Part shown: positions 1-64,000 of the stretch, one piece after another
Position numbering within the stretch: position 1 is the first letter of the stretch
How the letters are laid out: each line of letters starts with the position of its first letter
The notes under the pieces: generated by a model
Database searches by the model: none
What the model saw: only the letters and a program-made list of their open reading frames with translations
What the model was told of the DNA's origin: nothing
Translations under genes and position numbers: made by a program
DNA from: Beverwykella pulmonaria
Lineage: Eukaryota > Ascomycota > Dothideomycetes > Pleosporales > Melanommataceae
Length of the DNA stretch: 64,000 nt
NCBI GenBank assembly: GCA_001599595.1
Contig: BCHH01000004.1
Location: 2,888,920-2,952,919 of the forward strand
Direction: 5' to 3'

Positions 1-1071
1 CGGGCAGGTAGATAGCAGAGGCCGCCCAGGTCTAGTCTTCACTCGCCTAAGTCGCGCGTATGGAACAACGGAGGATAGATGTTTTCCCCCAATACCAGTA
101 CCTGGTATCAAGCCCAGTCTGGGGTTTTTTTTTCATATAGTGTAAATAGCGGCATGATTCCACATAGTCTAGTTAACGCTGAATCGAACGGTGCAAAGAT
201 CGAATAATAATATTAATAATATATTTTATGAGAAGATTCAGTCGTTGCACCACTGAGCCTATTTCTATCGGCTATAATAACACTCCTCCCTTTACTAACA
301 GTCAAATGAGGCTGATGGGATGCAGTACCCTCTTGGGAAGTAGGTGCGGACGATAGGGGTGACATGGGCGCAGGATGTTTACCTAGACGCTTCAAAGCGG
401 TTGAGTCATATGGCAACACCTGTTGGCGGAAGAAGACCTCGGCTGGGAGGTTGCATTGCAACGCGTAGGGCATACAAAATGATGCATCACACAGACGGCG
501 ACAGCAGGGTGGGTGTGTTTTGAAACATCACAGTACAGTATCTTGATGAAAATTATTTGTGCGAGCTTTCTGCAACACCAACAATAGAACAGTGTATGCC
601 GTATACGCTTACAGTTATAGCCTCACTTACAGTACGGCTATACAAAATTTTCTCAACGCATGGCGTACAAAGGACGTACGGCACTGTAATGTACGATCAT
701 CGTACGGACGGATCCCCACGCTGACGTTACATCACTCGGCCAGCAGGATTACTGAGAGCTGCTTGATGTATATTGCTTTTTTTACATCCGGCGCTGTGAA
801 CGATGAATGCAGAGCGTGATTGTATCGCTATACAGGGTCACTGTAAGAGTGTGCGTCGGCGAAGCACCTGTCGACCAGGTCAACTCACAATGACTCTGGT
901 ATATGAACTAGAACATATCGGCTCTTTCAATCACTATCATCTTTCCAGCCGTGTAGTATATGATCTTCACAGAAGTCTGGATACACTTTCCAAAGGAAAA
1001 GTGTGTACAAACCTTTGTCTTAGCACTGCACGCAACAGAGTCGCTCTCTTTCAGCGCATTATCCTCGCATC
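1..1071. other. Intergenic, no gene recognised
   Basis: Only short frames are open on either strand, and none has a signal peptide, domain motif or splice structure I could recognise. The last part is presumably the promoter and 5' leader of the chitinase gene that starts at 1072. Confidence 0.5.
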
Positions 1072-4000
1072 ATGCCTTCTTTTGCGTTGTGCATCGTATC
1101 TCTGCTAAACCTTTTGCAACTACCTCCAGTTCACGCTCAAGATACTCCACTTCCAGGACCTCAGTCATACCAGAATGTCGGAAATGAGGTATGTAATTCC
1201 TACATACAACGCGGCTTTACTGATTTTGTATTCTTTTAGAAGCATTGGGTTTACCGGCAAACTAACAATGCTGACCCAGTCACATACACTGTCATAACGC
1301 TGAATCCGAGGCCTACTATGTACTGGAATTGCTACTATATGCCCGGAATCTGCACAAATGTTCGAACAAAACAAACAGATGCGTTACGCGAATATGTTGT
1401 GGACATTGAAGGGCCTTTTGGGGACTTCAAAAATGGACGCTCAGACGCTCGAAGAAGCATGGCCGGATGTGCTGATACCTGGCTCACAGAGGCCAACAGA
1501 AGATGTCCACAACTGAACCAAGCACAGCAATATTATCACCCTGTGGATGGCTTTCTCCCCGCGGTTCTTGCAAAAAGGGAAAACAACGTGTACGTAACCA
1601 CCGTGTATACGCGACCTTTTGTGAGAATGTGCTGAGGCAAATTGTACTTACACCCCCCCTGGATGAGTTTTGCTGACATGTACCTCTACCTTTAGGGCTG
1701 TCGCGGCGAACAACTGGAAGATCCTGCAGGGTGCTCCCAATGGTTTCTATGAAGATGGAAGGCCAAAGTATAAAAAGAGCGGAGTTCAGTTCAGTTGCGA
1801 CGAGTTCCCGCCAGCTTCGTAGGTACTCGCCACTAGATCTGCAATCCCTAAAGTGCTAAAATATATTTAGGTGGATCCAAGGTGGTCAGGGAGCATCAAC
1901 CTACTGTGCGCCGATGAGGGTTTACATGCAAGGTAATAGAAAATGCACGTGGAACAATGGCGAACAGGACTGGCAAGCCTCTCTCTTGAGCATGTTCGCG
2001 GTAATTAGTTTCTTTCAAGACTACATGGTCTAGGCCTAACGAGAATTAGAGTAAACTGCGCAGCTATGCCAACAAGCACCTGATAGGAGAAGATAATGAT
2101 CCTCTTACGGCTAGTCTCTTTGTTTTTGACTTTGGACTTGAAGATGCCGACAATGGACAAGCAGGCCGGTTTACCATTAATGGGCGAGATTCTTCAAAGC
2201 ACCCTAACAAGAGATTCACTAATGATACTGCTGGCTGGTTTGCATTGGATGTTAACTCTGGTAAGGTCCGTGCAGAGCCGTTAGCAGAAAGGCAGCAGCA
2301 AATTCCCGCCAACGACTCGATACTAGTCCAACAAGACCCTTCCGGAGGAGACATGCTCCCAACAAGGCTTGAAATCATTGAGCAGTATATCCTGAATCAA
2401 GTAAATTCGACTACCACTTCATCTAATTCGGCTATCTCTTCATCCAAGAATTCGATAAATGTCAGCAACATGCGATCGAAGAGGGATGCACTATCATGCT
2501 CATCAGGAAGCCCGTGTGCGGATGGAAGCTGCTGCAACAAGGTCAGTCTGCCTAAAATTCATTGACAATCATATGTGTTTACTGTTCATAGGACGGAAAA
2601 TGTGGGTTCGGCCCCGAGCATTGTGGAGCAGGTATCTGCGTATCGCAATGTGAAGCAACGGCAACATGCGGCCGAGATAGCGAAGGCGGCAATAAGAAAT
2701 GTGGCCTCAACATATGCTGTTCTTACTACGGTTGGTGTGGTACGACTAAGACGTATTGTGAAGATCCAGAGCCTCAATTTGGCAAAACTCCTTGCCAAAA
2801 AGACTTTGGCTTGTGTGAGATTATTCCTTCTCCATCTTGTAGTCCTGATGGAGGATCGAGTAGCGGTCGATCTATCGCATATTATCAGTCTTCGTATGTG
2901 CCATCGCAGCTGTTGCGTACCCAATCTAATAGCTTGCAGGAATTCTCGCGACAGATTATGCAACCAGGATTTACCATACCAGATCAATACGAAGGGTCTC
3001 ACTCATCTCCTCTTTGCCTTCCTGTATTTCGACCCCACCTCCTTCGAGGTTACATTCGCCAATTCTGGAGACCAATCACTTGTCCAACAATTTGTCGCTT
3101 TGAAGACTTCTACCCTCCAAACATGGGTAGCCGTCGGGGGATGGTCATTCAACGATCCTGGTCCGACACAGACCGCTTTCAGCAATATGGTATCCACTGC
3201 AGCAAACCGTGGAAAATTCATTTCCTCTCTTGTTCGCTTCATGGAAAGATACGATTTCCAAGGCGCTGACATCGACTGGGAGTACCCTTCAGCTAAGAAA
3301 AGAGGTGGCAAGGATTCTGATGCAGCGAACCTGGTACTTTTAATGAAGGAATTACGAGCCCCATTTGGTATGAAGTACGGCCTGTCCATAGTCCTGGCGC
3401 CTGACTACAGCTATCTCTCTGGATCCGATCCCAAGGCCATGGAGCCCTACGTTGACTGGTTTGGGTTTATGTCATATGATCTCCACGGCGCCTGGGATGA
3501 GAATGTTCCAGCTTTAGGTAAGAAAGTCAGGCCACAAACCAACATATCCGAGATCAATACTGGCTTAACCCCTCTGTGGTTTGCGGGTATTAATCCCGCT
3601 AAGGTGAACCTTGGTCTTGCTTACTATGGACGAACTTTTACGCTTTCTAATACTGGGTGCTCTAATGTCGACTGTAGCTTTTCTGTCGCGGGAACATCAG
3701 GCAAATGCACCAACTTCAGTGGTGTTCTTTCTAATCTTGAAATTCAGGATTTAATCCAAGAGAAGGGGTTGATTCCTCAACTGCTCTCTGACGCAGCCGT
3801 GAAACAGGTTGTCTATAATGGCAATCAATGGGTAGGATTTGATGATGAAGAGACCTTTGCTTCAAAGCGTAGGTTTGCAAACAGTTTGTGTCTTGGAGGA
3901 ACAAGTAAGTCCTATATGTCTTTAACGCTACTTTTTTGACCGCTTCAAAGTGATATGGAGTATCGATTTCGGCAGTGTTGGGAGCGGTACTAGTAGCGGA

Positions 4001-5641
4001 AACTCGGACGATACCATAGGAGGCAACTCAAGCCACCTTAGCCCAGATCAGGCAACTGTTATTCCACTCCAAGCGACAACTGTCCCACGAGGCTCGACAT
4101 TGACCGTGTCGAGCGAAGTTGCAGCTGAGGCATCGAGCCACCCGTACAATGGTAACCAGAACACGCCGAAAGGACCAGGAGCTTCGCGATGCGGTGTATG
4201 CGATTTGCAACGGCTCGTAAGCTCGACATGTTGCGGATGGGGCGGTAGCCTAGGGAACCCTATCGAGATCCCAGCAAATATTCCGCTGCCCGCACCTCTC
4301 ATCCTCCCTACCGGATTCACACCAAACCAACCTTTCCACAACGCCTCCGGATGGTCATACAACGGCAATGGTTCTCTAACCAGAGCTTTGACGATACCAA
4401 AAGGCTTCATGTTCAATCAGACATTCATACTCCCAGCCGGTTTTCCTTTGGGAGGTGAAGAGCCAAGCGTGAATAACAACAATCAACCGGATGATGGTAA
4501 CGATAGCCCAACAGTTTATATCGACTCCAGTATATGGAAGGTTGATGACCCAGAAGTACAATGCTGGTTCCCGTGCGTCTTTATACTACCGCCACTTCCG
4601 GTGACGATGACGTACACTCCTCCACCGGTCACCTTTGCAACGGTAGGATTCTCTACAGTTATACAACCACCCGTTATCACGAATCCAAGTTTCAACTTTC
4701 CCGATTTTTCAGTGAACATCAACTTCCCGAGCGGGAAGCGACATAAGCATTGATTAAGAGGAATCCACATCCAGGGTATCCACATCCACATTCCTGGCAT
4801 CGGCGACCATACCATCTATCCTCCGCTAGGCCCACCTCCCTTGGACCTCGAAATACCTGAGATTATTATTAACAATCGAGGACCTCCCGGGCCGACAAGC
4901 GCACCTGTTGCTGGCTCACCGGAGAACCCAGATCCAGAGGATCCAGATGACCCAGATGACCCAGACAACCCGGATTTTTCCTGTCCTTTGACACCCGGAG
5001 ACACTGGCGACCCCCTCGAAGAGATGCCCCCAGCACCCTCAAAAACGGTCAGCAGGCCCCCCACAACTTTGACCCCTTCTTCAACCCTGCCGCCTCCTAA
5101 TAATTTGCCCGGCAAGCCCCCTCTTCCAACACATGAGCCTAATTATGCTAACTATAAGCTCGAATGCTATAAATCCGGCTACATAGCGCCTGCGTCTGAC
5201 GCTGTGAAAGGTTTCGAGGGATTCTGCCACGGTTTAATGCTGACATATGTCACCTATGAGAAGGGTCTCGTGCAGTGGTTCCACTACCCTGATACTACTC
5301 CGAAATACAAATACTTCTGGGTAGTGAGTGCAGAAGTCACCGACAAGAACTGTTATCTCTTCATGGACGGTATTTACGGAAACTGCGGACAGCAGTTTCG
5401 CAATATTCTGAATGGTTGTCGTAATAATGATGGTACTCATCTTGGTGGCATGTGAGTTTGTTCCCATAATCCCTTGAGCTTGAGAGGGAGAGCAAGGAAT
5501 GTTTCATTTCTCACGATATGACGCGTAAGCTAACCAACGATATGCAGATTACAGAACAGCTGTGCGAAGGTGCGTTTGGATCCACAGGAGAATTTTGCAG
5601 GAAATCCCGGGTTCCCACCACAAAATTTGGGCATGTTTTGA
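1072..5641 (+). CDS. Secreted NucA/NucB-like nuclease domain fused to chitin-binding and GH18 chitinase domains
   Basis: Exons read by splice sites and frame: 1072-1188, 1240-1589, 1696-1818, 1871-2000, 2050-2541, 2592-2893, 2940-3904, 3951-5451 (see the 4712-4774 entry) and 5548-5641. The start gives a signal peptide (MPSFALCIVSLLNLLQ). Exons 2-5 carry Cys-rich sequence with MYWNCYYMPGICTN and, across an intron, SCDEFPPASWIQGG, which resembles the CDEYPFAS core of NucA/NucB deoxyribonucleases. Exons 5-6 hold hevein-type chitin-binding sequence (CCSYYGWCG). Exons 6-7 hold GH18 with the catalytic GADIDWEYP (acid Glu present), YYQSS at strand 1 and WVAVGGWSF. After GH18 come Pro-rich and Asp-Pro repeats and a Cys-containing tail ending NILNGCRN. 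The layout matches toxin-like fungal chitinases, thought to degrade chitin walls of competitors or remodel the own wall; no LysM was seen. Exon 5 is open across the nuclease/chitin-binding junction, so this is one protein rather than two genes. Confidence 0.8.
4712..4774 (+). other. In-frame TGA inside the chitinase tail, or a 63-bp phase-0 intron
   Basis: A TGA at 4751-4753 interrupts an otherwise open frame that continues to the next donor at 5452 with matching composition (GIHIHIPGIGDHTIYPP and so on). Either it is a nonsense mutation truncating the tail, or it lies in an intron with donor GTGAAC at 4712, a possible branch TTGATTAA near 4749 and acceptor CCAG ending at 4774. That span is 63 bp, keeps the frame and removes the stop. 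The donor is weaker than those of the other introns of this gene. Confidence 0.55.
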
Positions 5642-6244
5642 GATTGCACCTCTTTTTTATGATCTTCATTATCAAGGGGCGGGAAAGTCATCCGAAGCCT
5701 TGCTACCCATTTCGGGGGAGCATATCGTGTAACTAAAGCAACCTGACTATTCGCTTCCCTGGGTTGAAACTTGATTTTGGACACGTTGACCTGGCAGGTG
5801 GAGGCAACTTATCAATCAATGCGGTTGTGCATGGCATTTTCGCGTTACTACAACACCAAAAAATCGTCAGTATAGGCTTCTTGTAGAGGCAATTACAGTC
5901 TCACTTTCTTTGCTGGGTTTATCTCCATTGTCAGGGCAATTTAGTCGTTGACATAAATAGATTCATCAAATGTACGATCCTTGGCCAGAAATCAGGTGTG
6001 AGTGGGAATAACACGATGCGCGTCAATACTAACTCTAATTTATGAATATAATAGATTAAAATGCAAACAGGTATTTTCTCTTGGTACTTTGCATTACGTC
6101 AACTATAGCTGAACGCTGCGGACACCGCTTATTGCTTACTTCTTGATGAGAAATCAAATTGTTTTCAAAGCAATGAACATTCAATAAACTCTAATAAAAT
6201 ATATATAAAGGAATTTGTGTGATAAGGAGGCGGTGGGGAGGTTG
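5642..6244. other. Intergenic between convergent genes
   Basis: Three-prime flanks of the chitinase and of the minus-strand NLR. It is AT-rich near 6040-6215. No gene seen. Confidence 0.5.
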
Positions 6245-6246
6245 TC

Positions 6247-7158
6247 AAGAGTGTAAAGTTGTGGTGGCTATGGACCGCAAGAGCTTGACGATAGCCTCAT
6301 GCCCCCACCTGGCGGCCTGCGACAGCGGCGCCTGGCCGTTCTCATCCTTCGAGTCGACCTCGACCTTACCCGTGTCCAGAAGCAGCTTGAAGATAGCCTC
6401 GTGCCCCCTCTCGGCGGCCTGCCACAGCGGCGTCCGACTGGACTCATCTTTCGAGTCAACCTCGACCTTGCCCGTGCCCAGCAGCAACTTGATGATAGCC
6501 TCATGCCCACTCCTGGCGGCCTGCCACAGCGGCGTCCGACCGAACTCATCCTTCGAGTCGACCTCGACCTTTCTCGTGTCCAGGAGCAGCTTGACGATAG
6601 TCTCGTGCCCACTCCTGGCGGCCCACGACAGCGGCGTCCGACCATATTTATCCTTCGAATCGCCTTCGACCTTGCCCGTATCTAGCAGCAGCTTGACGAT
6701 AGCCTCGTGCCCCATCTCGGCGGCCCACGACAGCGGCGTCCGACTGGACTCATCTTTCGAGTCAACTTCAACCTTGCCCGTGTCCAGGAGCAGCTTGACG
6801 ATAGCCTCGTGCCCCCCCTCGGCGGCCTGCGACAGCGGCGTCCAACTGGACTCATCCTTTGAGTCGACCTCGACCTTGCCCGTGTCCAGCAGCAGCTTGA
6901 CGATAGCCTCGTGCCCCCCCTCGGCGGCCCACGACAGCGGCGTCTGACTGTATTTATCCTTCAAGTCGACCTCGACCTTGCCCGTGTCCAGCAGCAACTT
7001 GACAATAGCCTCGTGCCCACTCCTGGCGGCCTGCGACAGCGGCGTCCGACCGTATTTATCCTTCGAGTCGACCTCGACCTTGCCTGTGTCCAGCAGCAGC
7101 TTGACGATAGCCTCGTGCCCCCACTCGGCGGCCCACGACAGTGGTGTCTGACCGTACT
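6247..7158 (-). repeat. Nearly identical 102-bp ankyrin repeats
   Basis: Eight full 34-residue units plus a truncated ninth, preceded by one diverged unit. Units share TPLS-AA--GHEAIVKLLLDTGK and differ mainly at a few fixed places: the pair before TPL, the residues around AA, the residue before GHEA, and the pair after KD. That is the pattern expected when an array is homogenised while the binding-face residues diversify. Confidence 0.9.
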
Positions 7159-8417
7159 CATCCTTCGAGTTGACCTCAATTTTGGCACTTTGAAGTATTA
7201 CGGCAACTGATTCTGTAATACCAAAATACCCCGCTAAATGTAGCCCCGTCATTTGCCTTGAAAACTCTTGACTGTAGTTGGAATGCGAAAAGTAACGCCT
7301 GTGGGCTAGCATTGCTTGAGCTGCTGCTTCTACCTTCATCGTACAATGCAAAAATTCGAGGACTTTCGGATGTAGACTCGACGCTTGGCGGGCATGGTAT
7401 CCCCAGTAGTGTGCAGCGTAGTCGTACAGCGGGTTGACTGATAACCGCTCCTCAAAGCTAGAATCTGTATGGCAAAATCCGCTTCCAAATACAGTAAATG
7501 AGAGGTAGGTAACACAAATTACTGTGATGTCAAATTCTGCATTTGGAAACCATTCGTTTTGCGTCCTCTCGAAGTATTCTTGCGTGGTATAATGGACCAA
7601 GCGGATGATTCTGCTCTCGTCGTCAACCATGACTAGTCCAGCACATACTGAAATAATATCCTCAATATCTGGTTTATTAGCCTCGTTAAACTCTGTTTGC
7701 CCGACTTTGACAGCAAGAGCATGCTGAAGCTCTAGAGTAGTTATTGGCCTCTTTGCACAAGTGATCCATGATAGAACTTCCTTAGCAAGCTCTTCTTCAT
7801 CTGAGAGTTGTCCTTCAATTCGCTTCATAGCATCAGAGTATGCACGATCGTATGCTTCCGAGCCGGTGGGCAGTTTTTTCAGGGCATCTCGAATAGCCGT
7901 TGGTGCTCTTTTACCTTTCAGGGAATTGAGATGAAGTTGTGCAAGTAGAAACCTAGTAAAATTAGCAGGATTTTTAAGGAAAACTGCAAGAAACTACGTA
8001 CATGCCATCAATAGCTTTAATGATCTCAAAGCTAATTTCCTGCTGCAAATCCGGATCACGTCGGACAAAACGCGGCAGTTCATCAATATGTCTTTTCACA
8101 TACCTCTGCACGTCTTGCTTGTTGGCACGGATTTCCAATATTATGTCCCCTTTAAATCTCTCTGTGACATCTGGAATGAATCTTGATGTTGCAAAAAAAT
8201 TCACTTCACACTTAGTTTGGAGTTCAGAAATGTATGAAAGTAAATTGGCTTGGCAGCCATCGTTGACTCCACATTCGTCGAGTGCATCGACAAGGATGAA
8301 GACCCGTGAATATTCTGCAGCTACGGATTGAAGTACCTTTGAAATATCATCAATTGAAGGTCGAGCGTTCTTCGATTTACACTGGTTATAGAGGAATTTA
8401 ATATACTCTAGTAGAGA

Positions 8418-8602
8418 TATCACGGTATATCACGTGAATATCACGTGCACCACATGATCTTGGATATCACGTGCACTGTGCGCTTAGTCACATGTCTCGA
8501 TTAGTCATGGCTAGATATATATGCTCGTCGATTTCCATAGCTTCTAAATCAACTCAGTCCCTGATTTATCTCGTCCATATTACGTGACCGCGCACTGCGA
8601 TA
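8418..8602 (-). mobile_element. 185-bp MITE inserted in the NLR gene
   Basis: The minus strand begins TATCGCAGTGCGCGGT and ends ACCGTGATA; ends are imperfect inverted repeats (TATCGC / TATCAC). It is flanked by direct 5-bp repeats AGAGA (8413-8417 and 8603-8607). A copy of the same length in opposite orientation lies at 28448-28632; they differ at one base near one end by eye. It has no coding capacity. It contains three CACGTG palindromes (8431, 8442, 8468). The near-identity of the copies points to recent movement. The superfamily is not assignable from the ends; a 5-bp duplication excludes Tc1/mariner (TA) and hAT (8 bp). Confidence 0.9.
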
Positions 8603-9446
8603 AGAGAAGATCTTCCTTGAGCCATCTGCTTCAGTAGGCTTGCAAGTAGATCTTCTAGAGTTTGTTCGATTTGCCGCCTGAAGTTGCAGTAGACGTACGC
8701 AATGACAACGCTGGTTTCACCCTGGAAGCGTCTAAAGAGGTCATCCACCACAATTGATGTGAGAATTGTCTTCCCGGCTCCCGGAATGCCTGGGCAAAAT
8801 AGCGTCTGCTTGTTGGTCTCTATCCAGCTTTTGAATTCTGCTGAATCTAGAAGCCATTGTCCCGTTCCGGCTTGGCGCTGCTTTCGGAAGTCGTTCTGTT
8901 GAGGAAAATAATCGACTGGAGTTAGCCAGTCAAGGATCGCCTGCTGTTCTTGATCTTCTTGGTATCGCACTAGTTTGGTGGTATCGTCTCCTGTTTGCCG
9001 TAAAGTAAAGGCATTTAGCAAAGTGATGTTGTCGTTAACGCGACCTCGAAGGTTACGGATATCCTCTGGCTCTAGAGATAGTCGCTTCCACGCCCTTTTC
9101 ACCTTGCCGCCTATGCTCGTTTGCCGTGATTCCAACTCGGTGTACTTTCCCAATGTGCGCTCCAACTCGCTAAGAACATTCTGGCAGCCATCCCGGATAG
9201 TTTGCAGGTCTGATTCCTCTTTTGGACTAAGGTCCCGTTCCGATGCGGCTACCTCGGCGCCTTGGAGGACAATTGAGAGGCTTCCGACTCTATGAATAAT
9301 ATTAGCCATGGTCTGTCCTGTATTGTGGCTACTTACACGTCTAATGCACCTTTGAACTCGCTAGGAGCGCCTGCGAAGTCTTTCCTGATCTTATTGGCTA
9401 ATTGGATCACCATGAGAAAGTCGCCGACACTGAATCCGAAGCTCAT

Positions 9447-10260
9447 TGCGGTTTTAATCCAGAGCTACTTTTAGAGATAGAGATAAAGAGATAGGATGTT
9501 GTCGAAGCTGATCTCGAGCTTCAGCAGCTTCATTCAGTTGGGCGGGGCAATCAGCGTTCTGCAGCACGTAATAGGCTAATTTTGGCAAGGTGTCTGCCAA
9601 GATCTACGAGGTTTGTGTGTGTAAATATTCGTATACGAGCTCGAATATTCAGTAGGTTATGTGTATATATAGATTTTTTAGGTAATATTCGGTCGATTAA
9701 TGCTTACATGAGTGGAATGCCTTACCTGTAAGGGTATACATACGATCCCGCACGCGAAACCGCTTGGTGTTGATTATTCGTATCTTTTGGTAGCGGTGGC
9801 GGTGCGGAACTGCGCTCCTTACACTTAATGTGCTTAACTTTTTAGCAGATTTTAGCTTAGGTAGTAGGCCTGTAGATTACGTGCACGTAGGCGATGCGGA
9901 GTCCCACCTTAGTCTATATTTAACTCTTTTTGCTAGGCGGCACTATTGTCAATCCAACAAGGAATGGGGACGAGACGCCGAACGTTGGCGGGAGAAGCAG
10001 TTTCGCTGGCAACCTAGGTAGAGTCGAGACTTTTGGTTGGATAGAAATCAATATACACGTCAACGAAGCTGAAGATTTCGAGTGGTAGTGATGAGATATG
10101 AGGAAAATGAACCAGAGATGTCTATAACTCGAATTGAGAGTAGGGAACCTTCGGAAATGGGACTGCAAGACCGAGAAATCCGCCGTTCTATCTGTTCAAG
10201 CTACAAAAAAACATGGGGTATCTAACGCCTTCTGATGCAAACATACCCCTAACACTCCCA
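9447..10260. other. Intergenic
   Basis: Promoter side of the NLR and 3' flank of the Naa40 gene. No coding or RNA feature recognised. Confidence 0.5.
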
Positions 10261-11028
10261 TCAAGCCAGCTCTTTGCCCATGATGATGTAGTCTGCCTCG
10301 ATGACCCTGCCCCTGACCTCCCGATTAGCCGGACTGCAAGTATCTCTTCTATACCCTAGCTTCTCGTACAGTGCTCTCGCCTTCTTGTTGCTCGAGAAGA
10401 CGGTGAGCATCGTCTTTGAGATGCCCATCTTCCGAGCTGCCTCCTCCGCAATCTTGACCAAATGTGAGCCCAATCCGGACCCCCTAAGCCCCTCCACAAG
10501 ATGAACTTCGTATATGTAGACGACTTCGCGCTCGGTGTGTGGCGGATCGTCGTGGGTGAACATGAAGGAGAGGAAGCCGATGATTTGCTTGGGGTCTGAC
10601 AGTTCCATCTCAGAATTCGATGCGAGGTCCGTATCGGCACAGCGGACGAGGAGGTATATCATGGCCTTGTCCTTCATCTCCTTTTTCTTTTCGGCAGGGT
10701 GCCAGCCCATGCTCGAGGCCTTGTAGTCGGCGCCAGAGGTGGATTCGATGAGGTCGAAGCAGTCGTTGAGAAATGGCTTGCCGAGCGCGACCTTGCTCTT
10801 GTTGGGGCGGCAGAGCTCGATTGTGAGGGGGAATGCGGGCATGGAGAAGGAGAAGAGCGGATCGTCTTCCGGGAGTAAGCTTTGAATGATGATAGCGTGG
10901 TTGGCAGACTTCATGGCCATGTTGACGGTTTGAGAAGACTCGCGTTTTTGGCGGGTTCGGGCGCGCTTGGTGGAGATGCGGGAGGTGGAATTGACGGTGC
11001 GAGACTGCGATGTTCGAACTGGCGCCAT
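10261..11028 (-). CDS. naa40: N-alpha-acetyltransferase 40 (NatD), histone H4/H2A N-terminal acetyltransferase
   Basis: Single exon, 255 residues, starting at the ATG at 11028. The family signature YKASSMGWHPAEKKKEM is followed by a GNAT fold: VVYIYEVHLVEG, the acetyl-CoA loop RGSGLGSHL, then KTMLTVFSSNKKARALYEKLGY and SPANREV. NatD transfers acetyl from acetyl-CoA to the N-terminal Ser of histones H4 and H2A, affecting chromatin. A basic N-terminus (STKRARTRQKR) could direct nuclear entry. Length and motifs agree with fungal Naa40. It is a conserved housekeeping gene and looks intact, unlike much of its surroundings. The main alternative would be another GNAT, but the SSMGW motif is specific. 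Confidence 0.9.
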   Translation of the reverse strand: MAPVRTSQSRTVNSTSRISTKRARTRQKRESSQTVNMAMKSANHAIIIQSLLPEDDPLFSFSMPAFPLTIELCRPNKSKVALGKPFLNDCFDLIESTSGADYKASSMGWHPAEKKKEMKDKAMIYLLVRCADTDLASNSEMELSDPKQIIGFLSFMFTHDDPPHTEREVVYIYEVHLVEGLRGSGLGSHLVKIAEEAARKMGISKTMLTVFSSNKKARALYEKLGYRRDTCSPANREVRGRVIEADYIIMGKELA

Positions 11029-11287
11029 AATGGCTGGATTTATGATGCAGTGTAGAGCGATTGAAATGTGGGGATGCGGATGATTGGAGGATGGGTTTGG
11101 GAACGCGATGTGGGGGACGCGTTCTGCCAGGGCGGTCAGCGCGGCATCAGCAGCGACCAGCCGCGAGTATGTTTGCCATCTGCCTCATTCATCCCTCATA
11201 CATTCAATAGTCATCGACCAAGACCGTTCCTGAGCTCAATTGCCCCAGCAGGACACCGAAGTTACGAGGAAGAAGCGGTTCGATGGG

Positions 11288-11818
11288 ATGATACGTAGCT
11301 ATGCCACTGTAGCTGCTAAAGCGTCCTCCCGCCTCCGCATGCGAGGAAAGGCGCCCCTGGGCCTGGACCACGTCTGTCCCAACTCCCACGAGGAAGCATT
11401 GCAATGTGCTGAAAACGGTCGTAGTTCATTCAGAGACAGCGTGCATTAGTATTGTGGAGAGACATACTAAGGAGCACGGCAGGTTGTGCTAATATGATTT
11501 CGCCTATTCCTGTCTATCAACATTGACTCTTTTCAGGCATCCCCGACGCTGCCACGAGGAACGATATGCGCCAGTTCGCGAGAAGGGAGTTCGAGCAGCA
11601 CAGAAATGTCACAGACCTTGTAAGTCTGCTTCAGTCTTGTCCCTGCTCGTCTAAATGGGTTGATTTACTCGAACAGGGCCACATTCGGTATTTGATATCG
11701 GTATGCTGCAGAGTCGTTGAGATTATCTGTTGTCGTACTAATACTTCTTGAAAAGCACGGCAAGACACAGTTCGACGCGATGAAAAACTCATTGGTCAAC
11801 TCAGGAGTACTGAGCTGA
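11288..11818 (+). CDS. LYR-family mitochondrial protein (LYRM2-like)
   Basis: Exons 11288-11417, 11537-11619, 11677-11700 and 11756-11818. Conserved sequence GIPDAATRNDMRQFARREFEQHRNVTDL, then GHIRYLIS and HGKTQFDAMKNS, matches the C-terminal half of LYRM2-like proteins, small mitochondrial factors that bind the acyl carrier protein and help assemble respiratory complexes. The N-terminus (MIRSYATVAAKASSRLRMRG) looks like a matrix-targeting sequence. Odd points: exon 3 is only 24 nt; the first intron has a weak donor (GTCGTA), chosen because it joins the frames exactly; and the stretch where Leu-Tyr-Arg is expected reads HEEALQCAENG, so the LYR triad itself is not visible. Either exon 1 carries a small indel or the true exon 1/intron 1 boundary differs. 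Another in-frame ATG lies at 11240. Confidence 0.7.
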
Positions 11819-12477
11819 GATCCCATGCCCATGAAACAGCACTTCAACATCTCTTTCCGCCCAAATCTACAACATGGTATATCCGAAGACAGCATATCCT
11901 GACGGCAGATGATTGGTATGGCATGCGAATAAAGTCTTAGGCAAACTCGTTGGAAATGTGAAATCGCACGCGTCTCTGGTGTCAGTATATTCGGGTCAAA
12001 AACTAGACTACGAAAACCCAAACAAAAAGTCTCTCAACGTTCGATATACCATAATTACGACGTCATCTCTTTTGGAATTTTATGTGCTCCAAAGGCTGAA
12101 ATGGCCGAAAGTTTCTTGTCGAATTTGCGTGTTCACTGTTCACTTCTGCGATTCGTTACTTCGGTCAGCGCCTGTATCACTCAAAGCCACCTCAACCTCC
12201 GCAGCCACACCCTCGCAATCCCACCCCACACTCCTCGAGCCTGCATTCGGACAGCGAGAGCATAAACTCTCAAGCGCCCCCCTCGATGCCATTCACGGCC
12301 TTGTTTCTCTCCTTTTGATTGACTAACCTGCACGCGGCCGTTTTTGTGAGACTGCCCCGCGTTCCCGTTGACCACCTCTCCGCAGCAATTGCGCCCAACG
12401 CCGCCGCTCCGAATCAACGTCTGTCCAGGCCGCTCACGGGACCACGCGATTTGCCTCGAATTCTTCGCGTCATCTCG
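11819..12477. other. Intergenic
   Basis: Space between the LYR-family gene and the FMO gene. A frame open into the FMO gene starts near 12319 but lacks an ATG before 12478. No gene recognised. Confidence 0.5.
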
Positions 12478-14814
12478 ATGAAATCCGTCTTAGTCGTGGG
12501 CGCTGGTCCAGCCGGGCTTGTCGCCGCCAAAACGCTTCTCCAACATGGCCGTGGAAAACACTACAGGGTCACCGTCTTCGAAGCTGCCGAGCGTGTGGGA
12601 GGAATGTGGAGGGCTACACCGGACGAAAAAGGCGAGAAGTGTAGCCCGCATATGCGAACCAACCTCTCGCGGTTCACGGTTGCCTTCTCAGACCTGTCTT
12701 GGCAATCCGTCAATCTCGATAACACGGAGGACAAGGAGAACGCGACGACTGCTCGACCTCCCCCACCAATGTTTCCGAAGGCCTGGCAAGTCGGGAGGTA
12801 CCTTGAGGAGTATGCGGACAAGTACATCCCCAACGGCACCATCATTTGTAACCGAGAAGTGACCGCGGTCGATATCGTGGAGTCAGAACCACGGAAGTGG
12901 AAAGTCTCCTCTCTTGATAAGGTCTCCCAAACTACGCACAAAAATGAGTTCGACTATCTCCTCGTCGCAAGCGGGTTCTTTGGTCGACCGTATAACACCG
13001 TGGGTAATGGGGCTGAGGATGACACGCCAGTCTGCGCGAAGTTGCGGCATTCCTCAGAATTCCGGGACGTCTCATCATTGAGTGCAACTCCAGGCAACAT
13101 AGTCGTTATTGGTGGCGGCATCAGTGGATCAGAAGCTGCCGCTGCAGCTGCTTTCCAGATCTCCAACGCGAAGTATGCGCCGGGGCCCAAGCCTGCTTGG
13201 GCCAACAGCAAAATTATACACATCATCAACCGGCCCTTCTATTGCATACCTCGCTACCTTCCACAAGAGCCGTACAACCTCGCGAAGCAGGATTTCAATC
13301 TCGCGCCGCACTTTCTTCCATTGGATCTTGTTCTGTACAATCTCTCCAGGAGAGGCGAGGGCGATATTTATGCTTCGAATGGCAGGGTTCCATCAGAAAA
13401 GGCCAAGAGGAGTCATCACTTCATTCGATCTTGCATCGGCGGCGACCAACGCGATCTTGGCAGCTCAGAATTAGTCTACAGACAAGAACATATTCAGTAT
13501 CCATCATACACGGGCATCTCGGACATGTACTCTGAGTTCGTGAGAAGCGGGCTTATCATTCCAAAGCATGGCCGCGCCGTGAAAATTGGTCAACAAGTTG
13601 GAGAAGAGAACGATGAGCACAACACTAATCTCTTAGAAGTCGATGTGATGCCCAAAGCTCCGTGGTGTAGAGTCTCTGAAAAGGTAAGATCGAAATCCCA
13701 TTAGATAATACAACTAGTGAACTGTTTATAGGAGGGCCAGCGCTACCAAATTGAAGACGTCGTTAGTGTCATTGAGGCAACTGGCTTCCAAACGGCCCTT
13801 AATTTCTTGTCGGACAAAATCAAGAAAGATCTCCGATTCGATGCGGATTGCTGCCGGCTCCCTCTGATTCTTGGGAAAGGATCTGTCTTCAGTGCGGGGG
13901 ACAATTTCAAGAAAGAGATTGCTTTCGTAGGGTACTACGAAGGCCCGTACTGGAGTGTGATGGAAGCCCAAGCGCATTTAGTGGCCGAAACATGGGCTTC
14001 ACAAACTGGCGCAATGACTGGAGATTCGGATCTCTTTTCTCCTTCTGATCAGTTATCGCTGCGCGAAAGCATCAAGGCACGCGAACTCGATGTACCTCAA
14101 TTCTGGATGTCCGATTATGTCGGCCTTGTTGAAGAGATTTCCCGTCAAGCAGGGATTAAGCGAAATGATGCCGGGTTCCTAGGTCAATTTGGTCCTGCAT
14201 TTCCAGCTCGATATGCTGGCCTCACTTGCGACATGAAAGAGGCCGAGAAGGCTTTGCAAGAGGCTAGAGATGTTCTCCGAGACTCGAACGAAAAAGGGCG
14301 TTTCGTGGCGGCTGCCACCTTCCGAGGCATGCAGGGTATTTGGACACTGGAACGAAAGATCGATTCACGACTCGCTTCAATGCCAGGGGGAACATACAAG
14401 GGCATCGCACATTTCCACCCTCGAATCCCAACAAATCCTGCGTACTCGGCCGAATACCTCTACATCGAGGAAGGAACATTGAAGATGGACAACGGGTATT
14501 CGTTTCCCGCGACTCGGCGTTACGTATACCGATATAATGAGACCGCTGATGCCATCACCGCGTGGTTCACTTCCGACGATGGTGAGAGCGTAGGGAACTT
14601 TTTCAATAAGTGGGAGTTCCACAAGCCCGAGGATGCCGACCGTGGCTGGGTCGCCAAGGGAAGCCATTGGTGTAGCCCAGACACCTACAAAAACATTTGT
14701 GAGTTCCGCTTCAGGGGTGCAGCCTTAGAGACGTTTGGAATTATCTATGAGGCGACTGGCCCAAATAAAGACTACACCCACGAGAGCTGGTATCGGAGGA
14801 CCGCAAAGATTTAG
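12478..14814 (+). CDS. FAD/NAD(P)-dependent oxidoreductase fused to a C-terminal DUF6314 domain
   Basis: Two exons, 12478-13683 and 13732-14814 (intron GTAAGA...TATAG), giving about 762 residues. The ATG at 12478 is immediately followed by the FAD-binding Rossmann motif (MKSVLVVGAGPAGLVAAK); a second dinucleotide site is NIVVIGGGISGSEAA. FMO-like features include RVGGMWRA and, in exon 2, the ATGFQ motif. From about residue 610 a separate domain begins with FRGMQGIWTLERKIDS and has the alternating strands YLYIEEGTLKMDNGY, RRYVYRYNE and HWCSPDTYKN, which I read as DUF6314, a lipocalin-like fold of unknown function. The enzyme would oxidise a small substrate using NADPH and O2; the fused domain might bind that substrate or product (inference). 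It appears intact. Substrate unknown. Confidence 0.8.
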
Positions 14815-16519
14815 AGCGCCGCGCAGAATACTGCTTTGTCGATTCGAATGAAGTAGAAGGGCCTTCATAGGAGAGCGATGCAGAAAGGAAAGGAATATGA
14901 GCGAGCTGAGGGAGCCCTGAACATCAATCTACTACTGTGTACCAACACGCGGCGATCCTGCAAATTCCTAAAGTGGCTTCGATCAATAGCTAACTGCAGT
15001 CTCACATTCTGCCTGAATCACAAGTACTCTCGTCAACCACGACAGTGCCTATGAACACTGCTTTAGTCATGGATCTATCTGGTCACACTCACCTTACTTT
15101 GTCAATCATTACTGTAATTATCTCTTGGCGCATCTCTTCATGTTTCTTACTGCCCGTGCGTTTGAATGGGCAGGTTCAAAGATATGTAGCTATGTAACTG
15201 TATGCTCCGTTCCTCCCCTTTGGCCGACGAGTGCTTTACATCCGATCCTCTCTATCTGCACGACCACCTACGAATACTATATCTCACCTGTTATGCGTTC
15301 TGATAAAATGTAGTGGGGTTTTCTTAGGCATTGCTTCCAACTACGGGCTACGGATGATTCAATGCTATCCACATGGAAGTGCGATGCACCTAGTCAGCTA
15401 AGTTATATATGCAGGCTGATGGTTAATGACGACATAGGCTCCACCCAATCCGTGCCCTCTAACCAGCAAGACATGTCTATATAAGTCTCACTTGCGTCAC
15501 ATTTGCGCCAGAACTTCGTTACAGCCTAATGAAACATTTTCCAAGAGAAGGAAATAAGATCCCTTGAGTGCTTTTCTGAGTACTACGACTCCCTTGCGGC
15601 TACGCAATCTCCCCACGAGATATTTGATATATGGGCTATTCTCGGCTGGTGTATATGAAGAACGTAGGAAATGAGCGGGCAATCAGCGCTTAGACACTTG
15701 TGGAGACTGTTTTGGAATTCCATGCGTCTACTTGCAAAAAAATAGAATCTGAACTGCAGAGTATGCTCTGGATGAGCAAGAACAAATGGGAAGTTTATGG
15801 CAGATTATTAACTACTGTAGATCTCCTTAGCTGAGTCGTAGCTCCGACGGTTGCATCACAGCAATACCACCCTATCGCCTATTCCTTGCCTAATAGACCA
15901 GCATTTAGGAATATCCAAGATAGCCACCTTGCGTCTACCGCAACCCAATTTGGGATTCTTGGTTAGCTCGCGTCACCCAGCGGAATGTGACTCGGGAACC
16001 ACACACGAGGTCTGCCTCCTTCGATTTCTCGCTCAACGCTGATCACACCAACAGCATCCCACTGCTCCACGGCGATACCTTCCAGAAGCAGTTCTCGCAG
16101 CTAGTTACCTACTCTTCCCGTTGTACATCAGTGCACGGTCACCATATCACAGCGCAAGTTTTACATGTCAGCAGTAGAGGACTATTGTTAGTGATTCGGA
16201 TCTCGTATTGTCGATGTTGATATCACTCGGTGGGAATAGGATGAGTGTGATAAGCCTGGGGCGCGGGATTTTCAGTCAAAAACTACTACTTAAGAGAGGG
16301 CCGAAGCTCTTCCCGTTGATGGTCTCCACCATTATCTAAATTTTTCAACTCCGTCGACTGCAATTCTAAGATCTGATTACCTATTTTGGAATATAACCCT
16401 TTTTTGGTCGTCACCTAACCAGGACTGCGGAAACATCATCAGACACTCCAACTACCAACTGATACTGTACGCTGTCTAAATCTCTCCAATACTGGTCGAA
16501 CGCAGTGCTACTTGTGAAG
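14815..16519. other. Gene-free stretch
   Basis: About 1.7 kb with many stops in all frames and no recognisable domain, RNA gene or structured repeat. Confidence 0.5.
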
Positions 16520-17329
16520 ATGAGGACTACGTACTGGCTACCTGCTGCTTTCTCAATCTTAGCTGTTGCAGGACCTGTATTAACGGGGTGTCCAAGGCCC
16601 ACATGCTATCAAGCCGTGAATGACTGCAATGTTAGCTTTGGCGGGTACGCATCTCCACTCAGTTTCCAACCATAACATATTCGCCCTCATACCTCCTCTC
16701 TATCAATAGCTTCCATCCTACAACTTCTCTTATTAAAATTCTTTTCCCTTATTCAATTCCACTTCTCGTATTCACATCCTTTTGTATGGCCCTACTAATA
16801 CATCACAGCTGCTGGGATGGATGCTCCGAAACACCCACTTTCACCAAAAACTTCTGCTCCGTGACGCCAACACCCACTCTTGAAACAAACATCCCTGCAT
16901 CAGCTACAGTTAACACAACGACTGAGCTAATAATTACACCAGCGCCAACACCAGAGGACCCGGAGCCCTGGTGTCCCATGATATGTGTGGATGAGTTCAC
17001 TAAGTGCGGGAATGAGACAATACTTTATGGCGGGTAAGCTATTCACAAAGTATTTCCTGCTAGGGTCTTTTGTTACTCATCATTCATCTAATCTCGCCTA
17101 AACTGCTGCAGCAGAATATCTAAAACCAACTCCTCTAACTCTAAATAACCATTTTTAACATCAAATTAGCTGTTACGACTCCTGCAAAACAACAACGTTC
17201 ACTCCACCGCCCTGCGCTCACACACATATCACCTGGATTAGTACAAGAACAACGGCCTGGAAACCGAAGAAGACGAGAGGACAGTGTACGGCGTCACAGA
17301 GTTTTATGTGTCCGCCGTCTTGGTGGTGA
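16520..17329 (+). CDS. Small Cys-rich secreted protein with a repeated motif
   Basis: Three exons: 16520-16644, 16809-17033, 17170-17329; both introns are phase 2 and both cut right after GG in a Gly-Gly-Cys. Product about 169 residues with a signal peptide (MRTTYWLPAAFSILAVAGPV). Two copies of a motif are visible: CPRPTCYQAVNDC...FGGCWDGC (exons 1-2) and CPMICVDEFTKCG...YGGCYDSC (exons 2-3), consensus CP-x-C-x(4,5)-F/N-x-x-C...GGC-x-D-x-C. The identical splice position inside both copies indicates an exon-level duplication. They are separated by a Thr/Pro/Glu linker. Size, signal and paired cysteines fit a secreted effector or adhesin-like protein; function unknown. Confidence 0.65.
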
Positions 17330-18492
17330 TTACTAGAAGTGATCAATTCGTCTCGTAGGATAGTGAAAAACCTAAAGATGAATTTGTAGAAGGTGTTTAG
17401 TAGACTTTTATCAAACTTCATGTGGTTCCAGCTCTGCGTGTTGGTGTTGGCTGTTTATTTCTTTCCGTTGCTATAATTTTGCGATAATTCCTTTGTAGTC
17501 CATTTTCCAGACCCTTAGTTATAAATAACAAGGCGGTGGAATCAACAGGATTTGAAGTATATGTATGAGTATACGATCTCTTCTGAGACAATTATCATCT
17601 TTCAATATTTATGGTTGAGTCTTAGGACTAAAAGTTGTAACGGTTTAGACTTTACCAGATATAGCTGCTCTTACTTCATCTGTCCCAGAACAACGCAGTC
17701 GCCATATAATCATTGTTGCCCATTAGAAAACCTGTAAGCAGAAGTGTCCAGGAAAGAGTATCAAGATGTGTATTCGGTGTAATGTATATACAGCTGATAT
17801 ATATTGTAAGGGTTTTCTGATGGGGACAATTCTGGGACAGATCAAGTCAGAGTAGCTTATACGCTGTCTGACCAAGATCAATTAGCAACATCTGGACAAG
17901 CTTAAACCGTTACATATATTGCGGTGGAGGAAAGGTGCGTGATATAGAAATATCACACGGGGGTAGGAGGGCGACTCGCAGCCACCCTGAGGGCGTCGCA
18001 TACCGTGTTCAGGTCGGGGGTGTGCTGTACTTTCAGGATGAAGGGCAGCGTGCCGTGGGCGATGGTCTTCACAAGGTCTGCCGGCACGGGCTGGCTGTTA
18101 GTGCGTTCGATACAGCGCAGTGTGTTATGAAGGTAACTGCTGAGGCGTGTAGCGTGCTCGCGGGTTGCGGTCGGCCATGTTGACTCCTGAGGCCATGATG
18201 TTGCCATAGCGCCTCAGGCACACTGGGCGATGCGCCCAGGTGCTGGCTAGTTGAATTGGCGTCGGGAACGAACGTTTACGTGCGATATATTGCGGTGATT
18301 CCAAAAATTTGGGATCTCGCTGTTGTCGTGTTTTCACGCTCTAGGGGGGGTGTTGGAGCCTGGAGAGTTGTCATACAATTACGTTGTTTCGGTTTCGTAG
18401 CGTATATAGTCTCTCCGCCTCACGGCTGCAATCCTCATGCCTTTCCACCACCACGTCCACCACCCGACATCTTTCTAACGCTTAATATCAAG
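17330..18492. other. Intergenic with LTR fragment
   Basis: Contains the LTR-like piece at 17733-17808. A GC-richer block near 17935-18250 is open on both strands but lacks recognisable domains; it could be old transposon coding sequence. Confidence 0.4.
17733..17808 (-). mobile_element. Truncated LTR fragment, same family as 48149-48280 and 51987-52119
   Basis: Starts TGTAAGC on the plus strand (the LTR 3' end in reverse) and shares the AAGATGTGTATT ... ACAGCTGATATATAT stretch with the two solo LTRs. The other half and the target duplication are absent. Confidence 0.6.
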
Positions 18493-19446
18493 ATGGCCAC
18501 ATCCCCGCAGGTGTTATTTAAGGATTTACCGGATGCCTCGCAGTTACAAATGGCATTTCACGACTCTACGTGGTTTAAAACTCATGGGCTAACACGCTCT
18601 TTCCCGACTCCCGATCAAGTTAGGGCCCAATGCCCAGCGCCAGATCCCTCTCACTCTCGGCCGGTTGCGAAATTTGAGGAGCTCGATCTCGTTGTCAAGT
18701 TCGGCTATCACGTAACAATTTCTGAGGCAGTGTGCCTTAGAGCTGTCAAGCAACTATTTTCCAACCAAGTTCCAGTTCCAGAAGTGTATGGGTGGATAGT
18801 GGATGACCAACAAGTCTTCCTTTATATGCAACTTATCCGGGGCCCTACTCTCTTAGAACGATGGGGAACAATGAGCTATCAAGACAAAAAACTAGTTTGC
18901 AGTCATCTTCGGTTGATCCTTCAAGCTCTTCGCTTAACCAAGCAAGATCCATTGATGATATTTATTGGTAAGTACCTCTCCTAATTCCTGTCGCTTCTAC
19001 TAACATTAGATGGCTAAGGTCCGTTTTTGAGTGGCCCATCGAAAGATCGAATCTTAGAATTACAACCTTCTCCAGGACCTTGGCTGTCTGCCGCGGGCTT
19101 CCACGACTGGTTATCATGGATATGGCGTCGCCGTGCTCCTGAGCCAAATAAGATTGCAGACCCCTGGAGACAGCTATTGAACGACAATAGTCCTATAGTC
19201 CTCACGCATGGTGACCTACATCAAAGCAACATCATTGTATCAGCGACTAGCCCTGCTTGTGTTCTCGCGATCGTTGATTGGGAACAGTCCGGGTGGTATC
19301 CGAATTATTGGGAATATTGTAAGACAGTGTACACTGTGGCCGAACACGATGATTGGAGAAGCGCTGGATGGATTGATTCGATTCTTACACCTCATCCGAT
19401 TGCCGAAGAAGCTTTCGATTTCTACACGAGGGCGATCGGACCATGA
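18493..19446 (+). CDS. Aminoglycoside phosphotransferase/choline kinase-like (APH) protein
   Basis: Exons 18493-18967 and 19019-19446. It has the APH catalytic loop HGDLHQSNI and the metal-binding IVDWEQSGWYP; upstream VVKFGYHVTISEAVCLR corresponds to the nucleotide-binding lobe. Members phosphorylate small hydroxylated molecules or act as pseudo-kinases; the substrate is unknown in this large fungal group. Two 3' splice sites are possible: the one ending at 19009 would put TAA in frame three codons later, whereas AG at 19017-19018 (after CTAAC and GCTAAG) restores a clean frame (FIG-GPFLSG). I therefore call it intact. The stop codon lies within the first unit of a 44-bp tandem repeat. Confidence 0.75.
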
Positions 19447-19545
19447 AACCCCAAATGGTTTAGCGCGAAATCGATAATAATTTTGTATGAAACACCAAAT
19501 GGTTTAGCGCGAAATCGATAATAATTTTGTATGAAATACCAAATG
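19443..19545 (+). repeat. 44-bp tandem direct repeat at the end of the APH gene
   Basis: Two nearly identical 44-bp units (19443-19486 and 19487-19530, one base different) and the first bases of a third. Each unit begins ATGAAA and contains CAAATGGTTTAGCGCG and ATCGATAATAATTTTGT. The first overlaps the stop codon of the kinase gene, so the duplication involves its 3' end. Confidence 0.85.
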
Positions 19546-20520
19546 ATTGTGCGAACTTCTCAACCCCAATCCCATCCCCGCAAAACCAGCTAGGATCTCG
19601 CGCCAGTTATTTTCGCGCCATAGATCCTACCTCCCCACCCACGAACCCAGCGGCGCCCCGGGGCAGCCCTCAAAGAAACGTTGGTGGGCCTGCTTCTACA
19701 ACTTCTTCACCACTCAACGGTGCGGCGCCGAACCCAATCAATACGGTGATTTCTTCACAGCGAAGCTCGAGCACGACATTGCATCCGCGCACTGGCTGCT
19801 GCACGTTTTCCAGTGCATGGTCTGGGTCGCCATCTTCGGTGTCTACATGTGGCAGAAGTGGATGTCGCACCACAAGCTTTCCTTCGACTGCCACGAGTTG
19901 AAAACGTAGCTTAATATTAATCCTGCCGCTACCTTCTCACTCAATTTCACTGCAGGAGCCGCCCAGGCCAGTCTCGACATCCCCTCTGACGTCGTAATTC
20001 CACCTCAGTTCGTTGCCAGTCATGGGCGTATGAATTCTTCGTTGTCCATTCTCACTCCTACCGTGCCCGAGACCGCGCTGTTTGATACTTTTATTGCACG
20101 TTGGGTTATTGGAATTGCGTGTGTGAGATTCGCGAATATGGTTGAGGTTTTCATGTATATGTGTTTGGGAAGGTGTCACGGAAGTCTGGCACATATGGGA
20201 ATCGGACATTATTGATAAGAGTGTTTTCGGGGCTTGTCGCGGCCATGGTGGGGAGTGCGGCGATTATGAAGTCGTCGGGGGTTGTGCTGGGGTTCAGTGG
20301 ATCATAGTGGGGGAAGGGACCGGGTCTAGAGATATGATAAGAGGTGAGTGGTGTATTTCAGTGAGAGCAAGATTGGAAGAGAGATTAGTTTGGGGGGATT
20401 TGACTTGAGTAAGGTTCTTGTTAAACAGCAACATGGTGGGGATCGCATTGTTAAGTGGGTATCATAGTATCTACAGATTTGTCATACAATATATATACAA
20501 AGACAGAATTCTATCCCTGC
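19546..20520. other. No confident gene
   Basis: A frame from 19547 to 19909 has a possible membrane helix (WLLHVFQCMVWVAIFGVYMW) but no ATG near its beginning and no family match; another open frame lies at 20030-20215. They may be parts of a decayed gene. Confidence 0.3.
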
Positions 20521-22230
20521 TCAATTCTTCGACTTCCTCAGCGTGCTCGGATGCGTGGGCGGCCCATCGCGCCCCACACTCTTCAAATCCTTTAGTATGA
20601 TCCTCAAATGGTTCTCCCGATTCTCATTTCCCTGCCACTTGACTGCCTGGCTATAGTACATCATATCCCATGCATCGTCCGTCATATTCTGCAGCAGCGT
20701 CGGTAGACTCCTCGCCTTTATATAGCTCCTCCACAGAATCCGCCTTACCCCGTCATTTGAACAGCAGTACGCAATCTTGAGGGCTTGGTTGAGGGAGCGG
20801 AGCGCAGGGGAGACGGAAAAGGGGGGGACGAGGTTGATGCGGAGACGGCGAAGTGCAGCGATGTGCTCGGGGTCGTTTTCGGCAATTTTTAGGCGCGCAG
20901 CGAGGGTGGTGGTTTCGGAGTCAGAGAGCGTGAGCGGGTCGGGTGGGGACTCGATGTCGGGGTTTGTAAGGGAGGGTTTTTGCGACTTGATGACGCGGGC
21001 TATGTATGCGAGTTTGTCTATTAAATTTGGGTCCTTCATTATCTCGTCCACTTTGGCCTCGAGGTCCGGGTCTGTGAATTCGCTGTCTGAGGAGGGGGTT
21101 GGGGGTGGAGGATTGTCTCGGATTTTGTTTATCTCGTTGACGAGGTAGTCGAAGTCGAGTTCTTTGTCTTCTTCTTCCGGGGACTCGTTGGCTGTAGGGT
21201 CTTCTTGCATGAGGGCGTCAATTTCGGAGGTGATTGCTTTGCTTTTTTCGTCGTTCATGGCGCCGAGGAGCTCGCGCATTTGGATCAGGAGGTCCTCCAT
21301 GTTCTCAGGCACGTTGGGGTTGGCCTCGTCCAGGTCCATGGCTTCTGCTTCGGCGTCGAGCATGGCTTCTAGTTTGTGCATTTCCTCGGTGACGCCACCG
21401 CCCTCCTCTTGGTCTTGCTCTGCTTTCCACTTGGCGAGCTTGGCCATGTATATCTCGTTACCCTCGAGTTTCTTCTCCAGATCTTCCATCGCAGCCACGA
21501 AGTCGGGCGTATCCAGGTCCCCACTTTCAGGTAGCTTGCCCCGCACCTTTCGCACATCCTGCTGGAACTCGACCAGATCCGGATCCTCAAGCAACTCTTG
21601 CAGTGCCCCATCAACCGCCATCTTCGACATAGCGGCCAACTCCTTCTCAGTGGGCTCCAACATCTCCGCTGCCTGCCTCTCGATCTCCGCCTTCTCTTCT
21701 TTGGTCTTGATCGTCGCCTTAATCGCCTGCAGCGCTTCCGTCAGATCCGCAAAATTCGGATTTGCAATCAAATCATCCATCAACCGCTTATTCAGCTCCG
21801 CATCGTCGTAATTCGGATTTCTATCTCTCTCCTCCATCATGGCGGCAGTCTTCTGATGCTTCTCCAAATCAGCGCGCGTCGCGATCTGCGAAATCATCCG
21901 CATAGGTTTGCCGGGTTTATCCAAATCTTGCTCCCACCACGATATCTCAGGCATCCCTATTTCGTCCATTGTGTCGGTAGGGAGAGGTTCTCGGTTCGAC
22001 CATTGCGCAGCTTGCTCGGCCTTGAATTCCTCGCGGGCTTTGGATAGAATGCGGTGAGAGAGGGCTTTGGTTAGCCGTGCCTCGCGGTCTTCTTGGTTGA
22101 CCTGTGGCTTGGCGAGTTTTCGTTTACTGCGGGTGAACTGCACGGGGAGGTGGGGACATCGTGAGGCCAGGGGGTGGGCAAGCGCGCGCAGGACGGCGTG
22201 GGAGGGTACGTAGGGCCGTAGAGGTGGCAT
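20521..22230 (-). CDS. Large acidic, helical protein, probably mitochondrial; function unknown
   Basis: Single exon, 569 residues, ATG at 22230. The N-terminus (MPPLRPYVPSHAVLRALAHP) is rich in Arg, Ala and Pro without acids, like a mitochondrial presequence. The middle is very acidic with heptad-like helical segments (MEDLEKKLEGNEIYMAKLAKW), then a Pro/Ser/Asp linker. The C-terminal part is the most globular: SPALRSLNQALKIAYCCSN, GVRRILWRSYIKA, DDAWDMMYYSQAVKW, HLRIILKDLKSVG. Two Trp/Tyr-rich helices near the end and the general layout recall Pezizomycotina-specific mitochondrial translation or RNA-processing factors, but I do not recognise the family and make no functional claim. Long frames on the opposite strand are shadows. 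Confidence 0.75.
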   Translation of the reverse strand: MPPLRPYVPSHAVLRALAHPLASRCPHLPVQFTRSKRKLAKPQVNQEDREARLTKALSHRILSKAREEFKAEQAAQWSNREPLPTDTMDEIGMPEISWWEQDLDKPGKPMRMISQIATRADLEKHQKTAAMMEERDRNPNYDDAELNKRLMDDLIANPNFADLTEALQAIKATIKTKEEKAEIERQAAEMLEPTEKELAAMSKMAVDGALQELLEDPDLVEFQQDVRKVRGKLPESGDLDTPDFVAAMEDLEKKLEGNEIYMAKLAKWKAEQDQEEGGGVTEEMHKLEAMLDAEAEAMDLDEANPNVPENMEDLLIQMRELLGAMNDEKSKAITSEIDALMQEDPTANESPEEEDKELDFDYLVNEINKIRDNPPPPTPSSDSEFTDPDLEAKVDEIMKDPNLIDKLAYIARVIKSQKPSLTNPDIESPPDPLTLSDSETTTLAARLKIAENDPEHIAALRRLRINLVPPFSVSPALRSLNQALKIAYCCSNDGVRRILWRSYIKARSLPTLLQNMTDDAWDMMYYSQAVKWQGNENRENHLRIILKDLKSVGRDGPPTHPSTLRKSKN

Positions 22231-24011
22231 TGCGGTGACGTGGGAGGAGAGTTAACGTTAGTGTTACGGCGTGGTTGGAATGTTTTGGAGATCCGAATTA
22301 TGCAAACATTTTGAATGCTTGGCGTTCGGGGACCTTCGTTATTTCCGATTGGTCAACAGACAAATCAACACACCAGCATCATTTCATCGTTCTCATTTCC
22401 AACAGACCTGGAGGCCTTCCCGTATCACTTCGATGACATGTCTGGGCGACAATGATGCCCTCGCTAGGTTCCAGAGCTGGTTTTCACATCCACCATTCCA
22501 CATACCGGTATCCTGTAACTGGGATTACGTGCCTAGTCCACACCCTCTCATAATTCCAAGTTTTCTTTTTGATCTCGGAGGAAGCCAGAGAATTGTTGGC
22601 ATTGGGAAGGGCGTGCTAGGGAATCGGACAGATTTTCGCACCTCTTTTTGCTTTTAGCATGCATTTGACGGTGAAGCGAGGTGAAGCGAGACATGCCTCT
22701 TTCTGTTTTGGAGGGTGCCGAGCCGATGGAGCAAAGCAAAATAGCAAGCGAAGAAGATAGGCGTTTGTGAGGCGGCTGTCGACGCAGCTTCGCTTTTTGA
22801 AGTAGGACAGCATTGACTATAGGTAGTCCTTGTCTACACTGCGATGGAAGCTTCGGAATGGGAAGTGAATACGAGCCAAGGCAAAATGCAGCATAGACCT
22901 TGAAAGCGACATATGAAAAGAGCCCCTTTTCGTACTGCGCTAAGAAGATGACTGATGATTTTTGAGATGCCAAAAAAGACTTGGCAAGGCGAGAGTGACA
23001 ATGCGATCACGCGGTTACGCGAGAGGCTGAAGTATAAAAAATGGGCATCACATAACTCAAGGCAGGGTACCGGTACCGCGAACGTGGTTTAGGATGAGAA
23101 GAGCTCTTCAGGAGACGAGGCATCGCATGATGGGAGCATTTCCAAGCTAGCCACTGTCAGCCCCGAGTTTCAAGATGAGAGTCGGCCGTTCGCGAAAAGA
23201 AGAAACATGTTTCAATGCGGAATCTGCCCTTGAGGCGTGCTGCGCGGGCATGCCAGATCATCGTCGCAGAAAGAGAGAGAAATGTGCAACAGTATCTGAT
23301 GTCGACCGAGTTTTCCAAAGGCAGATTGACGATAAGGATACGAGGTTCGAAATGGGATGAACGCCAAGGGGAGCACCCATTCTCCGGGGATCAACACACG
23401 GGAGTTTTCCTCGCTACTCGGGCCCTGAGAATACCCACGAGACAAGGCCTCACGCATGAGTGGCGGAGTAAACTTTGAGATGGAAGTTGAGGCGTTGTTG
23501 CGTTCGACAGGGAAGAAAAAGAAGCCTTTTAGCGGGCAGCGGCGCCCCATTAAAATCTATCCATAAGCACGCTAAAGCCCGCGGTGGTGCCACAATCTGG
23601 GATACGGCCTCCCTGTCAACACGGGCCCTGGATTTTGAGGGCAGGCTGGACGGGAACTGCACTGTGATGGCAATAGAACAGCACAGTGAATGCGCGTTCA
23701 TTTAGATTCTTGGATGAATTCACAGAGGCAAACACTGCTAATCTTTAAGAAACAAATACCATGCGACTTAATCATATGACGTGGGATCTGGACAGGCACC
23801 CCAGCTGCGTTTGCAAGGCATGATTCGATCGGGTCAACACCAACACGCAGTGATTGGGGGGGAAATGCTCGGGCCAACCGCAGCTAGCTACACCGCAAAC
23901 ATCGAGGCCGTCTCTCCTTGACTTCAACCTCACCCACATTCGTTTCTCCACCCCGACTCCACACTCGTTCCGCACCCTCGCGCCGCGTCTTGCGTCGCCC
24001 TCGATGTGAAG
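22231..24011. other. Gene-free stretch
   Basis: About 1.8 kb. Several open frames of 60-140 codons exist on both strands but overlap each other and show no family features, signal peptide or splice structure. The right end would contain the promoter of the CFEM-like gene. Confidence 0.45.
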
Positions 24012-25513
24012 ATGAGGGCCTTCTTGCTCGTCGTCCTGTCCGCTGCGTCCGCACTCGCCGAGAGCGTGATCGACTACTCCAAGATTCCCTCGTGCGCTCG
24101 CGGCTGCACCGTCCTCGCGCAAGCGGAAGGCGGCTGCGTCCCTCCGGCCGCCCCAGCTACCAGCCAGCAGCAGTACCAGTCGTGCTTCTGCCTGTCCGGA
24201 TTCCTCACCACACTTCACCAATCGGGCGCCATCTGCGAACCTGCCTGCTCTGCCGATGATGCGACTAAGATCTCAACGTATTACAACGACCTCTGCAATG
24301 GACCCGTGGTTATTCCACCAACGACAACTTCTACCTCGACCGCAACGACGACTTCGGCCACCTCTACTGGAACCGCGACCGCCGGCGCTGTGGGAGCCAA
24401 CAAGACGGCGACAGCTAAGAAGACCGACTGGTGAGTAAGAAGCCGTCGCGCGCATGCGCCAGACGCTCGGCTTGCTTCTTAATTAGGCCTTTACCTCGAA
24501 TTCATCGCTGACCCTTATTGGCAGGTGGTCTACCCATTGGAAGTGGGTCGTTATGGTCATCGTGATCGCCCTCGCTATTGTCATCTGCTGGGTCGGCGGG
24601 ATCCTGCTACGGAGACACTTCGACAAAAAAAGCGACGCCAAGCGTGCGAACATGGCCGCCCACGACGCTCCGTATAATCCTTCTGCGCCTGGCGCAAGAC
24701 GTTCTCTCCCTGGTATCCTCAAGGGTTCCTCTTCGCATGTCAACGCCACCCCGCCCATGACTGCAGCGTCCGCTACACACAACAGCATGGCAATGGACGG
24801 CGGCGTGGGCGGCATCGCTCCTCCTCGCGGCCCTAAAAAGTTGCGAAGTCGGTCAAGCACATTGCAGAGTCTTGGGTTAAGCAACGGCAGCAAGGCCAAT
24901 CTGCCGGAGCCAGTCGCCTGGGGTCCTCACCAGTACCAGAACTTCAACCACCATCATTCTTCAGGCACTTCGGTTCCTCCGTCTCCCACTTCGGCCATTA
25001 CTCCTCCCCATCCAGTGTTCCGCAACCGCGAGTTCGTCAGCTCCGAGACGCGATTTTCTCAATACAAGGCCACACCCAACTCCATCTCCGTCGATTCGCT
25101 CAACTACGCTACGCCTGCTGCGTTTGGACGCGCCAATGGAACTCCTTTGAGCGGCTCCACTGAGATTGAGCGACCGCATACTGCGGGCTCTGTGGGCAAG
25201 GGAAAACAGCCAAGTGAGCTCACCTCGATCCGTCAAAGTCGCGCAGCTAATGCATCTCGTATTGCTAGTTTCGCGCAGTCGGACCCCACTCTAAACAATA
25301 GTATCCACGTCGAGCCTCAACGCGCCGAGATCTGTCAAAGCCACCCCTAAGAAGGTAAAGGACCCGCGTGGACGCGCCAACACGATTTCTCGAGCCCGAT
25401 ATCAACAGGCTGCCCGGTGTACAGCAGAGGAGTCTCTTGAGGAGCTACGGCGTCTCGAAGCCCTGGTTTTCACCGACGAGGACTTCGCCAAATTGACTGA
25501 GGCCCAAGTCTGA
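24012..25513 (+). CDS. CFEM-like Cys-rich membrane protein
   Basis: Exon 1 is 24012-24430, exon 2 starts at 24535 (intron GTGAGT...GCAG). A signal peptide (MRAFLLVVLSAASALA) precedes eight cysteines spaced C-x3-C-x9-C-x16-C-x-C-x13-C-x3-C-x13-C, close to the CFEM pattern although the Asp usually seen for haem binding is not obvious. A Thr/Ser linker and one membrane helix (WVVMVIVIALAIVICWVGGI) lead to a long basic, Ser/Pro-rich cytoplasmic tail containing EPVAWGPHQ. The tail changes frame near 25250-25300: one frame stops at 25350, while the other continues through RYQQAARCTAEESLEELRRL to a TGA at 25511-25513. A 43-bp intron (GTATTG at about 25260, acceptor ATAG at about 25302) or a 1-nt indel would join them; I annotate the longer protein. 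Probably a cell-surface adhesion, wall or sensing protein. Confidence 0.65.
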
Positions 25514-27198
25514 GCACGCCTGACCATTGCCTAGGCTAGGCTCTACTACATTACTCACACTAATTTTCCTTACTGTGCATATCTTTGCATTCGCCCTTTC
25601 ACTTTTCTACCTGTATTTACTTCCGGACAGATATCTCTTGGGCAGGCGTCATGAAAATGGGCATTTGGCGTAGAGCAGGAGTGGTTTGGTCTAGCATGGG
25701 TATGATACCTGGAATCTTGAGTGACTAGACCCCTCGGGTTTTGGCTCATGATCTCTACTTTATATTTCCGAGATTTGCCTATTGGTGGCTTGGAGATCGG
25801 CTTTGCTCCCGTATACTTGGGTTGCTTAGCTTTAATGCATGACTATTACGATTCTGAACTGTTCTCATGGATGTATGCTGTGTGGATGATGCCGAGTTTC
25901 TTGCATTTTCATGTCCTCTTCAAGAGGATGTTCCGTAACTCGTATCACTCTACTGTATCCGTCTTGATGGTGTTTGAACATGAACTCAAGGGGAAAAGGC
26001 TTGGACTCAATGAAGATAGAAGGGGAATATGATCGAAGAAGTATGTAGATGGGAGCGAGGGGCGTGATAACCGTGGAGGCATGTATCTTTTAGTCCAGTC
26101 TACTGTCCCCTAATTATAGGTGCATATATAACTGAGACCATAACACGAGTAGGCAGATACGAGAGGAGCTAGGTGACGTAATCTGTTAAGCACGCAGTTA
26201 GCATTCATGACAAGCACATAAACAACTAAACTATGCTGGGTAGGAGCTTCTATGATAGTCGCACTGCCTTTTATGTGTCGTTGCTAACTATACTGGCGAT
26301 CTTTCGAGGACCTTCCCAATGAAATTAGCCTAGCAGCAATACCTCGCCGACGTAGTCTCATGCAGCCAGTAACACAGTTTTTCTATAAGTCTCGATCCAT
26401 TCATCGTGCTTAACTCTCCACGTTGCGCAGGAAATAGTGGGGGCTGATGGACTGTGTAGATTGAATGCATAAATTTCCAATACAGATACGGTAGGTATGA
26501 GGATACCATAGTATTAAACACACAGTTCTTGTGTGGAGGCTCGCGTATCCCTGTGCGGATCTACATGCAGGAACATTCATCAGGCAGGTCGGTCAAATCA
26601 CGTTCCACGCGCACCCTTAGACCCAGCGAATGTGAAGCGGTATATGATGCTTCTACCCAATCCATACTCGATGTATTGCCACGCAGAAAACAAAGTCACG
26701 GTTAGGTTTGTGCCTGATGCTCGCTTACCCCTGCATGTCGGACGATCACCCCGGATTTCGAAACAAACACGAAATGTCCAGTTGCACGAAACGCAAAGTC
26801 CGTTGGACATGGAAGGCGACAGAGTCAAATGATACATGTGGCTGAACGGAATTCATTTGTCTGATTAATTGAAGTACGGAGCTGAAAAAGTGAAGTCATC
26901 TGTGCGACGCAAACGAGGCTCTGGGGATGAAACAGTAATTTGGAGGGCAGAGACTCGGAGTTTTATACGAACGGGCAAGACGTAATGAATTGCGGGTCGG
27001 AGCGGGGTGGGGCGAAGAGATGGAGGCATGATGATCTATCTGCTTTGATGAATGAATGCGAGATACGGGTCGGAGCTAGGAGGATAGAGAGGGAGGGGGA
27101 GTATAAAGACAGGATGAGAGTAATCCTAAAAGTGTTCATCAGACGGATACACTTTGACTGGCCTTCAACACCAATACCAATCCAAGACATACCTCAAC
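25514..27198. other. Intergenic
   Basis: Near 25721-26032 a frame is open but has no recognisable features. No RNA gene or repeat seen. The promoter of the lysozyme gene is at the right end. Confidence 0.45.
27102..27107 (+). promoter_or_regulatory. TATA box of the lysozyme gene
   Basis: TATAAA lies 92 bp upstream of the ATG at 27199, in GGGGGAGTATAAAGACAGG. The position is suitable for a core promoter. Confidence 0.45.
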
Positions 27199-27881
27199 AT
27201 GCTTTCCTACGCCCAAGTCCTCACGCTCGGCTTCGCACTGCTCCCCACGGCTCTCTCTTCCCCAACACCTCTTCAGGAACGTGCTTGCATTGGGCCTAAT
27301 GTCAACGCCGCAACCATCGCCCTGATCAAGGAGTTTGAGGGCTTCGTCGCTTCTCCCGCGCCCGATCCAATCGGCCTCCCGACCGTCGGGTATGGGCACC
27401 TTTGCAAGACGAGTGGATGCAGTGAAGTGCCATATTCATTCCCATTGACGACAAGCACGGCGAGTCAATTGCTGGCCGATGATTTGAAGGTGCGCTCTCT
27501 CACCCTTCCACTGCGATCACTTTACCTTTTCTCCCTTGCATTCCCCGGTAATATGCCCCAAACATCACACTAACTTATCATTTGCAGTCCCCCCAACAAG
27601 CCATCACCCTCGACACCGCCTCGTCGGTCGTCCTGAACGCGAACCAGTACGGGGCCCTCGTATCCTGGGCCTTCAATGTCGGCAACGGGAATGTTGCTTC
27701 CTCGACTCTGATCGCGAGACTGAATGCGGGTGAAGACGAGGCTACTGTTATCGCGGAGGAGCTGCCAAAGTGGAATAAGGCTGGTGGGAGTACGCTCCCC
27801 GGGCTGGTTAGGAGGAGGGCCGCCGAAGTGAGTCTGGCGCAGACGGCGACGAGTGTGGGTGCGCTGCCTGTGGGGTGCTAG
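27199..27881 (+). CDS. Secreted phage-type lysozyme (GH24)
   Basis: Two exons, 27199-27489 and 27588-27881, phase-0 intron. About 194 residues. A signal peptide (MLSYAQVLTLGFALLPTALS) is followed by a GH24 fold: IALIKEFEGFVASPAPDP with the catalytic Glu in KEFEG, then LPTVGYGHLC with the conserved GYGH, and in exon 2 LNANQYGALVSWAFNVGNGN and KWNKAGGSTLPGLVRRRAAE. All GH24 key residues are visible (Glu, and Thr/Gly of TVGYGH). The enzyme hydrolyses bacterial peptidoglycan and would act outside the cell, as an antibacterial or in bacterivory. GH24 is a bacteriophage/bacterial family, so an ancient horizontal origin followed by intron gain is likely. Confidence 0.9.
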
Positions 27882-29177
27882 GCAGGCGGTGGGGATGTTA
27901 AGGGGCGAAAGAGAAAATGAGTGGGTAAAGACAGGAGTTTAGGCGGCATTGGGAATCAGGAGCAGGCATGGTAGGCATGGTAGACATGTTATCCGGAGCA
28001 TTCTTATTGCATCAGTACCTTTCTGCATCTATAGCTTATTTCATGAAGTCGTTTTCCTGTGAAAAGATTGTGAGTACGCGACGGTTACCGATGCCTTGAA
28101 ATGCGGAGAAGAGCGCAACCGAATCGCACCGAAAAGTCCCGCTTGACCCACCGCCGAAGGCGAAGCTTTAGATATCTCTTGGTGTTGACCGGAAACGCGG
28201 AAGAGGAGGGAAAATGAAGTCCTAATGGGTGTCAGACAAGGTGGATGGTTGAGGGGTAGGAAATGCGGGGACTCGCGATGCAGGCACTAAAAGCCGCCCC
28301 TAAAACACGACCGCACGTGCCCTCAGCCCTACGTTCCTCCAGTGCCACGACAGACCCCGACCTATTCCATCGCGCTTATCAATTGATATCCCTTTGTACC
28401 CTTCTACTGACACGACTTCGCTTCATTCGGCTATTGGCATCTCTATTTATCGGAGTGCGCGGTCACGTAATATGGACGAGATAAATCAGGGACTGAGTTG
28501 ATTTAGAAGCTATGGAAATCGACGAGCATATATATCTAGCCATGACTAATCGAGACATGTGACTAAGCGCACAGTGCACGTGATATCCAAGATCATGTGG
28601 TGCACGTGATATTCACGTGATATACCGTGATACTATTCCTAGTATGTGAGCTGAGGGATGCAGCGACTACTTGTCGATGACGTAGCGTCATGCAACCTTC
28701 CAACATGCGATTTTTCCACAATTCTACACCCGCAGCAGGCGGGATAGAAACGAGAGAGATAAATGCCGGATTCTGCCAACAATTTCGTCCGTTTCCGAGC
28801 CACTTTGACTCTCCCGCACCCATCCACGACCATTCTGACGAGTCGACAACTCCAACTCAGTGCCCAAACACTATGAGCGGCACAAAGAACCCCATACTCC
28901 CCACAATACGCCGCTGTTAGCTGCCATTTCCCCGCATTAAATGCATTGCCCAGGGCTTAGCTTCAGCCATGCCTCGCATCCGCGTCTTTGGAGAGCCTAG
29001 TCGTGATGCTAGCATGCCGTAAACTATGCGCCGAGCGATTGCCGCGAGGTCTTAAACGCCCTGCACATCCCCCACACCCAGAATTCCCCAGATTTGATTA
29101 CTTGTGTCCTCGCCCGCGGCTTTAGCAGATCAGTAAACATCCGAGCGCGTGCAACCCCCAGCTCTATCTGACCCGTC
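27882..29177. other. Intergenic with a MITE
   Basis: Contains the second MITE (28448-28632). A frame at 28690-28920 has no recognisable features. It forms the upstream region of the MFS gene. Confidence 0.5.
28448..28632 (+). mobile_element. 185-bp MITE, second copy
   Basis: Same length as the copy in the NLR gene, in opposite orientation, and identical by eye over the inner 179 bp (28454-28632). Starts TATCGGAGTGCGCGGT, ends ACCGTGATA. Flanked by direct 5-bp repeats CTATT (28443-28447 and 28633-28637). It ends about 545 bp upstream of the MFS transporter ATG and carries three CACGTG palindromes into that promoter region. Confidence 0.9.
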
Positions 29178-31009
29178 ATGGACACCGAAAAGGCAGAAAT
29201 CGAGCAGCGAGAGACGGAACCCAGGACCTTGGGGGAGCTAAAGCAGGTCACGACCGTCGATACGGTGCATCAAGATGAGGCCCTGAAAGTCCTAGCCGGG
29301 TACGCGGGAGACCAGACCTGGACGCCAGAAGAAGAGAAGAAGTTGGTTCGAAAGATCGACCGGAAGCTCGTGTCGATGCTGTGCATCACATACGGCCTGC
29401 AGTACTACGACAAGGCCATGCTGTCCCAAGCGGTAAGTGCATCTGGGTTTCACAGAGACACTTGTCATCAGAGCCAACTAACACTCACAGGCTCTCTTTG
29501 GTCTGCGGTCAGACTTGCATCTCAGCGTGGGCAACCGCTACTCCTTTTCGGCCAGTATTTTCTACCTCGGATTCATAGTTGGCTCCTATCCCGCTATTCT
29601 CATGGCGCAACGTTGGCCCATCGAGCGAGTGGCAGCGGGCATCGTCTCTGTTTGGGGGGTGTGCTTGATGCTCTCTGCGGCATGTCACAACTGGCAAGGC
29701 TTTTATGCCCAGCGCTTCTTCCTGGGATTCCTTGAGTCGGGTGTATCGCCCATGTTCATGCTTGTTGTTGGTAGCTGGTACAAGAAACCCGAACAAGCTT
29801 TGCGGATGGGCGCTTGGTATTGCTGCACTGGATACGTCTCAGCGGTCTCTCCTCTGATCAACTACGGCCTCGGTCACATCAAGGGCTCGCTCGCTAGTTG
29901 GCGATATATGTATATCGTCGCAGGCGCTATCACGATACTCTGGGCTGTTTGCATCTACTTCTTCCTGCCCCCGGACCCAATTCGTGCCAAAGGCTTCAAC
30001 GATCGTCAGCGTTATATTGCCGTTGCTCGGATGCGAAAAAATAACTCCGGTGTTCGGAACACCCACTTTAAGATCGAACAGCTCTGGGAGTCTCTCCTCG
30101 ATATCAAATTCTGGATCATCTTTGCGACGGCATTTTTAATGATGATCGCCAACGGACCGGTGTCGTCCTTCATTCCCATCATCATCTCCGGATTTGGCTT
30201 CAACAGCTTGAACTCCCTTCTGCTGGTAAGTCTCGAGGGGCTGATACGCATGTCTTGTGTCAAAGTCAACGAGGGGAATAAGTCAACTCGAAGTGCTTTT
30301 TCAGGGCATTTCAGACAACCTCAGACATCTCAGACCAATAAACATGGCATAACTTAAGCACCCGAACTTCTTCTCTCCCTCTACTTTAAAGAACGAGACT
30401 GACTTTGTCCCTCCAACAGACCATGCCTGCGGGAGTTGTTATTGGAAGCATCGAACTTGGGGTGCCTTACCTCGCATATCGAATCCCTGGAATTCGAACC
30501 TGGCTCATCGCCATCAGCCAGCTCGGCACCATCATTGCATCGATCCTTCTTTGGCAGCTCGACCGCTCCAACAAGGGAGGCCTTCTTTTCGCATGCTACA
30601 TTCTGGCTTCGTTTGGTGGCGGCTACGCTGTTTTGATGGGCTTGCAAATTGCTAACACAGCGGGGTACACTAAGCGTTCAGTAACTTCGTCCGGCATCTT
30701 TGTTGGGTATTGCCTTGGTAAGTCATGCTTTCTTTCCTTTTAGCTCGAGCGATGATGCTGATTCTGCGCCTAGGCAACTTCGTCGGCCCTTTGTTGTTCA
30801 AGCCAGCAGATGCACCTGTTTACGCGCCGGGCTTCATCGCTGTTCTGATTACTGCAATCGTTGCTGCTGCTCTTGCCGTCGTCTACCGCTTTGTTTGCAT
30901 TTGGGAGAACCGGAAAAGAGATAGGACTGGTACGATGGAAGGCTTCGAGCATGCCTACGAAGATGATCTTACCGACAAAACGAATCCGCAGTTCAGGTAT
31001 ACGTTGTAG
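29178..31009 (+). CDS. MFS transporter, allantoate permease-like (anion:cation symporter family)
   Basis: Four exons: 29178-29432, 29491-30225, 30420-30717, 30774-31009. All junctions keep the frame (phases 0, 0, 1). The N-terminus is cytoplasmic and acidic; then DRKLVSMLCITYGLQYYDKA at the start of helix 1, FYLGFIVGSYPAILMAQRWP at helix 2, RFFLGFLESGVSP for helix 4-5, and the late motif NFVGPLLFKPADAPVYAPGF, typical of the Dal5/allantoate permease branch. About 507 residues and roughly 12 membrane helices, the usual length. Members take up organic anions such as allantoate, dipeptides or vitamins with protons at the plasma membrane; the substrate here is unknown. The second intron is 194 bp, longer than the rest. 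It appears intact. Confidence 0.85.
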
Positions 31010-31735
31010 CTTCCTTCGGCTTCATGCATCGACTTCGACAGCCGAACACGCAAGTAGTGGAATTTGGGTGGACTTTTTCTCAGCGTTTGCGTAGAAGGTA
31101 CACCAATTCATGTGATCTCCAATGCCCCGGAAGGATTCCGATCCCACAATATTCGCATCCTTTGACATGTTGTCTTTCAGTCCATTGAAAAATCATGTGA
31201 CAACAGTCTTCGTAGTGGGTGATGTATGGTTATTGGGTGCTATTATTTCAGGGTGAGCGGTTCGAAGCCCGTCCTAGCTTTGCGTCTGTCTTGATAGTAA
31301 GATGTGAGAGGATGTTCAAGCTGATCTGATCCCCGCTTGCAATTATCTCGACATATACCCTCTTAAGAATCTATTGGATGTAAGAAACTACCTTAGAAAA
31401 ATAGCAGCTTCTTTATTAACAAATACTATCTTAAACAATTAGACAGCGTTTTAGCTACCGATTTTAGACGCTTGCTGACTTGCCGCAAAACCCCCCTAAA
31501 CGCGCGGGCGCTCAGCAAGCTTCCACTAGGCACAAAACAAATATTATGCTTACTATGTTCTGAACATGTTCAGGACATCTTTATAACGTATTTAAATCCT
31601 TTTGTAAACATATTTAGAAAAGCATGGAACGTGTTTATAATGTGTCCAACTAATTGTTAATACATGCTTCCAGCTCTACGCAGGTAGATTTCGCAGTTCT
31701 AAACATCCGAGACGTCTTACTAACACTAGTCACGC
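31010..31735. other. AT-rich gene-free stretch
   Basis: Three-prime flank of the transporter, then AT-rich DNA (31370-31670) with no coding signal. Confidence 0.5.
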
Positions 31736-32920
31736 TCAGGTGGCTACATCGGATTGTTTAATCATGACGACACTGACTGTGATCACGTATACTAGAACTT
31801 CCTCAACGGCTGGTTCGCTTACAAGCAGTGGCTTACTACTGATCTCAGGAAGCGATTTAATACTCTAGTTGACGCTCTCAACACACTCATTAAATCAGTA
31901 GCCGAAGAGCTCGGGTCTTGGGGTGTAGTCTACGTTGATGGCTACGATGCGGGAATCAACGATAACCGCTTCTGCGAACACCGCGAACCGAATTGTATTC
32001 ATAGCAACAAGAACCAGGACAAGGATATAGACACCAATATATGGTCGTACAAAAGCCCATGGGTTGACAAGCATGTTCCTTGAACTATCCGCAATGATGG
32101 CGAGGGTAGTGATCGATCCAAGATATGCACATCAGATGCGGAAAACGAGGAAAATCCAGACGGTGGCCAAGATCAGACCGACGACGTTGACAAACTTCAA
32201 AGAATTGCAGATATTCTGGTTCCCAACCCAGAGAAACGCCAAAAAATAAAAGACAACAAGGATCTAGCTCCATAGAATATCAGCGACGGCAACTGGGACC
32301 AATACGACAATGTGTTTGAGATGATGCAAGACCGGCCAAGGTCAAGTGGGTTTACGACTATAGATACCGTATGTTCCACCCGAAGAAGTCCGGCTACCTG
32401 TTCTTCGCTAACAGCTGGATGGAGAACAAAGCAAACCGAGAGTTGGAAGAACCTTCACAGGGCCATCCTGAAGATCCCAAGCCGACCAAGGCTCTGTCAA
32501 TCATGTTCGAGTCCAAGTACGACCATACTGAAGGCGAAGCCCCTGACTGGGTAACTCTCTGGTTTAAGGGAACTTGGCTTTCTATGAGCACAACATTGGA
32601 GACCCTGTGGGATGCTTCGACAGGGATAATGCCTGGCAATTTGAAGAGTCTATGCCGGAGAAAGATGATAATATGCCCGAATGGCCCTCAAACCCAGAGA
32701 TCAACCGTGCGACCTTCGAAGGCCAAGAAATTCTTCCCAAAGATTGCTCTTACAGGAATGATGGAACCAATCCGGGCAGACTATTTTGCCCCGATTTGCC
32801 AGACGGAGGTGTCAATCGTAAGGATCACGAAGATCACAAGAAGCCAAAGAAGACGTATGAATGCGGAGATGAGGGGCGCCGGCGCGTGGTCGTCGTTTAT
32901 GAATGGAGAATATTAGAGAA
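31736..32920 (+). pseudogene. SGNH-hydrolase-type esterase pseudogene, 5' end missing
   Basis: In one frame from about 31739 the reading GGYIGLFNHDDTDCDHVY, then WFAYKQWLTTDLRKRFN, VVYVDGYDAGINDNRFCE and WSYKSPWVD resembles fungal GDSL/SGNH lipases. The frame has stops at 31793, 32081 and 32273, shifts near 32335 into YRYRMFHPKKSGYLFFANSW (the DxxH/FHPK catalytic His region), and shifts again near 32570 into a Cys-rich tail (CSYRNDGTNPGRLFCPD). The N-terminal part with the GDS nucleophile is not present. Three stops and two shifts rule out a functional product. Confidence 0.75.
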
Positions 32921-33572
32921 GTTGGGTTCAAGTTGGGAATCTGGAAGACCTGGGGTTGGGAGTTTTTTACTCTATCTATTTATCACTCCAGCCTGCAGGA
33001 AGTAGGTAGTTTGGTTGTGGAACGCTTGTATTGGGGGCCAGAGCTCGTCTCGCCTCACGTAATTGACCGATAGGCTCAGGCTCGTACTCAGGCTCGTACT
33101 CAGGCTCGTGATAGGCCCCGTGAGCGTTGTGCTTGCCTTGAAGCTTGCCGTGAGCTTAGCAAGACAGGCCTATCAGAGTAGAGATAGTAGAGCTTCTCTA
33201 TTGATCAGTGAGGTGTTGATCCGCCTGAACGGAGACCGAGACGAAGCTGGGAGATGCTATCTAAAAAACAAAAACAAAAAACAATGCTAAAAGGGACGGC
33301 GGGTGGGTGATTCAAATCGTCGATCAAGCGTCGCGTGAGAGGCTTGATGAGATGAGCTCACATGAGGTGGATGTGATGAGGCTGAGATATCTCGTCGCGA
33401 GAATTGAAGTAGATGAGGTGCTTGGCAGCCTAACTGTAAATAGAACAATACACATTATTCTTCCTTTTCATTATAGACGACGCAGTTTTTAAGTTATGCC
33501 TAGATAAATATATTTCGAATTATTTAAAGAGAAAAATGTATCTAGACTCCTCTAGGTAAGAGCCTCTAAGGC
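32921..33572. other. Intergenic
   Basis: Contains the short tandem repeat at 33075-33110; no gene recognised. Confidence 0.5.
33075..33110 (+). repeat. 12-bp minisatellite, three units
   Basis: Three copies of CTCAGGCTCGTA (last base of the third differs). Confidence 0.8.
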
Positions 33573-33935
33573 ATGACAAGTCCAACTTCATCAATCGCAG
33601 CTTCAACACCAACGAACAAACCGACCAGCCCTATTTCTCTGGACGGTACGTGCAGCTCGAACTCTCCAAATAGGACAACGTATGCCGGCAGTAATTTCGT
33701 CTCCTGTTGTTCAACCAGTGGCTACTGTGGTAGCACTTCGAGCTATTGTGCTGTCGGCCTTTGTTAGCCTTCTTTTGGGACTTGCACGACTGACAAAGCT
33801 CCAAGTACTGACGGAATATGTGGGTCTATGTCTGCAGTTGGTACGACATGTAAAGGAAGTCAATTCGGAGAGTGGTGTAGCTCCAACAACTACTGTGGAA
33901 AAACCTCTGTTTATTGGGTGCCAGAAGGCCTTTAG
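33573..33935 (+). pseudogene. Chitin-binding (hevein-type) protein remnant with a nonsense codon
   Basis: After a Ser/Thr/Pro linker (TPTNKPTSPISLDGTC) two hevein-type modules follow in one frame: SCCSTSGYCGSTSSYC and, after the stop TAG at 33765-33767, PSFGTC, STDGICGS and WCSSNNYCGKTS. In related proteins this place reads Cys-Gln-x-x-Phe-Gly, so the TAG very likely derives from CAG, a C-to-T change in CpA context as caused by RIP. The second module has also lost residues (CC has become WC, the terminal C is missing). The 5' part of the gene is not visible. Likely a remnant of a secreted chitin-binding protein or chitinase. Confidence 0.75.
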
Positions 33936-33983
33936 AACTTGTATTTAATTTTTCTCTATAAACCCTCACATCCCAGAGTGTTA

Positions 33984-35276
33984 TCATCCTCCAAATGACG
34001 GTGGCCCAGTAATTGGTGATGGCCCTCTAAGTGGTGGTCCTCCGAACGGTGGTTCTGGGCGACTTGGAATAGCCGAGGGGGTTTTAGGAATTTCTTTAAA
34101 TACACCGTCTACAAATCGAAAGCCTCTGAGCTTAGCCACATTAGCGCCACTTGGTCCGTCATTGAACTCCTCGTCAACCTGAGCGCCATGCTCTAGGAGA
34201 AGATTCATAACGTCAAGATAGCCTCGTTCACATGCTGCTTGAAGTGGCGTTTCACCATCCTTGTTCTTCGCTCGAGGGTCCGCACCTTGTGCCAGAAACA
34301 CTTTTGCGATATCCACATTGGGAGTATTGTGAAGTGCCGTATTTTCGTCGTCGTCAATCGAAGTAATTGTCGCACCTGCGGTCAGGAGTTCGTGTATAAT
34401 GTCATCGTTGTCAACGTATTTGAAGCGAGTAGGTCTACTACCCGTCAACTTCATGTGGCGGCTGCGTAGTGCCCAGAATAAAGGTGTGCATCCTCCAGCG
34501 TCTCGTGCGTTAACATTGGCTCCACTGTCAATCAGAAAGCGAATAAAGCGCCTCGAACTGCAAGGGTTCCTGGCGGCAAAATGCAACGGCGTAGAGGGAG
34601 GTACACTTGCTTCGTGGAAACGGTTGACTGTACCTCCCGCTTTGACAAGCAAGTTAGCGACAGCAAGTGCTCTGTCCCAATCCCAAGCCGGTTCGGGCTG
34701 CCACAGATCTTCGAATTGACCATTTGTAGCCGCGTACAGGAGAGCAATGTCGAGCTCTTTCCTCAAATTCGGAGCAGCTTCTAAGAAGAGCTGGACCACA
34801 TCCGGCAACCACAGCCACGCAGCCTGTTTGAGTGCACCTGCGATGGCTTCCTCTCGTGTGCAGTCTTCGAAGTCGTGCTGAAGAAGCAGGCGACAGCTCT
34901 CAATCTGTCCACGTGAGGCGGCAGCAATCAAGGTATTGCCGAAAACCTTGGTGTCCATGTCGATCAAGGCTTTCAAGGCATTTATCTGTCCCTTTCGGGC
35001 AGCAAGCTCCATTGGGGTATCAGGATTCCCATCTTCGTCAATAAAGCGTTTCTGGTATGGGTCGGCACCTTCAGTAATAAGCAGTCGTACAAGCTCAGTG
35101 TTGTCTTTGGAGACAGCGAGATGCAGAGGCGTCTTTCCAGTATCATTAAGGGCGTTTATGTCTGCTCCATCTCTCAGTAAGTGCATAATTATCGCGATGT
35201 CGCCAGCATCAACGGCATCGTGAAGTGGATTGCACAGCCGATACAAATCCGGTGGCTCGGCAGTAGATGAATCCAT
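33984..35276 (-). CDS. Ankyrin-repeat protein
   Basis: Single exon, 430 residues, ATG at 35276. About nine ankyrin repeats across the protein, some regular (NDTGKTPLHLAVSKDNTELVRLLITEGADP; here the GKTPLHLA core, and DGETPLQAACERGYLDVMNLL), some degenerate. Unlike the 6.2-kb NLR, the repeats differ from each other, as in an ordinary ankyrin scaffold. The C-terminus is a Pro/Gly-rich tail (PPFGGPPLRGPSPITGPP). No enzymatic domain, signal peptide or membrane segment is seen. Ankyrin-only proteins mediate protein binding; the partner is unknown. The frame is intact. Confidence 0.8.
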   Translation of the reverse strand: MDSSTAEPPDLYRLCNPLHDAVDAGDIAIIMHLLRDGADINALNDTGKTPLHLAVSKDNTELVRLLITEGADPYQKRFIDEDGNPDTPMELAARKGQINALKALIDMDTKVFGNTLIAAASRGQIESCRLLLQHDFEDCTREEAIAGALKQAAWLWLPDVVQLFLEAAPNLRKELDIALLYAATNGQFEDLWQPEPAWDWDRALAVANLLVKAGGTVNRFHEASVPPSTPLHFAARNPCSSRRFIRFLIDSGANVNARDAGGCTPLFWALRSRHMKLTGSRPTRFKYVDNDDIIHELLTAGATITSIDDDENTALHNTPNVDIAKVFLAQGADPRAKNKDGETPLQAACERGYLDVMNLLLEHGAQVDEEFNDGPSGANVAKLRGFRFVDGVFKEIPKTPSAIPSRPEPPFGGPPLRGPSPITGPPSFGG

Positions 35277-36393
35277 TTCGTATTACCAAGGTCGTTTAAA
35301 TACTGTCTTGAGAAGATGTAAGTGCAAGGACCTCTTAACTGGCGATGAAGACTTTTATACCTATGCGGCACAGCTACTACTTAGGTGAGTGAGTCTAGGC
35401 GTCTGTGTTCACGCCACTCTTGGCAAAAAAATAGATTGTATTAGAGCAAGGCAAGAGGTCTTAGAGGGTATCCTTTCCAAATCTTGTACGTCTTACCTTA
35501 GGCCTCCCGCGGCCCTTAGAAACTGACTTGCCAATTTTTCTACATAGTATGTACCTTCTCAACTTCATTAAGCTTTCCTTTGCCCCCGAAAGGGGAGTAG
35601 CCCCCTCTTTCGGTCCCACAACTCATCGCTTAACTAACCGAACATCTTACATTCCCCCCGTCCTAACCCACTGGTCTCAAAAAATTGTTGATAATGTCCC
35701 GCTCGCCTTTTTCTCACCTCGCCTCGTGACCGTCCGGATCATGCGTAGTGGCCAAAGTGCACACCAAGGTTCCGCAACACTTCACGTTTGAGGCTAGCCA
35801 TGGGTGTGCTACAGCGTTCTATGGTTACTAGATGGGGCAATTGGAAAGAAGAGTTCTCGTTGGATGAAGTACGTTGAAAGTATGGTTGAGAGTGCAGTAT
35901 CATAGGAAGACATTGAGCAGATTTAACAAAGAGGACGCCGTGCCCATGGGAGACAATAGAGGGTTGTTTGGAAGGGACTGGGACTGAGACTGTAGAGAGG
36001 ATGGCGGGGTTTAGGTCGGAAGTGAGTGGCTTGCGGTCCTCCCAGGTTTTTCGGCGTCATCCTTAGTTGGGGATCGCGAATTGACAAGTAGCTCGGATAG
36101 AAGAGGTTCTTGATGTCACTGCATATATTGCATTGGATTTGTGCAATAATAATATTAATTATGACGCGCCTGTCCAAGTAGAAAGAAGAATACTACAAAA
36201 AAGTATATAGAGAAATGTAGGTGCAAACGCTCCACTTGCTATCATACAGCGCCAGCGCTCACCACAAATGCAAAGCTATTCAAAACTAATGCCAACAAAA
36301 GAAACTCGTAAACATCAAAGAGGGGACCCATCCCATTCCATATCGTCATTATAACCTATAGCAACACGGTCCCTTCCATCTCGTCGTTGCAAT
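35277..36393. other. Intergenic
   Basis: No coding signal. Divergent from the ankyrin gene and downstream of the cutinase gene. Confidence 0.5.
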
Positions 36394-37294
36394 CTACGCC
36401 AATACGGTCCCATTAGCTGCCGCGTCCGTCGTATCCGCCTTGGCCGCCTCTGCCGCCTCTGCAGCAACACTACTCTTCGCCGCTGCCTTGGCAGCCGGGC
36501 CCATATTCGCAACGACAAACGCTGCGGCAGTGCCCGCATCCTGCGAGTACGTCAAATGGGGCGCGAGGATAACAGAAGTATGGGCGCAGATCAGATCGCC
36601 CTTGTGGCAGACGACGAGAGTGTCGGCGGCGGAGACGCTGCCAACGGCCTGACCGTTATCCGGATCGCCGAAGATGACGGCGGATTTGACGAAGGCGGTT
36701 TGTGCGGGCGTGAGCATGGTTGCAGCGTTGTGAACGAGTTGGCCGCCTTGGCTGGGGTGTATTAGCATCTAGACCTTGGACTTGGAGTTGGTGTTTTGAG
36801 AGAGAAGTCGCAGCGTACCTGTAACCTGACATAACTAGATTCGTCTTCGGACACGCTTTCATGACCTGTCCCACCATCGTTGCCATCAGCTTGCTCCCCC
36901 CCGCATCACCGCCCGCCAAAAATCCCGGAATATCCGCGGGATAGTCAATGCCCTGCACGGCTAAGTTCGCAGGGCCCATGGCCGCGGCCACAGCCTGGAA
37001 GAACGGCGGTCCCGCCAAAGTCCCCACGTTCCCTTGCTCCGTAGTCCCGCGCGCGAAGAGGATGGTCATGGCCTTGCACTTGCCGTCCTTGACATCGTTT
37101 TGTGTCATGGCGGCGAGGGCGCCTCCTGCGGCGGCGGAGCGGGTAGCGGTCGAGGGATCGAAGTTTCGTGACGCGACAGCGAGGCGGGAGAAGGAATCAG
37201 CGGAGCGGAGGGAGATGTCTGCCAGCGGGAGCCGGGATGTTGGGGCGGCGTAGACAAGGGGGAGAAGGAGGATTACTGCAGCTGGGGTCTTCAT
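36394..37294 (-). CDS. Cutinase-family serine esterase (CE5)
   Basis: Exons 37294-36819 and 36751-36394; the intron (36818-36752, GTACGC...CCCAG) splits the nucleophile motif GYSQGG. Signal peptide MKTPAAVILLLPLVYAAPTS. Cutinase features: CKAMTILFARGTTEQGNVG (Cys and oxyanion region), GPPFFQAVAAAMG, GYSQGGQLVHNAA with the catalytic Ser, and VCHKGDLIC...HLTY with the catalytic Asp and His. About 277 residues, longer than typical cutinases because of an Ala-rich C-terminal tail (AAKAAAKSSVAAEAAEAAKA). It would hydrolyse cutin or other polyesters outside the cell, aiding plant surface degradation. It looks intact. Confidence 0.9.
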
Positions 37295-39059
37295 GGTGAG
37301 AGTGATGGAATTAGGTAGTGTGAGATGGCTGTACAAGGGGAAATTAAAAAGTATACTGTAAAAGTAGTGAGTATTGGTTGTTAGTGGTTGAATGGATTGG
37401 TATAGAGCATGGGATATGCGACAACGTACCTTCTTATACAAAGACACTCGCATAGCCATCATCACTCCACATGTGCATGAGGAAACACAAGGCTGCAACC
37501 ACTTTTCTTTCGACGGCGGCAGATTCGCTCTCGTACGTCATGCGGACGAAAGATTTGGTGTGGCAGGAGCGTGAGAAGGTTTGGACAGCACGCCTCGGAG
37601 ACGTCAACCATGTCCAAGTCACTGTTCCTCGGCAACTCTCTGTCAACGTCCATGGTGATAGGTCTCAGTGCACAGCCGCTGGGAAGGCCTCCCCGGTCCA
37701 TCTGTCACGCCTGGTGGTTAAGCCTCCGGCAAGATATGGGAATAGGTGTCTGTGCCAGCGGAGACACGCCGTCTTGTGCGGGATTTGTCACGAGCAACAT
37801 TGAGGTGCCTGGAGACCGAAAGCGAATACTGAGACTAGCCTGGCCATTTTCCATCCGAATCGAGACAGTTGGGACAGAGGAAGAACGCTGATGGCAGAGA
37901 ATAGACAGAGTGAGGCCTCGGAAGCTTGCGTAGGTTTGTCTGAGGCCGTTCATCGACCGAGGGACTTGTGATATGTGACGTCGCCATCGCAGGACATCAT
38001 GCGAGATTATATGAATCGATGTTTGCGCTCGTCCTACCACATGCAGACAACAAAGCGAGATTCCACCATGTATCCCGGGACTCTGATATGGAATCCCTTC
38101 TCTTGTGCAAATTGGAGGTGTCCTGATCACGATGCCGTTTCACCACGCCGTTCACCGGGGCGTGTAGTGTTTCATGCTCGCCATCGTGGTGCCACAGGCC
38201 TGGAGTTCCGACGGTGTGGTAACGACGCGAGGCTAATTGGGGAAACGTGTGCGGTTATGCGAAGGAGATCAAAGGCTTGTCTGGCGGGTGGGTGTAAGGT
38301 GGGGGCGAATGCCGCCAAGGATCGCGGTCACGAGATTCGAGGTCGAGGAATTCTTCGGGAGCCCGATGTTGAGTTTTCGATAGCCGCAGAATGACGTTGT
38401 GTGCGTGGACTTGGTGTTGAGAGGCTGTTGGAAAGCACAAACACCGAGGATGGGTCGAGGTCGGCGTCTCGTTAGCCGGGAGGAATGGAAGGACGCCTGC
38501 TATCTTCTCTTTCCTTGCATAAACTAATAACGCAGTATGTTCTCGCACATGTCCCTCGAGTCGTATTAAATCACGGCCATCTTCCACCGACGATGTACCT
38601 CAGGGAAACAGGAACGGGCTCTTTTTGTATAGATCGGAGTTCGGTATGGAGGTCTCGAACTCCGAGATGAAGAACGTCATCTTGAACCCTCGTGATATGC
38701 TATGCAGCCCCCACTGCTGCAGTACAAGCATGTCATACATCCTCTCCATCATCAAAGGGCGCCCCGAACCCAATGGGAAGTTGGGGAAGGGCTGAAGTTG
38801 ATGATTGTTGCGAAAGCCATATCGTGAGTCATTCGTCAGTGCGCAGTGTAAACATCCGGCTAGTTCCAATGCGGAAGTTCGCAACCGCGGCGTATCGATC
38901 AAGAACGATCTGACCTAAGGCAACAGTAATATAAGACCAGACGCCCTTCCAATCCATCAAGTACGATCCAGGAAGGACAGCCCTATCTCACACAGCCCTA
39001 AAAATACCCAGGCCCACACCATCCCGCCCTCTACCAGCTCATAAAACAAGACCAGCGAC
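37295..39059. other. Intergenic
   Basis: About 1.8 kb, no supported gene. Open frames of 60-140 codons overlap on both strands without domain features. Confidence 0.45.
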
Positions 39060-39751
39060 ATGCCGCTCGAACTCCACCCCCTCACTCCCTCCGACATCCC
39101 AGCCCTCGTGACAATCCAACTCGCCGCCTTCAGCACAGGCATCGCATCCAAACTAGTCCACAGGCCCACCCCCTCTACATACATCAGCAGCAGCATCGAA
39201 AAACACACCAAATCCCTCTCCACCGAGCCCGATGTGCACTATCTGAAAGTCATCGACACAGACCTAGATGGGCAAATGATCGCCGCCGCAAAATGGCGCA
39301 TCAACCTTGAAGAGCGAGGACAAGAGGACGTAGAAAGAATGCTGCCCCGACCCGGGACAGACGAGGAAGGTAATGAGGCCGCGAAAGAGTTCATGCGCTA
39401 TCTAAGGTGGGCGAGGAGTACTTATATGAGCGGGAAGCCATTTTACTGTACTACTCCCCCAGGATTAGAGAGGCATTCCTTATGCTAATGGATGTACCAG
39501 TCCTTCACATGCTCGTGACAGACCCAGGGCACCACCGCCGCGGCGCTGGCGCCATGCTCGTGCAATGGGGCACTTCTCAAGCCGACGCATCGAATCTGCC
39601 TTCGTTCCTCGAGGCATCTCCTGTAGGGAAACCGTTGTATGCCCGACTTGGATTTGTCTCCGTTCACGAAGAGGTTTTTGACCTGAGCAAGTATGGCGGC
39701 GAGGGCAAGGATTCAAACACGCTCATGATACGGCAGCCAGTGAAACCATAG
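39060..39751 (+). CDS. GNAT-family N-acetyltransferase
   Basis: Exons 39060-39447 and 39501-39751. The intron (GTACTA...GCTAATGGATGTACCAG) was found because the frame breaks just where family members read FYFLHMLVTDP; splicing gives exactly KPFYFLHMLVTDPGHHRRGAG. The acetyl-CoA loop is HHRRGAGAML, followed by LPSFLEASPVGKPLYARLGF and HEEVFDLSKYGG, typical of a large fungal GNAT group of about 210 residues. The N-terminus LTPSDIPALVTIQLAAFS is the first GNAT helix. Substrate unknown. The gene is intact if spliced as proposed. Confidence 0.85.
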
Positions 39752-40639
39752 CTAGAGACAGTTTGAAGAGAAAGCTTCTGGTCGGGGAGTGCAATACTAA
39801 AGAAACGTTTTTAAACTACCAGATGCTTTAAACTTTCTTGAAATATCGAACAGCTTCTAAAAAAGAAAAACAAGACTAGCTAGAACTCTATCCTAATACA
39901 CCCTGTCCCACCCTAGCCAGAACCACGCAAACCCAGCTGTGAGCTCCAGCGGACACTCGCCCTCGGCTTCAACAGCGACAGCGGTGGATGTTTTCTTAAT
40001 AGTAGTGAGGAGTGAGGCGAGCTGCACAATGGAGGAATAGTAGTACGCGAAGTCGCGCCAGTAAACAGCTAGTAAGTAATTAATTTCCTTCTACCCTTTA
40101 CTCTAATCTTAGCTACGTTATCTAAGGATTCAAGGCGTTAGATTGAATAGACGATGACGCAATACACTTTGTATACAAAAGAACTCAAGACTCCGTATAG
40201 TGGCAGCATGCGACAAGTAATTACTACTATCTATCTAAACTACAAGGCTAGGCAAGATTCTACATCAGATTGCTGGCATCTCGCCACTATGAAGCACACT
40301 TAATCACATATGCGCTAGGTAAAGGGCTGGCTTCTGTATTTACGTCCGCTACAATGGCGCCGTCAAAACTGCGTCATCTCTTTTCGTTTAAGTCTCGTCG
40401 AGACGGCAAAATATTTCTCCATCTGCTGGTCATTTCGTAAGGCTGAAATAATATAGAGCCATAGTGATGCGAGGATACTATGACCTCAGCCGAGTACTCC
40501 CAAGGGACCGGAAATCGTGAGAGAAGGGCAAGCACAGGTTCCTCAGGGTTTACCACTTACCGATATTGAAGCACAGCTACTTGTGGCTGAACCTGAGACT
40601 AAATTCTCTAATAAGGATAGAGCCCGGGGGCCAACATGA
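39752..40639. other. Intergenic
   Basis: AT-rich, no gene recognised; adjoins the NLR fragment at 40640. Confidence 0.45.
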
Positions 40640-40806
40640 CGAAAATCTCCACCAGAAACTCTGGGATGACTCTTACGATAGCTTTGATAAGGAGGAGGAA
40701 ACTCCACAATTCGTCAAGACTTATGTAAAGACACTAACAAAGGCCCTTAGGGGGAATGCCTCTCCGGTTGGAGCTAGCGATGTTTCAACAGAAATCAAAA
40801 GCGGGT
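40640..40806 (+). pseudogene. Fragment of an NLR N-terminal domain (NACHT_N-like)
   Basis: An open stretch reads LWDDSYDSFDKEEETPQFVK and YVKTLTKALRG, resembling the LWDxAYDxLKxEE...Lv-xYEkxL motif that opens many fungal NWD/NACHT proteins. It runs directly into a dispersed repeat at about 40805 and has no NACHT domain after it. A broken relic rather than a gene. Confidence 0.5.
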
Positions 40807-40918
40807 TGTATTACAAAATAACTAGGGGCCGAGATGAGATAACTCAGCAGCATGGTTATATACACGGAATAAGCGAGGCCATGTGAGCGGATCATGGTGG
40901 CCGGGTCGTCACGGTGAC
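40805..40918 (+). repeat. Dispersed repeat copy, related to 50240-50352
   Basis: Shares TTACAA--TAACTAGG, CAGCATGGTTATATAC and CGGGTCGTCAC blocks with the copy at 50.3 kb, with many transitions between them. Copies are diverged, so it is an old mobile element fragment. It contributes the last codons and stop of the neighbouring BTB reading frame. Confidence 0.6.
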
Positions 40919-41634
40919 AAAAAATTTGGGGATGATATCAGGCCCTGAAAATATGATACTCTCAAAGTAATCAACGGCAAAATCTCCACCCTCCCGGATG
41001 AGGTCTTTAAAGATGGCCTTCTTGCCTAGTTCACGACCATGAACCCTTGCCACCTCAACTACAGCAGATCGCATGGCAGGATCGCTACTAGGAGTAGAAG
41101 CATATATTTCTTGAACGCATTCTGGGAGCAAGTCGCTTGTCTAGAGATCCTGTAACTTTCGTTGGAGTTTGGCTATGGAAAGCGCCTTCAAGTCCTCTAG
41201 GAAGAACATATCGGCGAGGGCGTATACGCGAGGATCTTTCAGCAGCGGGGGATCATCTGGTAGCTATTAGAACACCAAGTGCATGGACAATCAAAATCTA
41301 CCTCACCTTCGAAATTGTTTATTGGATCATCCGAATAGTCACCAGTGTACAAGTACTCAAACACCCTCCAATGAGCGGCCGCACTACCATTGTCGAATGT
41401 AAGTACCCCTGAGTTTCCCTCGACGAATGCCTCTTGAAATGCCTTTTCAAAGTATGCGCTTTGTATGCAGATGACGAATTTATGTACAGGCAGTGTTATA
41501 TTGTGGATAAGGATTGTGGCATCGGAGTATTTCATATCGTTAAACAATCTAAGCAAATCAGTCAATGTTGCGTGAATCTGAGGGGGTGCAGACAGGGCGA
41601 TATCCCGCATGAACTTGTCTGAACGGGCCTCCAT
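40892..41634 (-). pseudogene. BTB/POZ-domain protein with an in-frame TAG
   Basis: Exons 41634-41307 and 41256-40892; intron 41306-41257 (GTGAGG...TACCAG). The BTB domain is clear: MKYSDATILIHNITLPVHKF, CIQSAYFEKAFQEAFVEG, and WRVFEYLYTGDYSDDP, then DPRVYALADMFFLEDLKALS. A TAG at 41141-41143 interrupts the frame; the context DL-stop-TSDLLPECVQEIYAST suggests an original Trp (TGG to TAG, a change typical of RIP on the opposite strand). The last residues and stop come from the repeat at 40805-40918. BTB proteins bind partners such as Cul3 ligases; function here unknown. Probably a recent pseudogene, or a truncated protein of about 180 residues. Confidence 0.75.
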
Positions 41635-43139
41635 TATAGAGTCCTGCGATATGCTAGACGAACTCCCTTCCGCGGTGTTGGTTTGCGCTCTAGAGTTAAA
41701 TATCGCTGAGTTGCGCGCGTAATTCTGTCGTCTTCCTCTCGTCTGTGACTGCACACGTCGGATTTTTCTGTCACACACGCTTTGTCAGCATGCACTTAAT
41801 CCAGTCCGCTCCAGTCATCTCTTTCATTTCCCATCCTGCAATTCTGCGACCCTCGTCAGTCTATCACTGTTTATCCTTCATATTATCTTCCCGGCCATAA
41901 GGTTTAGCCTTCCGCAGGTTACTCCGAAGCGGGTGGTCCTCAAATGTCGCGAACAATATTTTCAAGACCAAAAAGCAATGGTTGCAGCATTCTTTGATTC
42001 GCAAGATCTTAAAGCTCTAGAGGACTACTATATACATATATGTAGTGAACCCTCTTCTCCTTCCAATTTATATCTCGTTCTCGACCTTCATTGCAAAGAG
42101 ATTCCCGGCGTCAATCTCAGCGAGTTAGAACTTCAAGTTTTCAAAGTCTTGAGAAGAGATGTATTGTACGTATGTATTGTACGTATGTATTGTACGTATG
42201 TAGTAGACCCAACTAATTAGTTTTATCAAGTACATTCCGAGATCTCGGAGAGGCTGCTTGTAACCAGGCTTGCAAGCGATCTCTTAGTCTCGGTTGGGGA
42301 ACTAACAAGTCTAATCAGAGGAGTTAGACAGCGTTACTCCTCAAAAAACAGGTCAATTCCCTGGTAGATTTGTGTCTTGAGCATCGCGGTTCAATAGGAA
42401 GTCCCTTAGGAATTCACTTGCAGGCATGCATGGCTGGTTGACAGGTCGATTTAGATTTGTATAATAGAGGCTATGGTGGCGATTTTCGTGGGGAGGATTA
42501 CGGCCACAAGATTGGTATATCTTGCAATACATTGCGTTTTACATCCACACTGACTCAGCGAGGCGTGACAAGACACTGCCAGGCGCGATTAAGCGGGCGA
42601 AGAAGCCAATAAAAAATCACGTACAAGCTAGAGAATGAGTAATAATCGTACATGGCGCCTCACGAAACATCTTGTACTAGCTCGTCTGAACGTTTAATGA
42701 AGCACTAACCAGCTTTTCATCCGAACAGCTTAGCGAATTTTGGCGAGGCGAGCGCGCACGAACAGCTTCGGTGTTTAGTGCTGTTGCCAACGACCATGAT
42801 ACAGGGCAGCAAAAACACTTAAAACCAATCTAGAGCGAATGCGGTAATTTTGAAGGGAGAAATAGCATGGATATCATAACTTTGAAGAGAATGGGTCATA
42901 ACCGTTGTTCGAGGTTGCCCCAACAGCCGAGTATACATCGATCACGTCGAATGCAGCTTGCTCTTTCACGCGGGTGCGATAGTCATCAACCTGATGGGAG
43001 TATAAAGTCTTGCCAGTGGCAAGTATTGACAAGAATGAAGACTTGAGAGGTGATGATTATGAGGAACATTTGCATAGATGGGTGTGCTTATTCTAATAAT
43101 ATGTAATTCCAATGCCATGCATACGGAGCGACCAATTCA
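41635..43139. other. Intergenic
   Basis: A frame at 41933-42220 (AAFFDSQDLKALEDYYIHIC) is open but lacks an early ATG and ends in a minisatellite; function not recognised. Otherwise nothing seen. Confidence 0.4.
42161..42199 (+). repeat. 13-bp minisatellite, three exact units
   Basis: GTATTGTACGTAT repeated three times with no differences. Confidence 0.9.
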
Positions 43140-43416
43140 AGGACCCTCGTTAAGCACCCAAGATTCTTCTCTCTTTAATTTCCTCTTTTCTTCTCTAACT
43201 ATCTTCATCCATGCATCCACATTACTAATAGCTTGTCGAGGTGATTGCTTGTTCGCCAACAAGTGACATGATTTCAGCGGGGCTGAACTCCAGCTTTGGT
43301 ACCTTCGCAGCAAACTCTTTCGCCAGTCCAAGCATCTCATCATCTTCAACACTCTTCTTGTCGGTGCCGTCGTCTTTAGGACTATCCTCCGGACCAGGGC
43401 TGCTAACTCTCTTCAA
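43140..43416 (-). pseudogene. BCS1-like AAA ATPase, C-terminal fragment (inverted)
   Basis: Minus-strand frames read LAKEFAAKVPKLEFSPAEIM and then, one base out of frame, NKQSPRQAISNVDAWMKIVR; both belong to the C-terminal end of fungal BCS1-like ATPases. A frameshift separates them near 43250. The part that should precede it lies on the opposite strand 240 bp to the right. Confidence 0.7.
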
Positions 43417-43654
43417 ATCACTGCCTTCAACACACTTTCCTTAACCCAACAACTTGGGAATGGTACTTCAAACGCGCCATTCCCTACCAATGGGGCTAAT
43501 TGTTGTATGAACTACCTGGAACTGGGAAGTCGAGCTTCAGCTTTTTCTATTGCAGGCAGTTCGATTTAGATATTTATATCTCGAATATCTCTAGCTTCAA
43601 CGACAACAAGATAAAGACACTATTCACTGAGCTCCCAAGGCGTCGTGTTCTTCT

Positions 43655-43948
43655 TTGAGAAGACATTGCACCGTTAGTTCGAAACGTTCCAACGCCAACA
43701 TGAATCTCAGTCAGAATGGTTCTCATCGGTCCCCCAAATCTGCTGAGGCAACAGTGTCTCTGCCAACCCTCCTCGATGTCCTTGATGGTGTAGGATCGCT
43801 GGAAGGCCGAGTGTTAATCATGTCAACCAATCACATCGAGCGCCTCGACGGTGCGCTTTTACGTCCCGGCCGCGCGGATATGAAGATTGAGTTTCAGCTC
43901 GCTGATGAGGACATGCTGACTCGACGTATGGCTTGTTGTCACCAGTAA
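43655..43948 (+). pseudogene. BCS1-like AAA ATPase, central fragment
   Basis: Plus-strand reading [20 protein letters not shown], then [20 protein letters not shown] (sensor and arginine-finger region of AAA ATPases) and [15 protein letters not shown]. No Walker A is found upstream. Together with the inverted C-terminal piece it shows a gene broken by rearrangement. Confidence 0.7.
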
Positions 43949-44719
43949 CCTGCGCCTTATATACGTCGACACTCAGCTCACATATCTTGCAAATTCCAAG
44001 CAAGTCTTTTGTCGGGACATAGGCCATAGGATAGAACAGCGGAAAACGCACGTGGAACGGGTCTACTCGCACGCAAAGCCGTAACGGGCGATAACTGGAG
44101 AATACTCGCTATTAGGACGTAGCGAGCTCGTCAATGGGAGGATGCGGTTGTGGAACGCGATATCATGTTCGTAGAAAGAAGGAGTAGTATCGTCATCGCG
44201 CTTAATGAGCAATTCCGTCACCGTGTTGTGCCATAGTACACGAGGAATTCGGTGCTCGGAAGATCGAGATAGAGCAAACTACGCGGAGACGTGTCGAGGT
44301 GCTGTCTCAAAGTCGGTAACCGTGATTTGCGGGTTTTGCAAAGGCACGGGCTTCCGGTCTGGGGAATACGCTTGAACGGATATGAACAAACGACCTTGAA
44401 TCTGAGAAAGCGAAGACGAAGGAGGCAGACGCAGGATTGCGCGGAAAGTAGGTGCTCTCGGCGCTTTGGCTGTCGTTAACGTCCGAATAACGCCACTTGC
44501 GGGGCAGCACAGCATTGGGGGTGGCTACGCCTCAGCCCCCGCAATTGTGTCGCCGGTTGAGGCTGCTGTGCGATATTAGTAACTGCGCCACTGCTGCTTG
44601 GCGGACGCGGTAATCAAAACAACAGCTCCGCGTTCGCCCAAACATTGTCACTGCCAACATCACCACCCCACGGCATCACATATCATACGCCTCCCGTGCT
44701 GCTCCGCCATTCATCGGTC
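43949..44719. other. Intergenic
   Basis: No recognised gene. Right end is the promoter side of the 44720 gene. Confidence 0.45.
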
Positions 44720-45892
44720 ATGCCCCTAAAGCGCGCACGATCCGAAGGCCTGGACGCCGGTTGTGCATCGTCTCAGAAGCGTCTGCGGCTCCCGACCCCC
44801 GCCTCGCTCTCGTTTCCGCCCGCTACCCCCGCCGACGTCTCCCCTCGCCCTCAGGCGCCAGGTCCACCTCGATTCACCCTGACTCGCGAGAACCTACAGC
44901 GCTGGGAGCTCTCCCAGTCTTCGACACACGCCGCCAGCCGGTTGTCCCTCGCCTCTGACAGCTCGATGGCGACCCCATCCGAGTCTCGAGACTCGTCACC
45001 CACGCGGGCCACGGCCGCCAAAATCGACCCCGAAACGCGCCTCAACGCATACGGCATCACCACCAACGGCAAGAATACGATCCCCTCTGCTCTGCAGACG
45101 CACATTTCCGAAGTGGTTAAAGCACCGCGGGAAGCAATCACACCGTCGGCGGCGAGGATCGCGAAGACGCAACCGCGGGCGAGCGCGATGGGCAAGAAGG
45201 CCGCTATTGATCTGCTCTGCGCCGACCTGCTCTTTGAGGCCGAGGCCGAGGACGGGGAAGAGATGATACATTCAGTCCCTGAGGTGAACCTGAACCGCGC
45301 CTATCTGCCCCTGGCACCAGATGTGACCGTCGCCGCCGACGTAGGGAAGCTGACGCAGCCGCGCCCGGATACCGTCATCGCATACATCACCTCACAGGCG
45401 GCCGAGCTGGCCGACGTTCAGCCAGCGCTGATGCTAGACGAAGAGCGCGCGCTGGCAAAGGTTCCTCTCTTAGGTAAGCTCTATTTCCCCTTCCTCACCT
45501 TCCAGTGGAAGAGCCAGTCAGGCAGTGAGACCCATTACCACGCGTCCCTACAAGGTGCACGCGATGGGGCAACCATAGTCCGCTACCTCTACGAGTTCTA
45601 TGCCTCTGCCGGCTGCACGCCTTCTGACATCGACACATGCCACTTCTCCATCACCTGCGACGCACTGACCGCTATTCTGTTTGTCCACTGGCGACAGGTT
45701 AACCCGGCGGATGGGTCATCGATACAGTACTGCATGAAGAAGATCGCCCAAGCATTCCTTGACCCCATGGATGGCGACACGCAGCTCATGAATATGCGCA
45801 AGTACATGCGCAACATCCTCGATTTTGCCGTGACAACCCGGCTGGACAAGATCAAAGCTGCGATTCTAATGAGGAAAGAGAAATCGATTTAG
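44720..45892 (+). CDS. Fungal protein with a PD-(D/E)XK nuclease-like domain
   Basis: Single exon, 390 residues from the first ATG at 44720. The N-terminus has nuclear-localisation-like basic runs (MPLKRARSEG, SSQKRLRLP) and is Ser/Pro-rich and disordered to about residue 180. The C-terminal globular part has RPDTVIAYI (a conserved Asp), then FPFLTFQWKSQSG, then an Ala-rich helix ASLQGARDGATIVRYLY; this is the order of a PD-(D/E)XK fold, in which the second motif is normally Glu-x-Lys. Here that Glu position is Gln (FQWK), so it may be catalytically weak. Similar domains occur in fungal proteins of unknown function with ExK followed by a Gln/Ala-rich helix. The final segment resembles no enzyme I know. 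Assignment is an inference from motif order. Confidence 0.55.
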   Translation: MPLKRARSEGLDAGCASSQKRLRLPTPASLSFPPATPADVSPRPQAPGPPRFTLTRENLQRWELSQSSTHAASRLSLASDSSMATPSESRDSSPTRATAAKIDPETRLNAYGITTNGKNTIPSALQTHISEVVKAPREAITPSAARIAKTQPRASAMGKKAAIDLLCADLLFEAEAEDGEEMIHSVPEVNLNRAYLPLAPDVTVAADVGKLTQPRPDTVIAYITSQAAELADVQPALMLDEERALAKVPLLGKLYFPFLTFQWKSQSGSETHYHASLQGARDGATIVRYLYEFYASAGCTPSDIDTCHFSITCDALTAILFVHWRQVNPADGSSIQYCMKKIAQAFLDPMDGDTQLMNMRKYMRNILDFAVTTRLDKIKAAILMRKEKSI

Positions 45893-46650
45893 GCTCTACC
45901 CCGAAGACGCGGTCCATTGTCAAAAAGCTCCAAGGCTGGATCAGCAGATGATACATTTCCGCACGGAGGGTTCTGTGGATAACAGCTTAGCTTAGATACA
46001 GTTTAACTAACTCAGGAGAGAAATTTCCATACTCGCCGTCATTATTGGCAGATCTGCCTCTTTTTGATTGTCCTCGTCGGAGATTGATCTTATGGAGGAA
46101 TAATAGGTACATAATCGTAACGCGTCAACTATAGCTTCGCAAACTTGCGAAGAAGAGACTCCGGTAGTCCGAATCACGAACTCGTCTCGCGACACCGTGC
46201 GTCACGCGACGTAGGGATGGACGTTGCTTCTAATTCTTGGGGATTCTATCTCTATGGTGCATAAGCTACTGCATTGAGCTCTACCGTTCAGGGTGTATAA
46301 TATAGATTCTGGACCTTTGAGAACTTGGTCGACGTAGCTACTTGTGGAGGAACTCCCTTATGGAATGCATTCATAGGATGGGGTGCAATGTTAGAAGACC
46401 ATCTTGACCTGCGAGTATACTTTTTTGCGAGAGCTGGTCACACTTTGGCGCAGAGCCCTGATGAGCACCACCAGTTGCACAGCCCCAAGCGCCTATCGAC
46501 AGTTTGCAGCGCGCTCGATGGGTTCCGTGAGCAGGTTAAGCGACCTGCACCGCTCTCTTGCGCTTCTTGACTCACCGCGATAACACGCTTGCATTGCTAT
46601 TAAACCCAATCAGCGGTTTTCGCCCGTGGGAGGAACGTACGAGACATAGG
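45893..46650. other. Intergenic
   Basis: No recognised gene; a frame at 46325-46570 has no ATG-linked domain features. Confidence 0.4.
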
Positions 46651-46737
46651 ATGCGCCTTCTGAAGCGCTCGCCCGACGACGACTTTGAGCTGATTTCTTT
46701 CAACGATGACCACCTTCCTCCGTATGCTATCATGTAA
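46651..46737 (+). pseudogene. HET-domain protein, N-terminal stub
   Basis: ATG followed by MRLLKRSPDDDFELISFNDD and LPPYAIM-stop. Fungal HET (heterokaryon incompatibility) proteins commonly begin MRLL...F...PPYAILSHTW. The reading ends exactly before SHTW with ATG-TAA, so only the first 28 codons remain. Confidence 0.65.
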
Positions 46738-46808
46738 TACTTAGATAACAAGAAAAGTCAATACAGTCAGTATAATTCTCCTTTCCCCTCCTTTCAGGCT
46801 CTCACTAG

Positions 46809-47657
46809 TCATTCCAGCACTTCGAACTCCTTCGGCATTTCACTCCCTTCCACCCAGGCTCTCACGCCTTGGGCGAACAGTTCTGGAAGTTGTAAGTCCC
46901 ACAAGTGAACCGCGTCTCTCACCACTAGTGCCTTACACTCCGGATTCGTGTTCGCGAGCACCTTCCCAGCTTCCCTCGTCTCCTCAACATTATCACGCTT
47001 CCCACCCGCCACGATAGCGACCCTCACGCCCCGGATCTCAGCGACACGCCCCCGGGTCAACGCAGTACACGCACTGTACCCCGACCCCAGCATCTCCATG
47101 GAATGGTTCCTTTGCATCTCCTCCCTGAGGCCCGGAAGCGGTTCTACGCCGATGAAGGACCAGAACAGCGCCTCGGTCGCGAGCTTACCCGCCATGATCT
47201 CGATCCCGCCCATCAGGCGCGGTCGCGAGATGAACCATTTCTTGTACCCGCTTAACGGCGCGCACCCGGTGCAGAACAGGCTGAGCACCAGCTCAGGGCG
47301 TTGTCGCGCAAACTCCAGACCTACGCAACCGCCTAGTGACATGCCGACGATGTGCGCCCTACCACCCGCGATTTTGGTCGAGACGAGATGGGAGAGCGCG
47401 CTAATGGCATTGTCCATGGTGAAGGGAAGGATATCCTTAGAGCCTGAGTGCCCTGGTAGATCAACGACGATGAGATCATAGTCCTTGGCAAGGAAAGGGG
47501 TGACGCGGGAGAATTCTTTGTTGCAGGTCGCAATGCCATGGAGGAAGACGATGGGCGCATGGGCGGGATCTTTGTCGCTGGGGAGAGGCGAGGGAGAGAG
47601 ACGGGTGTAGGAGATTTCCAGATTCGCTTCCTTGGGATTTGATTCTTGGGAGGACAT
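46809..47657 (-). CDS. Alpha/beta-fold hydrolase
   Basis: Single exon, 282 residues, ATG at 47657. The fold is clear: IVFLHGIATCNKEF with the oxyanion HG, DLIVVDLPGHSGS, nucleophile elbow AHIVGMSLGGCVGLE, and catalytic His in VVRDAVHLWDLQLPELF; an acid would be in VAIVAGGKRDNVEE. No signal peptide, so intracellular. Length is typical of the epoxide-hydrolase/lipase-like group. Substrate unknown. Intact. Confidence 0.85.
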   Translation of the reverse strand: MSSQESNPKEANLEISYTRLSPSPLPSDKDPAHAPIVFLHGIATCNKEFSRVTPFLAKDYDLIVVDLPGHSGSKDILPFTMDNAISALSHLVSTKIAGGRAHIVGMSLGGCVGLEFARQRPELVLSLFCTGCAPLSGYKKWFISRPRLMGGIEIMAGKLATEALFWSFIGVEPLPGLREEMQRNHSMEMLGSGYSACTALTRGRVAEIRGVRVAIVAGGKRDNVEETREAGKVLANTNPECKALVVRDAVHLWDLQLPELFAQGVRAWVEGSEMPKEFEVLE

Positions 47658-47859
47658 GATCCTGTTTCTGGGGAGACGAGGGTCAGCCGGAGTACGGGTA
47701 AGTCTGGGACTGGGAGGAAGTCATGCACTTCAATGCGACGAACGGCCTAGTTGAAATTCGTAGAAGTTCTCACAGGCACTTGCACGTCGTAGTCGGCTTA
47801 TCCACCTATCATAGTTAGCCCATGTAATCGATCATAATTTCATCATTATCAATAATATG

Positions 47860-48122
47860 GAGGAGGCTCTTGATGTTAGCACTGGATCTCAGTTGGTGAA
47901 TCGTTACGAGCATCCTGTTGTACCAAAATTTAACAAGGGCTTTCTCTTCCCATGGGTAGAGATAGTGTTGGCTTTGGGCCTTCTCTTCGACCGATCGTCG
48001 TCCCGTGCACGGTGCTGGAGTGTAGTGCGAAAGACATCGCCATAATCTGCTAAGGCACCGAATGATTTACGCACGCCAGGAGGAACACCTTGCGCCAGTA
48101 CCTGACTGACCCGGTCGGACAT
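47860..48122 (-). pseudogene. Fot1/pogo-type transposase, N-terminal remnant
   Basis: From the ATG at 48122 the minus strand reads MSDRVSQVLAQGVPPGVRKS, FGALADYGDVFRTTLQHRAR, which resembles the helix-turn-helix opening of fungal pogo/Fot1 DDE transposases; a frameshift then gives EEKAQSQHYLYPWEEKALVK in another frame, also typical. It ends near 47860, so the catalytic DDE part is absent. Confidence 0.65.
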
Positions 48123-48148
48123 GTTGGCTTACTGTGGTGATGGTGTTG

Positions 48149-48280
48149 TGTAAGATGGTGGATCGAGGAAAGAGGTGTCAAGATGTGTATTGTATGTGAT
48201 GTATGTACAGCTGATATATATATGACAGACTGATTAGTCAGTGGCATATCCACGTGACATTATGGTGTCCTCGGCTTACA
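48149..48280 (-). mobile_element. Solo LTR, 132 bp, with TGTTG target duplication
   Basis: Minus strand begins TGTAAGCCGAGGACACC and ends ATCTTACA (TG...CA). Direct repeats TGTTG flank it exactly (48144-48148 and 48281-48285). About 90% identical to the solo LTR at 51987-52119 in the opposite orientation. It inserted just upstream of the transposase remnant's ATG. Confidence 0.85.
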
Positions 48281-48285
48281 TGTTG

Positions 48286-49607
48286 TGAAGCGACCGAATG
48301 TGGTCTTTTACTGTATGCTCGCGAGAAACCTCCGTGTGGATAATGAAGGTGCTCCGAGCCTGCGGTGGGCGTATAGGGCCTTACGAAGGGCTTACGAACG
48401 GGAGGTATTGGGTGGACGAAAACGAACAGAGAGCGTTGAAGATGGGAGCAAAACCGGGAGGCTCGCAATTGGGGGCTATGGCCTGCAACCGTCGACAGTT
48501 TCCACCTTAATAATTATAGCCACCAATCAACAGCAGCATATGCTCGGCGGACCGTACATTAACCGTCCAAACTAGCATCGCGGTGAAACAAAAACACCGA
48601 TGGATTAACCGGCTGCTATGTTCGCTTACCTGGAGCCGAGGCCATTCATATCCCTCTTCAACAACCTAAGTATATTTAATGCCACATACAGTGGCTCTCC
48701 AGATGACGCGCAAGAGCGTGCGTCATTTCATCGCAACAGACGCGCTACGAACGTGTTCGTCACACTCTGTCTTCGTATCCAGTTCCTCAATGAGCTCATC
48801 GAATTAGAAGGCTTGGTAGGCCCTTCAACCACAACAATGGTATTTCCCATGACTGAATTACGCGATAAATTCTGCACCGATTTTCGGATAGTATAGCCTA
48901 CTGAGTGGCTAGCATTGTCATCCATTCCACCAGGATTCATCCACCGTATGAATTGTCACGTGTCGCAAGTGTTCTACCATATGTCCTATTCTAGCTAGCT
49001 CCCCTTCATGGGTATATTTAGTTATCGTGCGAGCATTCAGCTCGCCACGGCTTTCACACTCCTTGTTACCCATCAGACATTTAATTACTTCTACTTATTT
49101 TGACAGGCCTCTCTAAAGTTGCATGTGGACTGAAATCCGGTACTCCAAGTGTACGTCACAAGGCGTGTAACCCCATTCATGAACCATACTCGTAGGGCGG
49201 ATTAACCCTTTCCAGCTTCTTGAATTGACTACCCTAGCGGAGTTGACCAATAAAACTGTCTTAAAACGGGTCTTTATTTGTTAGAATTAGAGCTCTTTTA
49301 TTATAGTAACACACACCTAACATATTGACAAACTACGCTTACAGTAACTACTGCCTATAAAGTTGACATTGATCTTACCATAAGAGAGCTATATCCAACT
49401 TCTTTACTTAAGGCCGTGCCTTCCACTTCTTAGACAAGACAGTGCATTTTGTCCCTCATCTTTTATCTTGTCATTGTTTTATACCTTTCTTTTATTTTTA
49501 CATACTCTCCACTCCTTTACTAAAGGGCGTGTGCCTTCTCTTTCCAACAGAACAGTACATTTTTCCAGCCAGCTTTTGTTTCTTCGCTCTTTGGACTTAG
49601 TTAGCTC
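48286..49607. other. Intergenic
   Basis: An ATG-started frame at 48618-48896 (92 codons) has no recognisable features. No other gene. Confidence 0.4.
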
Positions 49608-49943
49608 ATGCCCAACATGCGCGCATTCAAACCTACTCTCCTTCGTCTGCGTTTACTAGCCCTTTTCGCATTTTCTGCCCCTGTAATATGGGCTGATAAT
49701 GGCTTTGGGAAATTTCTTGGTAGCCCCAAGAATAGCGACGTGCAGTCTCGAGATCTTTATCTACTAGCTAACAAAGAGATCCTGGACGAGATTGATTTGG
49801 GGAAAAGGGCTGCCAGAAAGAAAAGCAGTGCAAGAACCCACCTCTGGAAGCCTACCCCCAAGAAGAAGCCTGTGCTTAAGAAGAAGTCTACCCCCAAAAT
49901 TTGCACCGAATATGCCCACAATACCTCTGAGACATATATCTGA
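49608..49943 (+). CDS. Small secreted Lys-rich protein
   Basis: 111 residues from the ATG at 49608. A signal peptide is plausible (PTLLRLRLLALFAFSAPV, cleavage after WA). The mature part is basic with KKKPVLKKKSTPK near the end and has one Cys. A 100-bp region from about 49880 is also open in another frame that resembles a transposase N-terminus, so the C-terminal end may be fortuitous. No family recognised; candidate effector or spurious. Confidence 0.35.
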   Translation: MPNMRAFKPTLLRLRLLALFAFSAPVIWADNGFGKFLGSPKNSDVQSRDLYLLANKEILDEIDLGKRAARKKSSARTHLWKPTPKKKPVLKKKSTPKICTEYAHNTSETYI

Positions 49944-50157
49944 TGCTGAAAGGCAAGCAGTACGTTGCTTTTACACAGATACAAACCCCAAACCCCAAAC
50001 CCCAAACCCCGACAAAATGGAATTATTGACTGGTTTCAGCGTCAATATGGCTGAAAGCTTGCGCAAGTTCTCATGCGAATTACTAGCAGAGAAGACGCGC
50101 GATATATGGCTTGCGCTTCTAGAATACAACACTAAAGCACTACTAGAGTTCTCTTAA
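49890..50157 (+). pseudogene. Possible transposase helix-turn-helix remnant
   Basis: A reading LRHISDAERQAVRCFYTDTN resembles the start of fungal CENP-B/pogo-type transposases (ISDAERQAVRRFY...). It runs through the AAACCCC repeat and has no catalytic domain. Confidence 0.35.
49983..50010 (+). repeat. (AAACCCC)4 microsatellite
   Basis: Four perfect 7-bp units. It resembles plant-type telomere repeats (CCCTAAA) but lacks the T, so probably a local microsatellite. Confidence 0.85.
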
Positions 50158-50239
50158 GGCTGGCTAATGCGCTTCAATGGTCGCTTTAGCATTAAGCAAT
50201 TCTCTTCTCTGTGACGGGCAGCTATTTGAGCAGAGAGCT

Positions 50240-50352
50240 GAAAGCAGTTTGCATTACAAGGTAACTAGGTGCCCAGCTGAGGTAGCCCGGCAGCGTGGTT
50301 ATATACCTTAGCACCAGAATTGAAGAGTGCATGTGACGGGGTCGTCACACTC
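50240..50352 (+). repeat. Dispersed repeat copy, related to 40805-40918
   Basis: Blocks GTAACTAGG, GGCAGCGTGGTTATATAC and GGGGTCGTCAC match the copy at 40.8 kb with several transitions and a short gap. Confidence 0.6.
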
Positions 50353-51268
50353 GCGGTGATTATTTGTTGTTTCTATATCACGTGGTTGATGCCAAGTCCC
50401 GACACGGGCCTTGGTGCCTCAGGGCAGAACTTCCTCGTCCTTCTCCTCCACCTTGTCCATCTCTCCTCAGCCATCATCAACAGCCTCATTGTACGCTCAA
50501 TAGGCTAATATGGCTCGATTTCTATCCCCACCCACCATCCCAACAAGTTCGACACGAACCCAAACCACTTGCGTTGTTTTTTGCATTTATTTGATTCTTT
50601 GCTTTTCTGTATATAGTCCGAAGCCGGGTGGCCAGCTCCCACTCAGAGTACTACGTACTACGTAATCTCCAATATCTGTAGGCCCCTGAGTACCCTCGGA
50701 GGGTATCTCATCGCTCGCACGTGACTGGGCCATGAGAGTTCTCACACGAGACTCAACTACGGGAGCTGCCCCTGAGCTTACGCCCCCAAATCAAGCGTTA
50801 CAAACAAGATAAACACCTACTTCCCTGATGATGATGCGTGAGAGATAGATAGCTAGTAATCAACTAGATCTCTCCATCCTCTTTGTCCCCCAAACTACTC
50901 GCTATACACTATATATAATTATTCATCTATTCAATCTTCTTTCTAACAGTTTGGCCGGATGGTTTTATTAACACCATCATCCGAGCCAAGTACAAGCTGC
51001 ACAATCTTCATCATGGTTGCCACAACACCAAATTTTCAGCAGCTCTACACCACGCCACAAAACATCATGTACTTCAAGAAATGGAAACGCAGCAGAATTA
51101 TCCAATCTAACTCTAAAATACGGCTTTCGAATTATTGCGGAGTCTGAGGCGACTGTACGACTGGTGAGCTTACTGCACTGGTCACTAGAAACAACCCTTA
51201 CGGGAACGCTACTAACGCCGCCGGTATGTTCTTAGAATCATCCCATCTATAAGGCGCGCGGGCTCCAT
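50353..51268. other. Intergenic
   Basis: No gene recognised. Confidence 0.45.
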
Positions 51269-51432
51269 TGCGTTAGAATGAGACATTCTAGGTCAGATGA
51301 GAGTTAGGTGACCCGAGGTATATCAATCCCTCCTGCTTCCGGCCATTCTAAGCAGCGACTCGCCTTGCCGCTATGAATACGTAACACCTCTGTTCTACCA
51401 ATTGTTATCTACTGTCTGAGTGACCCCTTACA
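51269..51432 (+). mobile_element. Candidate solo LTR, 164 bp
   Basis: Begins TGCGTTAGAATGAGAC and ends CCCCTTACA (TG...CA). Direct CCAT on both sides (51265-51268 and 51433-51436). Only one copy in the window, so less certain than the other LTR family. Confidence 0.5.
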
Positions 51433-51986
51433 CCATCCGATTTTTCACTTTGGATAAAATACATCAAAGTCATCTGTATTATCTAGTATTATAGCCTACC
51501 GCCGGTAGGCCTCATTGTACACCCAGTTCCTTACTAGTTAGAGGAAGTTAATCTTAGGTCATTTCGACCAAGAAGCTTTAGCCGGCCCACGATGCCTCTG
51601 TATGCTTCTTTAAAGCGTGCTTAGGTGCTAGTGTACATACACCCAGAACACCTAGGTCTGTGGTAACACTTCGCAGACATTGTGCAAGTACTAGATATCG
51701 AACTGCAACTTGCTGTAGCATTGTTAAATGTAAAATACAGTCAACCAGCAGGCGGTACCATGCCCTACACCCCAATACTAACAAGGGCAGCGCGACTAGC
51801 TAAGGCTGCGCACTTCTCGCAGGTCGACGATAGACATTGGCGAGTAGAGTGCGTGTCGGACGCAGTGGCTGCCCTATTCCATCTTACCTATCGCCCCCTT
51901 CCATTTTACCTATATGCTCTATGCTATTGTACCTACATGACCTGTGTTATTCCCTGTGCTTTCTTACCTCTCGTGCGATAGGTGGT
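51433..51986. other. Intergenic
   Basis: A frame at 51682-51981 has no ATG-linked family features; likely transposon debris. Confidence 0.35.
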
Positions 51987-52119
51987 TGTAAGCCGAGGAC
52001 ACCATAATGTCACGTGGATATGCCACTGACTAATCAGTCCGTTATATATATATATCAGCTGTACATACATCACATACAATACACATCTTGACACCTTTTC
52101 CTCCGCCCTCCAGCTTACA
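51987..52119 (+). mobile_element. Solo LTR, 133 bp, with GTGGT target duplication
   Basis: Begins TGTAAGCCGAGGACACC, ends CCAGCTTACA; the terminal 7 bp are inverted repeats TGTAAGC/GCTTACA. Direct repeats GTGGT flank it (51982-51986 and 52120-52124). Confidence 0.85.
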
Positions 52120-52124
52120 GTGGT

Positions 52125-52475
52125 TGAGCAGGGGTCTTTTTTTCAAACGTCGTTAAGGACCTGATCTGGACTCTTGTTCAAATTTTGTGTCGGCGAGAAG
52201 AATTGTCAGCTTATGTAGGATTTCGAGAAGATCACCTGAAGCAATTTCTAACTCTTAATTTTGTTGCGGGACCATTGTGTCATTGTCAAATCTTCTATGG
52301 CGCAGAGTCAACCACCCCGTGATTAGATGAGTCCGAAAAAGAATATATAAAGCCTTAATAAATCCCACGTCCTAGCCTTCACCAAACCAAAACAACCACT
52401 GCTTCTACTTGTTTCCATCTATTGATTCAGAACTATCTCACACGTTATCTAAACCTTAGTTTAAGACCAGTCACC
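52125..52475. other. Promoter region of the secreted protein at 52476
   Basis: No coding signal; includes a TATA box at 52344. Confidence 0.5.
52344..52351 (+). promoter_or_regulatory. TATA box of the 52476 gene
   Basis: TATATAAA, about 130 bp upstream of the ATG, followed by a pyrimidine/adenine-rich leader (CAAAACAACCACTG). Confidence 0.5.
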
Positions 52476-52879
52476 ATGCAATTCTCGACCCTTCTCGTCG
52501 CTACTTTCGCCATGTTTGGTGCTACTGGACTGGCATGCCAATGCCATGCAAACGACTTAAACGTGCCAAATGACGACGCGACGACACAATGCTGCATTGA
52601 TCGTGGAGCTACTCCAGTTACCAACAGCAAGGGCGAAATAGACTGCCCTGCCGATCAGATCTCTGAAGAGCTTTCTAATTTTTCCGAATGCTGTGCTACC
52701 AAGAGTGCTTTCTCCGACTGCCCTTTCCCCGGTGCATCCGCGAACAACTGGTAAGTTGAGGTGCAAAATGTGGGTATTATGGCAGCTGCTAACTATTCTA
52801 AGAGTCTGAAAATAGCTTGATGGACGCCGCACACTCTTTTGCATTCTCAACGCGTTGCATGAATGACGAAGGAGCGTAA
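52476..52879 (+). CDS. Small Cys-rich secreted protein (effector-like)
   Basis: Exons 52476-52750 and 52816-52879 (intron GTAAGT...GCTAAC...AATAG). About 112 residues. Signal peptide MQFSTLLVATFAMFGATGLA. The mature part has around ten cysteines in the pattern C-x-C...CC...C...CC...C...C...C, with CQCHANDLNVPND, TQCCIDRG and FSECCATKS, and ends AFSTRCMNDEGA. Even number and pairing suggest a disulfide-stabilised extracellular protein. A TATA box and clean splice sites support expression. It lies in transposon-rich DNA, as many plant-pathogen effectors do. No known family. Confidence 0.7.
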
Positions 52880-55132
52880 GGCGAGTATATTGGGAAATCG
52901 TTTGGCGGGTCCACAATTCCATTCATTCATTAGTTACCCTCAATAAATCACTCGCTTGGTAAAATTTTCCTCCAAATTCAATGCTCTTATCGTACCACGT
53001 CAAACTCATTGCGTACTTTAGTCTTTTTCTTTATAATTGTTCTTTCTTCGCCCTTCTATTGCTTCCGTAAATACTCGCAAGTATGAGAATTGCCAAATAA
53101 TAATCTACCAATGAAGCAAGGTGTGGGTGAAATGGTATCAAGATGTGTATTGTGTTTGTGGTATGTACAGTTGATATTTATTGCGCCGTAACGAAGAGCT
53201 ACTTTGCCCGAATCTACCTCAGGCGATGATTGAAATCTTAGATGCATGGTGCAAAGAAGGGGTCTTGACTCTCTTTCAGCTGCTTGCTTTGTCATCATTT
53301 AACATAATATATACTCAGCTGGGACCTATCATCGAGAATCCGGATCCAAAATCCGGTAACTAACACTTCGACCCACCAACAAAGACCACACGAAGGTCAC
53401 CTTAAGGGGGTGTTCACGATCATTCTTCTATCTTCGTGGCTAAATACAACGAAATTACAACAGTCTACTGCCAAACTTCATCTTCTTCGTAAACGTCACT
53501 CGAGACTTTTAATCTTCCTGCCTCAGTGCATTCCTGCTTCGGACATCGCATGGATGCGAGTCACCCTCTACCCTCCTGATTTTGTATCACCCCTTTACTC
53601 CACTACATTATATGACAGACCGATGAGTTAGTGGCATACCTACATGACCGTATAGTATTTGGGACTTACAGTCTAATTTAATTATCTACTCCAGGAGGAA
53701 AGGGGCTGAGCGCATCTCAACTTAACACGCGCGTAGACAAAAGTCCAGACTCTATCCTGGACACGATCAACCCTTGCTTGGATGCATCTGACAAGATGTT
53801 GCACACATGACTTTTGGAAGATATGGCGGATAAGGTATGCATAACATGCGTTAAATGGTGTAGTTGGACCACTGTCGTGATGTAACGAAGTAGATTGATA
53901 GAATGATGTTCGTTGATTTGGCTCTCCAGAGGAGCTACTGAAGAGATATCTATAGTCTTACCAAGCACGCTAGGAGCCAACACACCCCCTCAGGCTCATT
54001 TTGAGTGAACTGGGAAGAAATGCGATCAAATCGTCCTGTTGAATATAATAACCTGTGGGAACAAAAATGTGAACACATTGATACCCCCCTTCTGTGATGA
54101 CGAGCTCGGTCTTCACCATTGTGGATGCGCAAGGCAAATGAAGGAATAAGTAGGCTCTATTTCAGCTACACTAAGATAGAGAGAGGGAAGAGGTACTCAA
54201 GGAGAACGATCCTATATACATAAAGGTACGGTCCGGGCGCCGGCCGACCGAGCATTTCCTGAGAGTGCGGCATGGCGTGGCGCGCACACGTCGTCCGACG
54301 TGGTTGAGCTGAGCGTGCGCCACTGTCGCATCTGATGTGTATTCCTGTGATGTGTGGTTGAGCTTACCCCCTGCTACCATCACCTCTAATACGTGTTCAT
54401 GTGGCGTGTGGTCGAACTGGCGAGCAGCACCGTCACACCTAGCAAGTAAATTACAGATTAAAGGCCTGGAGGTAGAGGTCTACTGAAAGATAATTTAGAT
54501 TCTAGGCATATAGGTCAACCCTAAAATGCAATAGAAAGAACACAGCACCAAGGCAGCTAAACGCAGAGAGGACTTGTTCAACGGAATAGCACGTATTACC
54601 GTGTCAACATAGAGGCTTTGAGGGATACTTCTGTTTCCCGGCGGGCCTCCTGCAGAGACCCCTCGGAGGCCCATCGGTCCGTGTGTCTACAGGTCACGTG
54701 ACACATCATTTGTATAGTTTCCCAAATCCTAAGTATCCTCAAGGATTCGTCTCGACTCTGATGAATCAAGTCTGTTTACCTCTGATTCATCTCATCGTTC
54801 TGTTCTTTGCCAGTACTGCTCTCACACTTACTCTCCTACTCTCCTACTACTATCACTCTAATCCTCTATTCTCTTTCTTGATTTACCTTGTACGGGAGCA
54901 AGCGTGACAGGGACGGGCGGTCAAGAACTAAGGAAATAAGCTATATACGCTCAAGAGCGTACAAACAGCACATAAAGCACACGAAAGGTTTTCATTGTAC
55001 ATAGGTTTCTCCTTAGGCAATAGTCTGCATAGCTCTATAGAGGGCTGGTAACAGACGGTAAATAGAACATAATAATAATTAGCCACCACCTATCCACTCG
55101 TGGCTATTACTTGGAACCAAATCAAGTTTCGT
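52880..55132. other. Gene-free stretch with LTR pieces
   Basis: About 2.2 kb without a supported gene. Holds the interrupted LTR (53122-53670). A pyrimidine-rich stretch near 54800-54890 could be another LTR but no boundaries could be fixed. Confidence 0.45.
53122..53670 (-). mobile_element. Old LTR of the TGTAAG family, split by about 430 bp
   Basis: The 53131-53177 part (AAGATGTGTATTGTGTTTGT...) and the 53608-53670 part (ATATGACAGACCGATGAG ... GGGACTTACA) correspond to the two halves of the solo LTR at 48149-48280 in the same order and orientation. The sequence between has no match in the solo LTRs; it is an insertion or internal element remnant. No target duplication found. Confidence 0.6.
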
Positions 55133-56005
55133 CTAATTCTGCCATGTCATGTTATACCTTGCTTCCTGCTCTATCTGAAACTGCCTCAACTTTTCAAAAT
55201 CAATACATTCATGCTCAACGCCCCATCCTGTCACCGAAGTAGCATGATGTTCCTCACCAAATTTGATCGGAGAATTCCCTTCGACCACCAAATCCCCGCC
55301 GCAAGATACTGCTTGACGTAGGTACTCGAAGCAGTGCTCAACGTGTACTTTCCACATGGCCTTGGAGAGGTCATCGGTAGTTGAACGCCGATTTACTTCC
55401 TGGTAGTATTGGTAGCGGACGATGATCTAAACAGCATAAGTTGATGTGATTAGGTATGAAGCAGCATGAACTTACTAGACAATGCATCTGATGAAGCAGA
55501 GAAACGACGTAAAAGTTCTGTGGCTTCGGACTAGGAGTGTTGGGGTGGTCATACGGAGCCAGAATACCCTGGGGAAGATTCCATTTGTCTGGTTCCTCGA
55601 CCCATAGAGCGTCGTGACCTGTACGTGTTCAATATATAAAGAAGAGTCAGACAGTTATGCAGGTTTTTGCTTACCGGCAACTAGAGTATCCCACTCTCGA
55701 GTCACGTTTATGCCATCACCCACGAAACGCTCGTCTGGCGCAAAAACTTTTTTCACGGGTGTGAAAACTTCCCTGGGAATTGGCGACCGCGAGTATACAC
55801 GTAACGTTCCATTGGTTTGGGAGCCCGGAACATAAATGGATAGCAGTGTAGCTATCCAGCCCATACTCAGGAAAATGATTAAGAAGGTTTGGATTGTCGG
55901 AAAGGGCCTTGATTTGGTTTTCGGTAACATCTCTGGAAGAGCTTCCTCGGACGACAATACGTAGTCATAGTCAAACTTGGGACGACCAAATAATTTCCAA
56001 TTCAT
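55133..56005 (-). CDS. UstYa-family (DUF3328) oxidase-like protein, copy 1
   Basis: Minus-strand exons 56005-55675, 55618-55476, 55426-55133; 255 residues. A cytoplasmic start (MNWKLFGRPKFDYDY) precedes one membrane helix (FLIIFLSMGWIATLLSIYV), then RSPIPREVFTPVKKVF and the two hallmark HxxHC motifs, HQMHC and HVEHC (HVEHCFEYLRQAVSCGGD), and WGVEHECIDFEKLRQF. UstYa-family proteins are membrane-bound, probably copper-dependent oxidases that cross-link or oxidise ribosomal peptides in fungal RiPP pathways (ustiloxin, phomopsin, asperipin). Its first intron is at the same phase-1 place as that of copy 2, so the two are paralogues. It lies at the left edge of the cluster reaching to 64 kb. Confidence 0.85.
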
Positions 56006-56551
56006 AATGAACGGGAGAAGTACAGACGAGATTGTTGACAGATTGTTGGGAGACTGTTGAGAGATTGTTAAAAGATCTTTGAAAAGATGTTGAAAGACGA
56101 ATGAGCTGTGATGTATCTCGAGGTTATTTTTCAAATGTGGGCAGTCCTCAAGACCCTGAGCGGTTACCGTATAGTATGCTGATGACGATTTTTAGTTTTC
56201 CTAATTTGGAAGCTGCTGTTACTACCTGTATATGTAGTGGATTTTAGGCTCATGATCCGAACTCCGATATACCGGTGAGTAGAAAATTCGGAGGGATTGA
56301 TCAGGCAGTTGTTGTGGGTGTTGCAATAAGCTTTCACGGTGAGCCGCGGTGCACGATCTTACTGCATATCGTGTTCGGGACATTTCCGTATTCAGACAGA
56401 TAGGGATTCCAGACTCCCGAGGTCGCTAAAGCCAAATCCCTGTTTCCGTCCTATTCCATAAATGGTAATTTAGCTTGAGGATGTAAGATCCTACTCCATC
56501 CTTTCAGCTAATGCTTGATTCTAGTCCTTGAATTTATCCAGAATGTTAGTA

Positions 56552-56734
56552 CAGTCGACTCTCGATAGTGCGATCTTGATGATATTGCGCTAGCAGTAGA
56601 ATTCGGCCTAATAGCTTCTATATTAAGCCTATTAGCGTCTATATCAAGCCTAATACCTTCTAAACTAAGCCTAGTACCTCGATACTGCAATACTGCGATA
56701 CAAAAAATTGTATCGCACTAACGAGAGTCGACTG
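56552..56734. mobile_element. 183-bp MITE with 24-bp inverted repeats and TA target site
   Basis: Begins CAGTCGACTCTCGATAGTGC and ends GCACTAACGAGAGTCGACTG; ends match as inverted repeats over about 24 bp with one mismatch. Flanked by TA (56550-56551, 56735-56736). Features fit a Tc1/mariner (pogo-type) non-autonomous element. Inside are three or four imperfect repeats of about 24 bp around AAGCCTAATA. Confidence 0.85.
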
Positions 56735-57168
56735 TACATATCTCTTGGATCTCCGTACAAGGTAGTGAGTCCCATTTTCTCTGCTAAACACCATATACGA
56801 TACGGCTTTATGCAACCCGAATGCCATTGACCTCGAACCCACGGGCAGCATGGACGGACGGAAATTCTCATACATTTGCCACCCAGTCTCTCATACAAAA
56901 GACCTCCATATGCCGTGTGCGCAGGAAGCGACCTATAGTCCGAGATCCTTTCGCCAACCGCTACTGCGGCTAAGACTTCGTGTAAAGAGTGTTTGAAGCA
57001 GTGCACAGATAAAACATCCTTCCTGCAGAGCCGCAGTTGTTAGCGGAAGAGGCCCGGTGAACACTTCCTGCAGTATAGCGGCTTTCCACGTCTGACATGC
57101 AGCAGGGCTCCCGTCATTCAGCTGCCACTATGTCGGTCTTCGTCACTATTAGCGTTAGAATAGGCTTA

Positions 57169-57202
57169 CGAAGGAGATCGTATTTTCTGCTAGCCGATGT
57201 TG
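57169..57202 (+). promoter_or_regulatory. Sequence block shared upstream of two UstYa genes
   Basis: CGAAGGAGATCGTATTT, a 7-nt spacer, then GCCGATGTTG. The same blocks with an 8-nt spacer lie at 61241-61275 on the minus strand. Each is upstream of a UstYa gene in that gene's orientation (about 220 bp from copy 2, 570 bp from copy 3). Could be a common regulatory site or a relic of promoter duplication. Confidence 0.4.
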
Positions 57203-57420
57203 CTGGTCTGTGCACCGTGGTTGCAACAACAATACGATCTGCTTCGCATAAACTAGAGCGGTTTAAGATAAGCGAAATTCAGGCGTCCGGCACGGGCCTT
57301 TTGCCATCCTGCGTGTACATTTCCAAGCCAGGCCGGACTGTAGGTAGTAACTCACGACCGCTATGCTGTCATAATTTTCCCTCCAAACTTAAGTTTCTTA
57401 AAAAAAAAGATTGCCTCGAC

Positions 57421-58284
57421 ATGCAGTTTACTTCACTCTTTGATCGCGAAAAGCGGTACAAGGCTTTAGACTCTCACGAATCGCTACCAATTGAAGACTT
57501 TGAGAACAGCCGTGCTCCCTCGATTTCATCAACTTCGAGCGCTGTGTTCACAAAAGCTCTTTTTGTTCTCTTCGGTATCAGCGTGGGGATATGCCTAGGA
57601 TTCTGGCTCCAGATTTTGAATCAGAGCCAGAACGGGTACTTTCGTACCGACCAGCGCAGTCCGATCCCTCAAGAAGTTTTCACGAAGAGGCACAATGTTC
57701 CATTCATTCCTGATGAAAGGTACATAGGTCCTTCAAAGGAGGTGGCTCACAACTGGAAGAAACTGACAGAAGGTATTTGCTCCGATCTATCTGTTTACTA
57801 TTCACTGACCTTCCATACAGCTTCCGACTCAATCTTCATTGAGGATCCCGAAGCGTACTCTCTACATGATCCAGGCATTCGTGCTCCATTCTTCATCTTC
57901 GGGCATCCACCGAAAGCCGCAAAGGAAGCCGACACGCTCACCAACTTCTACGTTCTCAATAACCTTCATCAACTTCACTGTGTGAATATGATCCGTATGC
58001 GCTATAATCAGATTGTTTACGATGCGAAAAATGTCACGCCTCTATCAGGGTCTCCATTGGATGCAGATTGGATTACGCATCTTGAGCATTGCTTCGAGTA
58101 TCTACGCTTGAGCATCACATGTGGTGACTACATGGTATTGGAAACCGATTCACCACCAGGAAGTCCGGAGGAGTATTGGAAGGATGGTCTGAGCTGGGGT
58201 GTGGTTCATTCTTGCATAGACTGGGACCGTTTGATTGAGTTTCAAGCACAGCAGGTCGTCGCCTACAACAAAACATGGTCGTAG
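57421..58284 (+). CDS. UstYa-family (DUF3328) oxidase-like protein, copy 2
   Basis: Exons 57421-57772 and 57821-58284; the 48-bp intron is a multiple of three and has no stop, so an unspliced reading would wrongly include it. Splicing gives WKKLTEASDSIFIEDPEAY, aligned with copy 1. 271 residues: N-terminal cytoplasmic part with FDREKRYKALDSHESLP, a membrane helix (ALFVLFGISVGICLGFWLQI), RSPIPQEVFTKR, then HQLHCVNMIRMRYNQ and HLEHCFEYLRLSITCGDYM, both HxxHC motifs, and WGVVHSCIDWDRLIEFQ. The start at 57421 was chosen because it fits copy 1. Presumed RiPP oxidase acting in the secretory pathway with its neighbours. Confidence 0.85.
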   Translation: MQFTSLFDREKRYKALDSHESLPIEDFENSRAPSISSTSSAVFTKALFVLFGISVGICLGFWLQILNQSQNGYFRTDQRSPIPQEVFTKRHNVPFIPDERYIGPSKEVAHNWKKLTEGICSDLSVYYSLTFHTASDSIFIEDPEAYSLHDPGIRAPFFIFGHPPKAAKEADTLTNFYVLNNLHQLHCVNMIRMRYNQIVYDAKNVTPLSGSPLDADWITHLEHCFEYLRLSITCGDYMVLETDSPPGSPEEYWKDGLSWGVVHSCIDWDRLIEFQAQQVVAYNKTWS

Positions 58285-58980
58285 AGGAGTTGAGAACTCG
58301 GTTCTTAGATATCATTGACCCAGTTTTACTTGTTAGATACGAATTGTACTACTATCTACCATATCTCCAGCGCTAATTTTCGCTTTGAAACTTTTTATGG
58401 TATCACCGTAATCAACTTCACTTTCCTGATCTCCTCAGAGTACTAGCCAGACAAGGGGGCTACTATTGTCAGAGGTTACATCTTATTTGCACAAAACTAA
58501 TACAACTGACGACTCAAAGGAGGATTCCACGAGTCCAGGCTCTAACTATCCGTATATTTCAAGTCTAAAGGAAATAAATTATTATTTCATACGGGGTTTT
58601 CAAGCATCCGGGGCTAGCAGGGGCCGGGGGTGCACGGCTTCTCATGTTACAATTTGAGCTTCTGGATTAGCCCCGTGATATATTTTCCCGTGTGTGATAG
58701 ATTCCGGGCTTAAAAGAGCTGATTTGGGGGTGATCTGCCCCACAGTTTCATCTGCATAGAAGCCTAATAAGAATGTGTCCTTCATATCAGGTTGCATAGG
58801 TTCTCTTGCGGCGCGTTGCTCACTGCAGGCCTTGTCAGACAGAAGCTCAATATAACGCGAGTCGCTTTTAGTGGCAGGTTTAGAGAGCCTTAAAACAATG
58901 CATATCAAATTACTAGTCACTAGCTGAAGTATGCACCATTAGCTTCTGCAGGCGCAGGCGCATGAGCAATAGAAATTTCA
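58285..58980. other. Intergenic
   Basis: Tail-to-tail space between copy 2 and the GNAT gene; no supported gene. Confidence 0.5.
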
Positions 58981-59601
58981 CTACAGTCCATAAACGGTGA
59001 GATCCTCGGCCATCCCCGGCATCACCCAAACAATGCCTGTCTTCCCTCCAAACACTTTGATCGCTCGTTCTCCACGATTTTCAAGTCCAAGACTTCGCAA
59101 AACCCCTTGTGAGGCTCCATTGTTTGCGTCGCACAGACCAAGAACTTCTGTAATACCAAGCGATTCCTTCACATATTGTAAAAGGGATTGAGTCGCTTCC
59201 TTCGCAATTCCTTTACGCATATGCGCTGGATGAGTAATGAATCCAACATCCGGGACTGTGAGTCCCTTCCCTTCTGCGCCTCGCATCAGCGATACCATGC
59301 CAACTGGCTCACATGCACGAATTTTGTCCGAAAGCTTTAGCAGGGGGTCTCTTGGCTCCTCTTTCAAGGTAACTAGGTATCTCCCATATCCGTTGCGTGC
59401 GTGTTCTTCCCGAAACGAGGTCATGATTTGGTTTCGAGCAGCATCTCGAGTCGTGATGCTTGTTGGTTTTCCTCCAATAGATGCAATGAATTCGGGCGTG
59501 TTGTAGAGTGTTACGAGCCAGTCGCAATGGGAGGGTTCGTTGGGTTGGAAATAAACTAGATACAAGCGAGGGGTCTCAATGAAAAAGTTTGGGTCCGTCA
59601 T
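58981..59601 (-). CDS. GNAT acetyltransferase (RimJ/RimL type) within the RiPP cluster
   Basis: Single exon, 206 residues, ATG at 59601. IETPRLYLVYFQPNEPSHC is the first GNAT strand; the acetyl-CoA loop is HPAHMRKGIAKEATQSLL and the end has LGLCDANNGASQGVLRSLGL, typical of RimJ/RimL-like acetyltransferases. It lies between UstYa copies 2 and 3, so it may acetylate the mature peptide's N-terminus or confer self-protection; this is inference from position. It could equally be an unrelated gene: this family is very widespread in fungi. Confidence 0.85.
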   Translation of the reverse strand: MTDPNFFIETPRLYLVYFQPNEPSHCDWLVTLYNTPEFIASIGGKPTSITTRDAARNQIMTSFREEHARNGYGRYLVTLKEEPRDPLLKLSDKIRACEPVGMVSLMRGAEGKGLTVPDVGFITHPAHMRKGIAKEATQSLLQYVKESLGITEVLGLCDANNGASQGVLRSLGLENRGERAIKVFGGKTGIVWVMPGMAEDLTVYGL

Positions 59602-59765
59602 TTCGCACAAAATCGAACCAAAGACAGAGAGGGTAGATATTCTTGGACTACATAAGGGGTGGGGCGGATGAGAACTAAATACAAAGGGCCAAGAATTTAC
59701 CGAGGAGGTCTGTGCACACTACCGGTAGTCGGCTATATCAGCTACGCATTATACCACCTAAGTTA

Positions 59766-60670
59766 CTATGAGTCGAAGCTGTTACGCTGACCAGGAGTAT
59801 GAGTGTTGCCACCATGGTGCTTTCCATCTGGAGCATCTTTCCCCAACTTATCAGAACGATTCTCGTACGCCCAGGTAAACATGCGCTCGAAGTTGCGACA
59901 TCGGTGTACAGCTCCCATACCATTGATTCCGGCCTCATGGAGCGGTTCAAAGGTTGAATCTCCAGCACACATGAGGGCCTGTCGGATGTAATCAAGACAG
60001 TGGTCGCGATGGTAGGCCACTTCATCAACAGGCATATCTGCCACAGTGCTCGGCTCATAGGCAAATCGCAAGAAGTTGAGACAGTGGAGCTGGTGGAACA
60101 TAGAGACTCCATAGACCTAGAATACGTCAGCTTAAATATACAAAATGCTACGTTGAGATTTATGAAGCCAGTGGGGAAAATACATACCTTGTGCGTGGTT
60201 GGGTTTTCTGGAGCAGGAAGCGAAGGTGGCAAGCCCTTCGTGAATTCGTTCGGGACTTCAACAATACCATCTCCAGGAGGTGAGAGCCGGCGCCAGATTT
60301 CATTGGTCTCGTTGGATGGTGGGCCTCCATAGAAATGATGCGGTTGAAAGGTCACCCGTGAATCGTAGCGTACTGCTTCGTTAACGTTGGACTCGGTATG
60401 TGATGGTTGTAACTTACGATCTGGCTCAAATTCAGATTTATTATTTGGATCGCATGAAAAATTCTCCATTATGTGATAGACGCGAAACCACAATGCTAGG
60501 CTCACAAAAAAGACGATTATGTTGAGAGCGACAACGGCATTTCGAAGACTGAATAGATGCAGCAATCTTTGGGTTCGGCTGGGCGATCGCCTCATCCCAT
60601 TTTCCATAAGAAATGCCTTATCATCGTCCATGGAGGAACGGGAAGGAGAGAAAGTCGACGTGGAAGACAT
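59766..60670 (-). CDS. UstYa-family (DUF3328) oxidase-like protein, copy 3
   Basis: Exons 60670-60188 and 60116-59766; intron 60187-60117 (GTATGT...CTAG), phase 0, just before the first histidine motif. 277 residues if started at 60670 (MSSTSTFSPSRSSMDDDKAF); another ATG lies at 60706. A membrane helix (NAVVALNIIVFFVSLALWFRVY) is followed by PPGDGIVEVPNEFTKGLP, then FHQLHCLNFLRFAYE and HRDHCLDYIRQALMCAGDST, the most canonical HxxHC pair of the three, and GMGAVHRCRNFERMFTWAYE. It differs more from copies 1 and 2 and has a different intron, so is an older paralogue. Likely one of the cross-linking oxidases of the cluster. Confidence 0.87.
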
Positions 60671-61623
60671 TTCAATGTACAATTTTTCTTTTGAGGTCTG
60701 TGACATGAGCAAGTCTTCCCATTTCAATGTTGAGTGTTGGAGGTAATAAGGACTCACCTATTCCCAACACGGTTAGTACTTAATTGTCGAAGATTAGTAC
60801 CATTGAAATGTGCCCTGAGATATACTGTGGCCTGTACAGTCCCCAGCTGCCTCCTCCGGCCCAGAACATTTGAGGCATTAGATTATCATGTGGCAGGGTG
60901 AGCAAGGATGCGGAGGAACGCATTCATCTCTCACCGCATGACTGTTACAAGGGTGAGAGCTAATTGATGAACGGACCCCGAATAACTTTCTGTTTAGAAT
61001 TTTATCGTAATGGGAGGATGCGCCGCTTGCTTACCCCATGGAGAAACACATAAGCAGATCACCGGTGGTCGGCGTTGCCGATTTCCCAAGGAATTCGCTT
61101 ACAGGTGTCCGTTCCATAAGCAAGGTTAAGTTCTCATACAAATTATGTCTGTGCGTAGTAACACACGACCGTGCTCTTACTTCGGAGTGTATCGGGCGGT
61201 GCTCGTATTTCTAGTTGCACCCACGTTACTGGTCTGTGCTCAACATCGGCGCAACAAGAAATACGATCTCCTTCGGACGGACAATCCTGCAGATCATATA
61301 CCCCACCCCGGTATAATACACTACTATAATGATGCACTAGATCGGCAGGATTCTCAGTTACGACCTCACACGATCTCTCCAAAGTCAAATCGACCCGCAA
61401 AGACAGCTGTACTTTGGTTGGAACAGAAGGTAAGGACATTTGCATCATGACACGTAAACAACAAGACTATGACCAGGGAATTTTTCTTGGTAATAATAAC
61501 AACAGCATTAGTAACGAGAGAAAAAAGAGTGCAAATTTGGTAACATCTATCACGTCTCTTTCTTCAATACAGCGCCTGCTTCGAGCATTACTCAAACAAT
61601 GTCTCATCCGTCATATTCAAAGA
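60671..61623. other. Intergenic between copy 3 and the hydroxylase gene
   Basis: Holds the second shared block (61241-61275, minus). Frames of about 100 codons on both strands at 61143-61450 have no family features. Confidence 0.5.
61241..61275 (-). promoter_or_regulatory. Second copy of the block shared upstream of UstYa genes
   Basis: Minus strand CGAAGGAGATCGTATTT, 8 nt, GCCGATGTTG; matches 57169-57202. Confidence 0.4.
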
Positions 61624-62472
61624 CTACCAGAACGACCTCTCCCGCGTCAAGATATTCATGCCCACCTTCCTACCCCTTTTTACGGGCATACCCGCGTGCC
61701 ACACACCTTCGTGGCCAGTTCCATCCTCATGAAGATTTCGCCAAAAGACTGCGTTCCCTACGATAGGCTTGAAATCTGTGCCACCCACTACGGGGTCAAG
61801 GTTGATGAATTCATGCCATTCGCTAGTAACATTCTTTTGTAGGCGAGGAAATCCTGTGGCACCCCCAACACAAGCAGAGCCATCGACATCGTCACAAGCA
61901 AGGTAAACAAAAAAAGACGACACGCGAGGATTTTCCGCGCCCTGCCACCAGTCGTAGTGGGGCCTGAAATGATCGTTGACACCGTACTTGACAACTTGCA
62001 AGTCCTCCAAATGGCCTACGGACGTATGGCCTTGGAATGCGACTGCACGCAGCTCGATACAACGAACAATTGGATCGTCCAGAACAACGGCTGACATGGA
62101 AGATCGTATCTCGTCATCGTATCCTTTGGTGTTGGCGGGGGTAGAGACCGGTGAACGTTCGTACAGTGGCTCGGCGATGTGAAGTAGATACTTTGCTTCA
62201 TCTTGCGTGACCCAGTTCTCAATGTAGATTATGAGCGGGTCGAATGAAAAAAAGCGGGTCTTGTATCCATGGTCAGGACATGCATTTTGATATTGCTCGG
62301 CCAGTGCCTCAAATGGTGTTTTGGTGGAAACTTGCTCGTGGTTCATTTTGATAATGGAGAGGGGGGTCTTGGAAACCCATGGAAGAAGAGCCACCAAAAG
62401 ACTTGGTACGAAGAAGGTGAAAATACGAACAAAAGAGGAAGTGGAAGTGGGCTGGTTTGATTTGGATTTCAT
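61624..62472 (-). CDS. Prolyl 4-hydroxylase-like 2-oxoglutarate/Fe(II) oxygenase
   Basis: Single exon, 282 residues, ATG at 62472. An N-terminal membrane anchor (FVRIFTFFVPSLLVALLPW) places the enzyme in the secretory pathway. The catalytic domain has IIYIENWVTQDEAKYLLHIA, the iron ligands HxD in FRPHYDWWQ, the distal His in HEGVWHAGMPVKRGRKVGMN and the 2-oxoglutarate-binding basic residue after it. It also has FPRLQKNV and GNAVFWRNLHEDG typical of the P4H alpha-subunit family. Fungal members hydroxylate Pro or other residues. Inside this cluster, with a precursor whose core begins with Pro, a role as RiPP hydroxylase is attractive but inferred. Confidence 0.87.
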   Translation of the reverse strand: MKSKSNQPTSTSSFVRIFTFFVPSLLVALLPWVSKTPLSIIKMNHEQVSTKTPFEALAEQYQNACPDHGYKTRFFSFDPLIIYIENWVTQDEAKYLLHIAEPLYERSPVSTPANTKGYDDEIRSSMSAVVLDDPIVRCIELRAVAFQGHTSVGHLEDLQVVKYGVNDHFRPHYDWWQGAENPRVSSFFVYLACDDVDGSACVGGATGFPRLQKNVTSEWHEFINLDPVVGGTDFKPIVGNAVFWRNLHEDGTGHEGVWHAGMPVKRGRKVGMNILTRERSFW

Positions 62473-63402
62473 GATTTTGGTTGTAGCGTTGAGAAAGAGA
62501 AAAGATGGTGGATGAGTTCAAGGCAGAGCAGAGGCTTTCAAATGATGTTGCGAGTTTCTTTCCGACTGATTGAACCCTGGCTTTTCGGAGTTGGCATGTG
62601 ATTCAACGCCCTTTCTTAGTTACGAAATATAGCCTGTAATTCCGATCATTTTAGTAGGGGTATGGGCTAGAGAGCTAGGGAGTAAGTCAGATCTAATCCT
62701 TTTTCCGCCTTCGCACACGGCTTATGATACGGTTACAAGGAACGCCAAAGCTTTGTCCGACTCATGTTGAACAATTGTATGTGCACAATGTTTCAGCTTT
62801 CGGGGAAAGCTAATATCAATACATATGCAGGTAAGCTCTCCGTGAAAACTAAATCCCATGTAGATGTTAGTGAGCTTTTGATAAAAAATCTATATCAGTG
62901 CACATATATGTAAGAGAATACGATAACTGCCTTCCGGTCGTGGCTAGTTTCTTCGTCCTGTGAAATGTTGGCACTTCGTTGGTGGCATTGCATAGTGGGT
63001 CCAGCCAAGGATCAAGCATTCTTCACAGTTACATCCTCAAGGAATTTTCGACATTAGTGCTCTAACGCTGATAGGAATGTTGCCCCGAGAACACCTTGCA
63101 GTCTCGTTTTCGGCTCAGAATCGATAGTCTTTGTGCCACACAGGATGCATCCCTAGCGTTTACCTGACGATCCACATGTACTGCAAATCGCATTAAGGAA
63201 TTGGATATGTAGGGATTTGAGTCTCTTCCAATAGATCGCTATGAGATCCGTGTTCCACTAAAATCATCTCCAGCTACGAAATGAAGCCTACAGTAATGGC
63301 TAAGTCTATGCGTCTTTGTAAGGGTTGATAGTGATATCGCCTTAGCTGAAGTTGGATAAGGGGCCTTCCCAGATGCGTCATAGTGAAGTAGCCGACGATG
63401 AG

Positions 63403-63409
63403 TATTTAA
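63403..63409 (+). promoter_or_regulatory. TATA-like box of the precursor gene
   Basis: TATTTAA, about 180 bp before the ATG. Confidence 0.4.
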
Positions 63410-63494
63410 ACCCGGTGGTTCCTTTTCAACCAGATATCCTTCATCCTCACGAGTTGCACTTCACGCTTCCAGTATCAGAATTTCAGTTCCGCAG

Positions 63495-63547
63495 GTGAGC
63501 ATTAAGACGAATCATATGTAGTAAATTAGTGTTAATTTCGACAACAG
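63495..63547 (+). other. Possible 5' UTR intron of the precursor gene
   Basis: Donor GTGAGC at 63495, TTAAT branch-like site, acceptor CAACAG ending at 63547; 53 bp, typical intron length here. Removing it leaves a 40-nt leader before the ATG. Confidence 0.4.
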
Positions 63548-63587
63548 ACTTCAACTAAACATCGTCGACACAACCTCAGCTTTCAAT

Positions 63588-64000
63588 ATGAAGCCAACAT
63601 CTGCTCTCCTGCTTGCATGCGCGGCTCCTCAACTCGCATCGGCAGCGAGACTCGATAAAGCCATTGTTGGACTCATGAGTCCTCTCTTTGCTTCTGCAGC
63701 CACCATCAACCGAGAAGCTCAAAATTTGGCAGCTGAGAAGCGCGAGCCAGAGGAAGCAAGCCCAGCCTGGGTTTGGGCCAGCAAACGCGTCACCGAAAGG
63801 CGTGAGCCGGAAGAAGCGGCCCCTGCCTGGGTGTGGGCCAGCAAGCGTGAAGCCGAAGCTCAACCTGAAGAGGCTGCGCCTGCTTGGGTGTGGGCCAGCA
63901 AGCGCGTCAACGAGAAGCGTGAAGCCGAAGCTCAGCCTGAAGAAGCTGCACCTGCCTGGGTCTGGGCCAGCAAGCGTGAGGCCGAAGCTCAACCTAAAGA
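63588..64000 (+). CDS. RiPP (dikaritin-type) precursor with kexin-processed repeats, runs off the window
   Basis: Open from the ATG at 63588 to the window end (137 codons or more, no stop reached). Signal peptide MKPTSALLLACAAPQLASAA, a short spacer, then tandem repeats. Four copies of PAWVWASKR lie at 63762, 63822, 63879 and 63951 (spacing 60, 57, 72 bp). Each is preceded by an acidic leader (EPEEAS, EPEEAA, EAEAQPEEAA) and followed by Lys-Arg, the Kex2 cleavage site; short extra segments VTERR and VNEKR separate some units. A fifth leader begins at the edge. Signal peptide, identical short cores, KR sites and EAEA spacers are the architecture of fungal kexin-processed RiPP precursors such as that of ustiloxin. 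With three UstYa-type genes and a hydroxylase alongside, this is the likely substrate. Predicted core: AWVWAS or PAWVWAS. Alternative: pheromone-like kexin peptide. Confidence 0.88.
   Translation, partial: MKPTSALLLACAAPQLASAARLDKAIVGLMSPLFASAATINREAQNLAAEKREPEEASPAWVWASKRVTERREPEEAAPAWVWASKREAEAQPEEAAPAWVWASKRVNEKREAEAQPEEAAPAWVWASKREAEAQPK
63762..63977 (+). repeat. Core-peptide repeats of the precursor
   Basis: Four cores identical at the protein level while the DNA differs at synonymous places (TGGGTT, TGGGTG, TGGGTC for Trp-Val; AAACGC, AAGCGT, AAGCGC for Lys-Arg). Selection therefore appears to keep the peptide rather than mere recent duplication. Confidence 0.9.

Follow-up and report, generated by a model that had tools for sequence, protein, structure and literature searches.

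Gene content of the locus

The window, a stretch of 64,000 nt of the Beverwykella pulmonaria genome (45.6 Mb, 31 contigs), spans C4:2888920-2952919 and ends on its right side inside the gene of a Kex2-processed repeat protein (KEP), of which it holds the 5' part. Within 8.5 kb of this precursor gene we observed three UstYa (DUF3328) genes, whose starts are 2.9, 6.2 and 7.6 kb away from it on the upstream side, a GNAT-family acetyltransferase gene and a gene for a prolyl-4-hydroxylase-like (P4H-like) oxygenase. The features, in window coordinates, are as follows.

55133..56005, minus strand: UstYa-A, 255 aa (inferred exons 55675-56005, 55476-55618 and 55133-55426; PF11807, E 1.8e-29)
57169..57246, no strand assigned: inverted-repeat element, copy 1, putative cis element, between UstYa-A and UstYa-B
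57421..58284, plus strand: UstYa-B, 271 aa (inferred exons 57421-57772 and 57821-58284; PF11807, E 7.9e-24)
58981..59601, minus strand: GNAT-family acetyltransferase, 206 aa, between UstYa-B and UstYa-C (PF13302, E 2.3e-16); role uncertain
59766..60706, minus strand: UstYa-C, 289 aa (inferred exons 60188-60706 and 59766-60116; PF11807, E 2.2e-32)
61198..61275, no strand assigned: inverted-repeat element, copy 2, about 0.5 kb upstream of the UstYa-C start
61624..62472, minus strand: P4H-like 2OG-Fe(II) oxygenase, 282 aa, with an N-terminal hydrophobic segment (PF13640, E 1.3e-7)
63588..64000, plus strand: KEP precursor gene, 5' part (ORF and translation; relatives P0002, P0003, P0005 and P0095-P0097)
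63588..63644, plus strand: putative signal peptide MKPTSALLLACAAPQLASA (hydrophobic residues 5-13, A-x-A before the presumed cut)
63762..63788, plus strand: unit 1, PAWVWAS-KR (KR included, as in the units below)
63822..63848, plus strand: unit 2, PAWVWAS-KR
63879..63905, plus strand: unit 3, PAWVWAS-KR
63951..63977, plus strand: unit 4, PAWVWAS-KR

The precursor and its four units

The precursor ORF comprises 137 codons and is open at the right edge of the window. As the sequence after position 64000 (C4:2952920-2958777, 5,858 bases) is all N in the genome sequence, the 3' end of the gene is unreadable. The N-terminus is hydrophobic and carries an A-S-A/A-R site, and hence has the look of the ER signal peptide expected of a KEP, as judged by hydropathy and inspection by eye only. 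Some 30 spacer residues come next, and then the four units, which start at residues 59, 79, 98 and 122 and are separated by acidic stretches, EPEEA(A/S) or EAEAQPEEAA, and short VTERR or VNEKR pieces. Each of the four units is followed by KR, so that the ORF has tandem repeats split by dibasic sites (KR, RR or KK), the second feature of a KEP. The translation thus bears out the earlier note, which had described a secreted precursor with acidic leaders and four PAWVWAS-KR cores. When residues 36-137 were shuffled, some 7-mer occurred twice in 28 of 10,000 shuffles, compared with the four copies observed.

At the nucleotide level the units differ in five columns, all of them third positions and all synonymous; when the units are compared in pairs, 18 differences are synonymous and none is nonsynonymous. 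Given a synonymous fraction of 0.21, five synonymous columns out of five have a probability of about 4e-4, assuming that the sites change freely, without repeat homogenisation. The earlier note had pointed to synonymous differences between the repeats, and all five columns are of this kind.

Relatives of the precursor and the conserved core

The precursor search scored 8,000 candidates sharing most words with the query, and the relatives found are a lower bound. With the Beverwykella precursor as the query, at least four proteins were matched (P0002, P0003, P0004 and P0005). P0002 and P0003 come from short contigs, are likely metagenomic in origin, and have both the leader and the units in common with the precursor. 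P0004 has the same leader and diverges inside the first unit, its sole unit-like stretch being PVWCHV. P0005 is the precursor of Penicillium palitans; used as the query in its turn, it added P0095 of P. solitum, two further proteins (P0096 and P0097) and a truncated one of P. cf. viridicatum (P0098), in which one PAWVW unit is followed by PAWSAF. A possible 53-nt intron (GTGAGC...AACAG, 63495-63547) was seen by eye in the 5' untranslated region of the Beverwykella gene, and the longer N-terminus of P0002 may be an artefact of it.

Seven near-full precursors, including the Beverwykella one and leaving out the truncated P0004 and P0098, contain 27 units. PAWVW is present in 26 of them, the exception being PIWVG in P0005, and the residues that follow it, up to the dibasic site, are variable (AS, SS, SP, SSSS, SSAS, SSSA). 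Thus, the conserved core is PAWVW and not a heptapeptide: of the heptapeptide core proposed earlier, the first five residues stand, and the AS tail is variable in the relatives. The pattern used to define the units called for P, W and a closing dibasic site, hence the presence of Pro and of a following dibasic site (KR, RR or KK) in 27 units out of 27 is to be read with this in mind. The distribution of Trp was checked separately, without the pattern, and all 53 Trp residues of the seven precursors fall within the units. Neither Tyr nor Cys occurs in any of the 27 units; Trp is their sole aromatic residue, Phe being likewise absent.

The leaders of the Beverwykella and P. palitans precursors are largely different, with at best five of nine residues in common (E 0.37); both have a short AS..IN.E stretch, and alignment A2 shows no variation at IN.E. 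The other six near-full proteins extend only 4-10 residues past the last dibasic site, and therefore carry no further domain. The earlier note had named a lack of core conservation in related fungi, together with a lack of expression, as an outcome that would speak against its reading; on the first half of this, the search against other proteins found PAWVW kept in Penicillium. The precursor family is real and conserved, probably inside a dikaritin-type gene cluster, and its core strings (AWVWAS, AWVWSS, PAWVWA, WVWAS, WVWSS) occur in none of the main texts of 5.39 million papers.

The UstYa genes

All three spliced UstYa models match PF11807 above the cut-off, have two HxxHC motifs and carry an N-terminal hydrophobic or membrane segment. 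The motifs lie at residues 153 and 186 in UstYa-A (hydrophobic segment at residue 41), at 167 and 204 in UstYa-B, which is 36% identical to UstYa-A, and at 181 and 209 in UstYa-C. Genome-wide, PF11807 gave 58 exon matches in 31 regions, and the zones reaching 10 kb to either side of these matches make up 1.4% of the genome.

Relatives of UstYa-C are numerous: 89 proteins at E<=1e-10 among 310 candidates, from named ascomycetes of many genera, including Penicillium roqueforti (54% identity), P. discolor (61%), P. vulpinum (64%) and Aspergillus clavatus (57%). In alignment A3, for which 25 of the 89 matches were picked by hand, identity across the subfamily is 44-60%, and both HxxHC motifs are kept in 24 of the 26 rows, P0013 and P0037 keeping one. 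No sequence relative of UstYa-C was found in the PDB at E<=1. In the passages at hand of two papers (PMC12435403, PMC12186524), DUF3328 proteins are described as binuclear copper, O2-dependent enzymes of peptide oxidation, with peptide hydroxylation, halogenation and cyclisation as the chemistry of the family. By family, UstYa-A, -B and -C are predicted to be binuclear copper oxidases.

Other genes of the neighbourhood

The P4H-like oxygenase matches the prolyl-4 hydroxylase of PDB entry 2jig (E 1.7e-11). Its residues H172, D174, H259 and K269 align on His, Asp, His and Lys of that protein, which we take to be the catalytic residues, so that both the iron triad and the 2OG-binding Lys are in place. 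The enzyme may be a modifier of the core Pro. Since P4H-like genes also occur in three other regions of the genome, each more than 500 kb from any UstYa match, the assignment of a role to this one is based on its adjacency to the cluster. Both it and the GNAT gene may be bystanders.

Pfam was run on 20 proteins chosen from 125 ORFs of at least 90 aa (93 in the window, 32 downstream), and no regulator, transporter or peptidase family was found among these 20. None of the 38 tyrosinase matches in the genome lies near C4:2.95 Mb, where the N stretch could hide one. Further to the left, Pfam assigned four long ORFs to an alpha/beta hydrolase, a DUF7924 protein, a BTB protein and a cutinase, none of them resembling a cluster gene, and gave no match for four smaller ORFs. 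A small Cys-rich protein of 92 aa, probably secreted and also without a Pfam match, is encoded at 52476-52751 (plus strand).

Past the N stretch lie a fragment of a Ser-rich ORF and an overlapping ORF with no Pfam match. A multicopper oxidase extends there from L002:about 8378 to L003:about 467; measured along the scaffold, about 7.9 kb separate it from the start of the precursor. It could be an oxidative partner, and was left out of the cluster parts because the N gap separates it from the cluster. Downstream of the oxidase is a piece of a fungal-type protein kinase (L003:876-1280, minus strand; PF17667, profile end only).

The inverted-repeat element

The two copies of the element are related inverted repeats with the common middle CTGGTCTGTGC; copy 1 ends 175 bp ahead of the UstYa-B start. 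A gapped pattern of about 60 bp, written from both copies, has two exact matches in the 45.6-Mb genome, both of them here, and the reversed control has none. A pattern of 15 fixed bases would give about 0.09 exact matches in a random sequence of this size, although the pattern was picked after the fact. The 16-mer arm matches exactly at three sites, all at the cluster, and with one mismatch at 10 sites elsewhere (control, 6). Within the window the arm has five matches with at most three mismatches, against 1.62 expected, and two of 100 shuffles reached five.

BLAST with copy 2 returned only copy 2 itself; as it missed copy 1, this search does not exclude diverged copies of the element. We also considered a dispersed repeat family, which is unsupported, as the gapped pattern found the two cluster copies and no other. 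The restriction to the cluster suggests a cis element through which the UstYa genes could have a common regulator. Upstream of the precursor, as far as the P4H-like gene, there is only an 8-mer of the element, AATACGAT at 62917, which is a weak match.

No Rfam match was found in 54900-64000. Two further non-coding features were seen beside UstYa-A. An inverted repeat at 56536-56750, between UstYa-A and UstYa-B, whose two arms of 39 nt are 82% complementary and are separated by 137 nt, resembles a small inverted-repeat transposon, and imperfect 11-nt tandem units of the GAGATTGTTGA type lie at 56028-56104, just upstream of the UstYa-A start.

Comparison with known systems

The definition of dikaritins is a KEP precursor cyclised by UstYa homologues (passage of PMC10512285); only five were counted in a 2022 review. 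The locus has both components, a KEP precursor and, beside it, UstYa homologues in the form of three PF11807 genes. As far as the available passages describe ustiloxin, phomopsin, asperipin-2a, epichloecyclin and victorin, they share with it a signal-peptide precursor, repeated cores between Kex2 sites and adjoining UstYa genes. According to the passages on their chemistry, however, ring closure in the known dikaritins involves Tyr or Phe, whereas the units here have Trp as the only aromatic residue. Of the ustiloxin-type combination, a Tyr core with a clustered tyrosinase, neither part was found; instead of a tyrosinase match the neighbourhood has the P4H-like oxygenase and the GNAT gene.

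Several other systems resemble the locus in part. In the passages at hand of a KEP survey that lists 1,758 KEP genes with DUF3328 neighbours (Umemura 2020; PMC7329392), type P-3 comprises KEPs in which W is accompanied by P, four of seven having DUF3328 neighbours. Trp and Pro in the repeats and the DUF3328 neighbours of some members are thus common to type P-3 and our precursor; the members come from Fonsecaea, Cladophialophora, Galerina, Psilocybe and Coprinellus, and the comparison was made by description, not by repeat sequence. Clan R2 of lichen RiPPs, in the description available, similarly combines a UstY-family gene with GNAT acetyltransferase genes, but it has one UstY and many GNAT genes, compared with three UstYa genes and one GNAT gene here, and no repeat precursor was found in it. 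The HxxHC(x)nHxxHC motif and the N-terminal hydrophobic helix are shared with CctR, AprY and other DUF3328 copper enzymes in the passages at hand of PMC12435403. In CctR, four His residues are described as coplanar. The substrates of CctR and AprY differ from the one considered here, and the function of UstYa-A, -B and -C is a prediction.

Proposed pathway and alternatives

The layout of the precursor, the conservation of its core, the three UstYa genes and their intact HxxHC motifs, the oxygenase and acetyltransferase neighbours and the cluster-only element are read directly from the DNA. From these we infer that the precursor gene belongs to a dikaritin-type RiPP cluster with secretory entry, UstYa oxidation and Kex2 release, with a probability of roughly 0.75, and that a small modified peptide, so far undescribed, is probably made from it. 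The precursor protein would enter the secretory pathway, where UstYa-A, -B and -C, anchored in the membrane and acting in the lumen, would oxidise the core PAWVW(A/S)S, which is repeated and lacks Tyr; EEAAPAWVWASKR is a candidate substrate peptide for their lumenal domains and for the P4H-like enzyme. The oxidation would most likely link the side chain of one Trp with that of the second or with an adjacent residue, and hydroxylation of the invariant Pro may be the task of the P4H-like enzyme. Kex2 would then cleave after KR, a carboxypeptidase (Kex1) would remove KR, and dipeptidyl- and other peptidases would trim the acidic spacers, the end product being several copies of one small modified peptide. 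The three UstYa genes and the presence of PAWVW in Penicillium support the proposal of the earlier note that the gene encodes the precursor of a modified, RiPP-type peptide.

If the peptide were an unmodified signal, of the alpha-pheromone type or hormone-like, it would be freed in linear form by Kex2, Kex1 and a STE13-type dipeptidase, and the UstYa enzymes would serve otherwise. The units would then be expected to carry spacers of the XA/XP type after the Kex2 site. Those of the Beverwykella precursor do (KR-EP, KR-EA), and by eye each of the four units would be trimmed to EEA(A/S)PAWVWAS if EA, EP and QP dipeptides were removed; in Penicillium, however, some of the spacers, namely KR-DT and KR-GT, do not match STE13 dipeptides. 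A Cys pair in the released peptide, a feature taken from Fusarium-type pheromones, would also be expected, and no unit has any Cys, although alpha factors of some yeasts lack a conserved Cys pair. A canonical alpha-pheromone pattern gave two matches in the rest of the genome against three in the reversed control; with the ORFs around them inspected, neither is convincing, so that this pattern offers no other candidate for a role that this gene might fill. Ascomycete alpha pheromones, in the portion of PMC6339444 at hand, have Kex2 units with EA/EP-type spacers, and KR-EA/EP fits their STE13 signature, but the precursor here is adjoined by UstYa genes, and all but three of the pheromone-annotated KEP genes in the available passages of the survey have no DUF3328 neighbours (PMC7329392). 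On balance we consider a linear signalling peptide improbable. Still less probable is a structural or surface repeat protein, of the cell-wall or effector type, in which the repeats and the KR sites would not be used for peptide release. Secreted repeat-rich proteins are common in fungi, and the end of the precursor gene itself is unread; against this, the six near-full relatives have no further domain, and a dibasic site follows all 27 units.

A third alternative concerns the chemistry and is a sub-case of the dikaritin-type cluster proposed above: the UstYa enzymes might only hydroxylate, desaturate or decorate the core (for example, yielding dehydro-Val or hydroxy-Pro), and no cross-link would be formed. 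Such reactions have precedents in the family, since UstYa proteins desaturate residues in phomopsins (passages of PMC10512285) and one UstYa protein hydroxylates cyclochlorotine (passages of PMC12435403); moreover, the P4H-like oxygenase keeps the aligned His/Asp/His/Lys, and Pro is present in all 27 units. Three different UstYa genes beside an aromatic core rather recall cyclising pathways, though this is not decisive. We regard decoration only as less likely than not.

Trp as a possible site of cross-linking

A Trp cross-link, which the earlier note had raised, is the natural guess, because known dikaritins link Tyr or Phe and Trp is the sole aromatic residue of the units. It is one option among several, as UstYa proteins also hydroxylate, desaturate and halogenate. 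The UstYa enzymes would join Trp to Trp, or Trp to Val, Ala or Pro, within PAWVW, giving a Trp-linked dikaritin in Beverwykella as well as in Penicillium, and the P4H-like enzyme would add hydroxyproline. This full scheme is tentative, and we rate its chances as somewhat short of even. The Trp content of the repeats gives no guidance, as in the survey passages at hand it is similar in KEPs with and without DUF3328 neighbours (20.5% vs 24.5%; PMC7329392), and hence Trp itself is no predictor of UstYa chemistry.

The cluster is of a known type, and the cross-link is possibly new. It would be new because the dikaritins described in the passages at hand cyclise through Tyr or Phe, and the literature passages on the family do not report a Trp cross-link made by UstYa enzymes. 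Among the papers searched, none treats at least four of the subjects UstYa, prolyl 4-hydroxylase, RiPP, 2-oxoglutarate and fungi together. Plant BURP cyclases act on indoles. Bacterial radical-SAM enzymes do so too, according to reference titles in PMC12186524. Whether the copper UstYa enzymes can act on indoles as well is a question for which a Trp-only core, kept despite largely different leaders, is well suited. The product masses to seek are fixed by computation, and relatives are available in the named Penicillium species. As [M+H]+ they are, for PAWVWAS, 816.404 (linear), 814.388 (-2H), 812.373 (-4H) and 830.383 (-2H+O); for PAWVW, 658.335, 656.319 and 654.303; and for PAWVWSS, the form expected in P. 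solitum, 832.399, 830.383 and 828.368.

Other KEP-like sequences in the genome

The PAWVW-(small)-S pattern has six matches in the genome, four in the precursor gene and two singletons elsewhere (L032 and L037); no KEP-like ORF was seen around the one in L037. Two weak KEP matches were found at other loci. The match in L021 was rejected, as it lies in another reading frame of a gene that, by eye, seems to encode tetratricopeptide repeats. The other is a KEP-like secreted ORF of 154 aa (L020:1405-1869, minus strand; C2:about 4838973-4839437) with the Trp units PGGSNWSGKR, PGGRAWGGKR and PGGGSWSGKR, and its nearest UstYa match is more than 100 kb away.
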